Positions 1 to 64,000 of a stretch of DNA of 64,000 bases are shown here, piece by piece; position 1 is the stretch's first letter, and every line of letters starts with the position of its first letter. The stretch spans positions 1 to 64,000 of the forward strand of contig JAFSIQ010000043.1 in the NCBI GenBank assembly GCA_017439675.1, in the 5' to 3' direction. The DNA comes from Lachnospiraceae bacterium (GTDB lineage: Bacteria; Bacillota; Clostridia; Lachnospirales; Lachnospiraceae). Both the position numbers and the translations under genes were made by a program. A model generated the notes under the pieces. The model saw nothing but the letters and a program-made list of their open reading frames with translations. It was not told the origin of the DNA and did no database searches.

Positions 1-187
1 ATTTTAATATTAAATTTCACCTCGCATTCTAAATAAAGCCAAAACTCGACCATATCAGTAATCGAAAATTATCTGACTTTTTTGAAATGTAGGTTTTTGA
101 TTGTAACAGCGCTGTCCTAACCTTAACCTAATGGCATAAAAAAATAGGACTAAATCAGTGCAAACCCTTGATTTTGTTGGGTTTCTC
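1..187. other. Left-edge stretch without an assignable gene
   Basis: No reading frame of useful length is visible on either strand. The stretch ends in the large inverted repeat at 143-203 and abuts a truncated regulator gene. It may be the end of a mobile element that continues beyond the window, but no transposase can be recognised in what is present. Confidence 0.4.
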
Positions 188-203
188 TTAATTTAGTCCT
201 ATT
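143..203. repeat. Nested inverted repeat, possible end of a mobile element or terminator
   Basis: Perfect 13-bp arms AATAGGACTAAAT (143-155) and ATTTAGTCCTATT (191-203) enclose a second stem AAACCC (162-167) / GGGTTT (179-184). The left arm is followed on the minus strand by a run of T. The right arm lies inside the 3' end of the truncated XRE frame, just after the point where homology to the family is lost. That position fits either a subterminal hairpin of an insertion element or a terminator carried by it. Confidence 0.55.
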
Positions 204-304
204 ATAACAGGTCCATGACGAGTTACAAATACTTTTTCTGCAAGTTCATCTTGAGATAAACCGACTTTATTTCTAAGTTCTAATATAATATCCTTTGTCT
301 CCAT
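188..304 (-). pseudogene. Truncated XRE-family HTH regulator (38 residues)
   Basis: The frame starts METKDIILELRNKVGLSQDE and continues LAEKVFVTR, the typical N-terminal half of a Cro/C1 helix-turn-helix (helices 1 and 2). It then changes abruptly to HGPVIIGLN and stops. Intact relatives continue with the recognition helix (QAVSRWE-like) and a further 50 or more residues. The start is well supported: GGAGGTG lies 8 nt before the ATG. The break coincides with the right arm of a large inverted repeat, so insertion of an element is the likely cause of truncation. The remnant lacks a recognition helix and is probably non-functional. Confidence 0.7.
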
Positions 305-397
305 ATAGATTTCACCTCCAATGATATTATAAAACTAAATAAATCTTTTTCCAAGCAACTCGCTGTTGCCTAAAAAATCAGACAAGTTCACACTATC

Positions 398-1543
398 TTA
401 TCTTTCTCTTACAAGAAGAGGTAGACTCAAGGTTACCTCCAACCCATCATCATGATTATACAGGGACACACTTCCCTGCATCTGCTCCATAATATATTTC
501 ACAATGTATAAGCCAAGACCGGAACCCTGTTCATCGCCACAATTCTTACCTCGATAGAATTTATCAAATATAAATGGTACATCCTCATCCGGAATTCCAT
601 TCCCATGGTCACGCACGCAAATTAAAGCTTGACCGTCTTGCTGTGTCAGCGTTATATCAATCTCGCTCTTTGCATACTTTCTGGCATTGTTAATGAGATT
701 TTCTAACACCTGCGTCAAACGGTTTGCATCTGCCATAACGAATACTGCACCCTCTGAGTTTGTATACTGAACGTCCCGCTGCTTTGCAGTCAATTCCTCC
801 ACCACATCATCAATAAGACCGGACAATTCAATCTCTTCCGGATTCATTTTCAGTTTATCCAAGTCAGACAAAGAGTGTAAGAACAAGTCATTGGTAAGTT
901 TCGACACCTCATCGCATTTCTTCATCATAACGTTTAAGTACTTAGCACGTTTTTCCGGCGACGTATCCATATTGGCCTCTAATCCTTCTGCATAGGCACG
1001 AATCGACGCAATCGGCGTCTTAATATCGTGAGAAAGAGTAGCAATAACCGTCTTGTTATTCTCAATTGCTTCCTTCTCGCAGGAACGCGCCTTCGTAATC
1101 TCCCTTCGCATGCTGTCAAATGCCCATGTAAATGCACCAAAATAATTCGAACGCTCATACTCAAGTGGCACATCAAAGTTTCCCTGGGCAATCTTCCCCG
1201 CAAAAGCCTTCATCTTATCAAAGGGACGAAGAATCGCCACATACACGTATGTGAAGACTACCACAACAAAAGCAATGGCAATACCAGCTATTATAAAGAG
1301 TTGCGTACCTTTGTCTTCCACCACTTCTTCCTTTCGAAGTTCTCGCTGCATATCTGCAATCTTTTCCGACATCGCAGTAAGGTCTCCTTGCTTCGCAAGC
1401 TGTTCGATTTCATTCAACGCAACTACCTGTTTTGCCGCCTCATCTTCCACCCGAACCGGCCGATTTGTAACATAAAAGAATCCTGTCACCAACAAGATAA
1501 GAACAGAAAATGTAACTGTAATCCCGATTATCCTTTTCTTCAT
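398..1543 (-). CDS. Membrane sensor histidine kinase
   Basis: The partner of the response regulator directly upstream. One membrane segment lies near residues 6-24 and another near 84-106, bracketing a short extracellular loop. A HAMP linker follows (LRPFDKMKAFAGKIAQGNFD). The H-box is ATLSHDIKTPIAS, the N-box LENLINNARKYA, and the ATP-lid glycines are GNGIPDED and GSGLGLYIV. All kinase motifs are intact. The regulator stop overlaps a possible GTG start at 1552, but the AGGAG sits correctly (8 nt) before the ATG at 1543, which I prefer. The short sensor loop and close pairing recall the Bacillus-type kinases that sense cell-envelope stress or peptides, and an ABC exporter operon follows upstream. 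The ligand is unknown. Confidence 0.93.
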   Translation of the reverse strand: MKKRIIGITVTFSVLILLVTGFFYVTNRPVRVEDEAAKQVVALNEIEQLAKQGDLTAMSEKIADMQRELRKEEVVEDKGTQLFIIAGIAIAFVVVVFTYVYVAILRPFDKMKAFAGKIAQGNFDVPLEYERSNYFGAFTWAFDSMRREITKARSCEKEAIENNKTVIATLSHDIKTPIASIRAYAEGLEANMDTSPEKRAKYLNVMMKKCDEVSKLTNDLFLHSLSDLDKLKMNPEEIELSGLIDDVVEELTAKQRDVQYTNSEGAVFVMADANRLTQVLENLINNARKYAKSEIDITLTQQDGQALICVRDHGNGIPDEDVPFIFDKFYRGKNCGDEQGSGLGLYIVKYIMEQMQGSVSLYNHDDGLEVTLSLPLLVRER

Positions 1544-1548
1544 CTTAC

Positions 1549-2238
1549 TCACTCCTGTATCTCCAACATATATCCCACCTTGTATACAGTCTTGATATAC
1601 ATAGGATTTGCCGGATCATCCTCCAGCTTTTCTCGTAGCCACCTGACATGCACTGTTAGCGTAGACGGTTCCACCATAGAAAATGCACCCCACACCTCTG
1701 CAATCAATTTATCTTTGGCAAGCGCCACATTCGGATGTTCACAAAAGTATGCTAACAAGTCAAATTCTCGCAGGGAAAGTGCCACTGCTTCTCCATTCTT
1801 TATCGCACTGCGAGAAGTAATATTCACGGATACCTCTCCAAAGGTAACGATCTTCTCCTGCTCTGAAAAACCATAGGTGCGGCGCATCAAAGCATTTACT
1901 CTGGACAATAGTTCCTTCATGGAATATGGTTTTGGCAAATAGTCATCGCCACCAATATCAAGACCTGTCACCCGGTCATCCTCACTGGTTCTGGCACTTG
2001 CAAAAATCACCGGCACCGTAGATACCCTTCTTAATTCCTTGCATACTTCGAATCCTGTTCCATCGGGTAAGTTAATATCAAGTAATATCAAATGATAGGC
2101 ATTGTCCTCTAACAGCGTAAATGCCTGCTCTGTATCCCCAGCATGAGTTACCCGGTATCCATATCCTTCTAGCATCTCACATACGATAAAGGATAAATCT
2201 TCGTCATCATCAATAATCAAAATATGTTTGTCCTGCAT
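1549..2238 (-). CDS. OmpR/PhoB-family response regulator
   Basis: An N-terminal receiver domain begins with the acidic pocket IIDDDEDL. The phosphoacceptor aspartate is in LILLDINLPDG, the conserved Ser/Thr-like position in FASART and the Lys in YLPKPYS. A C-terminal winged-helix domain (about residues 130-225) ends in HVRWLREKLEDD and IKTVYKVGYML, typical of OmpR-type DNA binding. A GTG 24 nt further upstream is in frame, but the ATG at 2238 has GAAGGTGAG just before it and matches the family's N-terminus. The gene overlaps the kinase gene by a few bases, so the two proteins are probably made together. The target genes cannot be read from the sequence. Confidence 0.95.
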   Translation of the reverse strand: MQDKHILIIDDDEDLSFIVCEMLEGYGYRVTHAGDTEQAFTLLEDNAYHLILLDINLPDGTGFEVCKELRRVSTVPVIFASARTSEDDRVTGLDIGGDDYLPKPYSMKELLSRVNALMRRTYGFSEQEKIVTFGEVSVNITSRSAIKNGEAVALSLREFDLLAYFCEHPNVALAKDKLIAEVWGAFSMVEPSTLTVHVRWLREKLEDDPANPMYIKTVYKVGYMLEIQE

Positions 2239-2293
2239 ACGCTCACCTTCTATTCCAATCACCTGTAATTCCCAAACACAATATTGAAGTAAA

Positions 2294-2322
2294 AATCCGC
2301 AATTTATGATATTTTGCGGATT
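2294..2322 (-). promoter_or_regulatory. Hairpin in leader of the two-component operon
   Basis: Perfect 9-bp arms AATCCGCAA and TTGCGGATT with an 11-nt loop are followed on the minus strand by TTTTTAC. It lies between the exporter operon terminator and the response regulator start. It could be a weak attenuator or a second terminator; the T run is short. Confidence 0.4.
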
Positions 2323-2375
2323 CTCACTTTAATATATCATATTTTCTTTTGTATCAAAATCCCCAAATTTAAAAC

Positions 2376-2406
2376 CCCAAAAAAGGGAAGACAAAGCTTC
2401 CCTTTA
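2376..2406 (-). terminator. Intrinsic terminator of the GntR-ABC-CPBP operon
   Basis: On the minus strand AAAGGGAAG, a short loop and CTTCCCTTT are followed by a T run. It lies 45 nt after the CPBP stop codon. Confidence 0.85.
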
Positions 2407-2451
2407 TACAAACTATATCACTCAGTTATAGAACTAACAAACAGTAGATTA

Positions 2452-3330
2452 CTACTCTTCTTCCTTCTTCATCTTAACTAACATCACAATTGCAATCACG
2501 CCCATGATATTAAGCACTACATCACCCATGAATATCTGAATGGGTTTCTCTGCCCAAATGCCGGTTAACACTTCTGTATCCAAACACAAGCCAAGTGCTC
2601 TAGCACCAGAATTATTCACTGCATGCATAATAGCTGCTGGCCATATAGAACTAGTCTTCTTTGTCACAAGATAAAGCAATGCACCCATTGTCACACAAGA
2701 GAAGGTAAACACAAAGAATCCGCTCCACGGCGCACCCCAGTAATCAGTGCCAAAGGTATGTCCCTGGAGGATAGCCGGATAATGCCATACGCCCCAAATG
2801 ATACCACCTACAATAACAGAACCCACAGGTCCCATCAATTCCTCTAACTTCGGATAAAGGTAAGTTCTCCAGCCAATCTCTTCACCTAACGCTCCGATAG
2901 AGCCCACAATACCAGTTGTCCATCCAGAAATCGGAAGTAATATTAATGCATTTCTTGGCAATCCCATAACATCAAAGCCTGCTGGATTATAGGTTTCTGG
3001 GAAAATCGCCATAAAAATCAACTGCGCCAAATCCCAATAGATTACCGGTGCTACAAAACCTAACACAAACCAGAGCCATTTCTTATTCTTAAGATTGATT
3101 CCAAGTTGCAAAGAATCCTTGCCAAGGAGAGGGATTCCTTCCTTTGTAATTTTTCGGGTAAGAAGAACCGCAATGCTTGGACAAAGCATACTATATGCAA
3201 GAATGAGATTCATCATCGGACTATCATATTTACCACCTGTTGCAAAATATATAATCATTGGTACCCATACGAGGGCGAAGCTGAAAGCCAAATAAATCAA
3301 TAGACGCTTTTTCGTTAATTTCTTATTCAT
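2452..3330 (-). CDS. CPBP-family intramembrane metalloprotease
   Basis: A polytopic membrane protein of about 292 residues with the CPBP (Abi) signatures GEEIGWRTYLYPKLEE (motif 1, paired Glu and Arg) and GVWHYPAIL (motif 2, His). In this family they form the metal-dependent active site buried in the membrane. The start at 3330 has AAGGAG 7 nt upstream and overlaps the stop of the preceding permease gene by 8 nt, so it is the last gene of the GntR-ABC operon. CPBP proteins next to peptide exporters often process leaders or give self-immunity. Here no substrate gene is visible, so the role is inferred only. Confidence 0.85.
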   Translation of the reverse strand: MNKKLTKKRLLIYLAFSFALVWVPMIIYFATGGKYDSPMMNLILAYSMLCPSIAVLLTRKITKEGIPLLGKDSLQLGINLKNKKWLWFVLGFVAPVIYWDLAQLIFMAIFPETYNPAGFDVMGLPRNALILLPISGWTTGIVGSIGALGEEIGWRTYLYPKLEELMGPVGSVIVGGIIWGVWHYPAILQGHTFGTDYWGAPWSGFFVFTFSCVTMGALLYLVTKKTSSIWPAAIMHAVNNSGARALGLCLDTEVLTGIWAEKPIQIFMGDVVLNIMGVIAIVMLVKMKKEEE

Positions 3331-4051
3331 CTTCCCACTCCTTTCCCTCAAAAAGCCTTGCTGATATCAAATAGGAAACATAGTATAATAAAACACTTAC
3401 AATTGGAGATAACACCTGCACCGTCAGACTAATTTCTGGATGTTTCATAAAATAATCAATCAGCGACATCACACTTGCTTCTTCTACAACGGATAAATCA
3501 CCGAACATAATATACGCAACCACCAAAAAGAATACAATAAAGATGATGCTTTCCTTCGCTGCCATACCCTTCTTCACTCCCATTCCAACAAAAAATGGAA
3601 GTTCTAACGCGCAAATTACCAAACAAATCGCAATAAATGTAGGTACTAACATCTGAACAGTACTCATACTTGCACTCATTTCTTCTGATTTCATGTTCAC
3701 CTGGCATACAACAAATTCAAAGGTTGCCACCGCCTGAATAATATAAAATGCAATGGCCAAAAACAAATACTTTGATGCCACATACTGTCTTCTACTAACC
3801 GGAAGACTTAAGAAATATTGCTTTTGCTTTCTTCCCTCATCTGCCTTCATCAAGCTAAGTTCAAAAACAAAAGGAAGAACTGCAGCCAAACAACAAAGCA
3901 TCATCATAACCATAGGAGGAAGAATATGATCTACAACCTCATCTACTACTGTTAAGCGAATCACTGTCAGAAACAAAAACTGTCCCAAGAGAACCATCAG
4001 GAAATACTTTCCCTTCACAGCAATATAATCCTTATATAATAAACCTAGCAT
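3323..4051 (-). CDS. ABC-2 type transporter permease (second of pair)
   Basis: About 242 residues with six predicted membrane segments and the usual ABC-2 layout. The cytoplasmic start LGLLYKDYIAVK is followed by a hydrophobic segment and a conserved amphipathic stretch (SLMKADEGRKQKQYFLSLPV) that couples to the ATPase. Its partner is the homologous permease directly upstream, whose stop overlaps this start by 7 nt. Together with the ATPase at 4838 they form a heteromeric exporter. Substrate unknown; YtrA-type GntR control suggests envelope-active compounds. Confidence 0.88.
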   Translation of the reverse strand: MLGLLYKDYIAVKGKYFLMVLLGQFLFLTVIRLTVVDEVVDHILPPMVMMMLCCLAAVLPFVFELSLMKADEGRKQKQYFLSLPVSRRQYVASKYLFLAIAFYIIQAVATFEFVVCQVNMKSEEMSASMSTVQMLVPTFIAICLVICALELPFFVGMGVKKGMAAKESIIFIVFFLVVAYIMFGDLSVVEEASVMSLIDYFMKHPEISLTVQVLSPIVSVLLYYVSYLISARLFEGKEWEDE

Positions 4052-4824
4052 ATTGCCTTCCCCCTTCTCTTCTCAACAATCTGAACCGAAGCAAAATAGG
4101 TAATCACTAAAATGACCACTGCCACTAGCATAAAGACACCTACATTCTGTGTCATAAATCCTTTCACCGTACCCCACATATTCTCCACAAGAGAATCCAG
4201 TTCCGCTTCGCTCATGTTCATCATTTTCACATTCGAAAAAACCATAGCTATAATCATTACAATCAGAAGTGGTGCGGACTGAATATAATCTGCATACTTC
4301 ACACCAATTAGATAAATCAAACACATCACAAAACAAAGATAAATCATCATGATTGAACCAAATAAAATTGCCACTGACATCAATTCAGAAAATGGATATT
4401 GCTCTGACGCACTAGAAATACAAATTGCCGTAATCGTAGCACCCACAAAGCTCACTAATGCATAAATGATACATGTCAGGTATCTTGCAGCAACAATCTG
4501 TTTAGAATCAACAGGTAAACTAAATAACTGTTTTCCAAAATCTGCACGCATATCCGCTTTGAAGCAATCCACCACATTTCCCACAAACGCCATGGGAATA
4601 ATGATTACAAGCCACACAGCCACTCGGAACATATCAAATACAGTGGCCTCATCCACGCCTGCTTCCACTGCGGTTCCTGCTGCTGCAATCTTCATGTTTC
4701 CATGCTCCATACTAATTGCAAACATAATACCAATTAAAATGACGCCAATAGTCAAAGCTAGGAATGATTTCAAGCTTTTCTTCAAGCAATAATAATCTTT
4801 AATCAATAATCCTTTCATAATCAT
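4045..4824 (-). CDS. ABC-2 type transporter permease (first of pair)
   Basis: About 259 residues, six hydrophobic segments, starting MIMKGLLIKDYYCLKK. It carries the coupling helix motif (FKADMRADFGKQLFSLPVDS) seen again in its downstream partner. The start has AAAGGA about 5 nt upstream. The gene lies 13 nt after the ATPase gene and overlaps the next permease, so all are one transcript. It is presumably the first half of the transmembrane channel of the exporter. The exported compound cannot be deduced. Confidence 0.87.
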   Translation of the reverse strand: MIMKGLLIKDYYCLKKSLKSFLALTIGVILIGIMFAISMEHGNMKIAAAGTAVEAGVDEATVFDMFRVAVWLVIIIPMAFVGNVVDCFKADMRADFGKQLFSLPVDSKQIVAARYLTCIIYALVSFVGATITAICISSASEQYPFSELMSVAILFGSIMMIYLCFVMCLIYLIGVKYADYIQSAPLLIVMIIAMVFSNVKMMNMSEAELDSLVENMWGTVKGFMTQNVGVFMLVAVVILVITYFASVQIVEKRRGKAIC

Positions 4825-4837
4825 CCACGTCCTTTCC

Positions 4838-5752
4838 TTAATCTTCTAACGTAGATGTTTCTTTCGTATCAGAAGACTCACCATTTGCACTTACCTGTGA
4901 ACCTCTATTGACATAGAAAATCATAATATCTTCTAATGTAGTCTGCTCCATAGTAACCTTCGGATATTTCTTTGCGCACGCCTGTCGGTCTGCCACCAAG
5001 ACCTCTGTACAAAAGGCCGACGGGCGGGTAGAAATGATATCCTTCTCATCAATACCTGTAAGGTCATTCTTCTTACATTTCATCAAGCCATGAGTTTCTA
5101 ATATCTCATCCTTGTTACCTGCAAGAACAATCTTGCCCTTGTTGATAAACACTACTTCATCTGCGATACGTTCCAAATCCGTAGTAATATGAGAAGAAAG
5201 TAGAATTGTATGATTCTCCTCCATAACGAACTCTTGGAAAATCTGCAAAATCTCGTTACGAACAATCGGATCCAAACCACTGGTAGGCTCATCCATAATG
5301 AGAAGCTCTGCACCATGAGACATAGCAACTGCAATCTGTAGTTTCATTCGCATACCACGGGAAAATGCGCCACAGCGTTTCTTTCTAGGAAGTGAGAATT
5401 TCTCAAGGTAATCAAAGAATACCTCTTCATCCCAGTTCTTATAAATATTTGCCATCATTTTGCTAATCTGCGTAGCCGTCATAAAATCATGAAAGCCCAT
5501 CTCATCAAATACCACACCAATTCTCTCTTTGATAGCGGTTGGATTTTCCAAAATATCTTCTCCAAATACCTGAATATCCCCCGCATCTCTTTTGATAATA
5601 TCCAATATCAAAGAGATGGTTGTTGTCTTACCGGCACCATTTTGTCCGATAAATCCGCAAATTGCTCCTTTTGTAACAGATAAATTCACATTGTCTAACT
5701 TGAAATCGCCATAATCTTTTGTTACGTTTTTTAACTCTAATACCTTATCCAT
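4838..5752 (-). CDS. ABC transporter ATP-binding protein
   Basis: A single nucleotide-binding domain: Walker A GQNGAGKTTT near residue 40, signature FSRGMRMKLQIAVA (a degenerate SRGM replacing LSGGQ, common in this exporter class), Walker B LLIMDEPTSGLDP and the H-loop LLSSHI. A C-terminal tail of about 80 residues follows, as in YtrB/BcrA-like drug or peptide exporters. The start chosen (ATG at 5752) overlaps the GntR stop by 8 nt; upstream in-frame ATGs lie inside the regulator gene. It energises the two permeases downstream. Confidence 0.92.
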   Translation of the reverse strand: MDKVLELKNVTKDYGDFKLDNVNLSVTKGAICGFIGQNGAGKTTTISLILDIIKRDAGDIQVFGEDILENPTAIKERIGVVFDEMGFHDFMTATQISKMMANIYKNWDEEVFFDYLEKFSLPRKKRCGAFSRGMRMKLQIAVAMSHGAELLIMDEPTSGLDPIVRNEILQIFQEFVMEENHTILLSSHITTDLERIADEVVFINKGKIVLAGNKDEILETHGLMKCKKNDLTGIDEKDIISTRPSAFCTEVLVADRQACAKKYPKVTMEQTTLEDIMIFYVNRGSQVSANGESSDTKETSTLED

Positions 5753-6137
5753 TGTCCTGTGACTTCCTTTCATCATATAAAAGCTTTAAAATCTCTGTCA
5801 GTTCTTCATAGGACAGTTTCGCGATTACTGCCTTATCAATTACCTCTTCAAATAGCGTCTCGATTTCGTAAACCAAGTTTTCCTTCACCATATCTGTATT
5901 CATGGCTTTTACAAAACTTCCCTTACCGGTAAAGGACTCTATATAACCTTCCCGCTCCAGTTCTTCATAGGCTCGCTTTGTGGTAATGATACTAATGCGA
6001 AGCTCTTTCGCAAGTAGGCGCATGGATGGTAGGGCGTCCCCTTCCTTCAAATCACCATTCAGTATCATCAGCTTAATCTGCTCCTTGATTTGTTCATAAA
6101 TCGGACTATCGGCATTATTCGAAATTATGATATCCAT
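5745..6137 (-). CDS. GntR-family repressor, YtrA subfamily
   Basis: A short (130-residue) GntR protein. The N-terminal winged helix has PIYEQIKEQIKLMILNGDL, GDALPSMRLLAKELRIS and TTKRAYEELEREGYIES, followed by only a small C-terminal helical region for dimerisation, which defines the YtrA subfamily. The ATG at 6137 has AAGGAG at 7 nt; an earlier in-frame ATG lies inside the operator. It is first in the operon with an ABC exporter, as is usual for YtrA. A perfect palindrome overlaps its own promoter, so autorepression is very likely. Effector unknown. Confidence 0.93.
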   Translation of the reverse strand: MDIIISNNADSPIYEQIKEQIKLMILNGDLKEGDALPSMRLLAKELRISIITTKRAYEELEREGYIESFTGKGSFVKAMNTDMVKENLVYEIETLFEEVIDKAVIAKLSYEELTEILKLLYDERKSQDNG

Positions 6138-6158
6138 GCCATTACTCCTTTTAAAAAA

Positions 6159-6205
6159 AATATTGTATATATCCAATATATACAATATTTACATTCATAT
6201 GTCAA
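6159..6205 (-). promoter_or_regulatory. Promoter and GntR/YtrA operator
   Basis: The minus-strand promoter has TTGACA (6205-6200), 17 nt, then TATATA (6182-6177). A palindrome with perfect 14-bp arms, AATATTGTATATAT and ATATATACAATATT, and a 3-bp centre spans 6159-6189 and covers the -10 box. A further half site (ATATATAC) lies at 6211-6218. The placement predicts that the GntR protein blocks its own operon. Confidence 0.8.
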
Positions 6206-6337
6206 TAGCAATATATACATTCCTCACAATTTGAATTTCATAAAATTTTAAATCATATTGTGAAATTTTAAATCCCACAATCATCTATAATAAAATCAAA
6301 AAGGTGAAAGCACATATACTGCGCTTCCGCCAAATCA

Positions 6338-8902
6338 TTATTTCATAAATTGCACTTTTTCTCTCACACGCTGTAATTTATCTAGTAATGGTCTCAATCC
6401 AATCCATAGAAAACCAAATGTTGCTACTCCGTGAATCAAATCATATGGAAGTCCCACCGCCACAGCAGACAGGAGCATCTTTAGATTCACATTTTCCTGA
6501 TACATGAGAACAGATGCCGAATTCATAATGACACCATATATGGCAATTACCGAAAAAAAACCAAATAAGCAAACTAAGAATTTCTTGTTTTTGATATTCT
6601 CCTTACTGTTTTCAAATATCACTCCTGCCATAAAGCCCAGTATTCCCATTGCAAACATCTGCCATGGCGTCCAAGGTCCCTGCCCAAAGAAAATATTAGA
6701 AACCAACATTGCCATGCAACCAACTAAAAAGCCAGATTCCGCCCCCAATCCAATTCCAGCAATAATCACCAAAGCTGCCATAGGCTTCACGCTTGGAACC
6801 ATATAGAACAACGTTCTTCCCGCTACCACAATTGCACTCATCATGGAAAGTAGCATGATGTCTCGCACCTGCGGTTTTCGCTTCTCAAACCGTATAAAGA
6901 AACAGACAATTGCCTCTATGATTAACAATAGGGAAATAAAATAATACTTTCGATGCAACAACACCACATCTCCCACATAAATAGTGATGGGCATAATCAA
7001 ACACACTGTAATTATGGATAATAACCATCGATACCACATGCTAGATTTTGCACTTTCTTTCATTGATTTTTCACTTGCCCAACCAATTTCTCTTTTCGAT
7101 TGTGCAAATTTTATATCGTTATGTCCATTCCTCTTATTGATATTTTCATTTCTCTGTCCCCTTGTCTGCTCCGATGTTCCGTTCGTTTCATCATGCGGAG
7201 CAGGAATCCTTCTCGTCCCATTCTCCCAGCCATGTATAACGTCTTCCATCAATACTACATTAGGCAAAAGCCCCCTGCACATTCTTGCAGTAGCTGTTGT
7301 GTAAAATGAATTCTCCAAGAAAAAATCATGGCTATCCGAAAGAGATACTACATTGCCATCAAAGAACAGACCACATACATCCGCATACCTTGCGCAAAAT
7401 TCTACATCATGGCTAACCAGCAATACTGTTTTCCCTTTTTCTACCAGTTTGCGCAGTAGTGAACCCATTTCACATTTAAATGTATAATCCATACCTTTGC
7501 TTGGTTCATCCATGAGCAAAACTTTTTTATTCTCCAATAAGAGTTTTGCCAACGCTAGCTTCTGCATTTGTCCTCCTGACAAATCAAACGGATGCTGCGT
7601 TAATACCAATTGCAAATTGCAAAAATTAATAACTTCCTGCAAATCCAACTCCTGATTATCACTCATGGATGATTCCAATTCCTCTTGAACCGTCTTTTTC
7701 GCAAACATAGCCTGTGGATTCTGTGGTAACATACCAACATCATCCAGACCTATTGCTCGTTTTTCTGTTTTAGAACCGTTATATTGTATCTTACCCAAAT
7801 AAGCAGAATAATGTCCTGCCAACACGTTCAATAACGTAGACTTTCCAGCACCATTTCCGCCAAGAATCGCAGTAATCTTTCCCAGTTGTACTTTAAGACT
7901 ACATGCCTTCAACACATCCTTACCATTTTTCTCATAGCGAAACCACACTTCATCTGCGAGGATAGCATAATTTGTCTGTGAGATAGTCCTGTCCGCTTTC
8001 TTCTTAACTTCAGGTGCTAACGCACGAGACATCCCCTTTATATCTTCTGATTCATCCTTTGCACCTTTCACATATCCTCTTAGCCACTTCCTACCATCAT
8101 TGACGCTTAACGGGATTTGTTCCCCTGTTCCACCCAGAGCAAAAAACAACTTTGAAGCGGTGGGAAGAGCCTTATACAAAGTGTGTTTTTCTTCATATAA
8201 CTGATGGGCAATCTGCTGTGGCGTCCCTACTGCAAATACATGCCCTTGCTCCATTACACAAACCCTATCACACATGGAAAAAACCTCTTCCAAGCGATGT
8301 TCCGACATTACAACAGTGGTTCCTAATTCGTTATTAATCTTTTTTATCATTTGAAAAAATTCAGTAGCGGCAAGCGGATCTAACTGACTTGTAGGCTCAT
8401 CTAATACCAACACCTCTGGCTCCATCGCCATAACCGATGCAAGATTAACCAACTGTTTCTGCCCTCCTGACAGATTACAAAGCTTTTCATGATAGATTCC
8501 CTCTAATCCGAAAAAAGCAGTCATTTCTGCAATCTTTTTCTGCATTCTATCCTGTGAATAGCCAAGACTTTCGAGACCAAATGCCAATTCATGCCAGACC
8601 TTATCTGTCACCTGAGGCGCATCCACATCCTGTCCCACGAAACCGACGAAATGAGCTTGCTCTCTATCATTTAAATCTTCTATCCGCTTATTGCCAATCC
8701 ATATTTCACTCTCAGCATTTCTCACCCCGGCAGGCATATATTCTCTTTTTAAATGTCGAAGCAATGTAGTTTTTCCACAACCCGACACACCAGTAATCAA
8801 AACAATTTCTCCCGATGCTACCGACAAAGAAACATTGCCAAGAGAGAATGCACTGTGTAGATTATATGCAAATGTCAAATTTTTGATTGTAATTTGTTCC
8901 AT
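6338..8902 (-). CDS. ECF transporter: fused ATPase-ATPase-S component
   Basis: An 854-residue fusion. ATPase domain 1 (about 1-235) has Walker A GVSGCGKTTLL, signature LSGGQKQLVNLA and Walker B VLVLDEPTSQLDP. ATPase domain 2 (about 312-530) has GGNGAGKSTLL, LSGGQMQKLALA and VLLMDEPSKGMD. A low-complexity linker (about 565-620) leads to a membrane S-component (about 622-854) with five or six helices and the motif GQGPWTPWQM near 750, which I associate with CbrT-like corrinoid S-components. AGGAG precedes the ATG at 8902, which overlaps the T-component gene by 28 nt. Fusing all but the T subunit is unusual. The cobalamin riboswitch upstream makes corrinoid the expected substrate. Confidence 0.9.
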   Translation of the reverse strand: MEQITIKNLTFAYNLHSAFSLGNVSLSVASGEIVLITGVSGCGKTTLLRHLKREYMPAGVRNAESEIWIGNKRIEDLNDREQAHFVGFVGQDVDAPQVTDKVWHELAFGLESLGYSQDRMQKKIAEMTAFFGLEGIYHEKLCNLSGGQKQLVNLASVMAMEPEVLVLDEPTSQLDPLAATEFFQMIKKINNELGTTVVMSEHRLEEVFSMCDRVCVMEQGHVFAVGTPQQIAHQLYEEKHTLYKALPTASKLFFALGGTGEQIPLSVNDGRKWLRGYVKGAKDESEDIKGMSRALAPEVKKKADRTISQTNYAILADEVWFRYEKNGKDVLKACSLKVQLGKITAILGGNGAGKSTLLNVLAGHYSAYLGKIQYNGSKTEKRAIGLDDVGMLPQNPQAMFAKKTVQEELESSMSDNQELDLQEVINFCNLQLVLTQHPFDLSGGQMQKLALAKLLLENKKVLLMDEPSKGMDYTFKCEMGSLLRKLVEKGKTVLLVSHDVEFCARYADVCGLFFDGNVVSLSDSHDFFLENSFYTTATARMCRGLLPNVVLMEDVIHGWENGTRRIPAPHDETNGTSEQTRGQRNENINKRNGHNDIKFAQSKREIGWASEKSMKESAKSSMWYRWLLSIITVCLIMPITIYVGDVVLLHRKYYFISLLLIIEAIVCFFIRFEKRKPQVRDIMLLSMMSAIVVAGRTLFYMVPSVKPMAALVIIAGIGLGAESGFLVGCMAMLVSNIFFGQGPWTPWQMFAMGILGFMAGVIFENSKENIKNKKFLVCLFGFFSVIAIYGVIMNSASVLMYQENVNLKMLLSAVAVGLPYDLIHGVATFGFLWIGLRPLLDKLQRVREKVQFMK

Positions 8903-9708
8903 CTTCTCTCCTCCCAACATTCCTCTATTACTGGAAACATGCAAAGCCAGCCATAAACTAAGTAAATGCTTACAGAATACAACCGAAAACCGCTACCAGC
9001 AGCCTTTGGATAATAGTCCCAGACGAGACCATCGTTACTACAGCCTACAATAATGTACACTAGCGCAGATAGGAACAGCATTAACCGAATACCATCCCTC
9101 TTTGTAAAACGGTATATTGTATAACTAGTTCTACCTGCTAATCCGTATCCTCTTCCTTTCATGCTATCAGTCATGTTAATCACATCATCCAATGCCCATG
9201 TGATTAATATAGACAGATTCTCTATCACATGCGTCCCTCTACATCGCCTAATTTCCTGAAGCTTTCGATGCAGCTTGGGAACAAACCCAAGAATCATAGA
9301 CAACACAAGACTCAATACAGGAAACCACCTTCCAAAAAGATACACAATTTTATCCGAGGTTATAATTTCACTCATACACCGAAACCACATAACAGAAGAT
9401 GCCAACATAAATGCTGCCGCAATCCCGTAAAATATGGATTCTAATGTGAGCACATTTCCTGTAGGAAGATACGTTAGTATTGTTATTCCTTGATGGCTAA
9501 ACGCCGGATTCATAATTGCCGTAAGTAGCATAAGCACAAAAAGACCGTCAAATCCTTTTCTGGCATTTGTCCAACCAAACAAACGCAACACATAGATAAA
9601 TGCGCCTATCGTGCTAAAAGCAAGGCATACCGGATGCATTAAGAACATACTACAGCCGATAACCCCACAAAAATATATGAAATTTACAATCGGATGATAA
9701 CGCTCCAT
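8875..9708 (-). CDS. ECF transporter T component (EcfT/CbiQ family)
   Basis: The membrane scaffold of the energy-coupling factor, 277 residues. Hydrophobic segments cluster in the N-terminal two thirds. A cytoplasmic coupling region carries the paired Ala-Arg-Gly-like motifs seen here as IRRCRGTHV and DSMKGRGYGLAGRT. These signatures bind the two ATPase domains. GAGGAG lies 5 nt before the ATG; the start is 2 nt after the stop of the DUF4430 gene, and the stop lies inside the next gene. Its only partner in the window is the fused ATPase-S protein. Confidence 0.92.
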   Translation of the reverse strand: MERYHPIVNFIYFCGVIGCSMFLMHPVCLAFSTIGAFIYVLRLFGWTNARKGFDGLFVLMLLTAIMNPAFSHQGITILTYLPTGNVLTLESIFYGIAAAFMLASSVMWFRCMSEIITSDKIVYLFGRWFPVLSLVLSMILGFVPKLHRKLQEIRRCRGTHVIENLSILITWALDDVINMTDSMKGRGYGLAGRTSYTIYRFTKRDGIRLMLFLSALVYIIVGCSNDGLVWDYYPKAAGSGFRLYSVSIYLVYGWLCMFPVIEECWEERRWNKLQSKI

Positions 9709-9710
9709 AC

Positions 9711-10646
9711 CTACTCCTCAAAATATCTGCCTATATCTTTTCCCAACTGACAACTATATAACCAGCGAATCACGTCTCCATCCTTTATAGTATAATAAGA
9801 ACTGCTCCCTTCTGGAAACTCGCCATTTACACTATACATCCAACCTGAGGCGTCCCCACAATCAAATTCATACAGATTATAAATTCCTTCTATATAGTAA
9901 CTTTTGAAAGCTGGCGTATAGGTGTATTCCAAATGAATCTTTTTTTCCTTAGTAATCTGTTGTAGCACATCAAATACACTAGCGTCTTTCGCGACCCAAA
10001 TCGTCGTTTCCTCCAAAACCACACCATCCTTTGGTATCATGCTTTTTTTCGCTGCCGGCAAACGTTCCATATTATCTAATACCGTAGCACAGGAAATGTA
10101 AACTGTGCATTGTATTTTATCCTCTGATTGCTTTGTCTCTGTAGTTACATCTTTATCTGATTCAGAATTAGTATTCTGCGTATTGTCCTCTTTGGTTTTC
10201 TTTTCTGTCTTTTGGGATTTACTCTTCTTTTTACTACTTTTCTTCTCTTCCGCTATCGTTTTCTTTGACTCTTTCTCCGCTACTTTATTGGCATTCTTCT
10301 GTGCCTGCTTGCCATTCTGTGACTGCTTAGCGGAATCCGACGCCTTACTTTTCAGCTTCACATTCATAATAATCTGCTGAAATATATTGGTCTTTTCCTC
10401 TGCTTGGGTAACAGAATCATCCTCCACCCCATTACTGCTAGCAGACACCGTATCGGAATCGATAGATGAATCCGTTTCATTTATTCCTGCCTCTCCATTT
10501 ACACCGATTCGTGACTCTACATTGTTTTTGTCTGACACGGAAAATCCTTGTAACCCCGGTGCGTCTCCTCCATACCAAAAGGAGAAAACCAAGACACCGA
10601 TTACACATGCAACCCATATTAATTTTTTCCAAATTTTCTCCTTCAT
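9711..10646 (-). CDS. Membrane-anchored DUF4430 (transcobalamin C-terminal-like) protein
   Basis: An N-terminal hydrophobic segment (about 10-27) is a signal or anchor. A long charged spacer rich in Lys, Ser and Gln (about 30-180) could span the cell wall. A C-terminal DUF4430 domain (about 218-303) has the diagnostic pattern YYIEGIYNLYEFDCGDASGW, then MYSVNG and IKDGDVIRWLYS. This domain is the homologue of the beta domain of transcobalamin and intrinsic factor, which closes over bound B12. Directly upstream of the ECF T component and downstream of a toroid protein. Inferred role: presenting corrinoid to the ECF transporter. Confidence 0.85.
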   Translation of the reverse strand: MKEKIWKKLIWVACVIGVLVFSFWYGGDAPGLQGFSVSDKNNVESRIGVNGEAGINETDSSIDSDTVSASSNGVEDDSVTQAEEKTNIFQQIIMNVKLKSKASDSAKQSQNGKQAQKNANKVAEKESKKTIAEEKKSSKKKSKSQKTEKKTKEDNTQNTNSESDKDVTTETKQSEDKIQCTVYISCATVLDNMERLPAAKKSMIPKDGVVLEETTIWVAKDASVFDVLQQITKEKKIHLEYTYTPAFKSYYIEGIYNLYEFDCGDASGWMYSVNGEFPEGSSSYYTIKDGDVIRWLYSCQLGKDIGRYFEE

Positions 10647-10719
10647 CGTTTACCTCTTTCCTACTTGTTTCAGTGACCCCTTTATCATAAGTCACAGTAC
10701 ACAATCCTACCCGTCACTT

Positions 10720-12450
10720 CTATTTCTTCTTTACAATCACTTTTACATCCGCTTTCGCTCCGTTTTTAGTCGTTACAGTAATCTTTGCTGTCCCAGGTTT
10801 TACTCCCTTAAGAACTCCTTGTTTTGTGACCTTGACAATCTTTTTGTCCGAACTTTTATAACTGCGAATAACATCGAAGGAATTAGAAAGCTTACAGCTT
10901 GTTTGCAAGATTTCCTTTACACACAATTTATAAGTCTTCTTTTTGAATTTAATCGTACTTTTAACTGATTTCTTTTGTACAGTAACCTTACATTTTGCTA
11001 TCGCTCCACTCTTCATGGTAACCGTAATGGTCGCCTTTCCCACCTTCTTTGCAGTGAGTTTTCCCTTTTCGTTCACCGTAACAACCCTCTTGTCAGAAGA
11101 TGTCCATTTTACCACTTTGTCCGTATCCAATTTCTGTACCACCCTCAAGGCATTTGTAGATTTATTCACCTGTAGCTTACCATTTCTAGTGCTTAACCTT
11201 ACCGCTGGAGTCTTAACCGTAATCGTAATGGTTGCCGTGGCTCCGCTTGCAGAGATTGCAGTAATCTCCGTGGTGCCTTTCCTTACGCCAGTGAGTAATC
11301 CCGTATCAGAAATCGTCGCCACCTTTTCATTTGCACTGGTATATTGAATAATCGAATCATCCTCCTCAGAACAGGTAATTGCTAACTGTACTTCTTGTGT
11401 CGCATAGAGCGTATCGTGTTCTTTTTCAAAAGAAATAAATGTAGGCTTTACCAAATCACCTGTTTTAATTGTAGTCAAATCCCAGTAGGAGCCCTCACCA
11501 TTTTGATATTTCTCATAAGCAGTAAACGCCTGTAACACCTGCATGGTTGTCATACTGTCTGGATTTGTCTTACCCAATGCATGAACATATCCGGATGGAT
11601 TCTCGATATAAAATGTATTCAAGTAGGTAATGAAATTGTTGTTCACATCACTGAATCCTGATGAAGCATCAATTGCATCAACCCCCAGTGCAGACAAAGC
11701 AATCCACACTTGTGTCGTAGCTTCTGGGGAGCCGAATCCGCAATCTGTAGACTGTTGGTTCTTCAAATAATCAAGTGCCTTTCCAACGGAAGCACTGACC
11801 TTGGCATCTGCCTTATATGGTGCCAAAGCCTGCAATGCCATTGCAGTCATATCCACACTGGCACTGGTATTATCCGACAAGCCAAATCCACCATTACCAT
11901 TTTGAAATTTCAAAAGTTCCTGAATAATTTCATCTCTAGACCACTTTGCATCTTCCGGTATTGCCGTCTGTTTTGCATCCAACGCTAATAGCGCATACAC
12001 TAGCTCGTTTGAACCACTCGCCAGCTTCGAACTATTATATATCATGGCAGCAAGATTCACACCTTCCACATCTGCAATATCTTTTCCTAAGATAGATAAT
12101 GTCAACGCCACTCGTTCTGCATCGGTTGGCTTTTCCGTTCCGTCCCATGTCTTAATTTCCTTTGCAACAGAATTGTAATAAGAATTTATCTGTACCTGGG
12201 AAACCTCTGCACCAGAGCTCACCATCGTATACAAAATCCACTCATACCCATAGGAATATGTTTCTGGATATTCTCTGTGCAAATATGCAATTGCACCTTT
12301 CTTACCTTTGCTTATCATTGCATCAAAAGCCTCATTGGTTGTATCTACTGGCGTTGCTGTTGCCGCATAAACATATTGATTTCCTAACAGCAACATTATC
12401 ACAAAACATACAAATAAAAATGTTGCTCCCTTTTTGCACCAATTTTTCAT
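10720..12450 (-). CDS. Exported alpha/alpha-toroid protein with Big_2 domains
   Basis: A signal peptide (about 1-29, ending near YAATA) leads to an alpha-helical toroid region of the squalene-cyclase/prenyltransferase fold (about 35-330). It shows the repeat signatures FQNGNGGFG, DMTAMALQALAPY, CGFGSPEATTQVWIALSALG and MTTMQVLQAFTAY. Three bacterial Ig-like Big_2 domains follow (about 345-576), with repeated pattern SADEKVATIS/GVRKGTTEIT-like. There is no enzyme active-site motif of cyclases, so it is more likely a binding protein. The N-terminal barrel of intrinsic factor has this same fold. AAGGAG lies 9 nt before the ATG. Inferred role: surface corrinoid capture. Confidence 0.82.
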   Translation of the reverse strand: MKNWCKKGATFLFVCFVIMLLLGNQYVYAATATPVDTTNEAFDAMISKGKKGAIAYLHREYPETYSYGYEWILYTMVSSGAEVSQVQINSYYNSVAKEIKTWDGTEKPTDAERVALTLSILGKDIADVEGVNLAAMIYNSSKLASGSNELVYALLALDAKQTAIPEDAKWSRDEIIQELLKFQNGNGGFGLSDNTSASVDMTAMALQALAPYKADAKVSASVGKALDYLKNQQSTDCGFGSPEATTQVWIALSALGVDAIDASSGFSDVNNNFITYLNTFYIENPSGYVHALGKTNPDSMTTMQVLQAFTAYEKYQNGEGSYWDLTTIKTGDLVKPTFISFEKEHDTLYATQEVQLAITCSEEDDSIIQYTSANEKVATISDTGLLTGVRKGTTEITAISASGATATITITVKTPAVRLSTRNGKLQVNKSTNALRVVQKLDTDKVVKWTSSDKRVVTVNEKGKLTAKKVGKATITVTMKSGAIAKCKVTVQKKSVKSTIKFKKKTYKLCVKEILQTSCKLSNSFDVIRSYKSSDKKIVKVTKQGVLKGVKPGTAKITVTTKNGAKADVKVIVKKK

Positions 12451-12477
12451 GTTATCTATCTCCTTAATATCACCACA

Positions 12478-12507
12478 AAAGTCAAGTGTGATTCCACACC
12501 TGACTTT
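12478..12507 (-). terminator. Internal terminator or attenuator within the B12 locus
   Basis: On the minus strand AAAGTCAGGTGTG, a GAAT loop and CACACTTGACTTTTG form a strong stem with one mismatch and a short T run. It lies between the FN3 protein and the toroid protein and may lower expression of the downstream genes or mark the end of an mRNA segment. Confidence 0.6.
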
Positions 12508-12606
12508 CGGGCAGTTACATATTCTACAAATGATTCAGAGCCTATTGGAAAATACTTTACATCTCCCATGCAATTATATTACTTGTATCTAGCTCGAACC
12601 CCTTTA

Positions 12607-13686
12607 TTATTTCACTTTCACTGTCATCTTAGACGACCATGCACTATATCGGGTTTTAAGTGTGACACATTTGTCCGTACGTGTCTTTGTTGTCTTATAT
12701 GTACGAATTCTAACATAATATTTCTTCTTAGATTCCAATGACTTTTTAATGATTTTCTTGGTCACATTGGCACCCTTTACCTTGTAGGTCTTAGTCTTAG
12801 AAGCTTTAAACTTAGCAGATGTGCTAACCTGAATCTGATATCCAGTTACATTACTCCTCTTCTTCCATGTCACCTTAATCTGCTTCTTCTTAGGAGTCTT
12901 TACTTTCTTGAGACTGGTTGCCTCTGGCTTCTTAGATTCTTCTGTCAACTTCTCACTAGCAGAAGCAATCTCAGACTGTGTTGCATCCCAATCCTCCAAC
13001 GCGTTAATCGCTTTCTTATATGCAGAGGATGATTTGTTACCAGTAAAGTTTGCAACCTGGCTAATCAACTCATCCTTGTTTGCAAAATCAATAATCGGTG
13101 CGCCCCACTCTGAAGTAGCAATGTTGGTATCTCCATAGTACATTGTAAACTGTACACGGATTACAGAACCATCATGGTAGGTGTCAGCAATTCCTTCCTT
13201 GCTATACTTAACACCTGACATTCCATAATTGGCTGATACATTGTCTACTAAAAATGTATATCCCGAGGAACTCACATAATCGTAAGATGAAAGCGTAGTT
13301 GCATCTACTCTCTTCGCATCATTGGTAAGTGCACTTCCCAATGATTCTCTGATTTTACCAGGAATATCATTGATGGTCCAACCTTCCGGTTCTCCACCAT
13401 CCTTAAAACCAGTCATATAAGTACCCCAACTACCCTCCGTGAAGATGATACTATCACCATAAGCTCTCTTCACAATATCTTCCACGCTTTCTGTTTCATA
13501 ATAACCTACCTTCATAGGTTCTTCCGCAAAACCCTGCCCTACTGTGGAACGTTCCATTGTTACATACACATAGCCATCATAGGCTGTTTCTGCATTGGCA
13601 TCCAATGCAGCACCTGGAGAAATTAAGCTGATTGCCATTACAAGCATCAGCATCCAGGAAATTAGTTTGTTTCTTGTCGTTTTCAT
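12607..13686 (-). CDS. Exported DUF4430-like protein with FN3 domain
   Basis: A signal peptide (about 1-32, cut near ANAETA) is followed by a beta-rich region of about 200 residues. Its features match a long-insert version of the DUF4430/transcobalamin beta domain: VYVTMERSTVGQG, GYYETESVEDIVKRAYGD, GYTFLVDN and DGSVIRVQFTMYYG. A helical stretch (about 205-245) and one fibronectin type III domain (about 250-359, KKKQIKVTWKKRSNVTGYQI) complete it. The ATG overlaps the stop of the HNH-repeat gene (ATGA), so the two are translationally coupled behind the cobalamin riboswitch. DUF4430 membership is by pattern only. Likely a cell-surface corrinoid-binding component. Confidence 0.75.
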   Translation of the reverse strand: MKTTRNKLISWMLMLVMAISLISPGAALDANAETAYDGYVYVTMERSTVGQGFAEEPMKVGYYETESVEDIVKRAYGDSIIFTEGSWGTYMTGFKDGGEPEGWTINDIPGKIRESLGSALTNDAKRVDATTLSSYDYVSSSGYTFLVDNVSANYGMSGVKYSKEGIADTYHDGSVIRVQFTMYYGDTNIATSEWGAPIIDFANKDELISQVANFTGNKSSSAYKKAINALEDWDATQSEIASASEKLTEESKKPEATSLKKVKTPKKKQIKVTWKKRSNVTGYQIQVSTSAKFKASKTKTYKVKGANVTKKIIKKSLESKKKYYVRIRTYKTTKTRTDKCVTLKTRYSAWSSKMTVKVK

Positions 13687-13970
13687 TCTTCAACCATTCC
13701 TTTCTTCTCCGCCAGTTCTTGTTTTAATATTTTTCTTTGTGCATTTTTTGCTCTTTTCATCTCAATCCGCTTCTGTCTTCTTTTATCTGCTTTGGTATTT
13801 TCCTTTGGCTCTTTAATCCCTGCCGCTTCCAATGCCCTTGGCCACGGTCCAAAGTAGGACTTAATGGCGGACATTTCTGCCACGGAAAAGTCTGCCTTTC
13901 TCGGATAAATGCCGGTTTCCTTATATCTACGCTGTAGTAAATCAATGCAATATTCTCTTGTAAATGACAT
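13683..13970 (-). CDS. Small HNH-repeat (homing-endonuclease-associated repeat) protein
   Basis: 95 residues. Residues 1-50 (REYCIDLLQRRYKETGIYPR, then FGPWPRALEAAGI) match the helical HNH-associated repeat, a DNA-binding module normally found in homing endonucleases and some regulators. The remainder is a very basic helix rich in Lys and Arg (residues 55-90). No HNH catalytic motif is present. AGGAGG lies 7 nt before the ATG, and the stop overlaps the next start by ATGA. It is the first gene after the cobalamin riboswitch. It could be a DNA- or RNA-binding regulator of the locus; function unknown. Confidence 0.75.
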   Translation of the reverse strand: MSFTREYCIDLLQRRYKETGIYPRKADFSVAEMSAIKSYFGPWPRALEAAGIKEPKENTKADKRRQKRIEMKRAKNAQRKILKQELAEKKGMVEE

Positions 13971-14082
13971 GCTGATTCCTCCTATGTAAATATAAGTTCA
14001 TGGTCGCTTGACTTAGCCTTCACTCTTCCTTGAAAGAAAACTGCTCGCTGCACAGCCACTTGACTAGTGTGACATTCCTTTG

Positions 14083-14118
14083 AAAACAAGAAAAGCCTTA
14101 CCTTCCAGGAAAGTAAAG
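14083..14118 (-). terminator. Candidate expression-platform terminator of the cobalamin riboswitch
   Basis: On the minus strand CTTTACTTT, loop CCTGG and AAGGTAAGG (with G-U pairs) are followed by the T-rich tract CTTTTCTTGTTTTC. It lies about 65 nt after the aptamer and before the first gene, where a B12-dependent terminator would be expected. The stem is modest. Confidence 0.5.
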
Positions 14119-14182
14119 CACAGCAAAAAGACACTCCGAATCAATCGAAATGATACTCTTCCTTACCCAAAAGCAAAAACGC

Positions 14183-14365
14183 TGAAATATGCGAGTATTC
14201 TGGCTGAAAGAATCTTAACAGTCATCTTTTTCAAAATAACCTTACTCAATTCTTAACACAGTAATGGCGGTTGCACCGGATTCACACCGAATTTCCCTCT
14301 AATCTGTTAGCTTCGAAATCCACTTCGCAATCATCGAAATGTCATTCCAACAGAGCAATATTTCA
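14183..14365 (-). promoter_or_regulatory. Cobalamin riboswitch
   Basis: Minus-strand leader RNA. Core motifs in order: GAGGGAAATTCGGTGTGAAT, then CCGGTGC, ACCGCCATTACTGTG, AGTAAGGTT and finally GCCAGAATACTCGC. They match the conserved core of B12 riboswitches (GGGAA..GGTG..AATCC, the CGCC..ACTGT box and the CCAG.ATAC box). A closing P1 stem is visible: TGAAATATTGC (14365-14355) pairs with GCATATTTCA (14192-14183) with one bulge. A hairpin TCTGTT/AACAGA lies before the core. In the known class adenosyl- or aquocobalamin binding turns expression off. The downstream genes are the HNH-repeat protein, DUF4430/toroid proteins and the ECF transporter. Confidence 0.93.
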
Positions 14366-14415
14366 AATTCAATTTTATTGTGGGCTGCGATTCTTTCATT
14401 AGCCACACATCACAC

Positions 14416-14444
14416 ATTCTAAAGTGATTTCTTACAAAAGTCAA
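14416..14444 (-). promoter_or_regulatory. Promoter of the cobalamin riboswitch transcript
   Basis: TTGACT (14444-14439), 17 nt, TAGAAT (14421-14416) on the minus strand. It overlaps the last codons of the Cys-rich gene and would start RNA near 14409, about 45 nt before the riboswitch P1 stem. The B12 locus can therefore be transcribed independently of the gene upstream. Confidence 0.7.
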
Positions 14445-14697
14445 TCTCTTTTACCTGTTTCATGATTTCCCCATAATTATCCCGGATATGAGGTCTGACA
14501 CATTTAGAACAATCCATCGTTCCATCTTCCAAAATTGTTGGATTACCACCACAATCAGTGCCCAACACATACAATGGACAATAGCAGAACAAACAATTAA
14601 ATTGTTCTAAGTCAATCCCATTATGACAGGGGTAAAATTCACACTGTTCATTTCGAAAACAGGAGTAATGCTTCCCTTTCCAATCTGATTCTGACAC
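14419..14697 (-). CDS. Cysteine-rich small-domain protein (putative metal binding)
   Basis: 92 residues with about ten cysteines: CFRNEQCEFYPCH, FNCLFCYCPLY, TDCGG and DCSKCVRPH. The layout matches the 'cysteine-rich small domain' family, a probable metal-binding module of unknown function. Relatives often sit near corrinoid genes in anaerobes (from memory), and here the cobalamin riboswitch begins directly downstream. The start is a GTG at 14697 preceded by GAGGTGA. It has its own promoter overlapping the lysS terminator. It is soluble, with no signal peptide. Confidence 0.8.
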   Translation of the reverse strand: MSESDWKGKHYSCFRNEQCEFYPCHNGIDLEQFNCLFCYCPLYVLGTDCGGNPTILEDGTMDCSKCVRPHIRDNYGEIMKQVKEIDFCKKSL

Positions 14698-14730
14698 AGG
14701 CTCACCTCGCTCTTTTACAAATATAGTCTT

Positions 14731-14759
14731 ATTATAACATACGAAAAACAGCAGGGCAA
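14731..14759 (-). promoter_or_regulatory. Promoter of the Cys-rich small protein gene
   Basis: TTGCCC (14759-14754), 17 nt, TATAAT (14736-14731) on the minus strand. The -35 lies inside the lysS terminator stem, so terminator and promoter are superimposed. Confidence 0.65.
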
Positions 14760-14773
14760 AACACCCTGCTGTT
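14744..14773 (-). terminator. Intrinsic terminator of greA-lysS
   Basis: AACAGCAGGG, loop TGTTTTG, CCCTGCTGTT followed by TTT on the minus strand. A 10-bp perfect stem 57 nt after the lysS stop. Confidence 0.88.
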
Positions 14774-14830
14774 CCATATTATCATTCAAGCATTGATTGA
14801 ATTCCTCATAAACCCTTGATTTTACAAGGT

Positions 14831-16339
14831 TTATTTCTCTAACGTCTTCATCGTCGGGAACAACAATACATCCCTAATTGCCGGCGAATCGGTAAGCAAC
14901 ATACAAAGTCTGTCGATACCATATCCGATACCGCCTGTAGGTGGCATACCAAGCTCCAATGCATACATGAAGTCTTCATCTGTTGTGTTGGCTTCCTCAT
15001 CACCCAAAGCAAGCAACGCTTCCTGTGCCTTGAAACGCTCTCTCTGGTCGATTGGATCATTAAGCTCTGAGTAAGCATTTGCCATTTCCCAACCGTTCAT
15101 GAACAACTCGAAACGCTCTACATAGTTAGGGTCCTCTGGCTTCTTCTTGGTAAGTGGAGAAATCTCAATTGGATGGTCCATAACGAATGTAGGCTGAATC
15201 AAATGCTCCTCTACAAACTCCTCAAAGAACAAGTTAAGGATATCACCCTTTGTATGGTGCTCCTCAAACTCTACATGCTTCTCTTTCGCAATCGCCTTAG
15301 CCGCATCTGTGTCTGCAATCTCATTGAAATCTACACCTGCATACTTCTTAACCGCATCCACCATAGTAATACGCTCAAATGGCTTACCAAGATCCATCTC
15401 GATACCATTATAAGTAATCTGTGTTGTACCTAATACTTCCTGTGCAACGTAACGATACATATTCTCTGTTAAATCCATCATTCCGTTGTAATCAGTATAT
15501 GCCTGATATAACTCCATCAAAGTAAACTCTGGGTTATGTCTTGTATCCAAACCTTCGTTACGGAATACTCGTCCAATCTCATAAACACGCTCCATACCAC
15601 CAACAATCAATCTCTTTAAGTATAACTCAAGAGAGATACGAAGCTTGAAGTCCTCGTCCAATGCATTGAAATGTGTCTCAAACGGACGAGCCGCAGCACC
15701 ACCGGCATTGGCAACAAGCATAGGAGTCTCAACCTCCATAAAGCCTTGTCCATCCAAATACTTACGGATTGTGCTGATAATCTTAGAACGCTTGATAAAG
15801 GTATCCTTTACTTCTGGATTCATAATCAAGTCGATATATCTCTGACGATAGCGAGTATCCACATTAGTCAAACCGTGATACTTCTCTGGCAAAATCTGCA
15901 AGCTCTTAGAAAGTAATGTAACCTTAGTCGCATGGATAGACTTCTCACCCTTCTGGGTTAAGAATACCTTACCCTCAACGCCAACAATATCACCGATATC
16001 CATTCTCTTAAACAACTTATAAGCATCTTCGCCCAAATCATCTCTTGCAACATAAATCTGGATATTGCCCTCTAAGTCCTGTACATTAGCAAATGATGCC
16101 TTACCCATAACACGCTTCTGCATCAAACGACCTGCAATAGATACATCCTTACCTTCATACTCTTCAAACTGTTCCTTAATCGTACCTGTCTTTGCAGTTA
16201 CATCATACTTTGTAATTACAAATGGATCCATTCCATTATCCTGCAATTCCTGTAATTTCTCTCTTCTAACCTTCAACAACTGATTCAAATCTTGTTGCTT
16301 TGGCTGTTGATTCTGATTATTATCTCCCACTGTATTCAC
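14831..16339 (-). CDS. lysS: Lysyl-tRNA synthetase, class II
   Basis: Attaches lysine to tRNA-Lys. 502 residues, the normal length. An N-terminal OB-fold anticodon-binding domain (about 60-165, VSIAGRLMQKRVMGKASF) is followed by the class II catalytic core: motif 1 near FMEVETPML, motif 2 VYEIGRVFRNEGLDTRHNPE with FTLMELYQAY, and motif 3 GMPPTGGIGYGIDRLCMLLT. A Gln/Asn-rich N-terminal tail of about 20 residues is extra. It follows greA with 125 nt between them and no terminator, so the two are probably one transcript, an arrangement common in Firmicutes. Confidence 0.98.
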   Translation of the reverse strand: MNTVGDNNQNQQPKQQDLNQLLKVRREKLQELQDNGMDPFVITKYDVTAKTGTIKEQFEEYEGKDVSIAGRLMQKRVMGKASFANVQDLEGNIQIYVARDDLGEDAYKLFKRMDIGDIVGVEGKVFLTQKGEKSIHATKVTLLSKSLQILPEKYHGLTNVDTRYRQRYIDLIMNPEVKDTFIKRSKIISTIRKYLDGQGFMEVETPMLVANAGGAAARPFETHFNALDEDFKLRISLELYLKRLIVGGMERVYEIGRVFRNEGLDTRHNPEFTLMELYQAYTDYNGMMDLTENMYRYVAQEVLGTTQITYNGIEMDLGKPFERITMVDAVKKYAGVDFNEIADTDAAKAIAKEKHVEFEEHHTKGDILNLFFEEFVEEHLIQPTFVMDHPIEISPLTKKKPEDPNYVERFELFMNGWEMANAYSELNDPIDQRERFKAQEALLALGDEEANTTDEDFMYALELGMPPTGGIGYGIDRLCMLLTDSPAIRDVLLFPTMKTLEK

Positions 16340-16464
16340 TCACTTTCCTAATATGATTTTAATATATACTCTTTGTTATCATACGATTACCCTCGCTTCT
16401 TATCTAGCAATCGTACACATAAGGAAAGGGACAGTGTTCCACCATCCCTTACATTCGCCTCTGT

Positions 16465-16950
16465 CTATTCTTCGTCTAAGCTAATCTCTACAATCTCAAA
16501 CTGGAATGATCCGTTCGGTGCTTCTACAGTTACGATTTCACCAGCCTTTGCACCAATCAATGCAGCACCCACTGGAGACTCATTTGAAATCTTGTTATTC
16601 AAAATATCTGCCTCTGTAGAACCAACAATCTTAAAAATCTGAACGTTGCCCTTTGTCACATCCTTCACTGTAACAACACAACCAACGTTAACCTTTTCTT
16701 TGTCTACTTCATCTGTATATACAACCTCAACATTTTTAAGGATTGCCTCTAATTCTTCAATTCTTGCTTCGATATCCTTCTGCTCATCTTTTGCAGCATC
16801 GTATTCCGCATTCTCGGATAAGTCACCTTGCTCTCTTGCTTCTTTAATCTTCTGAGCTACTTCTTTACGTTTGACAACTCGCAACTCCTGCAATTCTTCT
16901 TCTAACTTTTTCAGACCCTTATCGGTCAAAAGGTTCTTCTTCTCTGCCAT
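16465..16950 (-). CDS. greA: Transcription elongation factor GreA
   Basis: Binds RNA polymerase in the secondary channel and stimulates cleavage of backtracked RNA. 161 residues, standard length. The N-terminal coiled coil (about 5-78) carries the acidic tip motif ENAEYDAAKDEQ with the metal-coordinating Asp/Glu pair. The C-terminal FKBP-like globular domain ends with NESPVGAALIGAKAGEIV. First gene of the greA-lysS transcript, with a near-consensus promoter just upstream. Confidence 0.98.
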   Translation of the reverse strand: MAEKKNLLTDKGLKKLEEELQELRVVKRKEVAQKIKEAREQGDLSENAEYDAAKDEQKDIEARIEELEAILKNVEVVYTDEVDKEKVNVGCVVTVKDVTKGNVQIFKIVGSTEADILNNKISNESPVGAALIGAKAGEIVTVEAPNGSFQFEIVEISLDEE

Positions 16951-17006
16951 TCGACTCGCCCTTCCATATCATAAAATTATGTAGTTTCCACCACATTCAC
17001 CAAACT

Positions 17007-17035
17007 ATTATAACTGACTCGACCTATGATGTCAA
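17007..17035 (-). promoter_or_regulatory. Promoter of greA-lysS
   Basis: TTGACA (17035-17030), exactly 17 nt, TATAAT (17012-17007) on the minus strand, about 60 nt before the greA start. A full-consensus vegetative promoter. Confidence 0.85.
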
Positions 17036-17057
17036 CGCAAAACCTTGCATATAAAGT

Positions 17058-17087
17058 AAGAAAAAGACCATTTTACAATGGTCTTTC
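17058..17087 (-). terminator. Intrinsic terminator of the foldase lipoprotein gene
   Basis: AAAGACCAT, loop TGTAAA, ATGGTCTTTTTC on the minus strand, 45 nt after the stop codon. Confidence 0.88.
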
Positions 17088-17130
17088 CCAAAAGTGCATC
17101 CGCTTTCGTTATTCACATTTTCAAATCAGA

Positions 17131-18231
17131 TTACTCTGCTTCTGTTGTAGCCTCAGTAGCATCCTCAGTTGTGTCTTCTAAACTATCTACCTGTACAGCA
17201 TTCTCCTGTAAGAAAGCCATTACCTTTTCTGACAAAAGCATTAACTCAAAATATTCATCTCCAAAGTATTCATATACTTCCTCTTCTGTCTCAACAGAAT
17301 ACATAGTCATATATTCCTGAACCTCTTTGCTGATTTCCTCACCAGTTACCTTGATGTTCTCTTTATCAGCAATCACATAAATAATCATCTTCTGTGTCAA
17401 ATAATTCTTAACATACTCTGTGATGCCTTCCTTCAAGTCATCCTCTGTCTCATAACCATTAACAGCCAATACATCCTCATAAGAATAGCCATAGCTCTCA
17501 TAGCTAGTAGCCATTTCTTTGAAACTCTCAAATTCGTCATCAATCAACTGGTCTACTTCAGCCTCATCAAATCCAGAAACTGTACAATTTGCCACAACCT
17601 GATTAAAGATATCATTCTGTATCTGTGACTCAATAGTAGTTTCCTTCTCTGCCTTCAAGCTTTCCTTAACTGAGTCAGTATACGCATCCACCGTCTCATA
17701 ATCTGTATTGTTCTTAACAAGCTCATCTGTCACTTCTGGAACAATCTTCTCTGTAATAGAATTGATGGTTACATCAAATACAACATCTTCACCAGCCAAT
17801 TCTTCTTTTCCGTAATCTTCAGGGAATGTCAAGTCAAGCGATACCTTTTCACCAACATCATGCCCAATCAAACCATCCTCAAAACCTTCAATAAAAGAAT
17901 TCGAACCGATTTCCAAATCAGAGCCCTCTGCAGTACCACCTTCGAATGCAACTCCATCCTTAGTTCCAACATAATCAATGTTAACGATATCTCCATCCTT
18001 AACTGCTCTTCCTGTTACCTCCTTCGATTCCGCTAAGCCTTGTGCGAATGTATCAAGCTTTGCTTGTACCTCTTCTTCTGTAACCTCTACGGAACCCTTA
18101 ACATATTCAATCCCTTTGTACTCACCAAGTTCAACATACTTGCTATAGTTCTTTGCTTTGTTGCCTCCACATCCTGTCACGCTAAGCATCATTACGCCTG
18201 CCATCAAGAATGCTATCATTCTCTTCTTCAT
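17131..18231 (-). CDS. Lipoprotein with FKBP and trigger-factor-like domains
   Basis: An extracytoplasmic folding factor by domain content. A signal peptide with lipobox VTGC (residues about 20-23) predicts a membrane-anchored lipoprotein. An FKBP-type peptidyl-prolyl isomerase domain (about 80-165) has KDGDIVNIDYVG, NSFIEGFEDGLIGHDVGEKV and LTFPEDYG. A helical trigger-factor C-terminal-like region (about 170-345) follows, then an acidic Thr/Glu tail. The start at 18231 has AGAAGGG at 8 nt; an upstream ATG has none. Ribosomal trigger factor itself has no signal peptide, so this is an exported derivative, probably doing the job PrsA does in bacilli. Single-gene unit. Confidence 0.88.
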   Translation of the reverse strand: MKKRMIAFLMAGVMMLSVTGCGGNKAKNYSKYVELGEYKGIEYVKGSVEVTEEEVQAKLDTFAQGLAESKEVTGRAVKDGDIVNIDYVGTKDGVAFEGGTAEGSDLEIGSNSFIEGFEDGLIGHDVGEKVSLDLTFPEDYGKEELAGEDVVFDVTINSITEKIVPEVTDELVKNNTDYETVDAYTDSVKESLKAEKETTIESQIQNDIFNQVVANCTVSGFDEAEVDQLIDDEFESFKEMATSYESYGYSYEDVLAVNGYETEDDLKEGITEYVKNYLTQKMIIYVIADKENIKVTGEEISKEVQEYMTMYSVETEEEVYEYFGDEYFELMLLSEKVMAFLQENAVQVDSLEDTTEDATEATTEAE

Positions 18232-18546
18232 ACCATTTTCCCTTCTATTCATTCTTCCCTAATATTGTATAAATGATTCAGCTTTCCGCTGTTATACTGC
18301 CGAAAGACCTTTAATACATTGCTTTCAGACATACATTCTTTTTATATCACAAACAAAGAAAAAAAGAAAGACCTTTCCTGAAAGTTCACAGAAATACCAC
18401 GAAATTCCTGCATTTCCCTTTAAAAAGCACCCTTTAAATGACGTTTTCCACCACACACTATATTGTGTGTTTTTTCATTGCAAAACGCTATATAGTGTGG
18501 TAATATAGATTTACTTGCGAAAAGAAGGAAAGGAAAGAATAGAACT
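18232..18546. other. Intergenic region between divergent genes
   Basis: About 315 bp between the foldase gene (minus) and nrdD (plus). The right half holds the nrdD promoter and two NrdR-like boxes. Nothing else recognisable was seen in 18260-18450 besides AT-rich sequence. Confidence 0.6.
18453..18506 (+). promoter_or_regulatory. nrdD promoter with paired NrdR-like boxes
   Basis: TTGCAA (18478-18483), 17 nt, TAATAT (18501-18506). Box 1 ACACTATATTGTGT (18455-18468) lies just upstream of the -35. Box 2 ACGCTATATAGTGT (18485-18498) fills the spacer. Centres are 30 bp apart, close to three helical turns, as in NrdR-controlled genes. The boxes are 2 bp shorter than the published 16-bp consensus as I recall it, so NrdR is the likely but not certain regulator. 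Confidence 0.75.
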
Positions 18547-20673
18547 ATGAAAGTAATCAAGCGAGATGGTACCACCGTTTCCTATGACCGTAACAAAATT
18601 AAGATTGCCATCCAGAAGGCAAATGTCGAAGTAGAGCCGTCTGAACAGGTGACAGACGACACCATCGAATATATCATTTCTTGCATTGAAACGAAAAACC
18701 GCTCCCGTATGCTGGTGGAGGACATCCAAGACATTATTGAGCAAAAGCTGATGGACGAAAAGAAATTCGTTTTGGCAAAAACCTACATTATATATAGATA
18801 CTCAAGAGAGTTGGTGCGTAAGGCCAATACCACCGATGATTCCATCTTAAGTCTTATTCAAAACCGCAACAAAGACGTTATGGAGGAGAATTCTAACAAG
18901 AATGCTACCATTGCATCTACCCAACGCGATTTGATTGCAGGTGAGGTATCCAAGGACTTGACCAAACGTGTCCTTTTACCAGAGAAGATATCCAAAGCAC
19001 ACGAAGATGGCATTTTGCATTTTCACGATGCAGATTACTTTTTACAACCGATTTTTAACTGTTGTCTAATTAACATTGGCGATATGCTAGACAATGGTAC
19101 TGTCATGAACGGAAAGCTAATCGAAAGCCCGAAAAGTTTTCAAGTTGCCTGTACTGTTATGACTCAGGTAATCGCAGCCGTTGCCAGTAGCCAGTACGGC
19201 GGGCAGTCTGTTGATGTTCGTCATTTGGGCAAATACTTAAGAAAGTCCTACAACAAGTTCAAAACCAAGATAACTGCTGAATTCGGTGATTTGGTATCGA
19301 CGGATGTACTGGAGAAAATGATAGATGAACGTTTGCGAGACGAACTTCGCTCCGGTGTACAGACCATCCAGTATCAGATTAACACGTTAATGACCACCAA
19401 CGGGCAATCACCATTTGTTACTTTATTTCTGAATTTAGATAAGGATGACGAATATCTCAAAGAAAACGCTATGATTATAGAAGAAATCCTTCGCCAGCGT
19501 TTAGAAGGTATCAAGAATGAAAAGGGCGTATATATCACCCCTGCATTCCCTAAGCTCATCTATGTATTAGATGAACATAACTGTCTCAAAGGTGGGGAAT
19601 ATGATTACATCACCCGCTTAGCGGTAAAGTGTTCTTCCAAACGTCTTTACCCTGATTATATTTCAGCAAAGAAGATGCGCGAAAACTATGAGGGCAATGT
19701 GTTCTCCTGTATGGGTTGCCGAAGCTTCTTAACTCCATGGAAGGATGAGAACGGCAATTATAAGTTTGAAGGACGTTTTAATCAGGGTGTGGTAAGTTTG
19801 AATTTACCACAGATAGGAATCCTTGCAGCAGGTGATGAGGAAGTGTTCTGGAATCTGTTAGAGGAGCGCTTAGAGCTTTGCTACGAGGCATTGATGTGCA
19901 GACACCATGCCCTTTGCGGAATCACCTCCGATGTAAGTCCTGTACATTGGCAATATGGTGCCATTGCAAGACTTGGAAAGGGCGAGTCTATTGAGCATCT
20001 TCTACACAATGGTTATTCCACCATTTCTCTTGGTTACATTGGATTGTATGAGGTGACTAAATTAATGAAGGGGTGCAGCCACACAGAAGCTATCGGTCAG
20101 GATTTTGCACTTCGCGTTATGAACCGCTTACGCGCTGCCACTGACCAGTGGAAGGCTGAGACTGGATTGGGCTTTGGACTATACGGAAGCCCTGCGGAAT
20201 CGCTTTGCTATCGCTTTGCAAGAATCGACTTAGAGCGTTTCGGTAGCATCCCAGATATTACCGACAAAGGCTATTATACAAACTCTTACCATGTGGATGT
20301 AAGAGAATCTATTGATGCCTTTAGCAAGTTCCGTTTTGAAAGCCAATTCCAGAAAATATCTTCTGGCGGTGCTATCTCCTACGTGGAGATACCAAATATG
20401 CGTAACAATTTGGACGCATTAGCAGAGGTGGTTCGTTTCATTTATGATAATATCCAGTATGCAGAGTTTAACACCAAGTCTGATTACTGCCATTGTTGCG
20501 GATATGACGGAGAAATTCTAATTAATGACGATAATGAATGGGAATGTCCACAGTGCGGCAACAAAGACCATGCAAAAATGAACGTAACGCGAAGAACCTG
20601 TGGATACTTGGGAGAAAATTTCTGGAACGTAGGAAAAACCAAAGAAATCAAAGCCCGTGTACTACACTTATAA
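18547..20673 (+). CDS. nrdD: Anaerobic ribonucleoside-triphosphate reductase
   Basis: Class III reductase that makes dNTPs from NTPs without oxygen, using a glycyl radical. 708 residues. The N-terminal ATP-cone (about 1-90, MKVIKRDGTTVSYDRNKIKI) is the allosteric activity site. The catalytic core has VFSCMGCRSFLTPW and ALCGITSDVSP. A zinc site is formed by CHCCGYDG and CPQCGN near the C-terminus. The glycyl-radical loop RRTCGYLGENFW follows directly. All key residues are present. nrdG follows after 12 nt. NrdR-like boxes cover the promoter. Confidence 0.98.
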   Translation: MKVIKRDGTTVSYDRNKIKIAIQKANVEVEPSEQVTDDTIEYIISCIETKNRSRMLVEDIQDIIEQKLMDEKKFVLAKTYIIYRYSRELVRKANTTDDSILSLIQNRNKDVMEENSNKNATIASTQRDLIAGEVSKDLTKRVLLPEKISKAHEDGILHFHDADYFLQPIFNCCLINIGDMLDNGTVMNGKLIESPKSFQVACTVMTQVIAAVASSQYGGQSVDVRHLGKYLRKSYNKFKTKITAEFGDLVSTDVLEKMIDERLRDELRSGVQTIQYQINTLMTTNGQSPFVTLFLNLDKDDEYLKENAMIIEEILRQRLEGIKNEKGVYITPAFPKLIYVLDEHNCLKGGEYDYITRLAVKCSSKRLYPDYISAKKMRENYEGNVFSCMGCRSFLTPWKDENGNYKFEGRFNQGVVSLNLPQIGILAAGDEEVFWNLLEERLELCYEALMCRHHALCGITSDVSPVHWQYGAIARLGKGESIEHLLHNGYSTISLGYIGLYEVTKLMKGCSHTEAIGQDFALRVMNRLRAATDQWKAETGLGFGLYGSPAESLCYRFARIDLERFGSIPDITDKGYYTNSYHVDVRESIDAFSKFRFESQFQKISSGGAISYVEIPNMRNNLDALAEVVRFIYDNIQYAEFNTKSDYCHCCGYDGEILINDDNEWECPQCGNKDHAKMNVTRRTCGYLGENFWNVGKTKEIKARVLHL

Positions 20674-20685
20674 AGAGGTGATGTC

Positions 20686-21222
20686 ATGAATTATGCTGCA
20701 ATTAAGAAATACGATGTTGCCAATGGCCCAGGAGTGAGAGTCAGCTTATTTGTAAGTGGTTGTACACACCATTGTCCAGGATGCTTTAATCCTGAAACAT
20801 GGGATTTTAACTACGGAAGTCCTTTTGACAGTGATGTGATCAATGAAATATTACAGGCAATGGAACCCTCCTACATTCGGGGCTTTACTCTGCTCGGTGG
20901 CGAACCATTCGAATATAAAAACCAACAGGGATTGCTCCCTTTGCTAAAAAAAATGAAATCGAGATTTCCCAACAAGGATATCTGGTGCTTTTCTGGTTAT
21001 ACCTTTGACAAGGACATCTTAGGTGACATGATGACCAAGTGGCCGGAGACCAAAGAAATGCTATCCTACATCGATGTGTTGGTAGACGGCGAATTTGTAA
21101 TGGATAAAAAGGACTTGTCTTTACGATTCCGCGGTTCTTCCAATCAACGCATCATCAAAGTACAGGAATCTTTGAAAGAAGATACCGTTATTCTTTGGGA
21201 TGACACCCAGGAATTTATGTAA
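20686..21222 (+). CDS. nrdG: Anaerobic ribonucleotide reductase activating protein
   Basis: Radical-SAM enzyme that installs the glycyl radical on NrdD. 178 residues. The iron-sulfur motif is CTHHCPGC (CX3CX2C), preceded by GPGVRVSLFVSG. The SAM-binding Gly-rich strand is FTLLGGEPFE, and the family motif DVLVDGEF lies near residue 130. AGAGGTG precedes the ATG by 5 nt. Co-transcribed with nrdD, as is normal. Confidence 0.97.
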   Translation: MNYAAIKKYDVANGPGVRVSLFVSGCTHHCPGCFNPETWDFNYGSPFDSDVINEILQAMEPSYIRGFTLLGGEPFEYKNQQGLLPLLKKMKSRFPNKDIWCFSGYTFDKDILGDMMTKWPETKEMLSYIDVLVDGEFVMDKKDLSLRFRGSSNQRIIKVQESLKEDTVILWDDTQEFM

Positions 21223-21300
21223 AATAAGTCAAGCATCTGTCATTCTCACAAGTTACTTACAAAGAAGAATAAGGATTTGAGCGAAAGCGAGGAAACGAAT

Positions 21301-21747
21301 ATGTTATCAGCAAATGTTGCAATCAAGAAATTAGACGCAAAGGCCGTTATTCCAACCTACGGTTCTGAATACGCTGCTGGCGCAGATTTGTATGCTTGCA
21401 TTGAAGAAAATGTAAGCTTCGAACCAGGCGAAACCAAGCTAATCAAAACCGGCCTTGCCATGGAAATTCCTGCCGGATACGCAGGTCTTATTTATGCCCG
21501 TAGCGGTCTTGCTTCCAAGAAAGGATTGGCACCAGCCAACAAGGTAGGCGTTATCGACGCAGACTACCGCGGAGAAGTAATGGTTGCATTGCACAATCAT
21601 AGTACCGTAACCGCTAGCATCGAACCACAGGAACGAATTGCTCAGCTTGTAATCACACCTTACTTGACTGCTCATTTTGAAGAAACCGATGAGCTAAGTG
21701 ATACTGTTCGCGGCGCAGGTGGATTCGGTTCTACCGGAAGCAAATAG
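21301..21747 (+). CDS. dut: Deoxyuridine 5'-triphosphate nucleotidohydrolase
   Basis: Hydrolyses dUTP to dUMP and pyrophosphate, keeping uracil out of DNA and feeding thymidylate synthesis. 148 residues, the normal trimeric dUTPase length. The five motifs are present: AGADLYAC (1), ARSGLASKKGL (2), GVIDADYRGEV (3), PQERIAQLVI (4) and RGAGGFGSTG (5, the flexible C-terminal lid). GAGG lies 8 nt before the ATG at 21301; an in-frame TTG at 21277 has no ribosome site. The nrdD-nrdG-dut order makes it part of a nucleotide-supply operon. Confidence 0.97.
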   Translation: MLSANVAIKKLDAKAVIPTYGSEYAAGADLYACIEENVSFEPGETKLIKTGLAMEIPAGYAGLIYARSGLASKKGLAPANKVGVIDADYRGEVMVALHNHSTVTASIEPQERIAQLVITPYLTAHFEETDELSDTVRGAGGFGSTGSK

Positions 21748-21769
21748 AGATACTTTACAATATAACAGC

Positions 21770-21817
21770 AAGAGGAGAAAGATGATTGATGATATCTTCT
21801 TTCTCCTCTTATTATTT
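21770..21817 (+). terminator. Intrinsic terminator of nrdD-nrdG-dut
   Basis: Long stem AAGAGGAGAAAGA (21770-21782) with TCTTTCTCCTCTT (21798-21810), then ATTATTTT. It lies 23 nt after the dut stop. Confidence 0.85.
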
Positions 21818-21845
21818 TCTCTATGATAAATGATTATGAAACTCT

Positions 21846-21870
21846 CAAAAAACTGCTACGCAAGTAGCCT
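21846..21870 (-). terminator. Intrinsic terminator of the NlpC/P60 gene
   Basis: On the minus strand GCTAC, loop TTGC, GTAGC, then AGTTTTTTG. A short stem but a good T run, 14 nt after the stop. Confidence 0.65.
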
Positions 21871-21881
21871 TAGTGCAAACA

Positions 21882-22979
21882 TCAATCCCAGATAATACGT
21901 GCCGCACCACACGGTGTACGATACCCTAAGTTGGAAACGATAATACCGGTTGTACTACTACTTGCATGAACAACCTGTCCACCACCAATGTACATGGTAA
22001 CGTGACCAATATTACCGGAGCTGTCGCGATAGAACAACAAATCTCCCGGCTGAATTGCATCTAGAGAAACACTTGGCAAGCCTTGCATCTGAGCCGCTGC
22101 TGTTCTTGGAATATAATAGCCAAAATGTGCATATACACTCATGGTAAATCCAGAACAATCTGTACCATTTGTTAAGCTTGTACCACCATATACATAAGGA
22201 TTACCTACAAACTGCAATGCATAATTCACTACATTCATACGCTTAGTACTGGTCATCTCTGCCAAACGTCTCTTCTCTGCTTCCTCTTGCTGTCTACGAA
22301 TCTCTTCTTCCTCGGCAACAGACAGTGCATAAGAAAAACCATAAGAAACATCTACATATTCAGACGATACATAACCATCAATATCTGAGTCCACACGAAT
22401 GTGCGTCCATCCTTCCACGGAATCCATATCATCAATGACCTCGTAAGATTCCCCCTCTGGAATCATTGTAAGACAATCACTGTTCTCGTTCTGTTCTGCA
22501 CGGACATAAAGAGTTGTAGTGTTAACCTTAGCCTTCTTTGGACAAGTGGACTCTGCATAGGCACCGGCAGCATCACCGAACAACAGATAATCATTTCTTA
22601 CATATCCTAACGTAATACCAGACTCAATCAAAGTCCATGTATCACCCTTTTCTACAACCAAAGCAATTCCATGTACCGGAAGACTTCCCACACGTTCAGA
22701 ATTTTCATCCGCTTCCTTGCGGACATTCACTGCCTCCTCTACATAGGCAAGACACTTTCCCTCAAATTCTGGATATTTGCAGTTAGGCTGTTCCTCCTGA
22801 ATCACCTCTGCTTCCTTTATTTCCTTCAACTTAAGATGTGCGATATATTCATCCAACGCATAAGTAATACTTACTGTGGAATCATCCAAAATCTCCGCTT
22901 TACTCTCAAAAGCTGGAGCCAATATACTCAATGCACCAACCATAACAACAGTTGCTCGTAACAACAATCGGTTCTTCAC
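21882..22979 (-). CDS. Secreted NlpC/P60 peptidoglycan hydrolase with SH3 repeats
   Basis: Predicted to cut within peptidoglycan stem peptides (gamma-D-Glu-diamino acid). 365 residues. A signal peptide (about 1-28) is followed by two bacterial SH3 domains (about 75-135, VNVRKEADENSERVGSLPVH; about 148-212, TTLYVRAEQNENSDCLTMIP), a charged Glu/Arg helix and a C-terminal NlpC/P60 domain (about 245-365). The catalytic Cys is in NGTDCSGFTMSVY, the His in NIGHVTMYIGGG, and the third residue is the His of VVHAS. Complete catalytic set. Single gene with a consensus promoter and a terminator. Confidence 0.95.
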   Translation of the reverse strand: MKNRLLLRATVVMVGALSILAPAFESKAEILDDSTVSITYALDEYIAHLKLKEIKEAEVIQEEQPNCKYPEFEGKCLAYVEEAVNVRKEADENSERVGSLPVHGIALVVEKGDTWTLIESGITLGYVRNDYLLFGDAAGAYAESTCPKKAKVNTTTLYVRAEQNENSDCLTMIPEGESYEVIDDMDSVEGWTHIRVDSDIDGYVSSEYVDVSYGFSYALSVAEEEEIRRQQEEAEKRRLAEMTSTKRMNVVNYALQFVGNPYVYGGTSLTNGTDCSGFTMSVYAHFGYYIPRTAAAQMQGLPSVSLDAIQPGDLLFYRDSSGNIGHVTMYIGGGQVVHASSSTTGIIVSNLGYRTPCGAARIIWD

Positions 22980-23091
22980 AATCCTTCCTCCTATTCTTTA
23001 ACTACTTCTACTTATCTTCTAATCCTAACGGACACTGCTATTCACACTAACCCTTAAGCATTCATACCTTGAAATGCTCAAAGTTGTTAAA

Positions 23092-23120
23092 ATTATAACA
23101 AAGCGCATTTTTCTTGTCAA
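23092..23120 (-). promoter_or_regulatory. Promoter of the NlpC/P60 gene
   Basis: TTGACA (23120-23115), 17 nt, TATAAT (23097-23092) on the minus strand. The leader is about 110 nt. Confidence 0.85.
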
Positions 23121-23200
23121 CCGCACACAATGAGGAAGCTCAAATTGTTTCCCAAGCCTTGTTGCCATTTAAGGAATTGGTTTGCTTACAATCCCTACAC

Positions 23201-23233
23201 GTAAAAAAGCACATCCAGTTTCCTGAATGTGCT
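23201..23233 (-). terminator. Intrinsic terminator of the YjfB-like gene
   Basis: AAGCACATTCAG, loop GAAA, CTGGATGTGCTTTTTT on the minus strand, with a single G-T pair in the 12-bp stem. 8 nt after the stop codon. Confidence 0.9.
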
Positions 23234-23241
23234 TGCCTCTT

Positions 23242-23427
23242 CTATAAACGAATATCAATATTCTGACCAACCATTGGATTGACAGAACGCTCTAGCATCT
23301 TTGTCATCAAATCTCCATTTGCCTGATCTGTATCTAACGCCTTATTCAACATCATCAATCCTACCGCTGATTGTGGACTTGAATTCGCCATAACCGTGGT
23401 AGACATTCCCATTCCATTAATTTCCAT
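23242..23427 (-). CDS. YjfB-like putative motility protein
   Basis: A 61-residue protein matching the YjfB family: an N-terminal MEINGMGMSTTVM, central AVGLMMLNKALDTDQANGDL and a C-terminal tail NPMVGQNIDIRL. YjfB proteins occur in flagellated Firmicutes and are tied to the motility regulon, but their biochemical role is unknown. The ATG at 23427 is 11 nt after GAGGAG; a GTG 9 nt earlier is too close to that site. It is an isolated gene with its own terminator, and it suggests that the organism is motile. Confidence 0.85.
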   Translation of the reverse strand: MEINGMGMSTTVMANSSPQSAVGLMMLNKALDTDQANGDLMTKMLERSVNPMVGQNIDIRL

Positions 23428-23511
23428 AACCCTCACGTCTCCTCGTTGTCGTATCTATATGAATATTATAGTAAAAAAACCATATTTTTGCAACCGTTAT
23501 TTTGCCTTATG

Positions 23512-24450
23512 TCACTCTTTTTTACAAATATTTACACCTTCTAAAAACTCATATAAATCCTCATAATAAATAGCCCGCTTTGGTTCATTGTGAAGTTCAT
23601 GACGCATACCTTCGTAACGAATTTCTTTTATATTTTTATACCCAAGACGTTTCATACGCATTAAAGAATGTTTCCACATACGCTCATTAGTGTAACAAGG
23701 GTCATCCATTCCTGATACAAACAAAATTGGTAAATTCTCACACTGTGTCTCATATATCTTTTCCCCATATGTAGCATATTCGAGACGAAGCAACGTTTCA
23801 AATCCATTCAACGTATAGGTAAAGATACAGCGATTATCCATCTTAAATACTTCCGCAACTGAAGCATCCGAAGATAACCATGCGAAATACTTATCCTCAT
23901 TATAAAACCGACGGGCATAGTTCCACTGCAACAATCTCTGAAAAAGAGAAATTCTGCATCTTTCCCCTAAAATTATCTGCAAGCCTTTTATAAATGGCAC
24001 TACAAATGGAACTAAAAAATTGTAAGAAGGACAACCAGCTAAAACCACACCGTCCACAGCCCCCTCATACTCTCTAAGGTAACTGCGCACCATTAACGCA
24101 CCTAGACTATGTCCATACAAAATAAGCGGTAATCCAGGATATGCTTTGCGCATCTGTCTAGTCACACAGTACATATCTGCAATACAGCCCTGCTCCTTAC
24201 CATCATAGAAATACCCCATATCCTCTATGGATTTCAAACTGTTTCCATGACCTCTGGTATCATGCATACAGGTAATATATCCTCGTTTTGCCATTTCTTC
24301 CATAAAATGACAAAATCTCCCCTTATGCTCACCCATTCCATGCACCATTTGCAAAATTCCAACTGGATGCTCTGGTACCATACAGACTCCTCTTATCGGA
24401 ACCTTATCTACCTTCGATATAAATGAAAACTTGCGAACCTGTATTTTCAA
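23512..24450 (-). CDS. Alpha/beta hydrolase (monoacylglycerol lipase/lysophospholipase-like)
   Basis: A cytoplasmic serine hydrolase of the Hydrolase_4 family, about 312 residues. The oxyanion region is MVHGMGEHKGRF. The nucleophile elbow is YGHSLGALM (GXSXG). The acid is in FVSGMDDPC and the catalytic His is in GMRHELHNEP. A variable cap domain lies around 150-230. The start is probably TTG at 24450, 8 nt after AGGAGG; a GTG at 24459 overlaps the ribosome site. It lies 34 nt after a TetR regulator gene on the same strand, so it is probably under its control. Confidence 0.9.
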   Translation of the reverse strand: MKIQVRKFSFISKVDKVPIRGVCMVPEHPVGILQMVHGMGEHKGRFCHFMEEMAKRGYITCMHDTRGHGNSLKSIEDMGYFYDGKEQGCIADMYCVTRQMRKAYPGLPLILYGHSLGALMVRSYLREYEGAVDGVVLAGCPSYNFLVPFVVPFIKGLQIILGERCRISLFQRLLQWNYARRFYNEDKYFAWLSSDASVAEVFKMDNRCIFTYTLNGFETLLRLEYATYGEKIYETQCENLPILFVSGMDDPCYTNERMWKHSLMRMKRLGYKNIKEIRYEGMRHELHNEPKRAIYYEDLYEFLEGVNICKKE

Positions 24451-24483
24451 ACCAAACACCTCCTCAGTTTGTTACCGAAATAG

Positions 24484-25050
24484 TTAGTGAATTTCTACCA
24501 CAAAGCCTGTACTAATTCGCTTTGAAACCTCTATCATAGCTGCTTCCATTTCCGATACATCAAACTCACGGAGCACCCCCACATAGCCGTTAATTACAAA
24601 GGTTACATATAAGTGGTGATGAAAATAATCCTCTGAATCCTTTGCCATACCAGCAGCGACAAACTTATTCATGATGGCGTCAATGGCACCTCTCTCTAAC
24701 GCCTGCCCCATACTCTGCATACCTGGCCTGCGAAGCAACATTCCAATGTCATTGGAATCCCTAAAATATTTTTTCGCAACTCTCTGCCAGATTTCCGGTG
24801 CCTTTTCAATCGTCTCATTATACGGATATTCTCTAATCACATTACATACATCCTCTACAAAACTGCTCTGTATGGAATTTGCCAAATCGTAGATATCACG
24901 ATAATGTAGATAAAATGTACTCTTATTGATATCCGCCTGAGCACACAACTCCTTAATGGTAATTTCATTGAGCTTCTTCTCTTTTGTCAATTCACAAAAC
25001 ACATCATGAATTGCTTTCTTTGTTTTCCTAACTCTTCTGTCCTCTATCAT
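24484..25050 (-). CDS. TetR/AcrR-family transcriptional regulator
   Basis: 188 residues. The N-terminal helix-turn-helix (about 5-50) reads VRKTKKAIHDVFCELTKEKK, EITIKELCAQADINKSTFYL and HYRDIYDLANSI, typical of TetR proteins with the TetR_C DUF-type ligand domain. The all-helical C-terminal ligand domain has no recognisable ligand signature. The ATG at 25050 has AGAGG at 8 nt. It probably controls the alpha/beta hydrolase gene directly downstream. No clear operator was seen. Confidence 0.9.
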   Translation of the reverse strand: MIEDRRVRKTKKAIHDVFCELTKEKKLNEITIKELCAQADINKSTFYLHYRDIYDLANSIQSSFVEDVCNVIREYPYNETIEKAPEIWQRVAKKYFRDSNDIGMLLRRPGMQSMGQALERGAIDAIMNKFVAAGMAKDSEDYFHHHLYVTFVINGYVGVLREFDVSEMEAAMIEVSKRISTGFVVEIH

Positions 25051-25154
25051 ATGTTCATCCTCTTTCTTCATTTATCCATATCCTTATCATTACAAATCTG
25101 CGTTGTCTTCTAAAGCACATCTATAAATAATTCCTTTAATAAAGATAGTAACAA

Positions 25155-25204
25155 AATAAAAGACCCTTGTCTAGTAATAGTTTTCCTAGCAAGAATCTTT
25201 TATT
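25155..25204 (-). terminator. Terminator (two-way) after the polysaccharide deacetylase gene
   Basis: Long imperfect stem AATAAAAGACCCTTGTCTAG (25155-25174) with CTAGCAAGAATCTTTTATT (25186-25204). It is T-rich on both ends. On the minus strand it ends the deacetylase transcript. Confidence 0.75.
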
Positions 25205-25236
25205 ATTGGTCACATATAGTCTTATAGCAAACTGTT

Positions 25237-26775
25237 CTACTTGTTACTTTTCCGAAAAGAGTGATAAATTCGTCCCTTTTTCAACGAAGCACCACGATAC
25301 TCAGCCAATTCGCTAACTGTAACCAACTGATATCCCATTCGTCGAAGCTGTGGGATAATGGTAAGGCTAGCATCTCTTGTCGGTTTATAAATATCATGCA
25401 TCAGCACAACATCACCATCACGAACATTTCCTATCACGCTTTGGACCGTCTTACTGCTATTACGGTGTTCCCAATCTCTTGTATCAATAGACCAAAGTAT
25501 AACCGGCTTATTAACAACAGTAGCAACACGTTCGTTCACATCTCCCCCGGGTGGGCGCATAACAGTTGCATTCTTCCCTGTAATCTTTTTAATCTTTTTG
25601 TCTGTTGAAGCAATCTCATTTCGAATTTCTTCGTTAGAGCGGAACGACAACATCGGATGAGAATATGTATGATTACCAATTTCGCATCCTGACTTATAAG
25701 CCTTTTGAACCGCTTGCTTATGGGCGTCTATATTACACCCCAATACAAAAAATGTCGCTTTAGCGTTGTTGTCTTTTAGACACTTCACAATGTCCTCCGT
25801 GTAACTGCTTGGTCCATCATCATAGGTAAGTGCTACCATTTTCTTACTTGGATTAATGGTGGTTGCCCATACCTTGTATGGCTTACTACTTTCTCCTTTC
25901 ATCACCTTTCCGTTCACAGTGACCGTTGCCAAAATCTTATATTGATAGCTTTCACCAGAAACCACCCTGTCATCTCTATAATATAGCTTTGCTGTCTTTC
26001 CCAACAATTGATATTTACCCTTTGAATTTTGTTTGTAAATGTAATAGGAATCTGCGCCAGACACTTTAGACCACGTAAGCTTAATCTTGTTGTTTTCATA
26101 AGTACTTACAAGCTTAGGTGCAGATAATTTCAAATGTGCATATACTGCTTCGCATTTGTCACTTTGCCACTTCTTATTTTTTTTATTACATGCAACAATT
26201 CTATAGTAATATGTAGTCCCTCTAGAAACTTGATAATCCGTATACGAATTCTCCTTAACTGTAGTTAATTTCGTATAGCCGGAATCTTTCTTAGTACTTC
26301 GATACACAGTATAATAATTCGCCTTCTTTACCTTGTTCCATGTCACCAGTACACGAGATTGCTTAATTACCTTTGTGCGTAGTCCCGAAGGTGGTGGCAA
26401 AGCCACTTTCACCATTACTGGTTCACTCTCCTTTACAATTACATTTTCCGATATTTCAACAATCTTATATCCATATGTCTTTCCAAGCGCGACCTCCTGA
26501 TCGTAACAAAAAACAGTCCCTCTTTGACCGGATAACGTTGCAAGCAAGCTATATGATTTTCCACCGTCCTTGCTTTTGTATATCTGAAAACAGTCCGTCT
26601 CACTCTCTGATTCCCATTGTAGCACAACATTCTTCATATCCTGTACATTTGCTTGTAATTCCAAACTCCCTTTTGCATATACTGGCATACATACTGCAAA
26701 TAATAGCACACAAAAAAACACTGTAATTATGCATCTACAACTCAATCGTATTCTTCTCTTTGGTATCAATGCCAT
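25237..26775 (-). CDS. Exported polysaccharide deacetylase with FN3-like domains
   Basis: 512 residues. A signal/anchor (about 15-34) leads to three fibronectin type III-like domains (about 36-300), with recurring W-S/V-N-A-Y-Y patterns such as VTWNKVKKANYYTVYRS and LTWSKVSGADSYYIYK. The C-terminal NodB domain (about 310-500) has ALTYDDGPSS (motif 1 Asp-Asp), GNHTYSHP (metal His pair), MRPPGGD (Arg), ILWSIDTRDW and VLMHDIY. All active-site residues are intact, so it is a metal-dependent de-N-acetylase, probably of peptidoglycan or another surface glycan. A TTG two codons in has a better-spaced GAAGGG. Confidence 0.92.
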   Translation of the reverse strand: MALIPKRRIRLSCRCIITVFFCVLLFAVCMPVYAKGSLELQANVQDMKNVVLQWESESETDCFQIYKSKDGGKSYSLLATLSGQRGTVFCYDQEVALGKTYGYKIVEISENVIVKESEPVMVKVALPPPSGLRTKVIKQSRVLVTWNKVKKANYYTVYRSTKKDSGYTKLTTVKENSYTDYQVSRGTTYYYRIVACNKKNKKWQSDKCEAVYAHLKLSAPKLVSTYENNKIKLTWSKVSGADSYYIYKQNSKGKYQLLGKTAKLYYRDDRVVSGESYQYKILATVTVNGKVMKGESSKPYKVWATTINPSKKMVALTYDDGPSSYTEDIVKCLKDNNAKATFFVLGCNIDAHKQAVQKAYKSGCEIGNHTYSHPMLSFRSNEEIRNEIASTDKKIKKITGKNATVMRPPGGDVNERVATVVNKPVILWSIDTRDWEHRNSSKTVQSVIGNVRDGDVVLMHDIYKPTRDASLTIIPQLRRMGYQLVTVSELAEYRGASLKKGRIYHSFRKSNK

Positions 26776-26784
26776 CCCTTCTTT

Positions 26785-28818
26785 CTATAAGGTTTCTTCT
26801 TCTATCTTCTTCTCTTTCCTGCCACCCAAAAGTGCTACTCCTATCGGAATGCAGATAAGTGCAATCACCGCCATGCCTACCATAACCGGAACAGTCATAG
26901 TATCATCATTTAAGAATGTAATTTCACTTCCGTAAAAAAGCACCCAAACTGCAAATCCATTATTTAGGAAATGAATTAAGGAGGAACACAGAATACTTCC
27001 TGACTTGTAAATCATATAAGCAAGTGCCACACCTAAAATCGCCGTTGGCAAAAGCTTAATCATACTCATATGACTAATTCCAAACAATATGGACACAATA
27101 ACAATAGCCTTCGGCAAGCTCAATCGATTCCTAAATGCGGTAAACATATAGCCGCGGAATAAAATCTCCTCACACACAGCCGGCAGTAACGCCATAAGGA
27201 GCAAACCTGGAACAAATGAAACCCCGTCTAACAATTGCATATAACCCTCATCTAACGCCTCACTATCACTTGGAAATACCATACTAAGCAGACTACTAGC
27301 AAGGAGATTGAAGCATATTGCTCCCACACCTAGTATAATCGTTCCGAACAGTGCTTTCACCGTTGGAAGCTTCAACGCAAATGTTGTCTTCATATCCGCC
27401 TTAATATAAATTGCTGCCAGTATCGGCAACACTCCAATGAATGCCTGTTGTACCACAAGCCCTACTGGTAAAGATACGGATGTGGACACAATACCACCTA
27501 CATATACCATAAGTAGTAACGCCACAACCAAAATCAACAAACTTTCCTGTACACTTGGTAAACTACCTTTCTTAATGTTGGAACGCTTTTCAAATAACTT
27601 GATTCCGCTTAAGGATTCACCAAACAAAATATTCTCGCTGTTGTATATCTTAGCAAGCACCCACACTGAAATAAAAGCGTATATAATATTGCTAAGTAAG
27701 ACCAAAACAATCAGAGTAAAATCATACTTGAACACCAACAAATTCTTAATCAAAAGACAGATATTCACTACTGGCACCAATGCTGTCGTAGAAGTCAACT
27801 CAATGGTCGGAATAATGCCAACGTATCCAGTAAGCATAACAACCAAAGAAATCGGTGTCACATAATTGTTGGCCTCCTTAAAACTCTTCGCAAAAGCACA
27901 TACAATCATGGTAATTGCACTGATGAATAACGAAAACGCAACCACACAAACAACTGTAATTAAAATTGCCGGAATAAATGTTCCAATCTCTAACTCACTA
28001 GCACCATCAGAAAGTGCAGTCATTGTAGAATACAAGTACACCACTACAATTCCCATAGACAACACATTCATAAGTACCGACACTACTGCAATAGTCGCCA
28101 CCGACAAAAACTTACTTGCAATCAACTCTAAGTTTCCTACCGGCAATGTGAGTAAGGTCTCCAAAGTTCCTCGTTCCTTCTCGCCCGCCGTAGCATCAAT
28201 CGCCGGATAGATACAACCCATCACAATACTTGTAATTAACAAAAACGGAATAATGCCACCCAACATACTACCCATAGAACTCTCATTGCTTGATTGGTCA
28301 TCCATAGTTGCCACTACTGGATAGAGCAATTTATCCACGTCAAGCCCCTGTTCTCTCGCATTATCCTCTGCTACCTTGGCGGAATAACTTTCAATCTCTT
28401 CTTTCAGCATTCCTGCCGCAGTATTAGAACTGGTATTGGCATACATATAATGAATCTCATAGGTCAACTGACTCTCTGTCTCATTTACCGTAATGTATAC
28501 ATCAATCTCCTCTGCTTCTAAATCCGCTTTCACATCCTTAGACTCCACCTCTTCTAAAATGTAATCTAATTCATCCGCATCTCCTGAAATCCAGTCATTC
28601 AACGCTTCTCTGTGTTCTTCAGAAACATTATCATATGCTATATAATAGGTACTAGTTTCCTGCTCCTCCATAACCAAAGTCATAATCTGCATAATCACTA
28701 AGAACAACAATGGATAGAGCAATACCGGTAGCACTACCATGGTTAAAATAGTCTTTTTATCCCTGATAACATCTAATATCTCTTTTTTGTAAAGTGTACC
28801 CAACTGTCTATAATTCAT
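26785..28818 (-). CDS. ABC-2 permease fused to a CPBP protease (NatB-like)
   Basis: 677 residues. The N-terminal part (about 1-400) is an ABC-2 exporter permease of the NatB/YhaP type, with a first helix near 20-42, a large extracytoplasmic domain (about 45-185) and the coupling motif ATAGEKERGTLETLLTLPVG. The C-terminal part (about 440-670) is a CPBP protease with EEILFRGYMFTAFR and FGISHMSM carrying the Glu-Glu-Arg and His residues. GGGAGG precedes the ATG at 28818, which overlaps the ATPase stop by 11 nt. The fused protease may process what the transporter exports. Confidence 0.9.
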   Translation of the reverse strand: MNYRQLGTLYKKEILDVIRDKKTILTMVVLPVLLYPLLFLVIMQIMTLVMEEQETSTYYIAYDNVSEEHREALNDWISGDADELDYILEEVESKDVKADLEAEEIDVYITVNETESQLTYEIHYMYANTSSNTAAGMLKEEIESYSAKVAEDNAREQGLDVDKLLYPVVATMDDQSSNESSMGSMLGGIIPFLLITSIVMGCIYPAIDATAGEKERGTLETLLTLPVGNLELIASKFLSVATIAVVSVLMNVLSMGIVVVYLYSTMTALSDGASELEIGTFIPAILITVVCVVAFSLFISAITMIVCAFAKSFKEANNYVTPISLVVMLTGYVGIIPTIELTSTTALVPVVNICLLIKNLLVFKYDFTLIVLVLLSNIIYAFISVWVLAKIYNSENILFGESLSGIKLFEKRSNIKKGSLPSVQESLLILVVALLLMVYVGGIVSTSVSLPVGLVVQQAFIGVLPILAAIYIKADMKTTFALKLPTVKALFGTIILGVGAICFNLLASSLLSMVFPSDSEALDEGYMQLLDGVSFVPGLLLMALLPAVCEEILFRGYMFTAFRNRLSLPKAIVIVSILFGISHMSMIKLLPTAILGVALAYMIYKSGSILCSSLIHFLNNGFAVWVLFYGSEITFLNDDTMTVPVMVGMAVIALICIPIGVALLGGRKEKKIEEETL

Positions 28819-29575
28819 CCTGCACGCCTCCCTCGATATAAGCAAAAAACGCATCTCTTAAGTTGGTGGTTTGCGTCTCATCCTTTAATTCCTGTGGTGT
28901 ACCCGATGCAATAATATTGCCCTTGTCAATCATGACAATTCGGTCACACATAAACTCCGCTTCTTCCATATAGTGAGTGGAATATAGTACAGTTTTCCCT
29001 CGCTCCCGTTCCTGCTTCATAAAATCAATAATCGCCTTGGAACTGATAATATCCAATCCTAATGTTGGCTCATCAAATATGTAAATCTGAGGACTGTGAA
29101 TCAAACAGCGGGCGATAGAGGTTCTCTGCTTCTGTCCCGTAGAGAGTTTCTCGATACGATTATCAATAAACTCCCCCATGCTAAGCAGGTTACAGATTGA
29201 CCGAGTCCTCTCTTCTATCTCTTCCTTACTATATCCATATAGTTCTCCAAAAATCCCCAACATTTCCCGAACAGAAAATCTGCCATAAAGCTTAGTATTT
29301 TCCGATAGATATCCAATTCTTTCCTTCAGACTTTCCTTATCTGTAATCTCTGTTCCATCTTTATCTGTAATAAAAACCTGTCCACTTGTTGGCTCCATCA
29401 AGGAACCTAGCATGCGAAGCAAGGTTGTCTTTCCTGCACCATTGGGTCCGAGGATACCAAGAATCTCTCCGGCCTTCGCCTCAAAGCTCACGTGGTCCAC
29501 GGCATAAAATTCTTCCTTTTTGCCCTTTTTCAAGGTACGCACAAATTGCTTTGTTAAGTCTTTTGCTGCTATCAT
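28808..29575 (-). CDS. ABC transporter ATP-binding protein (NatA-like)
   Basis: The energy subunit for the permease-protease fusion next to it. 255 residues: Walker A GPNGAGKTTLL, Q-loop region IGYLSENTKLYGRF, signature KLSTGQKQRTSIARCL (LSTGQ), Walker B IYIFDEPTLGLD and H-loop LYSTHYMEEAE. This profile is that of NatA-type sodium or drug exporters. The ATG at 29575 is 7 nt after AGGAGG; an ATG two codons earlier is too close. The operon has tandem palindromes in its promoter. Confidence 0.92.
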   Translation of the reverse strand: MIAAKDLTKQFVRTLKKGKKEEFYAVDHVSFEAKAGEILGILGPNGAGKTTLLRMLGSLMEPTSGQVFITDKDGTEITDKESLKERIGYLSENTKLYGRFSVREMLGIFGELYGYSKEEIEERTRSICNLLSMGEFIDNRIEKLSTGQKQRTSIARCLIHSPQIYIFDEPTLGLDIISSKAIIDFMKQERERGKTVLYSTHYMEEAEFMCDRIVMIDKGNIIASGTPQELKDETQTTNLRDAFFAYIEGGVQDEL

Positions 29576-29637
29576 ATTCATTCCTCCTAATTATTGTAGA
29601 ACGATACACTTCGTTCTTTATCCAACACTCAGCAGAT

Positions 29638-29695
29638 TTGACAACTTTCCTTGTCACAATTGCATGATATCATTGACAACTTTCTTTGTCAACAT
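29638..29695 (-). promoter_or_regulatory. Promoter of the NatAB-like operon with tandem palindromes
   Basis: Minus-strand promoter TTGACA (29692-29687), 17 nt, TATCAT (29669-29664). Two copies of a palindrome TTGACAA-N6-TTGTCAA occur: 29673-29692 (perfect) and 29638-29657 (one mismatch), 35 bp centre to centre. One covers the -35 and the other lies past the start site. This is a likely repressor-binding pair; the regulator is not adjacent. Confidence 0.7.
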
Positions 29696-29734
29696 ATAAT
29701 TGATGAAATATTTAAAAGGTGTAATTTTAATGAA

Positions 29735-29778
29735 CCAAAAAACCTGAAAATGTCCATAAATCCAGCATTTTCAGGTTT
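29735..29778 (-). terminator. Intrinsic terminator of the CPBP gene at 29816
   Basis: AAACCTGAAAATG (13-bp perfect stem) with CATTTTCAGGTTT, then TTT on the minus strand. Confidence 0.88.
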
Positions 29779-29815
29779 CTTTTCATTATATTTACAGCAA
29801 CGATTCTCTATGTCA

Positions 29816-30829
29816 TTAAAACATGTTTCCAACTGCCACCACGATACAGAAGATACAACCAAGGATAAGCGGAACATTCCAAGGTCTTGTCTGCTTCACC
29901 TCACCCTTATCTCCGCATATATGCTTCCAACTCAAATCACGACCATTGATTTTGGCAATTACTTTTAGCAACAACACTGCCAGTACCAATCCGCCAATTG
30001 CCAACGGTGTCATCACTCCCATACTCAGCAAAATCTCTTGCTTGGATGGTGTTGCATTCATCATAGCATCAAAATCTATTGCTGCATATTCCGCAGAATA
30101 CTGTCCCAAAAACTCATAAATTTTTGGCAAAATATACATATAAGATGTATTCACTCCATTAAACAATAAGTGTAAAATCATAGTGGACACCAACGAGCCG
30201 GTTGCTTCCACCAAGAAAGCAAACACTACACCCAAATACACCGCATACATAATCTGGTTAAAGTTTCCGTGCATCAGACCAAAGGTCAGAGCACTAACCA
30301 CAACTCCAGTTAAAACAGAACGCTTACGAAACGCCCCATAGATTACACCACGAAACGCCAATTCCTCCACCACTCCAGGAAGACAACCCACTACTAAAAT
30401 TCCCAACCACATGGGAATGGATTGCAGCATGCCATAAACGGACGTGCTCACCTCATTCTTTGCAAACAACTGACTGAGCAGATTGAGCCAACTCGCCATT
30501 GGACTTGCTACCATCAGCAAAACAATGGATAGAAAAAATGTGGATATCTTGTACTTTCGTACCAACATATCCGCTTTTAAAGACTGTCTCGTTGCAAAAA
30601 TATAAATGATAACACAAACAAACATATAGCCTTGTGTCATAAGAATCGATGCCAGAACCTGATGCTCCTGTGGAACCACCTCATAAACTGCCATCATCAC
30701 AAAAGACAATGGCAACTGTAATATCATAATCAGAAGGAAAAACAATCCTGCCACTTTCATAGCAGAATTGGTCTTTCTGACTTTAAGATTGATTTCTGGT
30801 GTTTCATTCATTTCATTCTCAAAGTCCAT
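29816..30829 (-). CDS. CPBP-family intramembrane metalloprotease
   Basis: 337 residues, about eight membrane helices. CPBP motif 1 is EELAFRGVIYGAFRKRS (Glu-Glu-Arg) and motif 2 is FGLMHGNFNQ (His); a later His-containing helix (ILHLLFNGVNT) supplies the last ligand. The family includes the Rce1/MroQ-type glutamate proteases. AAAGGAG lies 8 nt before the ATG. It sits in tandem after ridA and is the third CPBP domain in the window. The substrate is unknown. Confidence 0.88.
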   Translation of the reverse strand: MDFENEMNETPEINLKVRKTNSAMKVAGLFFLLIMILQLPLSFVMMAVYEVVPQEHQVLASILMTQGYMFVCVIIYIFATRQSLKADMLVRKYKISTFFLSIVLLMVASPMASWLNLLSQLFAKNEVSTSVYGMLQSIPMWLGILVVGCLPGVVEELAFRGVIYGAFRKRSVLTGVVVSALTFGLMHGNFNQIMYAVYLGVVFAFLVEATGSLVSTMILHLLFNGVNTSYMYILPKIYEFLGQYSAEYAAIDFDAMMNATPSKQEILLSMGVMTPLAIGGLVLAVLLLKVIAKINGRDLSWKHICGDKGEVKQTRPWNVPLILGCIFCIVVAVGNMF

Positions 30830-30842
30830 ATTTCATTCTCCT

Positions 30843-31223
30843 TTATTTCTTCAAGGCAATTGCTTCCATCTCAATCAACACATCCTTTGGGAGTCTTGCC
30901 ACTTCCACACAAGAACGAGCAGGGAACACACCAGTAAAATAGGTTGCATAGATTTCATTGAGCGCTGCAAAATCATTCATATCCTTGATGAAAACAGTAG
31001 TCTTAACCACATCCTCACAGGAAGATCCTGCCGCCTCTAGCAATGCCTTCATACTGTCAAATACACGGGTAGCCTGCACCTTAATATCTCCTTCTACCAC
31101 CTCACCGGTAGCCGGGTCAATTGGCACAACACCTGATGTATACACCATTCCATTTACCTCGATTGCCTGTGAGTAAGGTCCAATTGCCTGCGGCGCCTTA
31201 TCTGTCTTAATTACTTGTTTCAT
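30843..31223 (-). CDS. ridA: RidA-family enamine/imine deaminase
   Basis: Hydrolyses reactive 2-aminoacrylate-type enamines released by PLP enzymes, protecting metabolism. 126 residues, the family's usual size. It has [20 protein letters not shown] and the active-site Arg region [19 protein letters not shown], with the terminal Glu (IEMEAIA). The conserved Arg that defines functional RidA is present. It is followed after 13 nt by the CPBP gene and preceded by cvfB after 17 nt, so a three-gene run is likely. Cytosolic trimer by family. Confidence 0.95.
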
Positions 31224-31240
31224 GTTCCTTCCTCCTACTT

Positions 31241-32083
31241 CTATTTCTTATTGATTAACACAATGGTCTTCTCCCGAATCTCAATCTTACCTTCCTTAAG
31301 TAGACGTCCCACTGCGCGTTTAAATGCATTTTTACTCAGTCCCAGCTCTCTTCGAATTACCACTGGAGATGCTTTATCTGTAAATGGCAACACACCGTCA
31401 AAAGACAAGATAGCCTCATACACCATCTCACTATCCTCTTCCATCTGTTGGTAAGAAAGCTTCTGCATGGAAAGATTTAATTTTCCATCCTCACGAACTC
31501 CACTGACACGGAGAGGGAATGTATCTCCCACACGAACCTTGCGTTGTAATTCCTGCTCTGGAATCAATCCCTGATAACGATTATCCACTGCCACAAACGC
31601 TCCAAACTTCTCGTTTACCTGGTACACATATCCTTCCACCATATCACCCTTGTTATATGGCGACTGACTCTCCAAATGTTCATACAATTTCATCGTAACA
31701 CAAGGGCGATTACTCTTATCCATATACATATATACAAGATATTCCTGTCCTTCCCTTACCTTTCCCACCATTTCCTTAAATGGCAACAAGATATCCTTCT
31801 CGAGTCCCCAGTCCAAAAAGGCGCCAATGTTGCCCACAGACTTAACCTCTAGCTTTGCAATTTCTCCCAAAGTAATCTTAGGCTCATGCACCGTTGCAAT
31901 CGGCCTGTCTGAAGAATCCAGATATACAAATACACGAATCTCTCCACCTGCCTTCAGCCCTTCCGGCACCTGCTTTCTAGGAAGTAATATTGCTTCCTTA
32001 TCATTTTTGTCTTCCGCTAAGTAAACCCCAAATTCTTTTCCTCGCACTACCTTGAGTGTCTGCCATTTTCCAATCTCAATCAT
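31241..32083 (-). CDS. cvfB: CvfB-like S1 RNA-binding protein
   Basis: 280 residues in the CvfB layout: three OB-fold S1-type domains (about 5-65, 70-135 and 140-210; for example [20 protein letters not shown] and [20 protein letters not shown]) and a C-terminal winged helix (about 218-275, [20 protein letters not shown]). In staphylococci CvfB influences virulence gene expression by binding RNA, and the fold is well established. Here it is a general RNA-binding factor. A gene for ridA follows at 17 nt. Confidence 0.9.
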
Positions 32084-32196
32084 AAGCTTCTCCTGTTCTA
32101 CCGTAGCATTTTCTAATGCCCAATGTTATTTGCGCCTATCACATTCTTCTCATACAATAAGTATTCTTATCACATCCAGAATCTTATTCTATCCTA

Positions 32197-32913
32197 TCAC
32201 ATTACTTCTACAATTACAAATGGACTTCTTTCCGCATCTGCAAAAACCACTTGACAGATGTCTCCACTGACATAAACGGATGGATACATCTTGTCTGAAA
32301 GTGTTGCTGCCTTGCGATAATCGACACGTAACTTTGTAATTACTTTGTCCTCTGGAAGATAATCCATAGATTCCTTCACATAGCGACCATTGTTCACGTG
32401 ATTGTTAGAATCTAAGAAGGAACGTTTTACCACAACCGGTTCCTCGCTTAAAAGCTTCTGTCTGCATTCCTCTCCCAGCATCTTAATCTTGCGCGGAGCG
32501 TATTCCATCTCAATCGCTGGCTCCAAATCGTAACCTTTCACATCCTCCTCAGTAGGCTTTATCGGACGCATATTTTCCACATCCATATGTAGCCAAATGG
32601 AGTTGGCCCTTGCAATCTGTTTCCCTTCCGCATCAATCATTTCAAAGTTACGATAGCCATACATGCTTTTAAACTCATACGGCCATGTACGCACCACAAT
32701 GTGTTCCATAAATTCCGGATAGCGGTCCACCTCAATCTGCCAACTGGATAAAAACCATGCCCGATGAGCCTTCGTGGTATAGCCCACACCACGTCCAATA
32801 ATCTCTGACTGAACCAACACACAATCCTGAAAGAACTGCGCAATCTCCGCCATATCAATTTTCAAGTCCTGTCTTACCTGTGAATAGGTAATCTCTCTTT
32901 CCATCTTATACAT
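32197..32913 (-). CDS. Acyl-ACP thioesterase
   Basis: Releases free fatty acid from acyl carrier protein. 238 residues, a double hot-dog fold typical of bacterial FatA/FatB-like enzymes. The catalytic region DSNNHVNNGRYVKE (Asn and His) lies near residue 165 in the second hot dog. The first carries GVGYTTKAHRAWFLSSWQIE. AGAGGG precedes the ATG at 6 nt. No fatty-acid genes adjoin it, so it is a stand-alone gene, as is common in gut Firmicutes. Confidence 0.9.
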   Translation of the reverse strand: MYKMEREITYSQVRQDLKIDMAEIAQFFQDCVLVQSEIIGRGVGYTTKAHRAWFLSSWQIEVDRYPEFMEHIVVRTWPYEFKSMYGYRNFEMIDAEGKQIARANSIWLHMDVENMRPIKPTEEDVKGYDLEPAIEMEYAPRKIKMLGEECRQKLLSEEPVVVKRSFLDSNNHVNNGRYVKESMDYLPEDKVITKLRVDYRKAATLSDKMYPSVYVSGDICQVVFADAERSPFVIVEVM

Positions 32914-32990
32914 AGTATACCCTCTTTCTTGCCTGTACCCTCAGTATAAAACAAAATCAAAAAGAAATAAATATTTTTTAAAAATAACCC

Positions 32991-33018
32991 TTGATTTTTG
33001 TTTTGAAATGTGTATAAT
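32991..33018 (+). promoter_or_regulatory. Promoter of tRNA-Gln
   Basis: TTGATT (32991-32996), 16 nt, TATAAT (33013-33018), then the mature tRNA begins 30 nt later. Confidence 0.75.
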
Positions 33019-33047
33019 AGTGTCTTGTGAGCGAAACAAATGCATAA

Positions 33048-33119
33048 TGGGGTATCGCCAAATGGTAAGGCAACGGACTCTGACTCCGTCATTTCAAGGT
33101 TCGAATCCTTGTACCCCAG
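33048..33119 (+). tRNA. tRNA-Gln (anticodon CTG)
   Basis: 72-nt cloverleaf. Acceptor arm TGGGGTA pairs with TACCCCA, discriminator G at 33119. D-arm region is CGCCAAATGGTAAGGC. Anticodon stem ACGGA/TCCGT holds loop CTCTGAC, giving anticodon CTG (reads CAG). The T-arm is CAAGG TTCGAAT CCTTG. No CCA is encoded, so it must be added by tRNA nucleotidyltransferase. It has its own promoter and terminator. Confidence 0.95.
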
Positions 33120-33124
33120 TTCCA

Positions 33125-33156
33125 AAGCAACCAAGTAATTGGTTGCTTTCTTTTAT
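33125..33156 (+). terminator. Intrinsic terminator of tRNA-Gln
   Basis: AAAGCAACCAA, loop GTAA, TTGGTTGCTTT, then CTTTT. An 11-bp perfect stem beginning 6 nt after the tRNA. Confidence 0.9.
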
Positions 33157-33198
33157 ATAGCGAATATCTATCACGGAGCAATTCAATTGCGACGTCTT

Positions 33199-34188
33199 CT
33201 ACTCCTCCAACAGCTTCTTCGCTTCCGCTTTCAACTGTTCTGCCAACCACACCGGTTTTATCACCTTTACCTCCGGACCAAACGCTCTCACCCAGCGAAC
33301 CACATCCGGCGCAATAGCCGTATGCTGATAAAACATAAGTCCGTCCTTTGTCTCTTCCATCCGTTTTGCTCTGGATGCTTCATACTCCTTCACATAACGG
33401 ACACTTTCTCCGGCAAACAATAATTCTAAATCCTCTGTGACACTGCCTGCAAGCTTTAAGAAACTTTCCTCTCGCACCACATTCTGCTTTTCAAAATGCT
33501 TATCTAACACATTGATTGTCTCGATTCTAGAAAGTCGGAATCTTCTCACCTCATTGCGCAACTCACAATAAGCTTCCACATTTAGATAATCATCCATTAA
33601 AATCAACTGATACGGATGTATCACACGCTTCGTAGACTCATCACTAGTAAAACTATAATATGTAATCTCTATCTTGTTCTGGTTATCAATGGCATTTTGC
33701 ACCATTTTCTGCAAAGTTCCGTCTATAACATCCTTACCACCCTGTTTTCTTCCTGCCTGTTTGAAGTGCCCACACAGCTGCTCAAACTGTCTTTGGTTCA
33801 ACGAAGCAGAATTCTCCACCATCTTATCAATAAAGGCACAGGCATGCTTACCCATTTCTAAATGTGCGTATCCTCGCAACATTTCCTTTGCAAAAGCAAG
33901 GGAAGCCAAATCTTCAATGGTAAGGTCCACGTTGCGAAGGGTATATTTATCCGCAAAGAAATAGACCTTCCCCCCTCGTTCCTCTTCGCAAATTCCATAG
34001 TTTTCCGACAGCTCATCAATATCTCTCGATATAGTTCTTCTGCTGACTTCAATGTCCCAGTTTTTCAAACGTTGCCTTATCTCCTCCGCTTGATACCCTC
34101 TTGGGTTCTCAGACAGCAACGACAATATATATATCTGTCGCTGTGACACTGACACGTCCTTCACTGAATATTCCTTCTCTTCCATCAT
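33199..34188 (-). CDS. WYL-domain transcriptional regulator
   Basis: About 329 residues. An N-terminal winged HTH (about 15-75) reads QRQIYILSLLSENPRGYQAE and VSRRTISRDIDELSENYGI. A C-terminal WYL domain (about 165-245) has IEITYYSFTSDE, HPYQLILMDDYLNVEAYCEL and RRFRLSRIETI; a WCX-like tail follows. WYL proteins sense small ligands or nucleic acids. The ATG at 34188 is 6 nt after GAGGAG. Last gene of the moxR operon, 53 nt after the GH3 gene. Confidence 0.88.
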   Translation of the reverse strand: MMEEKEYSVKDVSVSQRQIYILSLLSENPRGYQAEEIRQRLKNWDIEVSRRTISRDIDELSENYGICEEERGGKVYFFADKYTLRNVDLTIEDLASLAFAKEMLRGYAHLEMGKHACAFIDKMVENSASLNQRQFEQLCGHFKQAGRKQGGKDVIDGTLQKMVQNAIDNQNKIEITYYSFTSDESTKRVIHPYQLILMDDYLNVEAYCELRNEVRRFRLSRIETINVLDKHFEKQNVVREESFLKLAGSVTEDLELLFAGESVRYVKEYEASRAKRMEETKDGLMFYQHTAIAPDVVRWVRAFGPEVKVIKPVWLAEQLKAEAKKLLEE

Positions 34189-34241
34189 TCCATGCTCCTC
34201 TCCTTGTATCTCCACATCATTCACCGCGTACTCATGCCAAA

Positions 34242-35483
34242 TTATTCTTCTACCATCAGAACTCCGTTATCTATCTTCATTCTAAGAATTCTACGAACAG
34301 ATTCATTTATCTGAGTCTCCGATAATTTTCCTTGTTCTACCGCTGCTTTCGCACCTTTCATGGACGCTGCAAAATCTGCAGAAAACACCATATCATTTCC
34401 TGCAACAAATGCTGCCCCAGTTGCCTCCTCGATGGTCATTGTCCGCAAAATCGCCTGCATATTCAAATCGTCTGTTATGACAACTCCAGAAAAACCCAAA
34501 TCTGCTCTCAACAAATTGTGTACACTAGAAGAAAGCGAGGCAGGATTATCTGCATCCACCTGTTCCATCACAATATGGGACACCATAATCATATCGACTC
34601 CATTTTGAATCCCTGTGCGAAACGGAACAAAATCTTGATTCTCATATTCCTCCAAGGCCCTATCATCCTTTGCCATCACATTATGAGTATTCACATTATT
34701 ACCATATCCTGGAAAATGCTTCACACACGCAGACACACCACTATCCTTCATGGCAGACAACACCGTCTTCACATAATCAGACACAACCTGTTTGTTATCG
34801 CCAGCGGAACGGTAATACATATAGCTTTGACGGTTAGACACCACGTCCGCCACCGGCGCAAAATTCAAATTAATTCCAAGTTGCTTCAAATACTGCATTT
34901 TCAATTCCGTATCCTCAGTAACTGCATCTGTACCTTTTCCCATTAATTCTCTAGCACCTGAAAATGTCGGCAAATCACGCTCTGCCAAGGTCTTCAACCG
35001 GCTAACCTGTCCGCCCTCTTCATCCACCCCTACATAAAGTGGGATTTTCATATGGGATTGCATGATATCTACTCTGTTCCTCACCTGTTCTATGGTCTTC
35101 CCTGCAAAATCCACTTCAAACAGAATCACTCCACCGGGCTGATAGTTGGTCAGATTATACTGCGTGATATCATTTTCATTGGTAAGTATCATCATCTGTG
35201 CCAGTTTCTGTTCCATGGTCATGCTCTCTAACAGCTTGTCAATATAGGCATTCCATTCACGCTCTTTCGCCGTAATTTCTTCTATTTTCTTAAGCGCTAT
35301 CGAAACTGCCTGATGGGCCGATTCTTCATGACCCTTCATCATGATTTCGCCAAGTCCACTTTCAAAGGACATAGGTTCTGCTTTTGCCCCATCCCATATA
35401 ACGACTGTCACTCCCACATACAGGATTCCAAAAAACATAACTGCCAATATTATACTCAATAGAATCTTTCCTACTAATTTCAT
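34242..35483 (-). CDS. Glycoside hydrolase family 3 protein, NagZ-like
   Basis: Probable beta-N-acetylhexosaminidase acting on cell-wall fragments. About 413 residues. An N-terminal hydrophobic segment (about 5-27) anchors it outside the membrane. The GH3 barrel has MTMEQKLAQMMI, GVDEEGGQVSRL, NFAPVADV and the general acid/base motif KHFPGYGNNVNTHN with its His. The nucleophile Asp is in VVITDDLNMQAI. NagZ itself is cytosolic in Gram-negatives; Firmicute versions are exported. It has the GGGGG ribosome site and ends the moxR-DUF58-transglutaminase cluster before WYL. Confidence 0.88.
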   Translation of the reverse strand: MKLVGKILLSIILAVMFFGILYVGVTVVIWDGAKAEPMSFESGLGEIMMKGHEESAHQAVSIALKKIEEITAKEREWNAYIDKLLESMTMEQKLAQMMILTNENDITQYNLTNYQPGGVILFEVDFAGKTIEQVRNRVDIMQSHMKIPLYVGVDEEGGQVSRLKTLAERDLPTFSGARELMGKGTDAVTEDTELKMQYLKQLGINLNFAPVADVVSNRQSYMYYRSAGDNKQVVSDYVKTVLSAMKDSGVSACVKHFPGYGNNVNTHNVMAKDDRALEEYENQDFVPFRTGIQNGVDMIMVSHIVMEQVDADNPASLSSSVHNLLRADLGFSGVVITDDLNMQAILRTMTIEEATGAAFVAGNDMVFSADFAASMKGAKAAVEQGKLSETQINESVRRILRMKIDNGVLMVEE

Positions 35484-35502
35484 TCTGTCCCCCACATGTC
35501 TG

Positions 35503-37953
35503 TTATCTCTTACATAGTCGGATTCGCTCTTTCAAACCAGAACATCGCCATATCGCTTTTCGAATCTCCTTCATGAGTTTAAGCATTTGTAGCAATTCCT
35601 GCTCATTCTGCCGCTCATTGCTATAGCTGATTGCTTCTAATCTGTCACTCATATTATCCACATCCAAATTCATATCATAATGTGTATTCACATATTCTAA
35701 TTGCTCTCTATGACTTCGACATACATTAAAATCTCTATTACAAACGCGGAACATGTCACACAAATCCGCATAATATGCCACCACAACATTCTCCATCGCA
35801 CCTCGATGGCAACGATAATAGCGCAATACTTTACGCACCCCGATTTTCCCTATCAAGAGCAACAAAAGAAGCGCAACGATTGCCACCACCACATAAATCA
35901 ACCACGCATAACGTGCTAGTCCTAAATCTCCAAACAGATTGTCATCTCCCAAATTACCGCCAATTTCAGAATCTCCCAAAAAGGATGTAAATGCATCCCA
36001 GAAATCATCCTCATCTGATGCCTCATTACTACCCGGAGTCACCTCCACGACTTTCCAACCAAAATCCTGTACATAGATTTCCACCCATGCATGTGCCATG
36101 GAGTCGGTAACCTCCACCTCCAACACCGTGGATTCGCCGATTATGGAACATCCGTGATAATAATCAAAATATTTCTCATCCAAATTCTCATCTGAGGCCA
36201 ACACTGCTTCCAGACCGAAGGCATAACCCTCCACATATCTTGCCGGTATTCCCATCTGTCGAAAGATTAATGTCGCCGCAGAGGCAAAATGAGCGCAATA
36301 CCCTTTTCGATTTCCCGTCAAAAAATAGTTAATGAAATCCTCATCCTTTGGCGTTGCTCCCGGTTTCAGAGTGTATGGAATGTTATCCGAAAAATAGTCT
36401 CTCACTGTTTCTACAATGTCGTTTTCCGTCATGGAATCATTTAATCCCATCACATCGCATTCTGCCTGAATCACTTCCTGATTCTTTTCTGGCACCTCCA
36501 AATAAATGTTACTGACATTGGATGTATCTATTTCCTTTGGGGCAACCTCACCAAGCTCCTCTTCCCATATTACTTTTGGATAATAGTAATAGCTAGTTAT
36601 CTCATTCGCGCCAAGACCTTGGGCAGTGCGTAGCATCCCGTGATTATTAAACTGTGAATAATTTTCAAACCGTGTGTAATAAGGATAATATAGATATCCA
36701 ATATTAGCACCCACATTTTCTACATCCATCTTACCCATACCAATGGTTTCATGATACCCTCGAGTCCATTGGCTCTGTATGGCTTCCGCTTCTGCCTTCA
36801 GACTTTCCTCCTCAAAAATCTCACGTTCGCTATACTTTTCAAGGAGACTTTCCTCCATGTAAATATCTTCCCATTGGTTATCGCCATAACGTCCACCAGT
36901 ATACGCCTTCAGATAAACCGCCTCATTAGTATATGGGGCAAACGTCACCAGCAAATCTGGTTGATAATCTGCACGCACATTGGACACTCCACCAAGCTTT
37001 CCTCCACTGATACCGCCAGTTGCAGCATAATGGTTATAAAGTCCTGGAAAACCGAGAAGCACAAAATTACCAATGGTTTCCTTTGTGTTCTCTCTCAACC
37101 AATCACTCTTGAATCTTCCCTCAAAGGTTGTCTTAGGAAATACAGATGCACATATGATTACAATCCCAAACATAATAGCAAAAATCCGAAGTGTAATCTG
37201 TCGAAACGCCTTACCATCCTGCGTATAAAGGATGCGATTTTTCCGCAATCCCTTAATATGAAATGCTACTCCCTTAGAAGATGGCAGAAAATGCCCATTT
37301 GCCTTAAATACAACGGTAGCAACATACCCAGCTGCCAAAGCAATCACATAGATTACATCCGGCATCAGCTTCATATAAAGCGGAACAACTAGCATCGGAA
37401 ATGTAGTAATTATCGTCCAGAATACGCCAGATGACGAACTCAACCATATATTTTCAATAATAACTAACACAAGCCCAATAAAAATTGCCATAATGGCAAC
37501 AGTTACATAAGCATTGTCAACCGTTATTTCATATTCTCTCACACCGGATAAATCAAAGAATCGTTGCGCCTCCTGCAAAATCCGATTTACCACTACATAG
37601 AATCCCGAATTTGCATATATTCGCAACTGAAAAATAGAAAACACAAATAGCACAAAGAAAGCAATGTACCCAATATCCCGATAGAAAAAGCCAGGCAGCG
37701 TATAAAGCCATGAAAAGAATATCGCCAACGCCAGTAACGCTACAATCACAATTACATAATTATAAGAAAGCGAAAATGCAGATAAAAATGCTCCTATTGT
37801 TCCAAAAGACAATAAAAAAACAACACTACTGCGCAAAAGACAATTTGTCAATACACTGCCGTTGCTCATGGTCGGCTGTTTCAGATAAATTCCCTTCGCG
37901 AGAAACACATCCCCCTTATGCAGTTCTTCCTTTTTCTTTCTTCCAAACAACAT
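35503..37953 (-). CDS. Transglutaminase-like membrane protein (TgpA type)
   Basis: 816 residues. Seven or so membrane helices in the N-terminal third (about 30-265), an extracytoplasmic beta-rich region (about 280-500), and a transglutaminase-like domain (about 505-640) with the catalytic Cys in RKGYCAHFASAATL, His in MAHAWVEIYVQ and Asp-like partner in GWKVVEVTPGS. A final helix (about 685-710) and a cytosolic tail of about 100 residues follow. The moxR-DUF58-TgpA trio is widespread. The domain predicts protein cross-linking or peptide cleavage at the envelope. Confidence 0.92.
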   Translation of the reverse strand: MLFGRKKKEELHKGDVFLAKGIYLKQPTMSNGSVLTNCLLRSSVVFLLSFGTIGAFLSAFSLSYNYVIVIVALLALAIFFSWLYTLPGFFYRDIGYIAFFVLFVFSIFQLRIYANSGFYVVVNRILQEAQRFFDLSGVREYEITVDNAYVTVAIMAIFIGLVLVIIENIWLSSSSGVFWTIITTFPMLVVPLYMKLMPDVIYVIALAAGYVATVVFKANGHFLPSSKGVAFHIKGLRKNRILYTQDGKAFRQITLRIFAIMFGIVIICASVFPKTTFEGRFKSDWLRENTKETIGNFVLLGFPGLYNHYAATGGISGGKLGGVSNVRADYQPDLLVTFAPYTNEAVYLKAYTGGRYGDNQWEDIYMEESLLEKYSEREIFEEESLKAEAEAIQSQWTRGYHETIGMGKMDVENVGANIGYLYYPYYTRFENYSQFNNHGMLRTAQGLGANEITSYYYYPKVIWEEELGEVAPKEIDTSNVSNIYLEVPEKNQEVIQAECDVMGLNDSMTENDIVETVRDYFSDNIPYTLKPGATPKDEDFINYFLTGNRKGYCAHFASAATLIFRQMGIPARYVEGYAFGLEAVLASDENLDEKYFDYYHGCSIIGESTVLEVEVTDSMAHAWVEIYVQDFGWKVVEVTPGSNEASDEDDFWDAFTSFLGDSEIGGNLGDDNLFGDLGLARYAWLIYVVVAIVALLLLLLIGKIGVRKVLRYYRCHRGAMENVVVAYYADLCDMFRVCNRDFNVCRSHREQLEYVNTHYDMNLDVDNMSDRLEAISYSNERQNEQELLQMLKLMKEIRKAIWRCSGLKERIRLCKR

Positions 37954-37965
37954 ACAGATTCCACA

Positions 37966-39033
37966 CTAGCGGTTGCGCAATTGTGCTACCGTCCCCTTCT
38001 CTCCATAAATCACTTCGTCTGACGCAGTTTCTCCACTGTCATACCCAATGTACAGATACTCTGCTTTACTTCCATTGTGGCGCAAGAACATTTCTTCCAC
38101 CTGTCCCACTTCTCTATAACACTGGTCGTATAACATCATGGAAAACCACTCCATACGCTCCACTTCATTTCCAATATAACACTCTTTTAATTCTTTTGAA
38201 TTTACACTGTAATAATAAACGGTAAACGGAAGATTCTGCTTTACAAATGACTTTGTAATACTGTCCGCCAAGTCTAACACTGTATCTAATCCCATATCCT
38301 CGTTGTTGGCAAGTTCCACTAAAACATTTAACTGCATAGCAGATACACTGACACGTTCCTTTACCATCAATTCATCCTTTTTCACCGATAGCTTCCAATG
38401 GATATTTTGCAATTTATCACCAGGAATGTATTCTCTAATCCCATTGATTTCCGAGAAATCATACCCCTTCTCTTTGCTCTCCATAGACTCTGATACACCC
38501 TTAATATAAATGTGCCCAGCTTCCTGACTACGAAGAGGACTTGCCGGCACAATCAGACAATCTGCACTCTCAGACAGCGCCACCTTCAACTCACAAATTC
38601 CCAACAAGTCCATAAAACAAATATATTTTGCATTCACCGCAAAATGTCCACTGTAATCCATCACTACTGGATACACAATCTCTGTTTTCTTTCTTGCACG
38701 CACTGGCAGATTCAAAAAATGGTCTCCATCCTCACGGTAAAGGGTGTTCTCCACCTCCAGCTTCACGGTAGCATTTAAGAGAGGATGCCACGTAGGATTA
38801 TGAAGCACAATCCGTAGCAAAAATTCACTTCCCTTTTCCATTGGCTCTAGCGGTGCCATCAATTGTAGCTTAAAATGATCTCTCACCTTATATACCCCAT
38901 AAATGGAGTAAACCGGAAACAACAAAAGTCCAACCAACAAAATGAAATTCAGATAACTATGAAAAAGTAACATCATTGCCACATCAGCTACAATAATGAT
39001 GATATAGCGGATGATATTTCCAATTTGCTTCAT
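37966..39033 (-). CDS. DUF58 protein
   Basis: 355 residues. Two N-terminal membrane segments (about 8-55) precede an Ig-like region and then the DUF58 core with FSEINGIREYIPGDKLQNIH and WKLSVKKDELMVKERV (residues about 205-245), the most conserved part of the family, followed by a von Willebrand A-like fold. DUF58 proteins are thought to work with MoxR ATPases as substrate adaptors. Here the pair is adjacent (47 nt). AAAGGAG lies 5 nt before the ATG at 39033. Confidence 0.9.
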   Translation of the reverse strand: MKQIGNIIRYIIIIVADVAMMLLFHSYLNFILLVGLLLFPVYSIYGVYKVRDHFKLQLMAPLEPMEKGSEFLLRIVLHNPTWHPLLNATVKLEVENTLYREDGDHFLNLPVRARKKTEIVYPVVMDYSGHFAVNAKYICFMDLLGICELKVALSESADCLIVPASPLRSQEAGHIYIKGVSESMESKEKGYDFSEINGIREYIPGDKLQNIHWKLSVKKDELMVKERVSVSAMQLNVLVELANNEDMGLDTVLDLADSITKSFVKQNLPFTVYYYSVNSKELKECYIGNEVERMEWFSMMLYDQCYREVGQVEEMFLRHNGSKAEYLYIGYDSGETASDEVIYGEKGTVAQLRNR

Positions 39034-39080
39034 AATTTCTCCTTTCTTCCATACACACACTAGTGCTTCCTGTCGTCATT

Positions 39081-39995
39081 TCATGTCCGTGGAACATTCA
39101 CACCGCTAAATAATTCACTTAATGCATCCGTTACATTCTTGCCTTCAGCTCTTGCCTTGGTGCTAAGTTTTACCCTATGTCCCAACACATCCGCAAATAC
39201 CTTTCGGATATCCTCCGGTGTCACATATTCTCTATCATTTAAAACTGCAATTGCCTTTGCCATGCGAAGCAACGCAATAGTTCCACGAGGACTTGCGCCC
39301 ATGGAAAACAACGGATTGGTTCTAGTTCCCTCCACAAGAGTTACAATGTATTCATAAATGGAGTCATGCACAAACATGTCATTGGTTTTCTTGCGAAGCG
39401 TCATAAACTCCTCTGCTGTAATCACACTCTCCAATGTGGAAATTGGTTTCTTGGCATTATCCTTCAAAATGTCAATTGCCGCATCATGCTCAGGATATCC
39501 CATGGTAAGACACACCATGAAACGGTCAAGCTGTGACTCTGGCAACATCTGTGTTCCAGAGGAACCTAAAGGATTCTCCGTAGCGATTACCACAAATGGG
39601 TCCGGTAAGGACCTAGTCACCCCATCTACGGTAACATTTCCTTCCTCCATAACCTCTAGCAATGCGGATTGTGTCTTTGGAGAGGTACGGTTAATCTCAT
39701 CCGCCAAAAACAGGTTACAACAAACCGCACCCTGCTGATACTCGAAGGTTTTGTTATCCTGATTGTACATAGAAAAACCTACGATATCACTTGGAAGAAC
39801 ATCCGGCGTAAACTGGACACGCTTGTAGGATAGTGACATGGTCTTTGCAATTGCCATGGCAAGGGTGGTTTTACCCACACCCGGAATATCCTCCAACAAA
39901 ATGTGACCACCGGCGAGCATCGCTGCTAACACCTTTTCTATTACCTCATCTTTGCCTTTCACGGCTTTTTTGATTTCCTGTTTAACTCGCTGCAT
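39081..39995 (-). CDS. MoxR-family AAA+ ATPase
   Basis: 304 residues, cytosolic chaperone-like ATPase. Walker A GVGKTTLAMAIA, Walker B NLFLADEINRTSPKTQSALL, sensor 1 FVVIATENPLG, arginine-finger region ESQLDRFMV and the C-terminal lid GASPRGTIALLRMAKA. All AAA+ elements are complete. MoxR proteins activate other proteins, usually those with VWA folds. The next genes (DUF58, transglutaminase) are its standard partners. AAGGAGG lies 5 nt before the ATG. Confidence 0.95.
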   Translation of the reverse strand: MQRVKQEIKKAVKGKDEVIEKVLAAMLAGGHILLEDIPGVGKTTLAMAIAKTMSLSYKRVQFTPDVLPSDIVGFSMYNQDNKTFEYQQGAVCCNLFLADEINRTSPKTQSALLEVMEEGNVTVDGVTRSLPDPFVVIATENPLGSSGTQMLPESQLDRFMVCLTMGYPEHDAAIDILKDNAKKPISTLESVITAEEFMTLRKKTNDMFVHDSIYEYIVTLVEGTRTNPLFSMGASPRGTIALLRMAKAIAVLNDREYVTPEDIRKVFADVLGHRVKLSTKARAEGKNVTDALSELFSGVNVPRT

Positions 39996-40028
39996 ACATT
40001 CCTCCTTATCTGATACATTGTCTTATTC

Positions 40029-40136
40029 TTAATTGCTATTTTTTTGCTTCTTTCGCTCTCTCATCTTCTTAATGATGTCAATATCCATAATCAATTCCAC
40101 TATCACTTCAAAAATATCAACTATAATATCAACCAT
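40029..40136 (-). CDS. Small 35-residue amphipathic protein
   Basis: A short frame with a strong ribosome site (GGAAGG, 7 nt before ATG). The product begins MVDIIVDIFEVIVELIMDID with alternating acidic and hydrophobic residues, which would form an amphipathic or membrane-lying helix, and ends in a basic tail KKMRERKKQKNSN. It lies 26 nt after the ClC gene and 33 nt before moxR on the same strand, so it is probably translated in that transcript. No homologue is known to me; it may be a membrane-associated micropeptide. Confidence 0.6.
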   Translation of the reverse strand: MVDIIVDIFEVIVELIMDIDIIKKMRERKKQKNSN

Positions 40137-40162
40137 ATCGATTCCTTCCGAAACAAAAAACG

Positions 40163-41452
40163 CTACATGTGCGTCGACTTGTTTACATACTGTGCCTTAT
40201 ATTTCGAATACACAATTGTTTGATCCTTGTACAAGCCATAATATCCTGATGCTGCATAGCTCACAGCTACCGCAATTAAATAATAAGATACACCTTCAAA
40301 ACCGAACAATTCGAAGGCAATCAAAATCGAAGTGATTGGACAATTGGTCACACCACAAAAGACTGCTACCATTCCCGCTGCTGCACAAAGGGATGGCGAT
40401 AGCCCCGATATACTTCCGAACACGCAGCCAAAGGTTGCGCCAATACAAAAGGATGGTACAATCTCACCACCACGAAATCCAATTTTCATGGTAAGCACTG
40501 TCAATACCATTTTCCAGAAAAAAGCCATGGAGTCCACCTCGCCACCTTCAATGGCCGCTACAATCAAATTGGTTCCTGCTCCCATGTAAACATCCGTCTG
40601 CAATATGGTTGTCAAGACTAAAATCGCAATACCCACCACCAAAACACGCACATATGGGTTCTTCAGATACTTACGGAACAATTCTCCACTTTTCTTAAGC
40701 ATCACACAGAAAATGGTACTAAGACCTGCACACCCCAACGCAATCACTCCCATTTTCAATCCACTCCACATGGTAAGTTCTGGTATACCTGTCACATGAA
40801 ATGCCTCTGGATTAATTCCCATGGTAGCCGCAAATCCCGAAGCAATCAATGCAGATACAGCACACGGAAGCAAGGCAGTATAATACATAACACCTACACT
40901 TACCACCTCCATGGCAAACACTGCTGCAGCCAATGGTGTACCAAACAATGCCGAAAATGCTGCACTCATGCCACACATAACGATTACATGTCTGTCTGCC
41001 TCATCTAATCGTAACCATCTTCCTAGTTGATTACCGATACTTCCTCCCAACTGAATTGCCGCGCCTTCACGTCCTGCTGAACCACCAACGAGGTGCGTCA
41101 AGGCTGTGGATATGAAAATAAGCGGTGCTGAGCGAAATGGCACTTCATCTTTGGCTCGCACAGTGGAAAAAACCTGATTCGTTCCTCCGTCGTCTTTTCC
41201 TATTTTTTTATAGACAAATACAATAAACAAACCTGTTAATGGTAGTAAATAGAAAATCCACGGATTTTCTTCACGAATTTTTGTTACTCCCGATAGTGTG
41301 TAGGAAAACATACTACTAACACCACCAACAATAAAACCAGTTAAAAAGGCAATAAATAGCCATTTGACAAGACTCAATCCGTTTTGTTTAATTCTTCTAT
41401 AATAGTACTGAACAAGAACCCTTGCTTTTCGTTCATGTTGTTTGTCTGACAT
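40163..41452 (-). CDS. ClC-family chloride channel or H+/Cl- antiporter
   Basis: 429 residues, about ten or more membrane helices. The gating-glutamate motif is GSAGREGAAIQLGGSIG (the usual GREGP here reads GREGA), with the Glu present, and GGEIVPSFCIGATFG matches the third anion-binding stretch. The family includes antiporters and fluoride exporters; which one cannot be told, although the gating Glu favours a coupled antiporter. The ATG at 41452 follows GAGGAAGAGAA; upstream are the 41-bp tandem repeats. Next genes are a 35-residue ORF and moxR. Confidence 0.9.
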   Translation of the reverse strand: MSDKQHERKARVLVQYYYRRIKQNGLSLVKWLFIAFLTGFIVGGVSSMFSYTLSGVTKIREENPWIFYLLPLTGLFIVFVYKKIGKDDGGTNQVFSTVRAKDEVPFRSAPLIFISTALTHLVGGSAGREGAAIQLGGSIGNQLGRWLRLDEADRHVIVMCGMSAAFSALFGTPLAAAVFAMEVVSVGVMYYTALLPCAVSALIASGFAATMGINPEAFHVTGIPELTMWSGLKMGVIALGCAGLSTIFCVMLKKSGELFRKYLKNPYVRVLVVGIAILVLTTILQTDVYMGAGTNLIVAAIEGGEVDSMAFFWKMVLTVLTMKIGFRGGEIVPSFCIGATFGCVFGSISGLSPSLCAAAGMVAVFCGVTNCPITSILIAFELFGFEGVSYYLIAVAVSYAASGYYGLYKDQTIVYSKYKAQYVNKSTHM

Positions 41453-41479
41453 TTCTCTTCCTCGCTTTTTGTACATTCG

Positions 41480-41799
41480 CTCAGTTCAGAGCCCATTCGA
41501 AAACACTTCGTTTCTCTGTGCTCAGTTCAGAGCCCATTCGAAAACACTTCGTTTCTCTGTGCTCAGTTCAGAGCCCATTCGAAAACACTTCATTTCTCTG
41601 TGCTCAGTTCAGAGCCCATTCGAAAACACTTCGTTTCTCTGTGCTCAGTTCAGAGCCCATTCGAAAACACTTCATTTCTCTGTGCTCAGTTCAGAGCCCA
41701 TTCGAAAACACTTCATTTCTCTGTGCTCAGTTCAGAGCCCATTCGAAAACACTTCGTTTCTCTGTGCTCAGTTCAGAGCCCATTCGAAAACACTTCGTG
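41480..41799. repeat. Eight tandem copies of a 41-bp repeat
   Basis: Unit (plus strand) starts CTCAGTTCAGAGCCCATTCG and continues AAAACACTTC(G/A)TTTCTCTGTG. Copies begin at 41480, 41521, 41562, 41603, 41644, 41685, 41726 and 41767; the last is cut at about 41799. The only variable base in copies 1-7 reads G G A G A A G. 41 is not a multiple of 3, so all frames stay open without being genes. The CGAA...TTCG arms in each unit could fold. It lies directly upstream of the ClC gene. Confidence 0.97.
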
Positions 41800-41820
41800 T
41801 TTATCTCATGTATGGCTCTC

Positions 41821-41893
41821 GCCAAATAGTTTCATATAGAAATACACTTCAGAATGCAAGCATTCTCGTGTATTTCTAATGAAACTGCTTGGC
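41821..41893. repeat. Long hairpin beside the 41-bp repeats
   Basis: A 73-nt imperfect palindrome. Outer arms GCCAA (41821-41825) and TTGGC (41889-41893); then AGTTTCAT/ATGAAACT, AGAAATACAC/GTGTATTTCT and AGAATG/CATTCT around a CAAG loop. The bases following it (GGCTCTGAACTG, 41891-41902) are the reverse complement of the repeat-unit start CAGTTCAGAGCC, so the hairpin and minisatellite share sequence in opposite orientation. Confidence 0.85.
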
Positions 41894-41902
41894 TCTGAAC
41901 TG

Positions 41903-42247
41903 TTACAAGTTCGCTCCATTCCAACCCCAATTTTTCACTACTTCATACTTCACATAAATATGGTCAGCCGCAATCCCTAAAACTTCATTGAAAATCTTGC
42001 AAATTTCACTCGTTAATGTATCAAATGCTGTAGGATTTTCACCACCAAACACCTTCACTTCCACAAATGCCATTGGTTGGCTGTTATCGCCTCTGAAATA
42101 CAAGTGATAGTTATCCTCAAATCCTGTCATTAACCAAGCCTCACTCTTTCCTGGAATCAATGAGATTGCCTGACCCAATCTTGTCTTAATCTCCTTTTCC
42201 TGTTCTTCACTAATCGATACACTTACCTTTGAATCAATAAATGGCAT
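41903..42247 (-). CDS. Bacterial MIF-family tautomerase
   Basis: 114 residues, the size of macrophage migration inhibitory factor. The catalytic Pro-2 is present (MPFIDSKVSVSISEEQ), as is the interior FVEVKVFGGENPTAFDTLTS and the C-terminal strand IYVKYEVVKNWGWNGANL. MIF enzymes tautomerise phenylpyruvate-type ketones; the physiological role in bacteria is unclear. The animal homologue is a cytokine, so secreted bacterial versions could affect a host, but no signal peptide is visible. Stand-alone gene; long hairpin at its 3' side. Confidence 0.92.
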   Translation of the reverse strand: MPFIDSKVSVSISEEQEKEIKTRLGQAISLIPGKSEAWLMTGFEDNYHLYFRGDNSQPMAFVEVKVFGGENPTAFDTLTSEICKIFNEVLGIAADHIYVKYEVVKNWGWNGANL

Positions 42248-42578
42248 AGTACTATCCTCCTAACATACTTGTTTCTATTCTTGTTTTATCAGCAACAACT
42301 CAAAAAATATCTCTATTTCCAAATTATTGCACAGATATTAATATTTTAACCGACTTTTTATGGATTGTCTATGATTTGTATAGTGTTTTGGGCATTTCAC
42401 ATAATTTTCTCATTGTGTATTGTTATAACACAAAAAGACCGAGTTCCTGTGCCAACTGTTACTACAGTCAAAACAAGGAAACCCGGTCCCAATCATTTTA
42501 TATGATACGATTCCATGATGCGTCAATAATGAACTTGTCTACCCAACGCATCAACCATCATATCCTCTCGCATTGATT
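42248..42578. other. Intergenic region between the MIF and fucO genes
   Basis: 331 bp. The right part holds the fucO terminator (42432-42488). The left part is AT-rich leader DNA of the MIF gene; AGGAGG precedes its ATG, and no convincing promoter pair or other feature was seen. Confidence 0.6.
42432..42488 (-). terminator. Intrinsic terminator of fucO
   Basis: Large hairpin on the minus strand: GACCGGGTTTCCTTGT with ACAGGAACTCGGTC, containing an inner hairpin ACTGTAGTAACAGT, and followed by TTTTTG. It lies about 90 nt after the stop codon. Confidence 0.85.
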
Positions 42579-43727
42579 CTACATCAATGACTTATAAAGT
42601 TCTGTAATCTCTTCTACACTTGTATCTCTTGGATTACCTGGTCTACATGCATCATCAAATGCAGACTGTGCAAGGAATGGAATATCCTCTTCCTTCACAA
42701 TCTCTTTCAAATCTGTTGGAATTCCAACATCAACGGAAAGCTGCTTCACGGCATCAATCGCTGCTTTTCTCGCAGCTTCAAGGGACATTGCATCTACACC
42801 CTCTACACCCATTGCTTTTGCAATATCACGATACTTCTCCCCAGTTGCTGGCGCATTATACTCCATAACCGTTGGTAAGATAATTGCATTAGCAACACCA
42901 TGCGGTGTATCATACAACGCGCCAAGTGGATGTGCCATAGAGTGAACAATACCAAGACCAACGTTAGAGAATCCCATACCCGCTACATACTGGCCAAGTG
43001 CCATACCTTCTCTTCCTTCTGGTGTATTGTCTACTGCACCTCTCAAATGCTTCGCAATAATCTCGATTGCCTTGATATGGAACATGTCTGACATCTCCCA
43101 TGCACCCTTTGTAATATAACCTTCAATTGCATGTGTCAAAGCATCCATACCAGTTGCTGCTGTAAGTCCCTTTGGCATAGAACTCATCATATCAGGGTCA
43201 ACCACTGCCACAACAGGGATATCATGTACATCAACACAAACCATCTTACGATTCTTCTCTACATCTGTGATAACGTAATTGATTGTAACCTCTGCAGCGG
43301 TACCAGCCGTTGTTGGTACTGCAATGATTGGAACGCATTTGTTCTTAGTTGGTGCAACCCCCTCTAAGCTTCTCACATCTGCAAATTCAGGGTTTTCAAT
43401 AATAATACCGATTGCCTTCGCTGTATCCATAGAAGATCCACCACCGATTGCTACAATACAATCTGCGCCTGAAGCCTTAAATGCTTCCACTCCTGTCTGC
43501 ACATTCTCTATCGTTGGATTCGGCTTAATATTGGAATAAATTTCATATACAATGGATGCATTATCTAATACATCTGTAACCTTCTTTGTAACCCCGAATT
43601 TGATTAGGTCTGGATCTGAACACACAAATGCTTTCGCAAATCCACGGCCCTTAATTTCATCTGCAATCGCTACAATTGCACCTGCCCCATGATAACTCGT
43701 CTCGTTCAACACAAATCTGTTTGCCAT
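42579..43727 (-). CDS. fucO: Lactaldehyde reductase (iron-dependent alcohol dehydrogenase)
   Basis: Reduces L-lactaldehyde to 1,2-propanediol in fucose and rhamnose fermentation. 382 residues, closely resembling E. coli FucO throughout. NAD-binding IAIGGGSSMDTAKAIG; the Fe2+ ligands are Asp in MDALTHAIEGY with its His, His in HSMAHPLGALY and His in DTPHGVANAI. VPTTAGTAAEV and NNPEFADVRSLEG-like blocks are conserved. No fucose genes adjoin it, so it may serve more than one deoxysugar pathway. It stands alone with an AGGAGG site and a strong terminator. Confidence 0.93.
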   Translation of the reverse strand: MANRFVLNETSYHGAGAIVAIADEIKGRGFAKAFVCSDPDLIKFGVTKKVTDVLDNASIVYEIYSNIKPNPTIENVQTGVEAFKASGADCIVAIGGGSSMDTAKAIGIIIENPEFADVRSLEGVAPTKNKCVPIIAVPTTAGTAAEVTINYVITDVEKNRKMVCVDVHDIPVVAVVDPDMMSSMPKGLTAATGMDALTHAIEGYITKGAWEMSDMFHIKAIEIIAKHLRGAVDNTPEGREGMALGQYVAGMGFSNVGLGIVHSMAHPLGALYDTPHGVANAIILPTVMEYNAPATGEKYRDIAKAMGVEGVDAMSLEAARKAAIDAVKQLSVDVGIPTDLKEIVKEEDIPFLAQSAFDDACRPGNPRDTSVEEITELYKSLM

Positions 43728-43872
43728 TTAGTAAATACCTCCTATGTAAATTATATTTATAGATAAGGAATCTCTCATCCTAACCCCAAACATGAGACTC
43801 CCTATATATACTTGCTCGTCATTTTCTTCTGTTTCCAAGAAGTGATTCACCCTTCTAAACCATGCCATACAA

Positions 43873-44475
43873 CTACTTTTGTATAAATGAATCAATATAT
43901 TGTATCAACGCTTCCACCGTCTTATCTACTCCCAATGTAGAGCTGTTAACACATACATCATAGCTTCTAGAGTCTCCCCATTTGCCATCTGCGTAGAAGT
44001 TGTGATATGTTTTACGCATCTTATCCTCTTTCTTCATGCGGTTCAGTGCTGCTTTCTCATCCAAATTAAACTTCTCCATGACACGCTGTTTTTTGCATTC
44101 TCTGTCGCCCAACACAAAAATGCTTACCATGTTCTCGTTATCGCGCAACACATATTCTGCACAACGCCCAACAATCACGAAAGACTCCTGCTCCTCATTT
44201 CCCTTTTTGCGAATAAAATCAAAAATGTGATTCGCCACTGTCTGTTCCAACGGAAGATAACTACCATCCATAGAAACGGGATAAAAAATCGGATTCACCG
44301 GCTTTTCGTCAAAGTACTTTGCCACATCAGAACTAATGGAACCATTCGTCTCTATGTGATCGAAAATCTCTTTTCCGTATAATGGGATATCATAATGTCT
44401 AGCAAGCTTCTCTGCTATCTCATGACCACCACTACCAAACTCTCTACCAACGGAAATAATAATCTGCTTCCCCAT
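43873..44475 (-). CDS. Cytidylate kinase-like protein
   Basis: About 200 residues of the cytidylate kinase-like (CmkB-type) family: P-loop variant GREFGSGGHEIAEKLARHY, then YGKEIFDHIE, and RVMEKFNLDEKAALNRMKK with KMRKTYHNFYADGKWGD. The start at 44475 has AGAGGG at 8 nt. True CMP kinases are similar in size but have a canonical GxxxSGKS; here the loop reads GSGG, as is usual for this second family, whose substrate is not established. Own promoter, TTTAAA-17-TATAAT, at 44535-44563. Confidence 0.85.
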   Translation of the reverse strand: MGKQIIISVGREFGSGGHEIAEKLARHYDIPLYGKEIFDHIETNGSISSDVAKYFDEKPVNPIFYPVSMDGSYLPLEQTVANHIFDFIRKKGNEEQESFVIVGRCAEYVLRDNENMVSIFVLGDRECKKQRVMEKFNLDEKAALNRMKKEDKMRKTYHNFYADGKWGDSRSYDVCVNSSTLGVDKTVEALIQYIDSFIQK

Positions 44476-44534
44476 AACATCTACCCTCTTTCTGCTGGAT
44501 TCCGCGGTGCAATTCGCATCCACTTCTGCATACT

Positions 44535-44563
44535 ATTATAACATCTTATGTCAGACATTTAAA
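44535..44563 (-). promoter_or_regulatory. Promoter of the cytidylate kinase-like gene
   Basis: TATAAT (44540-44535) preceded after 17 nt by a weak TTTAAA (44563-44558) on the minus strand. Confidence 0.55.
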
Positions 44564-44577
44564 GAAGTTTTGCACAA

Positions 44578-44691
44578 GTTTTCAGAAAATTTGCGCAAGC
44601 CTTGAGCCATGCGCAGATTCGTTGAATTGGCTACTGGGAGCTTGCTCACAGGTAGGCATATTCATACGAAGATGCCTACGGCGAATGCCGT
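44578..44691. repeat. Cluster of small hairpins after the DUF1015 gene
   Basis: GTAGGCAT (44652-44659) pairs with ATGCCTAC (44672-44679), extended by TTC/GAA inside. ACGGC-GAAT-GCCGT lies at 44678-44691. GAGC-TT-GCTC and GCGCA...TGCGC lie further left. Together they may end the DUF1015 transcript, although there is no clean T run. Confidence 0.5.
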
Positions 44692-44700
44692 GACACTGAA

Positions 44701-46014
44701 TTACAAAACGATCCTCTTACACTCCATATAGTATCTTTTCTCGTTAGCCTCACCCATGGAGAAGGTTTTTCTTGGCAGCACACCATCCTTAATGACACCG
44801 ATGAATAAGTCTCCCTTCTTCACCTCTGGCAAAATGAAACCGACATTTCCATATTTCGAACTCAAGCTGTCCACCACGTCGATTCCATGAATGTAATCAA
44901 TCTTACTTAAGTTGTTCTCAGCAAGATAATCGTCTAAGAAATTCTGCAAGGTGGCCACTGCAATTCCCCATGCTGGATTTTCCACCTTGAGCAGCTTGCG
45001 TCCCTCCGCGGAACAAAGTACAAATGCGTGTTCATCCGTAGTTGCATAAGGCTCTTTTGCCGCATCACGAACAACCATCTTACAACCATGTGCACTGTAA
45101 TATGCATCTGCTGCCTTTAACAACTCATCCTCATCCACGTTGAATACCACTCTATGAATTGGTTCAATCTCTAAGCTCTTATCATGAATATTCACAATCT
45201 CACAGAGACAGAATCTTGCCGGATGTGTTTCAATCTCATCTGCGGTTAAATTCTGCTTGATATTCTCCCATGCAGCTTTAGCCGTTGCCATGGAATGATT
45301 CCCATCACCTACCGCAAAGTTAAGAAGCGGATAATCTTCTTGCAAGCCATATCTGGCATTAAATGTATCCCTGTCTGCCAACTGTTCAATCAAATACATA
45401 ATACGGTCTGTCTCTTCCCCCTCTGGGATAAACCAGCCGGCGATATGTCCACCCTTTTGCATCAAGTCCGTATCATAAATCTGTTGGAACTCCTGCTTTC
45501 TTGCCATCAACGGCTCAATCACAGTTTCCTGTGGATCATCAATCAACAACATAATATGTGGAATTTCCACAGTTGCAGTCTGTCGAACTCGAAGGCGTGG
45601 TGGAATTCTCTCCTCCACTGTCATCTCCGTTGGTCTGGTAAGACTATGTGCACCCTTCTTATATTCATATGTCTCCAAATCCACTTCCACAATCAGACCA
45701 TTTCTTGCATATTGCTTTCCAAAGCTTCTCTCAATCAACATAAATCCCTTTGGATACTCCTGTAAGGTTCCATCAGCGAGATACTGCTGCATCGTTGCGT
45801 GAATAGCATCCACTCTCACCTGCTCATCCTCTGCTTCCAAATACACCTCCGGCAAAGTAAGCTTCAAGGTAGATGGTGCATCTCCTACATTTGCCTCCGT
45901 CTCCTTCCAGTACTCTGGCTGGGATGTGAACTGGTCACAGGCTACAACGGACCATTTATACAAGTCCGTATCTGTGTTTGGCATTAAAATCTGTGGTACA
46001 TGTATACAATTCAT
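44701..46014 (-). CDS. DUF1015 protein
   Basis: 437 residues, full length for the family. Conserved blocks are ACDQFTSQPEYWKETEANVG (N-terminal), YVLIERSFGKQYARNGLIVE-like, NFAVGDGNHSMATAKAAW and YIHGIDVVDSL near the C-terminus. The family is sometimes called SMC-ScpA-associated or kinase-like and is common in anaerobes, often near serine metabolism genes; its activity is unknown. Soluble. A perfect CACTAG-ATT-CTAGTG palindrome (46047-46061) lies upstream and could be a regulator site. Confidence 0.88.
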   Translation of the reverse strand: MNCIHVPQILMPNTDTDLYKWSVVACDQFTSQPEYWKETEANVGDAPSTLKLTLPEVYLEAEDEQVRVDAIHATMQQYLADGTLQEYPKGFMLIERSFGKQYARNGLIVEVDLETYEYKKGAHSLTRPTEMTVEERIPPRLRVRQTATVEIPHIMLLIDDPQETVIEPLMARKQEFQQIYDTDLMQKGGHIAGWFIPEGEETDRIMYLIEQLADRDTFNARYGLQEDYPLLNFAVGDGNHSMATAKAAWENIKQNLTADEIETHPARFCLCEIVNIHDKSLEIEPIHRVVFNVDEDELLKAADAYYSAHGCKMVVRDAAKEPYATTDEHAFVLCSAEGRKLLKVENPAWGIAVATLQNFLDDYLAENNLSKIDYIHGIDVVDSLSSKYGNVGFILPEVKKGDLFIGVIKDGVLPRKTFSMGEANEKRYYMECKRIVL

Positions 46015-46046
46015 ATACTATTCTCCCTTCAAATCGTTCTCATTTT

Positions 46047-46061
46047 CACTAGATTCTAGTG
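46047..46061 (-). promoter_or_regulatory. Operator-like palindrome before the DUF1015 gene
   Basis: CACTAG, ATT, CTAGTG: a perfect 6-bp inverted repeat 33 nt before the start codon. It is too short to be a terminator. Function is inferred only. Confidence 0.35.
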
Positions 46062-46072
46062 TACCATATAAG

Positions 46073-46110
46073 CAAAAGAAAGGGCAACCATTTTCAACAG
46101 TCACCCTTTT
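46073..46110 (-). terminator. Intrinsic terminator of the amino-acid ABC operon
   Basis: AAAGGGTGAC...GTTGCCCTTT on the minus strand followed by CTTTT, 33 nt after the ATPase stop. Confidence 0.75.
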
Positions 46111-46142
46111 CATTCTATGGTCTTGTACTTTGTACAGTAACT

Positions 46143-46883
46143 TTATTTTACCTTCGAAAGGAAATCCTTCAATCTTTGATTCTTTGGATTTTCAAAGAAC
46201 TCCTTCGGATTGGTATCCTCCATAATCTGCTTCTCATCAATAAAGATAACACGACTAGCCACTTCCTTGGCAAATCCCATCTCATGAGTCACCACCACCA
46301 TGGTCATTCCATCTGCCGCAAGCTCCTTCATGATTTCCAAAACTTCACCAACCATTTCCGGATCAAGGGCAGACGTCGGTTCATCAAACAAAATCACTTC
46401 TGGATTCATTGCCATAGTTCTTGCAATGGCAATACGCTGTTTCTGTCCACCAGAAAGGTTTCCAGGATATGCATCTGCCTTGTCACTCAATCCCACACGG
46501 GCAAGCAACTCATCTGCTTTCTTGGATGCCTGTTCCTTACCCATAATTTTAAGTTTTATAGGTGCAAGCATAATATTTTCCTTCACTGTCATGTTAGGAA
46601 ACAAGTTAAACTGCTGGAACACCATTCCAATTTTCTCACGAACCTTATTGATATTCACTTTCTTATCCATAATATCTACGCCGTTGAAAAGGATTTCTCC
46701 AGACTCTGGATGCTCTAAGAGATTCAAGGAACGCAAAAATGTAGACTTACCACAACCAGATGGACCAACAATTGCGATTACTTCGCCTTTGTAAATATTA
46801 GTGCTAAGGTTTTCTAATACTGTATTCTCACCGTAAGACTTACATAAGTCTTTTACTTCAATCAATACTTCTCTATCTAGCAT
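46143..46883 (-). CDS. glnQ: Polar amino-acid ABC transporter ATP-binding protein
   Basis: 246 residues, standard for GlnQ/HisP ATPases. Walker [13 protein letters not shown]-loop [12 protein letters not shown], signature [16 protein letters not shown], Walker [15 protein letters not shown] and H-loop VVTHEMGFA. It overlaps the permease fusion by 11 nt. It energises uptake of a polar amino acid, probably glutamine, glutamate or arginine; the specificity is not readable. The symbol is by family similarity. Confidence 0.92.
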
Positions 46884-48423
46884 CTTTCTTCAATCTCCTT
46901 TCCAAACGATTCACCCCTGCGGTCATAACCATAACAATCGCAAGGTATACCAATGCCACCGAAACCAATGGAAGCATTGCTTCAAATGTTGTGCTTCGGA
47001 TAATATCTCCTGCCTTAGTCAAATCGATTAATCCAATGTAACCTACAATGGAACTTTCCTTCAACAGAGAAATAAACTCATTACACATTGCAGGCAACGA
47101 ATTCTTAATTGCCTGTGGCAAAATGATATTCCACATAGTCTGTGTATAAGTAAATCCTAAGCTTCGACCTGCTTCAAACTGGCCAATCTCAATAGCCACA
47201 ATACCCGAACGAATTGCTTCCGCCACATAGGCTGCAGAATTCAAGCCAAAGGCAATTACTGCCGCAAAGATCGGATTCACCTTCAGGGAACCAAACACCA
47301 CATAATACATAATCAACAACTGTACCATAACCGGTGTTCCTCTAAATACCGTCAAATAGACTTTTGCCAGCCAGTTGAAAAATGCAAGAAGCACTCCTCC
47401 TTCACCGCTTCTATCATGGGCAACTCGGATAATTGCAATTACAAAGCCTAACACAATACCAATAACGCCTGCCAATACTGTAATAATCACTGTATTCAAC
47501 AATCCTTTTGGAATATACTCCCAACGATCATCTTCTACAAAGGTGTTATAAAATCTAGCCTTTAAAGACTTATCCTCCTCTTTCTTCTCACCCTTCACAA
47601 TAATTACCTGTTTCGCAGTGGTGTAAGGCTCTGAAAAATCTATATTTTTCAAGCGATCTTCTGTGACTGTCATACCAGCAACACCGATATCCGCTTTTCC
47701 GGACTGAACAGAAATGATGATGGAATCGAATTCTACGTCGCTAATCACAAGCTCCATACCAAGCTTGTCCGCAATCGCCTGTGCCAAATCCACATCAATA
47801 CCAGTTGGCACACCATTTTCATAGTATTCATATGGTGGGAAACCAACATTGGTTGCCATAGTAAGAGTTCCGTTGCTTCGATCCACATCTTCTGGTGAAA
47901 CGTAAGGTGTTTTCCCCTTTGTATCATCACCAATATAATTATCAATAATATCTGCAACTACGCCCTCTGTCTGCAATTCTGCCAAAGCATCATTAATCTG
48001 TTGCTTTAGCTTAGTATTCTCCTTCGCGATACAAATCGCGTACTCCTCGACAGCAAACTCTTCTTCCAAAATATACAATTCTGAATTCTTCTCTACGAAG
48101 GACAATGCTGGTTGCTCATCAATCAGCACACAGTCAACCTTTGCCTGCTTCAATGCCTGTACTGCGTCTGCACCTTTGTTAAAGCGGGAAATCTTGGTTC
48201 CTGCCTCATCCCCCTCATAGTCTGTAATATAAATATCACCCGTGGTACCAAGTTGTACACCAACATTTGCTCCAGCCAAATCATCCACCGTTGCTACCAC
48301 TTTAGTAGGTTTTACTTCCTCCGTCTCACCACATCCAACACTAAATGCGGCAACCAATAACATCACCATAGCAAATAATATGTATTGTTTTTTATTATTT
48401 GCCTTCTGCTTTAATACATGCAT
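46873..48423 (-). CDS. Amino-acid ABC transporter with circularly permuted binding domain fused to permease
   Basis: About 516 residues. Lipobox SVGC (Cys about 31) predicts a lipid anchor. The solute-binding domain is in reversed lobe order: residues about 48-165 are the second lobe ([37 protein letters not shown]) and residues about 186-278 the first lobe ([44 protein letters not shown]). The permease domain (about 305-516) has the EAA-type loop [20 protein letters not shown]. Canonical proteins have lobe 1 first. The downstream GlnQ overlaps. Other residues of the fold are intact, so it is probably active. Confidence 0.92.
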
Positions 48424-48544
48424 CATCTTCTCCTTGCAGAAACACTCTGCACTCCTTTATATCATATTTGAATTGATTGGGGAATTCATAACCCCACCGA
48501 ATAGACCAAACTCTACCCAGTTCTTTGTATACACACTGTTCTCT

Positions 48545-48573
48545 ATGATACTTGATTTTGCTGATTTTCTCAA
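48545..48573 (-). promoter_or_regulatory. Promoter of the amino-acid ABC operon
   Basis: TTGAGA (48573-48568), 17 nt, TATCAT (48550-48545) on the minus strand. The leader of about 115 nt contains TGGGG/CCCCA arms. Confidence 0.65.
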
Positions 48574-48682
48574 TGCTTTTGTAATCATAAATGTCTCTTT
48601 TTTCTTGTTTTTTACGTTTATACATTCATTGTTTGTTCTTATACCTTGTAACCAAGCATAATACATATCTTCATTTCTACAC

Positions 48683-49363
48683 CTAGACTTCGTGTTTTCT
48701 TTGTAACATACAAACGATATCCATCGGTGTTGTGGCGATATAATCAGCACCTGCCTGCTTGAACTCTTCTTCGTTACCATAACCATATAACACTGCAATG
48801 GATTGGATTCCATTCTCCTTAGCACCATAAATATCATGGAAACGGTCTCCTACCATAATTGCATTTTGTTTTACTTGTTCAAAGGCTACATTGTATTGCT
48901 CGGCATATTGCTTTAACGCATAGTCGATGACTTTTCCCTTGGTATTTCTTTCACCCTCTAAGTCACTTCCTGCAATCACACAAAAATATTGAGACAATGA
49001 AAAATGCTCTAAGATGTCCTTTGCTAGATACTCCGGTTTTGAGGTCGCCACCAACAGATGTAATCCCTGTTCCTTTAGAGTCTGTAGCATTTCTTCGACA
49101 CCTTCATACACCTCATTTTCGTACTTACCAGTCACATTATATAACTCACGATAATAGATAACAGCCTGATTGGCTTTTTCTTCATCAAAGCCATAAAAAT
49201 CCATAAAAGAATTCAACAGTGGTGGTCCGATAAATTTGTATAATTCACTTCTATCTTCCACCAAAATCCCAAACTTATCTAGTGCATAGATAACAGAATT
49301 GGTAATTCCAAGTCCTGGGTCTGTCAAGGTGCCATCTAAGTCAAATAATACAATTCGTTGCAC
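48683..49363 (-). CDS. HAD-family phosphatase, phosphoglycolate phosphatase-like
   Basis: 226 residues. Motif I VLFDLDGTLTD (nucleophile Asp), cap domain in the N-terminal half (about 18-85), motif II LLVATSKPEY, motif III Lys in GKVIDYALKQY and motif IV MVGDRFHDIYGAKENG. The profile is of the Gph/YqaB-type hydrolases that clean up phosphoglycolate or nucleotides. The start is a GTG at 49363, 7 nt after GGAGG; longer frames lack a ribosome site. Confidence 0.9.
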   Translation of the reverse strand: MQRIVLFDLDGTLTDPGLGITNSVIYALDKFGILVEDRSELYKFIGPPLLNSFMDFYGFDEEKANQAVIYYRELYNVTGKYENEVYEGVEEMLQTLKEQGLHLLVATSKPEYLAKDILEHFSLSQYFCVIAGSDLEGERNTKGKVIDYALKQYAEQYNVAFEQVKQNAIMVGDRFHDIYGAKENGIQSIAVLYGYGNEEEFKQAGADYIATTPMDIVCMLQRKHEV

Positions 49364-49413
49364 GCCTACTCCTCCCAAAATAATTTCATTAATATCCACA
49401 ATAACATAAGTTA

Positions 49414-49447
49414 AGCCGTCTGTTCAAGGTAAAATGAACAGACGGCT
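49414..49447 (-). terminator. Hairpin after the DUF4097 gene, probable terminator
   Basis: AGCCGTCTGTTCA (49414-49426) and TGAACAGACGGCT (49435-49447), a perfect 13-bp stem with an 8-nt loop. The following T tract is poor on both strands. Confidence 0.6.
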
Positions 49448-49476
49448 CAAATCGAAACTCGACAATCATATATTTT

Positions 49477-50559
49477 TTACTCACCCACACGAAGATGAAT
49501 ACTTCCACTGGTTGTAGACGCTTCACACAAACCACCACTTGCTGATTCCGGCACATCCACACTTCCACTAGTTGCCTCCGCGATAAAATTCTTTGATGAT
49601 AATAAACTTCCTCGAATACTTCCACTAGTTGCCGAAAGTTTTAGATTCGTTGCGTCACAAGCTTCCAAAGAAATACCTCCACTGTTATTCTCAAGACCAA
49701 TATCACCAGATGCAATTACATTGCTACATTTAATACTTCCACTGGAATTATTGGCCATTACATTCACGCACTCCACATCAGACAATTGAATACTTCCACT
49801 AGTACCATCTACATCAAGATTTCCCTTTGCAACAATGGAAGATAAGCGAATACTACCACTAGAACCTTTCACAACCATATTATTACATTCCACATCTGAA
49901 ATACGAATTCCACCGCTGGTACTACCTACTTCGATATCATTTTTCACGCCAAGGGAAGATACTTCAATTCCTCCACTGCTTCCTACCGCTTTCAGGCTAC
50001 CTACCTGATTCTCACCAACATCAATCCCACCACTGGTATTTTCTACGGATAATGCACCTGTCACATCTGCCTTGAAAGAAATTTTACCACTGCTGTTAGT
50101 AACCTTTGCTTCTTCAAAGGTAAAATCTGTTGGTACATCCAATCTTCCACTTGTAGTATCAAGTAAAAGCTTCTTATATTCTGTCTTCGGCAAATATACA
50201 GTGATTTTCGCCTCCTCTAATGACAAACCGAAATTGAACTGCCACTTATTCTTGCTAATGCGTTGGATAGTCAATGTACTATTCTCCACCTTAATCTCAT
50301 CATATACATTATCGTTTTCTGTACACACCACCTTACAAGTGCCATCTGTAGATGGGACAAGGCTGACGGTTGCCTCTAATCCATCAATGGATATATTGTC
50401 AAATACTTCCTCAATCTCATATGTATTGGTTTTCCACTCTTGCGTATCTACTTTTGTAAAATCAAATCCCACGCACACAAGAGATATGAGTGCACTAACA
50501 AATCCGACCACAATCATACATACCGCCACAATAATGATAATCTTTTTTGCTTTTTTCAT
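49477..50559 (-). CDS. DUF4097 surface beta-helix protein
   Basis: 360 residues. An N-terminal membrane helix (about 8-32) anchors it. From about residue 120 onward it consists of a regular repeat of about 20 residues with a signature (S/T)SGSI or SSGGI followed by hydrophobic strands (for example VKGSSGSIRLSSIVAKGNLD). At least ten copies are visible, which predicts a right-handed beta helix or solenoid. DUF4097 proteins occur in operons with DUF1700 and PadR, as here. They may sense or stabilise the envelope; function unknown. Confidence 0.88.
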   Translation of the reverse strand: MKKAKKIIIIVAVCMIVVGFVSALISLVCVGFDFTKVDTQEWKTNTYEIEEVFDNISIDGLEATVSLVPSTDGTCKVVCTENDNVYDEIKVENSTLTIQRISKNKWQFNFGLSLEEAKITVYLPKTEYKKLLLDTTSGRLDVPTDFTFEEAKVTNSSGKISFKADVTGALSVENTSGGIDVGENQVGSLKAVGSSGGIEVSSLGVKNDIEVGSTSGGIRISDVECNNMVVKGSSGSIRLSSIVAKGNLDVDGTSGSIQLSDVECVNVMANNSSGSIKCSNVIASGDIGLENNSGGISLEACDATNLKLSATSGSIRGSLLSSKNFIAEATSGSVDVPESASGGLCEASTTSGSIHLRVGE

Positions 50560-50571
50560 ATCCAAACTCCT

Positions 50572-51162
50572 TTACTTCTTAATGAATAATCCTTTAATAC
50601 CAATCAGTATCTTCTTGCTCAACCAAAGAATTCCCTTCATCACCTGATTAAATCCGAAGAACAGAAGAATCGAAATTCCCATCAGTACAAGTCCACATCC
50701 AAACATCATTCCGAATATAGCAAAATTCCCCTGCACCAAGCTTACAAATGCCATTGTTGTCAATGCAAGACCACTTAAAGCTATCGCCAAATCTGTTGCA
50801 TATAGAGAAATAATCATGATCCATACTGTCAGATAAGCGGATAACACCACCGAACAAATTGAGAATACAAGTGGAACCCAAATTGGTGCTCCTAAAACAA
50901 TTAAAACAATCTCCCATGCCTTTAATGACTGTTTCGGTTTTACTTTTTCCTTCACTAGCTTCGGTAACGATACCTCTGAAAGAATCTGAGCTATTATTTC
51001 TTCCATACTGCCTAACGCTTCAACTGCCTCTTCCTCACTCATTCCATCTTCTACTCGGTCATCAATCATTTCCTCGTAAAAATCCAAGGATTTATTAATA
51101 TCCTCTTCCGGCACACCATTTAACTTTTCCCGAAGGGCCGCCAAAAACTCACTCTTATTCAT
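50572..51162 (-). CDS. DUF1700 membrane protein
   Basis: 196 residues. An N-terminal cytosolic helical HAAS-type domain (about 1-65, SEFLAALREKLNGVPEEDIN and EEEAVEALGSMEEIIAQIL) interacts with PadR-type regulators in related systems. Three or four membrane segments follow (about 80-180), then a basic tail. It overlaps padR by 8 nt and precedes the DUF4097 gene by 12 nt. The trio resembles the signal modules in which DUF1700 relays envelope state to PadR. Inference only. Confidence 0.88.
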   Translation of the reverse strand: MNKSEFLAALREKLNGVPEEDINKSLDFYEEMIDDRVEDGMSEEEAVEALGSMEEIIAQILSEVSLPKLVKEKVKPKQSLKAWEIVLIVLGAPIWVPLVFSICSVVLSAYLTVWIMIISLYATDLAIALSGLALTTMAFVSLVQGNFAIFGMMFGCGLVLMGISILLFFGFNQVMKGILWLSKKILIGIKGLFIKK

Positions 51163-51475
51163 TGCTATGCTCCTCCCTTGTCACAAAACTGTATATGGAC
51201 ATAATCTCTTTCCATTCTTCCTTAAAATCTTCTATACGCTTCAGTCCCGCCTCTTCAATATGGTAATACTTTCTAAGTCTTCCATTATGTTCTGCAGAAC
51301 GAACAGTAAGCATCTCTGCCTTTTCCAACCTGCGCAAAATTGGATAAAGTGTCGATTCCGAAATCTCTACATAGGGCTTCATGTCTTTGATAATTTGATA
51401 ACCATAAGAATCTTCATTTTTAATAGCCGCAAGGACACATACATCCAACAGACCTCTTTTTAATTGAATATCCAT
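51155..51475 (-). CDS. PadR-family transcriptional regulator
   Basis: 106 residues, a stand-alone winged helix of the PadR-s1 type: KRGLLDVCVLAAIKNEDSYG (helix 1-2), YQIIKDMKPYVEISESTLYP (recognition helix) and LRRLEKAEMLTVRS with the wing. There is no ligand domain. GGAGGG lies 7 nt before the ATG. First in the operon with DUF1700 and DUF4097. A partly palindromic site in its promoter makes autoregulation likely. Confidence 0.92.
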   Translation of the reverse strand: MDIQLKRGLLDVCVLAAIKNEDSYGYQIIKDMKPYVEISESTLYPILRRLEKAEMLTVRSAEHNGRLRKYYHIEEAGLKRIEDFKEEWKEIMSIYSFVTREEHSNE

Positions 51476-51495
51476 CTAAATACCCTCCTTTGCAC

Positions 51496-51527
51496 AATAC
51501 TATACTTCGCACAGTATTATATGTCAA
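51496..51527 (-). promoter_or_regulatory. padR operon promoter and operator
   Basis: TTGACA (51527-51522), 17 nt, TATAGT (51504-51499) on the minus strand. An inverted repeat AATACT (51496-51501) / AGTATT (51513-51518) lies between the boxes and over the -10, matching PadR-type sites in being AT-rich with a spaced dyad. Confidence 0.65.
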
Positions 51528-51672
51528 GAGGTATTTTCAAAAAAATCTTACAGACACATCTTTAAATACAAATAAATGATTGCATTTTTCATGTCTTCTG
51601 TTAAAATCATTTTTTGGAATTTGTAGCATTGAGGGACCAATCCTCCAAGCAAAGAACTGAATGAGGCATAAA

Positions 51673-51710
51673 ATATTGAATGAATTACACGATATTGAAT
51701 GAATCACAAG
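51673..51710. repeat. Two 19-bp direct repeats before the anion transporter
   Basis: ATATTGAATGAATTACACG (51673-51691) and ATATTGAATGAATCACAAG (51692-51710), a near-perfect head-to-tail duplication. It precedes the start by about 26 nt. Confidence 0.8.
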
Positions 51711-51735
51711 ATAGATTATAGAAAAGGGAATCACT

Positions 51736-52875
51736 ATGAAACATATTCATCCAAGAAGAATTTTATATAAAATCTTACACTTTATGGCAAGCCAGTTCAT
51801 ACTGACCATTGCTATCATTGCGATGTTAATTACCTGTATCTTTGTTCCTGTGGACAAGGAATATCTTGGTTACTTTAACTGGCAGACCCTTGCCACTCTA
51901 TTCTGTACATTGGCGGTGGTATGCGCATTTGCCCATATTCATGTGTTTGAGATTATTAGCCGAAACATCGTATTAAAGCTACACACTCTGCGTAATGCAA
52001 CCATTGGCATTGTGTTTATTACCTTTGTGGGCTCCATGATTTTAGCAAATGATATGGCATTACTCACATTTTTGCCATTAGGCTATTATGTATTAAAGAG
52101 CACGGATAACAAAGATGCCATGGCCTTTACCTTTATTATGCAAAATATTGCAGCGAACCTAGGTGGTATGGTGACGCCCTTTGGCAATCCACAAAACCTA
52201 TATCTATACGCATATTACAACATTGAGACCGGGGAATTTGTAAAAATTATGCTGCCAAGCTTTCTTGTAGCAACCGCATTGATTATTGTATGTTGTCTTT
52301 TTGTAAAGAACACACCACTTACCTTGCAACAAGAAAAAGCGTACACCTTAAATATACGCCTTACCGTGATATATTCGATTCTGTTTATTGCAAGTATCTT
52401 AATTGTATTCCGTGTAGTACCTTATGGATTCGGTACTGTAGTGATTACTGTTGCACTTTTCTTCTTAGATAGGAAAGCTTTGAAACAGGTAAACTATCCG
52501 CTGTTGCTGACATTTTGCGTATTCTTTGTATTCAGTGGAAACCTTGCTAGAATTCCTGCAGTAAATGATTTCTTTTCTTGGTTGTTGCCAAAGAACACCT
52601 TGCTATTTGGAATCCTTTCCTGTCAGGTAATTAGTAACGTCCCAAGTGCGGTGCTATTATCCCACTTTACAACGGATTACGCTGCATTACTACCTGCAGT
52701 TAACATTGGTGGTCTTGGTACTATCATTGCATCCTTGGCAAGCTTGATTACAATTTCGGAATACCGACTTCACAATCCAACCGGTCTCAAGAAGTATATG
52801 GTGCAGTTTACAGCTGTTAATGTGGGGTTCTTAGTTGTGTTATACGTGGCACAAAGCATTGTGTATTATATGTAA
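51736..52875 (+). CDS. SLC13/ArsB-type anion or sodium-coupled transporter
   Basis: 379 residues, about ten membrane helices, with the family motif GMVTPFGNPQN near residue 150 (the GxxNPQN-type selectivity loop) and NDMALLTFLPLG. It is shorter than NhaD or full-length ArsB. It probably moves an anion such as citrate, arsenite or a dicarboxylate using an ion gradient; substrate unresolved. A weak ribosome site AAAAGGGAATCACT precedes the ATG. Convergent or divergent neighbours differ, so it is transcribed alone on the plus strand. Confidence 0.82.
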   Translation: MKHIHPRRILYKILHFMASQFILTIAIIAMLITCIFVPVDKEYLGYFNWQTLATLFCTLAVVCAFAHIHVFEIISRNIVLKLHTLRNATIGIVFITFVGSMILANDMALLTFLPLGYYVLKSTDNKDAMAFTFIMQNIAANLGGMVTPFGNPQNLYLYAYYNIETGEFVKIMLPSFLVATALIIVCCLFVKNTPLTLQQEKAYTLNIRLTVIYSILFIASILIVFRVVPYGFGTVVITVALFFLDRKALKQVNYPLLLTFCVFFVFSGNLARIPAVNDFFSWLLPKNTLLFGILSCQVISNVPSAVLLSHFTTDYAALLPAVNIGGLGTIIASLASLITISEYRLHNPTGLKKYMVQFTAVNVGFLVVLYVAQSIVYYM

Positions 52876-52878
52876 CTC

Positions 52879-52928
52879 TACATCATTGTGTTGTATACCA
52901 CCCTACATCATCGTGCTGTATACCACCG
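52879..52928. repeat. Two 25-bp direct repeats after the transporter gene
   Basis: TACATCATTGTGTTGTATAC and TACATCATCGTGCTGTATAC, each followed by CACC, start at 52879 and 52904. Two substitutions separate them. Confidence 0.8.
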
Positions 52929-52932
52929 TATA

Positions 52933-52962
52933 TTGACAAGGGCTATCGCATATACATATAAT
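52933..52962 (+). promoter_or_regulatory. Promoter of the EFR1 gene
   Basis: TTGACA (52933-52938), 18 nt, TATAAT (52957-52962), then three degenerate 22-24-bp copies (52961-53027). Confidence 0.75.
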
Positions 52963-53027
52963 GTTTGTCGCATGTGCATATATTGCTTGCCACATGTGTA
53001 TAGAGTGTTTGCCACACGGATCTATAT
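52961..53027. repeat. Three degenerate repeats of 22-24 bp
   Basis: ATGTTTGTCGCATGTGCATA, then ATTGCTTGCCACATGTGTAT, then AGTGTTTGCCACACGGATCT. They sit in the leader of the EFR1 gene and also keep an artefactual upstream frame open. Confidence 0.6.
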
Positions 53028-53050
53028 TGTTTACTTGGAGAACGTATATT

Positions 53051-53845
53051 ATGGTTTTATATTTTTCTGCAACCGGCAATACAGAGTATATTGCCCAGGA
53101 AATTGCAAAACGATTAGATGACGAATGCGTGAATATAATAGACAGAGTAAAGACAAACGATAACAGCGTTCTTCACTCTGATAAGCCATTTATTATCTGT
53201 GCACCCGTTTATGTATGCGAAATGCCTAGATTTATGAGTAAGTATTTGAAAAAGCAGACATTTACTGGTAATAAGGATGTTTATTTTATTTTTACCAGCG
53301 GTGGCTATTGCGGTATCTCTGGACAACTTGCAAAATGGATGTTTCGCAAGAAAAAGATGAATTACCGTGGGCACGCTGAATTTAAAATGCCACGAAATTA
53401 TGTTGCGAACGACGCGTATCCTATGTTAAGCAAGGAAGAAGTGGAAGACCGCATTGTAAAATCCCACGAAAAGATTGCCTCTGTAGTTGCGGACATTCAA
53501 GCTGGCAACAAATTAACCGCCAGACATATCTTTTTGTTTGAAACTATCATTACGCTTCCATTTAATCCTGTATGGTGCAAACAAAAGCTTCTCGCAAAAG
53601 ACTTTTATTCCACAGAACAGTGTATCGGGTGTGGTAAATGTGTCAAACTATGTCCACTCAATAACATCGAACTTGAAAACGGCAAACCCGTTTGGAGCGA
53701 TAATTGTACCCACTGTATGGCTTGTATTGGCAATTGTCCGACACAGGCAATCGAATATGGAACCATCACACAGGACAAAGAGCAATATAACTTTGGAAAA
53801 TATCGCTATGTTGCGGATTCGTTATCGGATAAAAATGAGCAGTAA
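53051..53845 (+). CDS. EFR1-type flavodoxin-ferredoxin protein
   Basis: 264 residues. The N-terminal flavodoxin-like domain binds FMN (YFSATGNTEYIAQEIAKRL, PVYVCEMP, TSGGYCG). The C-terminal part carries two 4Fe-4S motifs, CIGCGKCVKLCP and CTHCMACIGNCP. The fusion is of the EFR1 (4Fe-4S plus flavodoxin) family, which transfers electrons in anaerobes. The start is the ATG at 53051, 10 nt after GGAG; 30 further residues of open frame upstream are made of repeats. Partner enzymes are not in the neighbourhood. Confidence 0.9.
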   Translation: MVLYFSATGNTEYIAQEIAKRLDDECVNIIDRVKTNDNSVLHSDKPFIICAPVYVCEMPRFMSKYLKKQTFTGNKDVYFIFTSGGYCGISGQLAKWMFRKKKMNYRGHAEFKMPRNYVANDAYPMLSKEEVEDRIVKSHEKIASVVADIQAGNKLTARHIFLFETIITLPFNPVWCKQKLLAKDFYSTEQCIGCGKCVKLCPLNNIELENGKPVWSDNCTHCMACIGNCPTQAIEYGTITQDKEQYNFGKYRYVADSLSDKNEQ

Positions 53846-53908
53846 TATTACTTTGCTAACGAACAACACCATTTCCGAGAAAAATTTTATTAAAATCAAT
53901 ATAACACC

Positions 53909-53946
53909 AAAGGGTATCCCTCATGTTGACTCGAGGAATACCCTTT
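53909..53946 (-). terminator. Hairpin after degV, also usable by the EFR1 gene
   Basis: AAAGGGTAT-CCCTC with GAGG-AATACCCTTT, a strong stem with one bulge between the two convergent genes. Two-way use is likely. Confidence 0.7.
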
Positions 53947-53989
53947 GATATACCGTCTCAAATATATGGGTTAATTTCCATATTGCCAC

Positions 53990-54823
53990 CTAAAATGACA
54001 CAATCACACCACCATCATTGGCATACATGGAACTGATACCCTTTGTATCAATAATGATGGAATCCTTAAATCCATACTTCTCAACTAGTTTCTTCTCGAC
54101 ACTCTTGGCACGCTCCATACAATTACAGTGAGCGATTACAACCACCTTGTCCGATAAATTCGTCCCCACTTCACCAATATAATCTATCATTTTATCCAAT
54201 GCCTTTTTAATACCTCTTGCTTGTCCAATCTGTTGGATAGTTCCACCTGTTGCTTTCATGTATGGTTTGATATTAAGAGCACTTGCCACTAGGGCTTTCA
54301 CACCGGTAAGACGACCATTTTTACGCAAAGTTTCTAGACTTTCCAATACAAATGTGGTCTGCAAATCATCACGAAATGCACTCACCTTATCAACAATTTC
54401 CTCAAAGGGCGTTCCATTTAATGCATACTGTTCAATTAAATGTGCAATTAACAATTGTCCGCTTGACGCAGACTTAGAATCAAAGACATGAATCTTTGCA
54501 TTCGGATGCTCTTCTAGATACATTTCTCTTGCGAGCTCTGCACTGTTATAGGAGCCACTAAGACCAGATGATATGGTTACTACATACACTTCCTCCGCAC
54601 CCTTAAAGCTTTCCATATAGGCTTCTGGCGACGGACATGCGGACTTTGGACAGCCCTCATATTCTGCAATTTTCTTTAAAAACTCCTTCTGATTAAAGCT
54701 ATCATCATCTATGACTTCCTCGTCACCAACCTCGATAGTTAGAGGAACCGTAACTGTGTATTCCTTTGCTCTATCCTCCGGTAAAAAGTCTGTACAGCTA
54801 TCGCCTACAATTTTGAACTTCAT
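53990..54823 (-). CDS. DegV-family fatty-acid-binding protein
   Basis: 277 residues. DegV proteins bind long-chain fatty acids; Firmicute members form the FakB subunit that presents acyl chains to the FakA kinase. Features: N-terminal KIVGDSCTDFLPEDRAKEY, TISSGLSGSYNSAELA with the acyl-phosphate-contacting Ser region, and C-terminal VVIAHCNCMERAKSVEKKL with GVIVSF. The residues near the head group (Thr in CTDF, Ser in SSGLSGSY) fit FakB. FakA is not in this window. Confidence 0.92.
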   Translation of the reverse strand: MKFKIVGDSCTDFLPEDRAKEYTVTVPLTIEVGDEEVIDDDSFNQKEFLKKIAEYEGCPKSACPSPEAYMESFKGAEEVYVVTISSGLSGSYNSAELAREMYLEEHPNAKIHVFDSKSASSGQLLIAHLIEQYALNGTPFEEIVDKVSAFRDDLQTTFVLESLETLRKNGRLTGVKALVASALNIKPYMKATGGTIQQIGQARGIKKALDKMIDYIGEVGTNLSDKVVVIAHCNCMERAKSVEKKLVEKYGFKDSIIIDTKGISSMYANDGGVIVSF

Positions 54824-54980
54824 ACGCTACACCTCACATATTTATTGCATTCCATTCCAAACTACTATTACATATAGTTTTGAATACTATGTACAATATC
54901 ATACATTTTATTCCTATTGCGGTGCTACTGCTCGTATATTTTCTACAAATTGCTACAGCTTTCTTCTTACAATACCGTTT

Positions 54981-56309
54981 CTAATCCTGTCTATGTTGCT
55001 CTTTCCACTCTAATATCTCTTCTAACCGCTCCTTCACCTGTTCTTCTACGCCCTCATTGGTAGGCTCATAATATCGTCTATCCTTCAAAGAGTCCGGAAG
55101 ACACTGCATTGCTGTCAGTTTTTCCTCTGTATTATGGGCATAAATGTAACCCTTTCCGTAATCTAATTTCTCCATAAGCTTCGTCGGAGCATTGCATATC
55201 TGTAGAGGAACCGGTTCTGCTGGCATTTCCTTAATATCCTCCTTCACCGTTAGGCAAGCACGATATAACGCATTGGATTTCGGTGCCATAGAAAGATACA
55301 CAACCGCATGTGCTAAATGCACATCGCATTCCGGCACTCCAAGAAAATGACATGCCTGATAGGCAGCTATCGCTACCTGCAATGCATTAGAATCTGCCAT
55401 ACCAATATCCTCGCTAGCAAAACGAACTAGCCGTCTTGCAATATATAACGGATTCTCCCCGCCATCTAACATACGATACATCCAATAAATCGCAGCATCC
55501 GGATCACCGTTTCGCATAGACTTGTGAAGAGCGGAAATGAGATTATAATGACCCTCACCATTCTTATCATATAACAATGAGCGTCGATTCATACATTCTG
55601 CAAGCACTTCTTCATTAACAACAAGCACTCCCTCTTCGTTCATCTGCCCATTAAACACTGCCATTTCTAAGGTATTAAGGGCTGTTCTAGCATCTCCATT
55701 GGCAAACCTAGCAATTGCTACCAAATGAGAATTCTCAATGGCAATCTGCATATTACCAAGTCCCTTGGGACTTTCCAAGGCATGCTTTAAAAGTCTTGTC
55801 AAATCCTCTTCCTCTAGTGCTTTCAAGATAAACACCTTACATCTTGAAAGCAACGCCGAGTTAATTTCAAAAGATGGATTCTCCGTGGTCGCACCTACCA
55901 AAATAATACTCCCCTTTTCCACAAAGGGTAAAAAAGCATCCTGCTGAGCTTTGTTAAATCGATGTATCTCATCTGCAAATAGCAAGGTACGAATTCCCAT
56001 CTTACGATTTACTTCTGCTTGTTGCATGACTTCCTTTACCTCTTTGATTCCACTAGTTACTGCGCTGAATTCCACGAATTCTGCCTGTGTCTGCTTGGCA
56101 ATAATTCTGGCAAGAGTAGTCTTTCCCACTCCCGGCGGTCCCCAAAAAATCATGGAAGAAATCTGGTCTTTCTCAATCAATTGTCTAAGTATCTTCCCCT
56201 GTCCGATTAAATGCTGCTGTCCCACATATTCATCTAAATTATCTGGTCGTAAACGACTAGCCAATGGAGCTGTGCGTTCCCGGTTATCAAATAAACTAAG
56301 CTGTTCCAT
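54981..56309 (-). CDS. rarA: Replication-associated recombination protein A (RarA/MgsA)
   Basis: AAA+ ATPase of stalled replication forks. 442 residues, usual length. Walker A WGPPGVGKTTLARIIA, Walker B LLFADEIHRFNKAQQDAFLP, sensor 1 ILVGATTENPSFEINSALLS and a C-terminal MgsA-type tetramerisation region (about 290-430) with YWMYRMLDGGENPLYIARRL. The start LFDNRERTAPLASRLRP matches other family members. Stand-alone gene. Confidence 0.95.
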   Translation of the reverse strand: MEQLSLFDNRERTAPLASRLRPDNLDEYVGQQHLIGQGKILRQLIEKDQISSMIFWGPPGVGKTTLARIIAKQTQAEFVEFSAVTSGIKEVKEVMQQAEVNRKMGIRTLLFADEIHRFNKAQQDAFLPFVEKGSIILVGATTENPSFEINSALLSRCKVFILKALEEEDLTRLLKHALESPKGLGNMQIAIENSHLVAIARFANGDARTALNTLEMAVFNGQMNEEGVLVVNEEVLAECMNRRSLLYDKNGEGHYNLISALHKSMRNGDPDAAIYWMYRMLDGGENPLYIARRLVRFASEDIGMADSNALQVAIAAYQACHFLGVPECDVHLAHAVVYLSMAPKSNALYRACLTVKEDIKEMPAEPVPLQICNAPTKLMEKLDYGKGYIYAHNTEEKLTAMQCLPDSLKDRRYYEPTNEGVEEQVKERLEEILEWKEQHRQD

Positions 56310-56468
56310 GTTATTCTACCTCAATCCTTTATTCTTCCTTTCGAACCTTTGTTCTGATTTTAGTATGTATAACATAAAAAAACAAGTAAAAAGTGAGCAG
56401 ATTTTTATACCTTACCTGTCAAGTAGACAGACTAATATATCATTACTCCACTCACTCATCATTTCACT

Positions 56469-57461
56469 TTAATCTTTTTTGATTATCATAATTACATTTT
56501 TATCAACATTTTTTATATAATAAACTAATGTGTCTTTCTCTGGCATATGCACTTCTACATACTGCGCAATATCATCTCGTTCCATCTCCCCATCTCGAAA
56601 ATACACTATCGCATCCTGTACTTTGGTTGTCCAATATACAAAACCAGCTTCATATGTATCGGTCATTTCCATAACTGGATGCTTGTCCTTTGTAAAGTTT
56701 CCAAACCAACGATTCTTCTCAAGTACCCTTTTATTGTAGAAATCTATGTATTTCTGGATAGTAGTTGCTAATACTAATTGTACAGGATTTGTCTTGAGAT
56801 AATCAATCTGATTTCCTTTCAAGGTATCATGCTTTAATTGATAGTATCCTTTTTCACCTTTCACCGGAATTCCTTTATACAACATTTTATCTTCGAAGTC
56901 TTCTCTTTGAAACAGAAAACCAACACTGACAGAACAAATCAATTCATCTTTTTTATTTATAATATCATAAAATTGTCTTTGATAATTCTTACGAAATATG
57001 TATGGTTCAAAGTGTTTCGGCAAAGTGCCTTTTTCTTTATAAGTTGCACCTAACGTAGCTCTACGCCACACTAGTATTGCTTCTTTGATATCTTCATACG
57101 GGATATAGTAAACATCTTTTTTCACTCTCAAATTTATATGCGTATCTGCCAATATTAATTTTGAAACTATTACTTGATATACTAAATAGAAGAAAGCTGC
57201 GCATACCAAAACGATAATAATACTACAGCATATATATTCCACCGTCAAATCTTCAAAGCCAAAACACACGGCACATGCATATATAAATGTGAAAAAGAGA
57301 AACTGAATTGCAAACACTCCATAAAACATGACTTCAAATATTCTCTTCTTTACTTGGATTTCTCCATTGACTCCATAATGCCACTTACAATCTTTCCTAA
57401 ATGATACAGTCTTCCATTCCTTTACCCATGACATATGTGGTCCTTTATTACATGGAACCAT
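56469..57461 (-). CDS. Membrane protein with PH-like domain, paralogue of the next gene upstream
   Basis: 330 residues. Two membrane helices (about 42-68 and 78-102) are followed by a beta-rich region typical of bacterial YcxB/bPH2 domains (INLRVKKDVYYIPYEDIKEA). The shared C-terminal block ENRWFGNFTKDKHPVMEMTD, then TYEAGFVYWTTKVQDAIVY, is about as conserved as in the gene at 57463, and the shared start HYGVNGEIQVKKR aligns with mid-protein there. So this is a duplicate lacking the paralogue's N-terminal domain. Only 1 nt separates the two genes. No function can be assigned. Confidence 0.78.
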   Translation of the reverse strand: MVPCNKGPHMSWVKEWKTVSFRKDCKWHYGVNGEIQVKKRIFEVMFYGVFAIQFLFFTFIYACAVCFGFEDLTVEYICCSIIIVLVCAAFFYLVYQVIVSKLILADTHINLRVKKDVYYIPYEDIKEAILVWRRATLGATYKEKGTLPKHFEPYIFRKNYQRQFYDIINKKDELICSVSVGFLFQREDFEDKMLYKGIPVKGEKGYYQLKHDTLKGNQIDYLKTNPVQLVLATTIQKYIDFYNKRVLEKNRWFGNFTKDKHPVMEMTDTYEAGFVYWTTKVQDAIVYFRDGEMERDDIAQYVEVHMPEKDTLVYYIKNVDKNVIMIIKKD

Positions 57462-57462
57462 A

Positions 57463-58929
57463 TCATTTCCCCTTTCCTACATCTGCTTTTACAAGCAGTA
57501 TCATATCCTTAGTTAAATTTCTAATATAATAAACAATTGTCCGATTTTTCGGCCAGTCAACCTCTATATACTGCGCAATATCCTCTCGCACCATCTCTCC
57601 ATCCTTACAGTACACAATTGCATCCTGCACTCTAGTTGTCCAATATACAAAACCAGCTTCGTATGTATCGGTCATTTCCATAATTGGACGCTTGTCCTTT
57701 GTAAAGCTTCCAAACCAACGATTCTTCTTGAGAACTTTTTGATTATAAAATACTATGTATTTCTGAATTTTATCTGCTGACACTACTTCAACAGGATTTC
57801 GTCTTAGAAAATCTATCTCTTCTCCCTTCAAGGTGTCACGTTTTAGCTGAAAGCACCCTTTGTCACCCTTTACGGTAAGTCCCTTATATAGCATTTTATC
57901 TTCAAAATCTGCTTTTTTAAATAACAGCGTCACATCAATTGAACAAAGCAATTCATCATTCCAACCAATCAAATCATAATGTGGCTTCCAATTCCTTGGC
58001 AAACCATGTTCTATTCCGCTAAAGTCTTTGGGATCTAATCCTCTTTCCGAAAAAGGAGCCTCCTGTATCCCAGGATGCCACACATAGACCACCTCTTTAA
58101 TATCCGAATACGCAACGTAATATGTCTGTTTCTTCAACTTTAATGCTAAAAATGATTTTTTCAGCACTAGGTTTTTTAAAGACATTTCTCTCCAAAGCAC
58201 TACACAGAAGAAAAATCCAAAGGCAATGACTATACAAATAAACACGAATGACCATTTATCACCTGTATCCATAAACTTTATATCATTATCTATATAAGCC
58301 ACAACAACACTAATAACACAAACCACACACAGAATAAAAATTGTATTAGGTGCATTATCAAACTTTCGTTTCTTCACCTTAATTTCACCATTCACGCCAT
58401 AATGCCAAGAAACTGGCCGGTTTGTTAATACATCCCCTGTATCTTCAAACAAGCGAAGTAGTGTATTACGCGTTTTTCTATCTTCCACGTAAAATCCTAA
58501 GTATGTCATTACAAACAAAAACAACAGAAATAAAACACCTAAAAAAATCAATTCCCCACATGTACCCGTTGTGAAAAACAGATATGTTCCTGATACCATA
58601 ATCAACATACATGTACAAAGAAAAAACAAGAAAAAAGCATTGATTCCATGAGACAACGACGTCTGAATTGACAATATAACTTCGTCCCCTTCTTCTCTAT
58701 AGCTTCCTTTCATTATAGGTAAAAAGGAATTGTAGTAAAATCCTCGAGATTCTAACAAGGGGCTAATACAAAAACCTTCTTTCGTTACTTCACCCTTAAA
58801 GTACTTTCCTCTAGTGCGTGGACCAAACCCACCTTCAGCCACCACATCGTCCAAACGCTGATATACTTCAGACCTTGACAGACCTGTATGAATCTCATAT
58901 TCATTTGTTGGAATTATACGTAGCTTCAT
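57463..58929 (-). CDS. Membrane protein with PH-like domain, full-length paralogue
   Basis: 488 residues. The N-terminal soluble domain (about 1-95) has KYFKGEVTKEGFCISPLLES with RGFYYNSFLPIMKGSYREEG, a pattern seen in uncharacterised Firmicute membrane proteins. Membrane helices lie at about 98-120, 125-148, 190-208 and 218-240. A bPH2/YcxB-like beta domain (about 250-300, LKLKKQTYYVAYSDIKEVVY) and a shared C-terminal region follow, ending in TKDMILLVKADVG. GGGAG lies 8 nt before the ATG. The shorter copy follows at once. Biochemical role unknown. Confidence 0.78.
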   Translation of the reverse strand: MKLRIIPTNEYEIHTGLSRSEVYQRLDDVVAEGGFGPRTRGKYFKGEVTKEGFCISPLLESRGFYYNSFLPIMKGSYREEGDEVILSIQTSLSHGINAFFLFFLCTCMLIMVSGTYLFFTTGTCGELIFLGVLFLLFLFVMTYLGFYVEDRKTRNTLLRLFEDTGDVLTNRPVSWHYGVNGEIKVKKRKFDNAPNTIFILCVVCVISVVVAYIDNDIKFMDTGDKWSFVFICIVIAFGFFFCVVLWREMSLKNLVLKKSFLALKLKKQTYYVAYSDIKEVVYVWHPGIQEAPFSERGLDPKDFSGIEHGLPRNWKPHYDLIGWNDELLCSIDVTLLFKKADFEDKMLYKGLTVKGDKGCFQLKRDTLKGEEIDFLRRNPVEVVSADKIQKYIVFYNQKVLKKNRWFGSFTKDKRPIMEMTDTYEAGFVYWTTRVQDAIVYCKDGEMVREDIAQYIEVDWPKNRTIVYYIRNLTKDMILLVKADVGKGK

Positions 58930-59001
58930 TTCTTATTCTCCCATGTAATTCTGCATTTTCTATTATAATCATCGTATTGAAATCCTACTAATGTAACCCT
59001 C

Positions 59002-60051
59002 TCACAAAGCACATTCCTCAAACATCGCCAAATCAATTTTCCTATCAGCAACTGGCGTTGATACAAAGCGGAATCCAAGTTGTTCCGCATAGGTCAAGGC
59101 AAATCGGTACACAATCTCTGGCTGTTGATAAATATCCTTCCCTTTCTTTTCCCAAAGCCACTTTTCCAAATTGCGAAATTCCCTCTCCAAATCATTTTGT
59201 TTCTTACCTATTGTTCCAATTCCAATATCATATACACAGCTTATAAGACCATATACACAAGCATCCATATTAGTCTTTAATCCTCTAACTTTTTCTACAT
59301 CCAAATGTTTCATCAAACCGTGTTGTCTATATTCTGCACATTGCAAAAACCACATTTGCAATAACGCTTCCACTAAATAAATGGAATCAGTCTCGACATC
59401 CATAACCTTTGTTAGTTCTCTTAATTTTTCGATAGAAATTTCACCTTCTGGTATCAAATCTGAAGCTACAATACCTAAGAAATATTGATAAAGCTCAGTG
59501 TTCACATCTCCCACCAAGCATTTACACTTTTTCTTTTCCACAATGGTAAGGGAACGCAATTGCATAACTGAAATCGCTTCCTGTGAAACCTCCACATACC
59601 TTCCGTCTTCATCCAATTCCTTTTCTTTCAAATAAACCTTTCCCTTTTGTATCCCCCATTCCTCTTGTAATGCATAATCTGAAACAAGTCCTTTGTATGA
59701 AAAATCAGTTGGTTCAGCACTCTCTACAAATGCAATAAAATACTTCATTATATTTCTCAACTCGCCCTCAGACAATGTACTGTCCCCACAGCGAATCATT
59801 AAGCCATGGCCATAGAACACCTCCATGCAAAACAAAATGTTATCTTCTCTCTCCACCTCGATATAATAACAAAACGCATCATCTTCCATATCATAAGCCA
59901 CGTACTTTGTCTGTCCGAAGCGAGTAATCATTTTTCCCCATACCAAAATGACATCCTCTGTATCAAATTTCCACTCCAGTGTGACATCCTTATTTCCAAT
60001 TGTATTTATAAATCTATCCCTTGTAACATTTTGAAACTTATATTCACTCAT
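59002..60051 (-). CDS. Uncharacterised soluble protein
   Basis: 349 residues. Two parts are visible: an N-terminal beta-rich half (about 1-170; RFGQTKYVAYDMEDDAFCYY, EVFYGHGLMIRCGDSTL) and a C-terminal helical half with EFRNLEKWLWEKKGKDIYQQ and YAEQLGFRFVSTPVADRK. There is no signal peptide or membrane segment. The ATG at 60051 is 8 nt after AGAGG; a longer frame of 28 residues lacks a site. It sits in the uncharacterised run between membrane proteins. I do not recognise a family. Confidence 0.7.
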   Translation of the reverse strand: MSEYKFQNVTRDRFINTIGNKDVTLEWKFDTEDVILVWGKMITRFGQTKYVAYDMEDDAFCYYIEVEREDNILFCMEVFYGHGLMIRCGDSTLSEGELRNIMKYFIAFVESAEPTDFSYKGLVSDYALQEEWGIQKGKVYLKEKELDEDGRYVEVSQEAISVMQLRSLTIVEKKKCKCLVGDVNTELYQYFLGIVASDLIPEGEISIEKLRELTKVMDVETDSIYLVEALLQMWFLQCAEYRQHGLMKHLDVEKVRGLKTNMDACVYGLISCVYDIGIGTIGKKQNDLEREFRNLEKWLWEKKGKDIYQQPEIVYRFALTYAEQLGFRFVSTPVADRKIDLAMFEECAL

Positions 60052-60239
60052 TTGATTTTCCTCTCTCCCCATTTTTTTCAAATGTAATAAGGGACCATTC
60101 TTTCCCCCACGAAACATGCTTTCCGTACCAACCATTTGCGGTGCTCGGCATCAACTTGATATAACAAATATATTTTCTCTTTATCGGTATACACATCTCC
60201 CTGTACCTTTTGGCTTTCATTGTCCTTCCCACAATAAAC

Positions 60240-61091
60240 TCACAATACACATTTATCCAATAATGCTCTCGCCTCATCCACAACACTTAGTAGATTTCCA
60301 TGTGCAACCACATAGTCTAAATGTGCTTTAGCATTTACATATTCATCATCCACAATATCTAACTTAGCAAGTTTCATATGTATACCAACTTTATTCAACG
60401 TCGTCGTTTGCTGATCTAACAAATGATTCGCTAGTTCTCTTGCCTCTGTATTCCTTTCATCCCACATCAACTCATGTAACGTCACATAATTCATTACCTG
60501 CTGATATAACTGTTTTTCCGTTTTGTACTGTTTATGAATACGATTCGGCAATTTCTCCAAATCTTTCTTTACCGCATCAAAGGATGGTCTATCCTTGTTC
60601 AAAACACTATAATTAGCAAATTCATTTAATCGAATGGATTCTGCCTGCATGGTCAACTTCTTAAATTTCACTTTTTTCAGATATTCCAATCCCTCTGTTT
60701 CTCTTTCTTTGATGCAACGACAACATTGTGCTTTATAAAGGAAAATAGTACTCTTGGCACGTTGTTTTTTCACCTTTTTTTCTAGCACATCCATCACATC
60801 ATAAAACTTAATCGGGTCACAATCAAACACGAAAATATCTCGCAAATGCATAGTACGAACATGTACAAGTAACTTACATATCAGAAATACAATTACCTCT
60901 ATCAATACCAACCCCCAGGTTGCAAGAGTAAGCTTTTGAAAGAGAATATATACTAATAATGCCACCAAAATAACTATACTAGTCCAACCTGTAACCCTTG
61001 TCTTTCGCATATGCTTTTTCACTACTTCGTCAGCACTGCAATTATAATAAATGCTATGTTTTTCTTGTATATTTGACTCCTGCTTCTTCAT
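60240..61091 (-). CDS. Uncharacterised membrane protein with helical repeat tail
   Basis: 283 residues. Two membrane helices in the first third (about 38-58 and 60-80: GWTSIVILVALLVYILF, WGLVLIEVIVFLIC), then a long helical cytosolic region with TPR-like spacing, for example FLYKAQCCRCIKERETEGLE and AKLDIVDDEYVNAKAHLDYV. The ATG at 61091 follows AGGAG by 5 nt; a longer frame overlaps the previous gene. It may be a scaffolding protein. It belongs to the same run as its neighbours. Family unrecognised. Confidence 0.7.
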   Translation of the reverse strand: MKKQESNIQEKHSIYYNCSADEVVKKHMRKTRVTGWTSIVILVALLVYILFQKLTLATWGLVLIEVIVFLICKLLVHVRTMHLRDIFVFDCDPIKFYDVMDVLEKKVKKQRAKSTIFLYKAQCCRCIKERETEGLEYLKKVKFKKLTMQAESIRLNEFANYSVLNKDRPSFDAVKKDLEKLPNRIHKQYKTEKQLYQQVMNYVTLHELMWDERNTEARELANHLLDQQTTTLNKVGIHMKLAKLDIVDDEYVNAKAHLDYVVAHGNLLSVVDEARALLDKCVL

Positions 61092-61114
61092 TTGCTCTCC
61101 TATCCGACATAATT

Positions 61115-61864
61115 TCATCTCTTTTGAATCTGTATTTTTCCTTTCACACTTGCTACATTGTATGCTTGTTCTCCACACCATACATTAAACTCTTCACAAA
61201 CAATATTATAATTGTCTAATTGCGCTGTCGTTTCAAGATATATCTGTTCTAATCTCTCTTTATCAAGCTTGTAATTGTCTTCGTAATATAGATTTAATTG
61301 TATTGGAAATTCATGTAAATTATCGCCTGTATATCGAGGAATAAATATCTCTTCTCTATAAAAATTGCCAGAATAAGCTTCTTTCGAATGTGATTTCACC
61401 AAAAAACACCAACTATAACATTTTAAGGATGATGTATCTATTTTGCTCGCTTCACCCTGCTCAGCAAAATATGCATATATACACTCAAATGCCAATTCCA
61501 CTTGCTTATATAATTCATTTAGTTGCCCATTATCACCATACAAATACGGATTTTTATCATCTTCTTTTACATAGCACAGAAACAAACACTCTTCACCAGC
61601 CATTTTAAATGAAAATCTGTAATCAAAGAAATTCGCAACATTTAATTCTGAAAGTGGTAACCGCTCATTCTTTACATTGATATCCATTCCATATTTCTCT
61701 TCTAAAAAATCTTCTGCAAACTGATGCAAAACACATTGATCAATAAATGCTGGAATAATGGACTTTGCCAACGGAACAAACAGCCAGCCCCACGCCACGA
61801 AACAAACCGCAACAAAGCTAGCTTTGACAAACCATAAGATACCTTTTCCTATTTTCGCTATCAT
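61115..61864 (-). CDS. Uncharacterised single-pass membrane protein
   Basis: 249 residues. One N-terminal membrane helix (about 10-38, AKIGKGILWFVKASFVAVCF) is followed by an extracellular or cytosolic mixed alpha/beta domain with six or more Cys (CLFLCYVKED, FECIYAYFAEQ, KCYSWCFLV, IVCEEFNVWCG) and acidic character. AAGGA lies 7 nt before the ATG. It lies between a 56-residue membrane ORF and the helical-repeat protein. Unknown family. Confidence 0.7.
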   Translation of the reverse strand: MIAKIGKGILWFVKASFVAVCFVAWGWLFVPLAKSIIPAFIDQCVLHQFAEDFLEEKYGMDINVKNERLPLSELNVANFFDYRFSFKMAGEECLFLCYVKEDDKNPYLYGDNGQLNELYKQVELAFECIYAYFAEQGEASKIDTSSLKCYSWCFLVKSHSKEAYSGNFYREEIFIPRYTGDNLHEFPIQLNLYYEDNYKLDKERLEQIYLETTAQLDNYNIVCEEFNVWCGEQAYNVASVKGKIQIQKR

Positions 61865-61885
61865 ATTGTTTTCCTTTCCTGCAAT

Positions 61886-62056
61886 TTACAATGCTACGGC
61901 CAAAGCTAATGAAAGTAATGTGATTATTCCACATAGAACAATCCATTTATCCTTCCAAAAAGAATATTTCTCTTTTCTTCTCATCTGCCATATCACTCTC
62001 GCAACGATATAAATCACAAGCGTATAGCTCCCAAAATAAGCTAATAAATGAACCAT
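61886..62056 (-). CDS. Small 56-residue two-helix membrane protein
   Basis: MVHLLAYFGSYTLVIYIVAR forms a first membrane helix, followed by a basic loop (QMRRKEKYSFWKDKW) and a second helix ending in GIITLLSLALAVAL. By the positive-inside rule both ends face outward. GAGG lies 6 nt before the ATG. It is spaced 40 nt from the transglutaminase gene and 21 nt from the next, so it is part of the same transcript. Family unrecognised. Confidence 0.7.
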   Translation of the reverse strand: MVHLLAYFGSYTLVIYIVARVIWQMRRKEKYSFWKDKWIVLCGIITLLSLALAVAL

Positions 62057-62096
62057 TACTCACCTCTATCACTTCTCCTCACAGAAGTTTTTTCTG

Positions 62097-64000
62097 TTAC
62101 TGATTCTTTCTCTCCAGTGAAATCACACCCAATCTGTAATATCCCTGTAATTGTTGCTGCCCCATTCCATCCATGACTTCTCGTACAATGCTTTGGAATT
62201 CTCCATTGGTAAGCGTCACATCTGTTCGTAAAACAACTTTACTTCCCAAAGATAATTCCTTAATAAACACATCTGCAATTTCTTCTTTCTCGTAATATTT
62301 CCCCACTAAATGATAGTATTCATATTCCTTACTCTTTGCAGCAAAATTCTCTAAGCTCTCTTTACAAAGATAACTCGCATCTTCCTTTAACATATAACCA
62401 GCTACTTCATCTGATACGTTTAATAAAATATTTTCCATCTCGTCATTATCGTTGCTAGTCACATCCACAACAACCCAGTCATTCCCAATTTTGACCTTAT
62501 TCCACGCATGCTTCTCGCTGCCATTCAATGTTCCTGTTACCACAATGGATTCCACCCCCATGGACTTTGCCAAGAGCTGAAATGCCCCTGCATACGCAAG
62601 ACAAACGCCCTTCTTATTAACCAATGCACCATAGGGTGTGAAAGAATCGGAATAATCCCCTAGCGAATCTTCCACCGCTTCATCATATGCTACATTGTCA
62701 CAAAGATAAGCGTTAATTGCTAACACCTTATCTACATCTGACATTCCATCTTCCACAATCTCATCTGCTACAAATTTCACTTTCCTGATTGTTTCATGTT
62801 GTTTCTGAACTCGTACCGTCTGTTCTTCCTCATAGATAATTGTAGCGGTTTTCCCTGACTTGGAAAAAGTCACTTCCTTCACTGACGGAATCAGCGGATT
62901 TTGATAATAAGCTTCATAAAAGGAATCTTCAAAGGTTTCTTTACGAATTGTTCCAAACTCCTCAGGAATCGTTATCGTTTCCTGTCCCTTCAATAAACAT
63001 TCAGCAAGATAACGGCTTATATCATTGGTTGCAACAGGTTCTGTTAAGAGGTTGTCACCAAAATCGTTCAAACTTGTTGAATCGTTCTGTTCTGAATGAT
63101 TCCCTTCATTTGTGCAATCCTCATCACTTGCCGCCTCTGATTGCACCGTAACCTCTACTTCCTTTAGCATCCCTTGCATTTTACTCTTAAGAATATTCTG
63201 TCGTTCCTCTAATGTCTTTAACTCCTTTTGATAAGAAGCCTTATCAAACTCTTTTATATAAACCGTTCCCCAAAAATCTGTACCCTCAATGGTATAGGGT
63301 AATGAAATCATTTCCTTCGGTCCATCCTCCCAATCTGTGATATTCACAAGCTCGGCTTTTTCCACATCATACACAATGAGGCGTTGTACCATTGTTCCAT
63401 CGCAAAGTTGAATCCATTGGTATCGAGGAGTCACCTCTATACTCTCCGCAAATCGCGCAAAAGAATACTCCTCTTCCCCTATTTCAGATTTGGCATAAGG
63501 AAGCCTACTTGCCATCTCCTTCTTAGAAATAAGCGTGCTTACCATGGAGGTTCCTTCTTCACAAACCGCAATCACACCAATGTAGTACTCCCGGTCCGGC
63601 TCGTTAAAATGCACCATGTTCAGTTCTTGATTCATGTACTCATCCACAGTCTTAGCTTGCCAGGTCGTTTCTGTGGTTTCTGCAACAATATCACAACTCT
63701 CATACAATCCACTTAGTTCTTCATCTAACATATGTACTGCCTGTACAATCAAATATTTTCTTGCACCTTCTACCGGCTCCCATGACAATGTTCCATTACC
63801 ATATTCTGATACTTCAAAATGAAAATTCTTCGGTGTGTTTAACTCACCTTTTATTGTAAGCTCTGTGATTTCAGGAGCATCTAATTGCTCTCCAGTCTGC
63901 AAATCTCTCCAACAGACAAGATACATAGTTCCTAAATTACCCCAGTCCTGATTCTCATCTTTATCGAACAGATAATAATCGGAATGTTCTACTTCTCTTA
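62097..64000 (-). CDS. Transglutaminase-domain protein, 5' end outside the window
   Basis: The frame runs open to the right edge (codons before the first ATG at 63926 read through KREVEHSDYYLF), so the N-terminus is missing. 634 residues are present. An FN3-like or beta domain with YGNGTLSWEPVEGARKYLI is followed by a long middle part with Ser/Asn-rich spacer. A transglutaminase-like domain comes next, with the Cys in KKGVCLAYAGAFQLLAKSMG, His in NGSEKHAWNKVKIGNDW and Asp in VVVDVTSNDND. The C-terminal 70 residues form a beta tail. Peptide cross-linking or cleavage is possible; no target is visible. Confidence 0.88.
   Translation of the reverse strand, partial: REVEHSDYYLFDKDENQDWGNLGTMYLVCWRDLQTGEQLDAPEITELTIKGELNTPKNFHFEVSEYGNGTLSWEPVEGARKYLIVQAVHMLDEELSGLYESCDIVAETTETTWQAKTVDEYMNQELNMVHFNEPDREYYIGVIAVCEEGTSMVSTLISKKEMASRLPYAKSEIGEEEYSFARFAESIEVTPRYQWIQLCDGTMVQRLIVYDVEKAELVNITDWEDGPKEMISLPYTIEGTDFWGTVYIKEFDKASYQKELKTLEERQNILKSKMQGMLKEVEVTVQSEAASDEDCTNEGNHSEQNDSTSLNDFGDNLLTEPVATNDISRYLAECLLKGQETITIPEEFGTIRKETFEDSFYEAYYQNPLIPSVKEVTFSKSGKTATIIYEEEQTVRVQKQHETIRKVKFVADEIVEDGMSDVDKVLAINAYLCDNVAYDEAVEDSLGDYSDSFTPYGALVNKKGVCLAYAGAFQLLAKSMGVESIVVTGTLNGSEKHAWNKVKIGNDWVVVDVTSNDNDEMENILLNVSDEVAGYMLKEDASYLCKESLENFAAKSKEYEYYHLVGKYYEKEEIADVFIKELSLGSKVVLRTDVTLTNGEFQSIVREVMDGMGQQQLQGYYRLGVISLERKNQ

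Follow-up and report, generated by a model that had tools for sequence, protein, structure and literature searches.

A probable cobalamin-riboswitch operon for corrinoid capture and ECF-CbrT-type import in a Lachnospiraceae bacterium

How do the many Clostridia without corrin-ring synthesis obtain vitamin B12? A locus in a Lachnospiraceae genome raises this question and offers a testable answer, namely a capture module related to the carriers of the host. The window is the whole 64,000-nucleotide stretch of DNA that was analysed (contig JAFSIQ010000043.1). A sequence-only reading had described in it an exported toroid protein and two exported DUF4430-type proteins beside an ECF transporter, and had suggested capture of B12 in the manner of intrinsic factor. 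The observation holds up and is wider than first claimed; its interpretation is supported in part. Judged from sequence comparisons, the locus is quite likely a cobalamin-riboswitch-controlled operon for corrinoid capture and import, in which a two-domain clamp spread over three exported proteins feeds an ECF-CbrT importer. It could thus explain how such bacteria capture B12.

The genes, coordinates and gene order of the sequence-only reading were all confirmed. Six genes lie on the minus strand in a single run (Table 1), with intergenic gaps, from the HNH-repeat gene to the A-A-S fusion, of -4, 156, 73, 2 and -70 bases. Of 40 relatives, 6 have a homologue of the HNH-repeat protein at this locus. 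Terminator-like sites are found in the region at near chance frequency (7 versus 5.4 expected), and this applies to both hairpins in the table. The further claim that the riboswitch has its own promoter was not borne out, promoter-like sites being at chance frequency (26 versus 25.1).

Table 1. Features of the operon, in operon order
Feature	Position	Strand	Basis or remark
Cobalamin riboswitch aptamer, variant	~14174..14340	-	RF00174 sub-threshold, locus-trained model R1 and context
Terminator-like hairpin between aptamer and first gene	14095..14119	-	Possible expression platform
HNH-repeat small protein (PF18780)	13683..13970	-	First operon gene; Pfam 40.3 bits
D2, exported divergent DUF4430 protein with basic FN3-like tail	12607..13686	-	Profile comparison
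Exported alpha/alpha toroid (~aa 66-327) with three basic Big_2 repeats as tail	10720..12450	-	Prenyltrans near cut-off; Big_2 83.5 bits
D1, membrane-anchored DUF4430 protein; long Lys-rich spacer, DUF4430 C-terminal	9711..10646	-	PF14478 63.8 bits
EcfT transmembrane component	8875..9708	-	Homology to CbiQ-matching relatives
EcfA-EcfA-EcfS fusion	6338..8944	-	S domain CbrT-like, ~6356-7003
Terminator-like hairpin at operon end, after last gene	6306..6328	-	

The proposed ECF transporter was substantiated in all its parts: a CbrT-type S-component, two ATPases and EcfT. The A-A-S protein contains two ABC_tran stretches and an S domain that matches the Pfam family ECF-ribofla_trS at 50.3 bits. 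The T protein itself has no Pfam match; it is a phmmer homologue (3e-54) of the T protein at a relative's locus (L032), which matches CbiQ at 30.7 bits. CbiQ/EcfT is matched by four of the eight homologues of the window's T protein that were scanned, two of them over the cut-off. Against the Protein Data Bank (PDB), the only match of the S domain at E <= 1 was 6fnp_A, the ECF-CbrT structure (5.6e-10). CbrT was reportedly predicted in a paper of 2009. The complex in 6FNP transports cobalamin and cobinamide, and hemin does not compete (PMC5997447).

The sequence-only reading had seen a clear cobalamin riboswitch at 14183-14365, a claim that stands by context and falls short by Rfam score. A gathering-level Rfam search of the window returned no Cobalamin match. 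At the E-value level, Infernal with the cobalamin model RF00174 placed a hit at 14337-14173 on the minus strand with 19.3 bits, below the gathering score of 31.5 (E 0.0098, 601 bases searched). Because the gathering-level search was negative, a locus-trained model, genome-wide ranking and relatives were also used. The locus-trained model (R1), built from the riboswitches of 13 relatives at the same locus, with the window excluded and one same-genus sequence included, scored the window's riboswitch at 69.7 bits (E 4e-12); it holds just five base pairs and is thus near a sequence profile. In the 2 Mb genome of the bacterium, the window's riboswitch was the sole RF00174 candidate at E <= 1 (E 0.0076). 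A same-genus genome carries a likewise sub-threshold RF00174 match of 27.9 bits at the same locus, and alignment showed core motifs and position to be common to the window's aptamer and accepted members at this locus. The folding stability of the leader was not significant (z -0.9).

The association of cobalamin riboswitches with DUF4430 genes extends over two genome sets. The first comprised 41 genomes, namely the window's own and 40 with one high-scoring DUF4430 place each (loci L032-L071, from 40 of the 95 genomes with DUF4430; a few high scorers were passed over). Here 38 of 64 RF00174 places lay within 10 kb upstream of a DUF4430 gene on the same strand, where 0.25 were expected, and 21 of the 22 genomes with a single riboswitch had it upstream of DUF4430. 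For the second set, 40 genomes were taken from the 54 DUF4430-positive ones that remained; 22 of its 54 riboswitches were DUF4430-associated (0.09 expected, assuming one genome size, 3.2 Mb).

The carriers of the locus mostly lack corrin-ring synthesis. CbiC was found in 6 of 40 locus genomes versus 31 of 38 DUF4430-negative genomes (Fisher 3.7e-9, a value that overstates independence, since the genomes are related). The DUF4430-negative genomes were drawn from those numbered up to G083; the comparison leaves out G030 and eight DUF4430-negative genomes (G005, G006, G010, G011, G016, G018, G020 and G023), six of which are <90% complete. CbiC was not found in the bacterium's own genome, which is only 70% complete, so that the absence is weak evidence; it was also not found in the same-genus genome, which is 99% complete. 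The own genome encodes a MetH-like B12-binding protein. A search of eight genomes for a PduO-type adenosyltransferase found none in seven, including the own genome, and one sub-threshold match in the eighth. The host bacterium is probably a B12 auxotroph.

Cobalamin as the imported ligand, as first proposed, is therefore supported by the sole PDB match of the S domain, the riboswitch association and the link to the lack of CbiC. The Pfam label of the S domain would fit import of a flavin, and heme or another non-cobamide cofactor has been considered as well. However, the profile of the S family matched CbrT at 2.7e-21, against 2.6e-4 for RibU, which came next, and 3.5e-4 for 4hzu. Together with the riboswitches, the lack of CbiC and the absence of hemin competition for CbrT (PMC5997447), this led to the rejection of non-B12 import, which is considered highly improbable.

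Of the two DUF4430-type proteins, D1 is recognized as such by Pfam. It has one hydrophobic segment (aa 5-28) and a spacer with a pI of 9.7. D2 has no DUF4430 match in Pfam; its assignment was upheld by profile-profile comparison of the D2 type (A3) with the D1 type (A4) (hhalign 99.3%, E 1e-20), and a one-round profile of D2 finds D1 at 6.7e-7. D2 has a hydrophobic segment at the N-terminus and a tail with a pI of 10.7.

The suggested kinship of DUF4430 to the beta-domain of the animal B12 carriers was corroborated with a profile of 29 small DUF4430 proteins. Ranks 2-4 of its PDB matches were haptocorrin (4kki, 0.0012) and, more weakly, intrinsic factor (3kq4, 0.23; 2pmv, 0.24), the latter two not being significant taken alone; the matches fall in the C-terminal regions of the carriers. 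The same profile matches 3u7z (RUMGNA_00854, 'putative metal binding protein') at 5e-35. A profile of the subtype present in the window (A4) found no carrier in the PDB; the link to the carriers runs via the small subtype (A10), with which A4 aligns at a probability of 88.7 and an E-value of 2.5e-6 (hhalign). Such proteins also form minimal modules: 26 of 30 small DUF4430 genes share the fetched piece of DNA with a gene matching the S profile of the locus, and for two S proteins of such modules the sole PDB match at E <= 10 was 6fnp_A.

The kinship of the toroid to the alpha-domain of the animal carriers came out weaker. The toroid protein has a signal-like N-terminus; its toroid domain alone scores 25.9 bits against Prenyltrans (cut-off 26.5). 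PF01122, the eukaryotic cobalamin-binding family, was not matched by the window's toroid and was matched by 4 of 34 toroids, all below cut-off (best 0.0033), and likewise below cut-off by the toroid of a further locus, L157 (2.9e-4). No match over the cut-off was found in either 41 or 398 genomes searched, and Bacillus subtilis, the control genome, also gives sub-threshold matches. Among the phylum-wide PF01122 matches, five of nine are fused or adjacent to DUF4430.

Searches of solved structures with toroids found squalene cyclases, with matches much stronger than to any cobalamin-binding protein, and never intrinsic factor; a profile of 34 toroids matched squalene-hopene cyclases at 5e-21. 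The toroid might accordingly be a secreted enzyme of the terpenoid cyclase or prenyltransferase type, acting on a surface lipid or peptide and lying in a B12 operon incidentally. Cyclases carry the motif D-x-D-D-T-A, which has a catalytic role. In the alignment rows listed, however, the last D is mostly replaced by M, I, V, L or T; the window's toroid reads S-V-D-M-T-A at this place. In addition, the toroid has its signal-like start, is accompanied in 29 of 40 loci by DUF4430, T, A and S, and is fused to DUF4430 in many relatives. On the locus context, the fusions and the altered motif, a secreted cyclase was rejected, and its chances are rated as very slight.

The proposed pairing of toroid and DUF4430 is borne out by natural fusions. 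In the window the two are encoded by separate genes. Among the 40 loci chosen by DUF4430, 32 contain a toroid, which in 17 of them shares one chain with DUF4430; the toroid comes first in the chain in 5 of the 40. A further 80 loci were retrieved with a fusion query, which favours fusions (two of them, L072 and L147, apparently duplicate L067 and L043); in 69 of these, toroid and then DUF4430 form one chain, which is the order of intrinsic factor, and 66 of the 69 have exactly two hydrophobic segments between the two domains.

No toroid was detected in 8 of the 40 loci with DUF4430, so import can evidently do without it. DUF4430 alone may then be the corrinoid-handling accessory of ECF-CbrT, with the toroid having no contact with B12 and serving as an anchor or scaffold at the wall or surface. 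Minimal modules of a riboswitch, a small membrane-anchored DUF4430 protein and a CbrT-like S protein are indeed common; the ten longer loci of this kind that were examined had no detectable toroid, and in the second genome set the riboswitch lies within 1.7 kb upstream of DUF4430 in 22 of 40 genomes. This alternative is nevertheless regarded as unlikely, given the presence of the toroid in most of the larger loci, its frequent fusion to DUF4430 and the company of the PF01122 matches. Moreover, the Big_2 and FN3-like tails already provide attachment.

Under the preferred reading of a two-domain clamp, low cobalamin would let the riboswitch permit expression of the operon, taking the aptamer as identified by model score and context. 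The exported toroid would supply one half of an intrinsic factor-like clamp, and D2 (exported) and D1 (membrane-anchored) the other. The DUF4430 beta-domain may bind the corrinoid and the alpha/alpha toroid close over it, as domain kinship and natural fusions suggest. The basic tails and basic spacer would hold the acidic binding domains near the wall and membrane; in the sequence-only reading the Lys-rich spacer was a putative bridge across the wall. The clamp is proposed to be able to reopen, since its halves are either separate chains or, in relatives, hinged through a membrane hairpin. The CbrT-like S domain might then receive the corrinoid from the membrane-anchored DUF4430 protein and bring it in with its own dedicated A-A-T module.

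A bolder extension, held only tentatively and at somewhat under even chances, is that the clostridial system is a true homologue of the two-domain carriers of animals, derived from an ancestral domain pair common with intrinsic factor, transcobalamin and haptocorrin. In it a reopenable clamp would hand over from toroid/DUF4430 to DUF4430/CbrT, DUF4430 acting as a lid and travelling along with the vitamin. If the locus does hold a capture module related to the carriers of the host, such bacteria would possess a means to compete for B12, a natural split B12 clamp would be available for structural work and engineering, and the origin of intrinsic factor would become a testable question.

Intrinsic factor, transcobalamin and haptocorrin likewise combine an alpha/alpha toroid with a DUF4430-type beta-domain, and the toroid comes first in many single-chain bacterial homologues, which hints that the two-part B12 carrier design is not exclusive to animals. 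In animals the carrier is taken up while closed and is then digested. In contrast, the parts are spread in the window over three exported proteins, one toroid and two DUF4430, that carry wall or membrane tails, the halves in relatives are often joined via a two-helix hydrophobic hairpin, and the partner is an ECF importer; kinship of the alpha-domain is sub-threshold only, and enclosure of cobalamin here is putative. ECF-CbrT of Lactobacillus delbrueckii (6FNP) resembles the window's importer in its homologous S domain and its A, A and T components. It differs in that CbrT and seven further S-components are predicted to share one ECF module (PMC5997447), whereas A-A-S is here a single chain, encoded in a dedicated operon that also includes exported capture proteins. 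An accessory lipoprotein is already annotated elsewhere: protein K8Q211 bears the database name 'additional lipoprotein component of putative cobalamin ECF transporter' in a table of PMC9963975. RUMGNA_00854 matches the small DUF4430 proteins, which together with a CbrT-like S protein make up the minimal form; this form differs from the window in having neither a toroid nor a dedicated ECF module. A literature search, thin on subscription papers, found no description of the toroid system. In Bacteroides, BtuG and BtuH are exposed proteins that scavenge B12. The DUF4465 proteins resemble the window's system as exposed proteins of gut bacteria that scavenge B12 and are encoded in riboswitch-regulated loci; they differ in being a beta-jellyroll family tied to TonB-type uptake (PMC13398666).

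Six genes form one tight minus-strand run in the window, with gaps of -4, 156, 73, 2 and -70 bases (genes are named here by their lower coordinate). Terminator-like sites around the operon are no more frequent than chance, and promoter-like sites in the region likewise, so the promoter that the sequence-only reading had given the riboswitch was not upheld. The first gene is possibly a DNA-binding regulator. Six of the 40 relatives (L034, L037, L041, L058, L059 and L061) also have an HNH-associated-repeat protein at this locus, directly after the riboswitch except in L041, and that of L037 has four repeats. Upstream of the riboswitch lies a small protein rich in Cys (PF04071, 83.9 bits; 14419-14697), as it does in a same-genus genome and one further relative.

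Features of the operon in the window and of related loci (L-numbers)
Feature	Sequence	Coordinates	Strand	Position
HNH-repeat protein	Window	13970-13683	minus	first gene of run
12607, exported protein	Window	13686-12607	minus	second gene of run
10720, exported protein	Window	12450-10720	minus	third gene of run
9711, membrane-anchored protein	Window	10646-9711	minus	fourth gene of run
EcfT	Window	9708-8875	minus	fifth gene of run
EcfA-A-S fusion	Window	8944-6338	minus	last gene of run
Terminator-like hairpin	Window	6328-6306	minus	3' of last gene
Terminator-like hairpin	Window	14119-14095	minus	between riboswitch and first gene
PF04071 small Cys-rich protein	L041	4192-4482		
PF04071 small Cys-rich protein	L039	14429-14686		
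Giant DUF4430/toroid protein	L041	4884-13037		
Giant DUF4430/toroid protein	L068	1563-9380		
Giant DUF4430/toroid protein	L047	6447-12341		

The exported proteins combine two domain types. Protein 9711 carries DUF4430 (PF14478, 63.8 bits), a single hydrophobic segment at its N-terminus and a Lys-rich spacer. The alpha/alpha-toroid domain of 10720 scores 25.9 bits with Prenyltrans (cut-off 26.5), and three Big_2 stretches lie C-terminal to it. The Pfam scan found no DUF4430 in 12607, yet its earlier assignment to the DUF4430 type was confirmed by a one-round profile search, which reaches 9711 at 6.7e-7, and by hhalign of the two families (99.3%, E 1e-20). Across the three proteins, pI values are acidic for the putative binding domains (4.4-4.7) and basic for the tails or spacer (9.7-10.7).

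The importer resembles ECF-CbrT. At E <= 1, the only PDB sequence matched by the window S domain is 6fnp_A (5.6e-10), and a profile from 33 S domains prefers 6fnp_A (2.7e-21) to RibU (2.6e-4) and 4hzu (3.5e-4). The 6FNP complex is ECF-CbrT, an importer of both cobalamin and cobinamide for which hemin is no competitor (PMC5997447). The window EcfT has no Pfam match; CbiQ is matched by 4 of 8 relatives' T proteins, 2 of them above the cut-off.

This arrangement recurs in the family, where DUF4430 is present in 95 of 200 genomes. Among 40 high-scoring loci, one per genome, 32 contain a toroid, 38 EcfT, 37 EcfA and 37 EcfS, with DUF4430 and all four together in 29. Of 30 small DUF4430 genes, 26 are accompanied in the same DNA piece by a gene that the S profile of the locus recognises (E 5e-5 or better). 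Fusions in the 40 loci comprise toroid-then-DUF4430 (5), DUF4430-then-toroid (12) and A-A-S (10). A fusion query yielded 299 pattern matches in named genomes, of which 270 were relatives; the 80 loci kept belong mostly to Lachnospiraceae, Oscillospiraceae and other Clostridia, with one Desulfosporosinus. Toroid-then-DUF4430 forms a single chain in 69 of these (the reverse order in 1), and EcfT is found in 73, with EcfS in 65. Between the fused domains lie exactly two hydrophobic segments in 66 of the 69 chains and three in the other 3; with two, both domains would sit outside. Across the class, a 64-member fusion profile has matches in 113 of 291 genomes. In giant proteins of 1964-2717 aa, the C-terminal half contains both DUF4430 and toroid.

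The sequence-only reading had equated these folds with those of intrinsic factor and transcobalamin, which held better for the beta than for the alpha side. When 177,635 PDB sequences were searched with a profile built from 29 small DUF4430 proteins, the first rank went to 3u7z ("putative metal binding protein RUMGNA_00854"; 5e-35), followed by the C-terminal regions of transcobalamin-1/haptocorrin (4kki, 0.0012) and of gastric intrinsic factor (3kq4, 0.23; 2pmv, 0.24), the last two not significant alone. PMC4350170 also describes a C-terminal DUF4430 domain of transcobalamins. The profile of the window's own DUF4430 subtype found no carrier directly in the PDB; hhalign links it to the small subtype (88.7%). 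Sequence comparison thus makes a good case for kinship to the carriers' beta side. For the toroid, kinship to the alpha side is suggestive. PF01122, the eukaryotic cobalamin-binding family, matches 4 of 34 toroids below its cut-off (best 0.0033), that of 10720 not among them, and toroid profiles matched squalene cyclases in the PDB, not intrinsic factor. None of the PF01122 matches in 41 or 398 genomes reached the cut-off; of ten in the 41 genomes, ranks 1, 2 and 9 fall in toroid genes of the locus (1 of 14 control genomes also matches below cut-off), and of nine in the 398 genomes of the phylum, five lie in or beside DUF4430 proteins. The best phylum-wide match (L157, 2.9e-4, sub-threshold) is in a protein that also has DUF4430 and SLH domains and in which PF01122 is the only toroid-type family matched. 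In this distant phylum member (G240; L157/L166) the frame spans 1437 aa. The domain order common to many fusions ties the two kinships together.

The riboswitch that had been called clear proved divergent. An Rfam scan of the window at gathering level returned no Cobalamin riboswitch, and full-length alignment of RF00174 to 14337-14173 scored 19.3 bits (gathering 31.5). The place is nevertheless the sole candidate at E <= 1 (E 0.0076) in its own genome (2.0 Mb, 70% complete), and in the one same-genus genome examined the same locus scores 27.9 bits. A locus model of 13 relatives' riboswitches, which excludes the window, includes the same-genus sequence and has only five base pairs, gives the window 69.7 bits (E 4e-12), against 18.1 for its second-best match. 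The element is taken to be a real, divergent cobalamin riboswitch. Short divergent aptamers of 126-165 nt occur in the window (14173-14337), L034, L058, L068 and L033, and may sense non-adenosyl cobalamin. PduO-type adenosyltransferase was not found in 7 of 8 genomes searched, the window's own among them, and gave one sub-threshold match in the eighth.

Cobalamin as ligand is also indicated by riboswitch placement (RF00174, E <= 0.05). In a first set of 41 genomes, 38 of 64 places precede a DUF4430 gene on the same strand by at most 10 kb (0.25 expected), covering 30 genomes and 21 of the 22 with a single riboswitch. The second set comprises 40 genomes with DUF4430, whose DUF4430 frames are mostly short; here the figure is 22 of 54, all within 1.7 kb (0.09 expected); 22 genomes have such a riboswitch and 18 do not. 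CbiC, of corrin-ring synthesis, was found in 6 of 40 locus genomes (0/15 and 6/25) versus 31 of 38 genomes from the same family that are negative for DUF4430 (Fisher 3.7e-9, a value that overstates independence, the genomes being selected and related). The window's genome encodes two B12-binding proteins, a radical SAM protein and a MetH-like one whose sequenced portion, as far as it was read, scores 395.6 bits, under the family's full-length cut-off. Minimal modules in the same family (L171-L180, L185-L204) pair a small anchored DUF4430 with a CbrT-like S, often behind a cobalamin riboswitch, and no toroid was detected in L171-L180; for two S proteins beside small DUF4430, 6fnp_A is the sole PDB match at E <= 10. 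Such modules suggest that the core consists of DUF4430 plus S, to which the toroid adds a clamp.

The ECF-CbrT importer is already known, as is an accessory lipoprotein by database annotation ("additional lipoprotein component of putative cobalamin ECF transporter"; table in PMC9963975). No bacterial DUF4430 protein is assigned a B12 role in the passages of PMC4350170 and PMC9963975 covered, and those of a C. difficile riboswitch review (PMC11477304) include BtuCDF-type uptake and no toroid/DUF4430-type system. The literature searched, which includes few subscription papers, contained no description of a toroid/DUF4430 capture module, which is apparently new beside ECF-CbrT.

Alongside the observed aptamer, gene order, domain make-up, CbrT-type S, recurrence and link to lack of CbiC, a capture cycle can be proposed. 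Low cobalamin would open expression of the operon; DUF4430 would bind the corrinoid and the toroid then close over it, basic tails would keep the parts close to wall and membrane, and the anchored DUF4430 would pass the corrinoid to S. The B12 transport proteins of eukaryotes, as PMC13398666 (2026) describes, surround the vitamin with two domains, and cells internalise and digest them; the split or hinged clamp proposed here would escape both fates.
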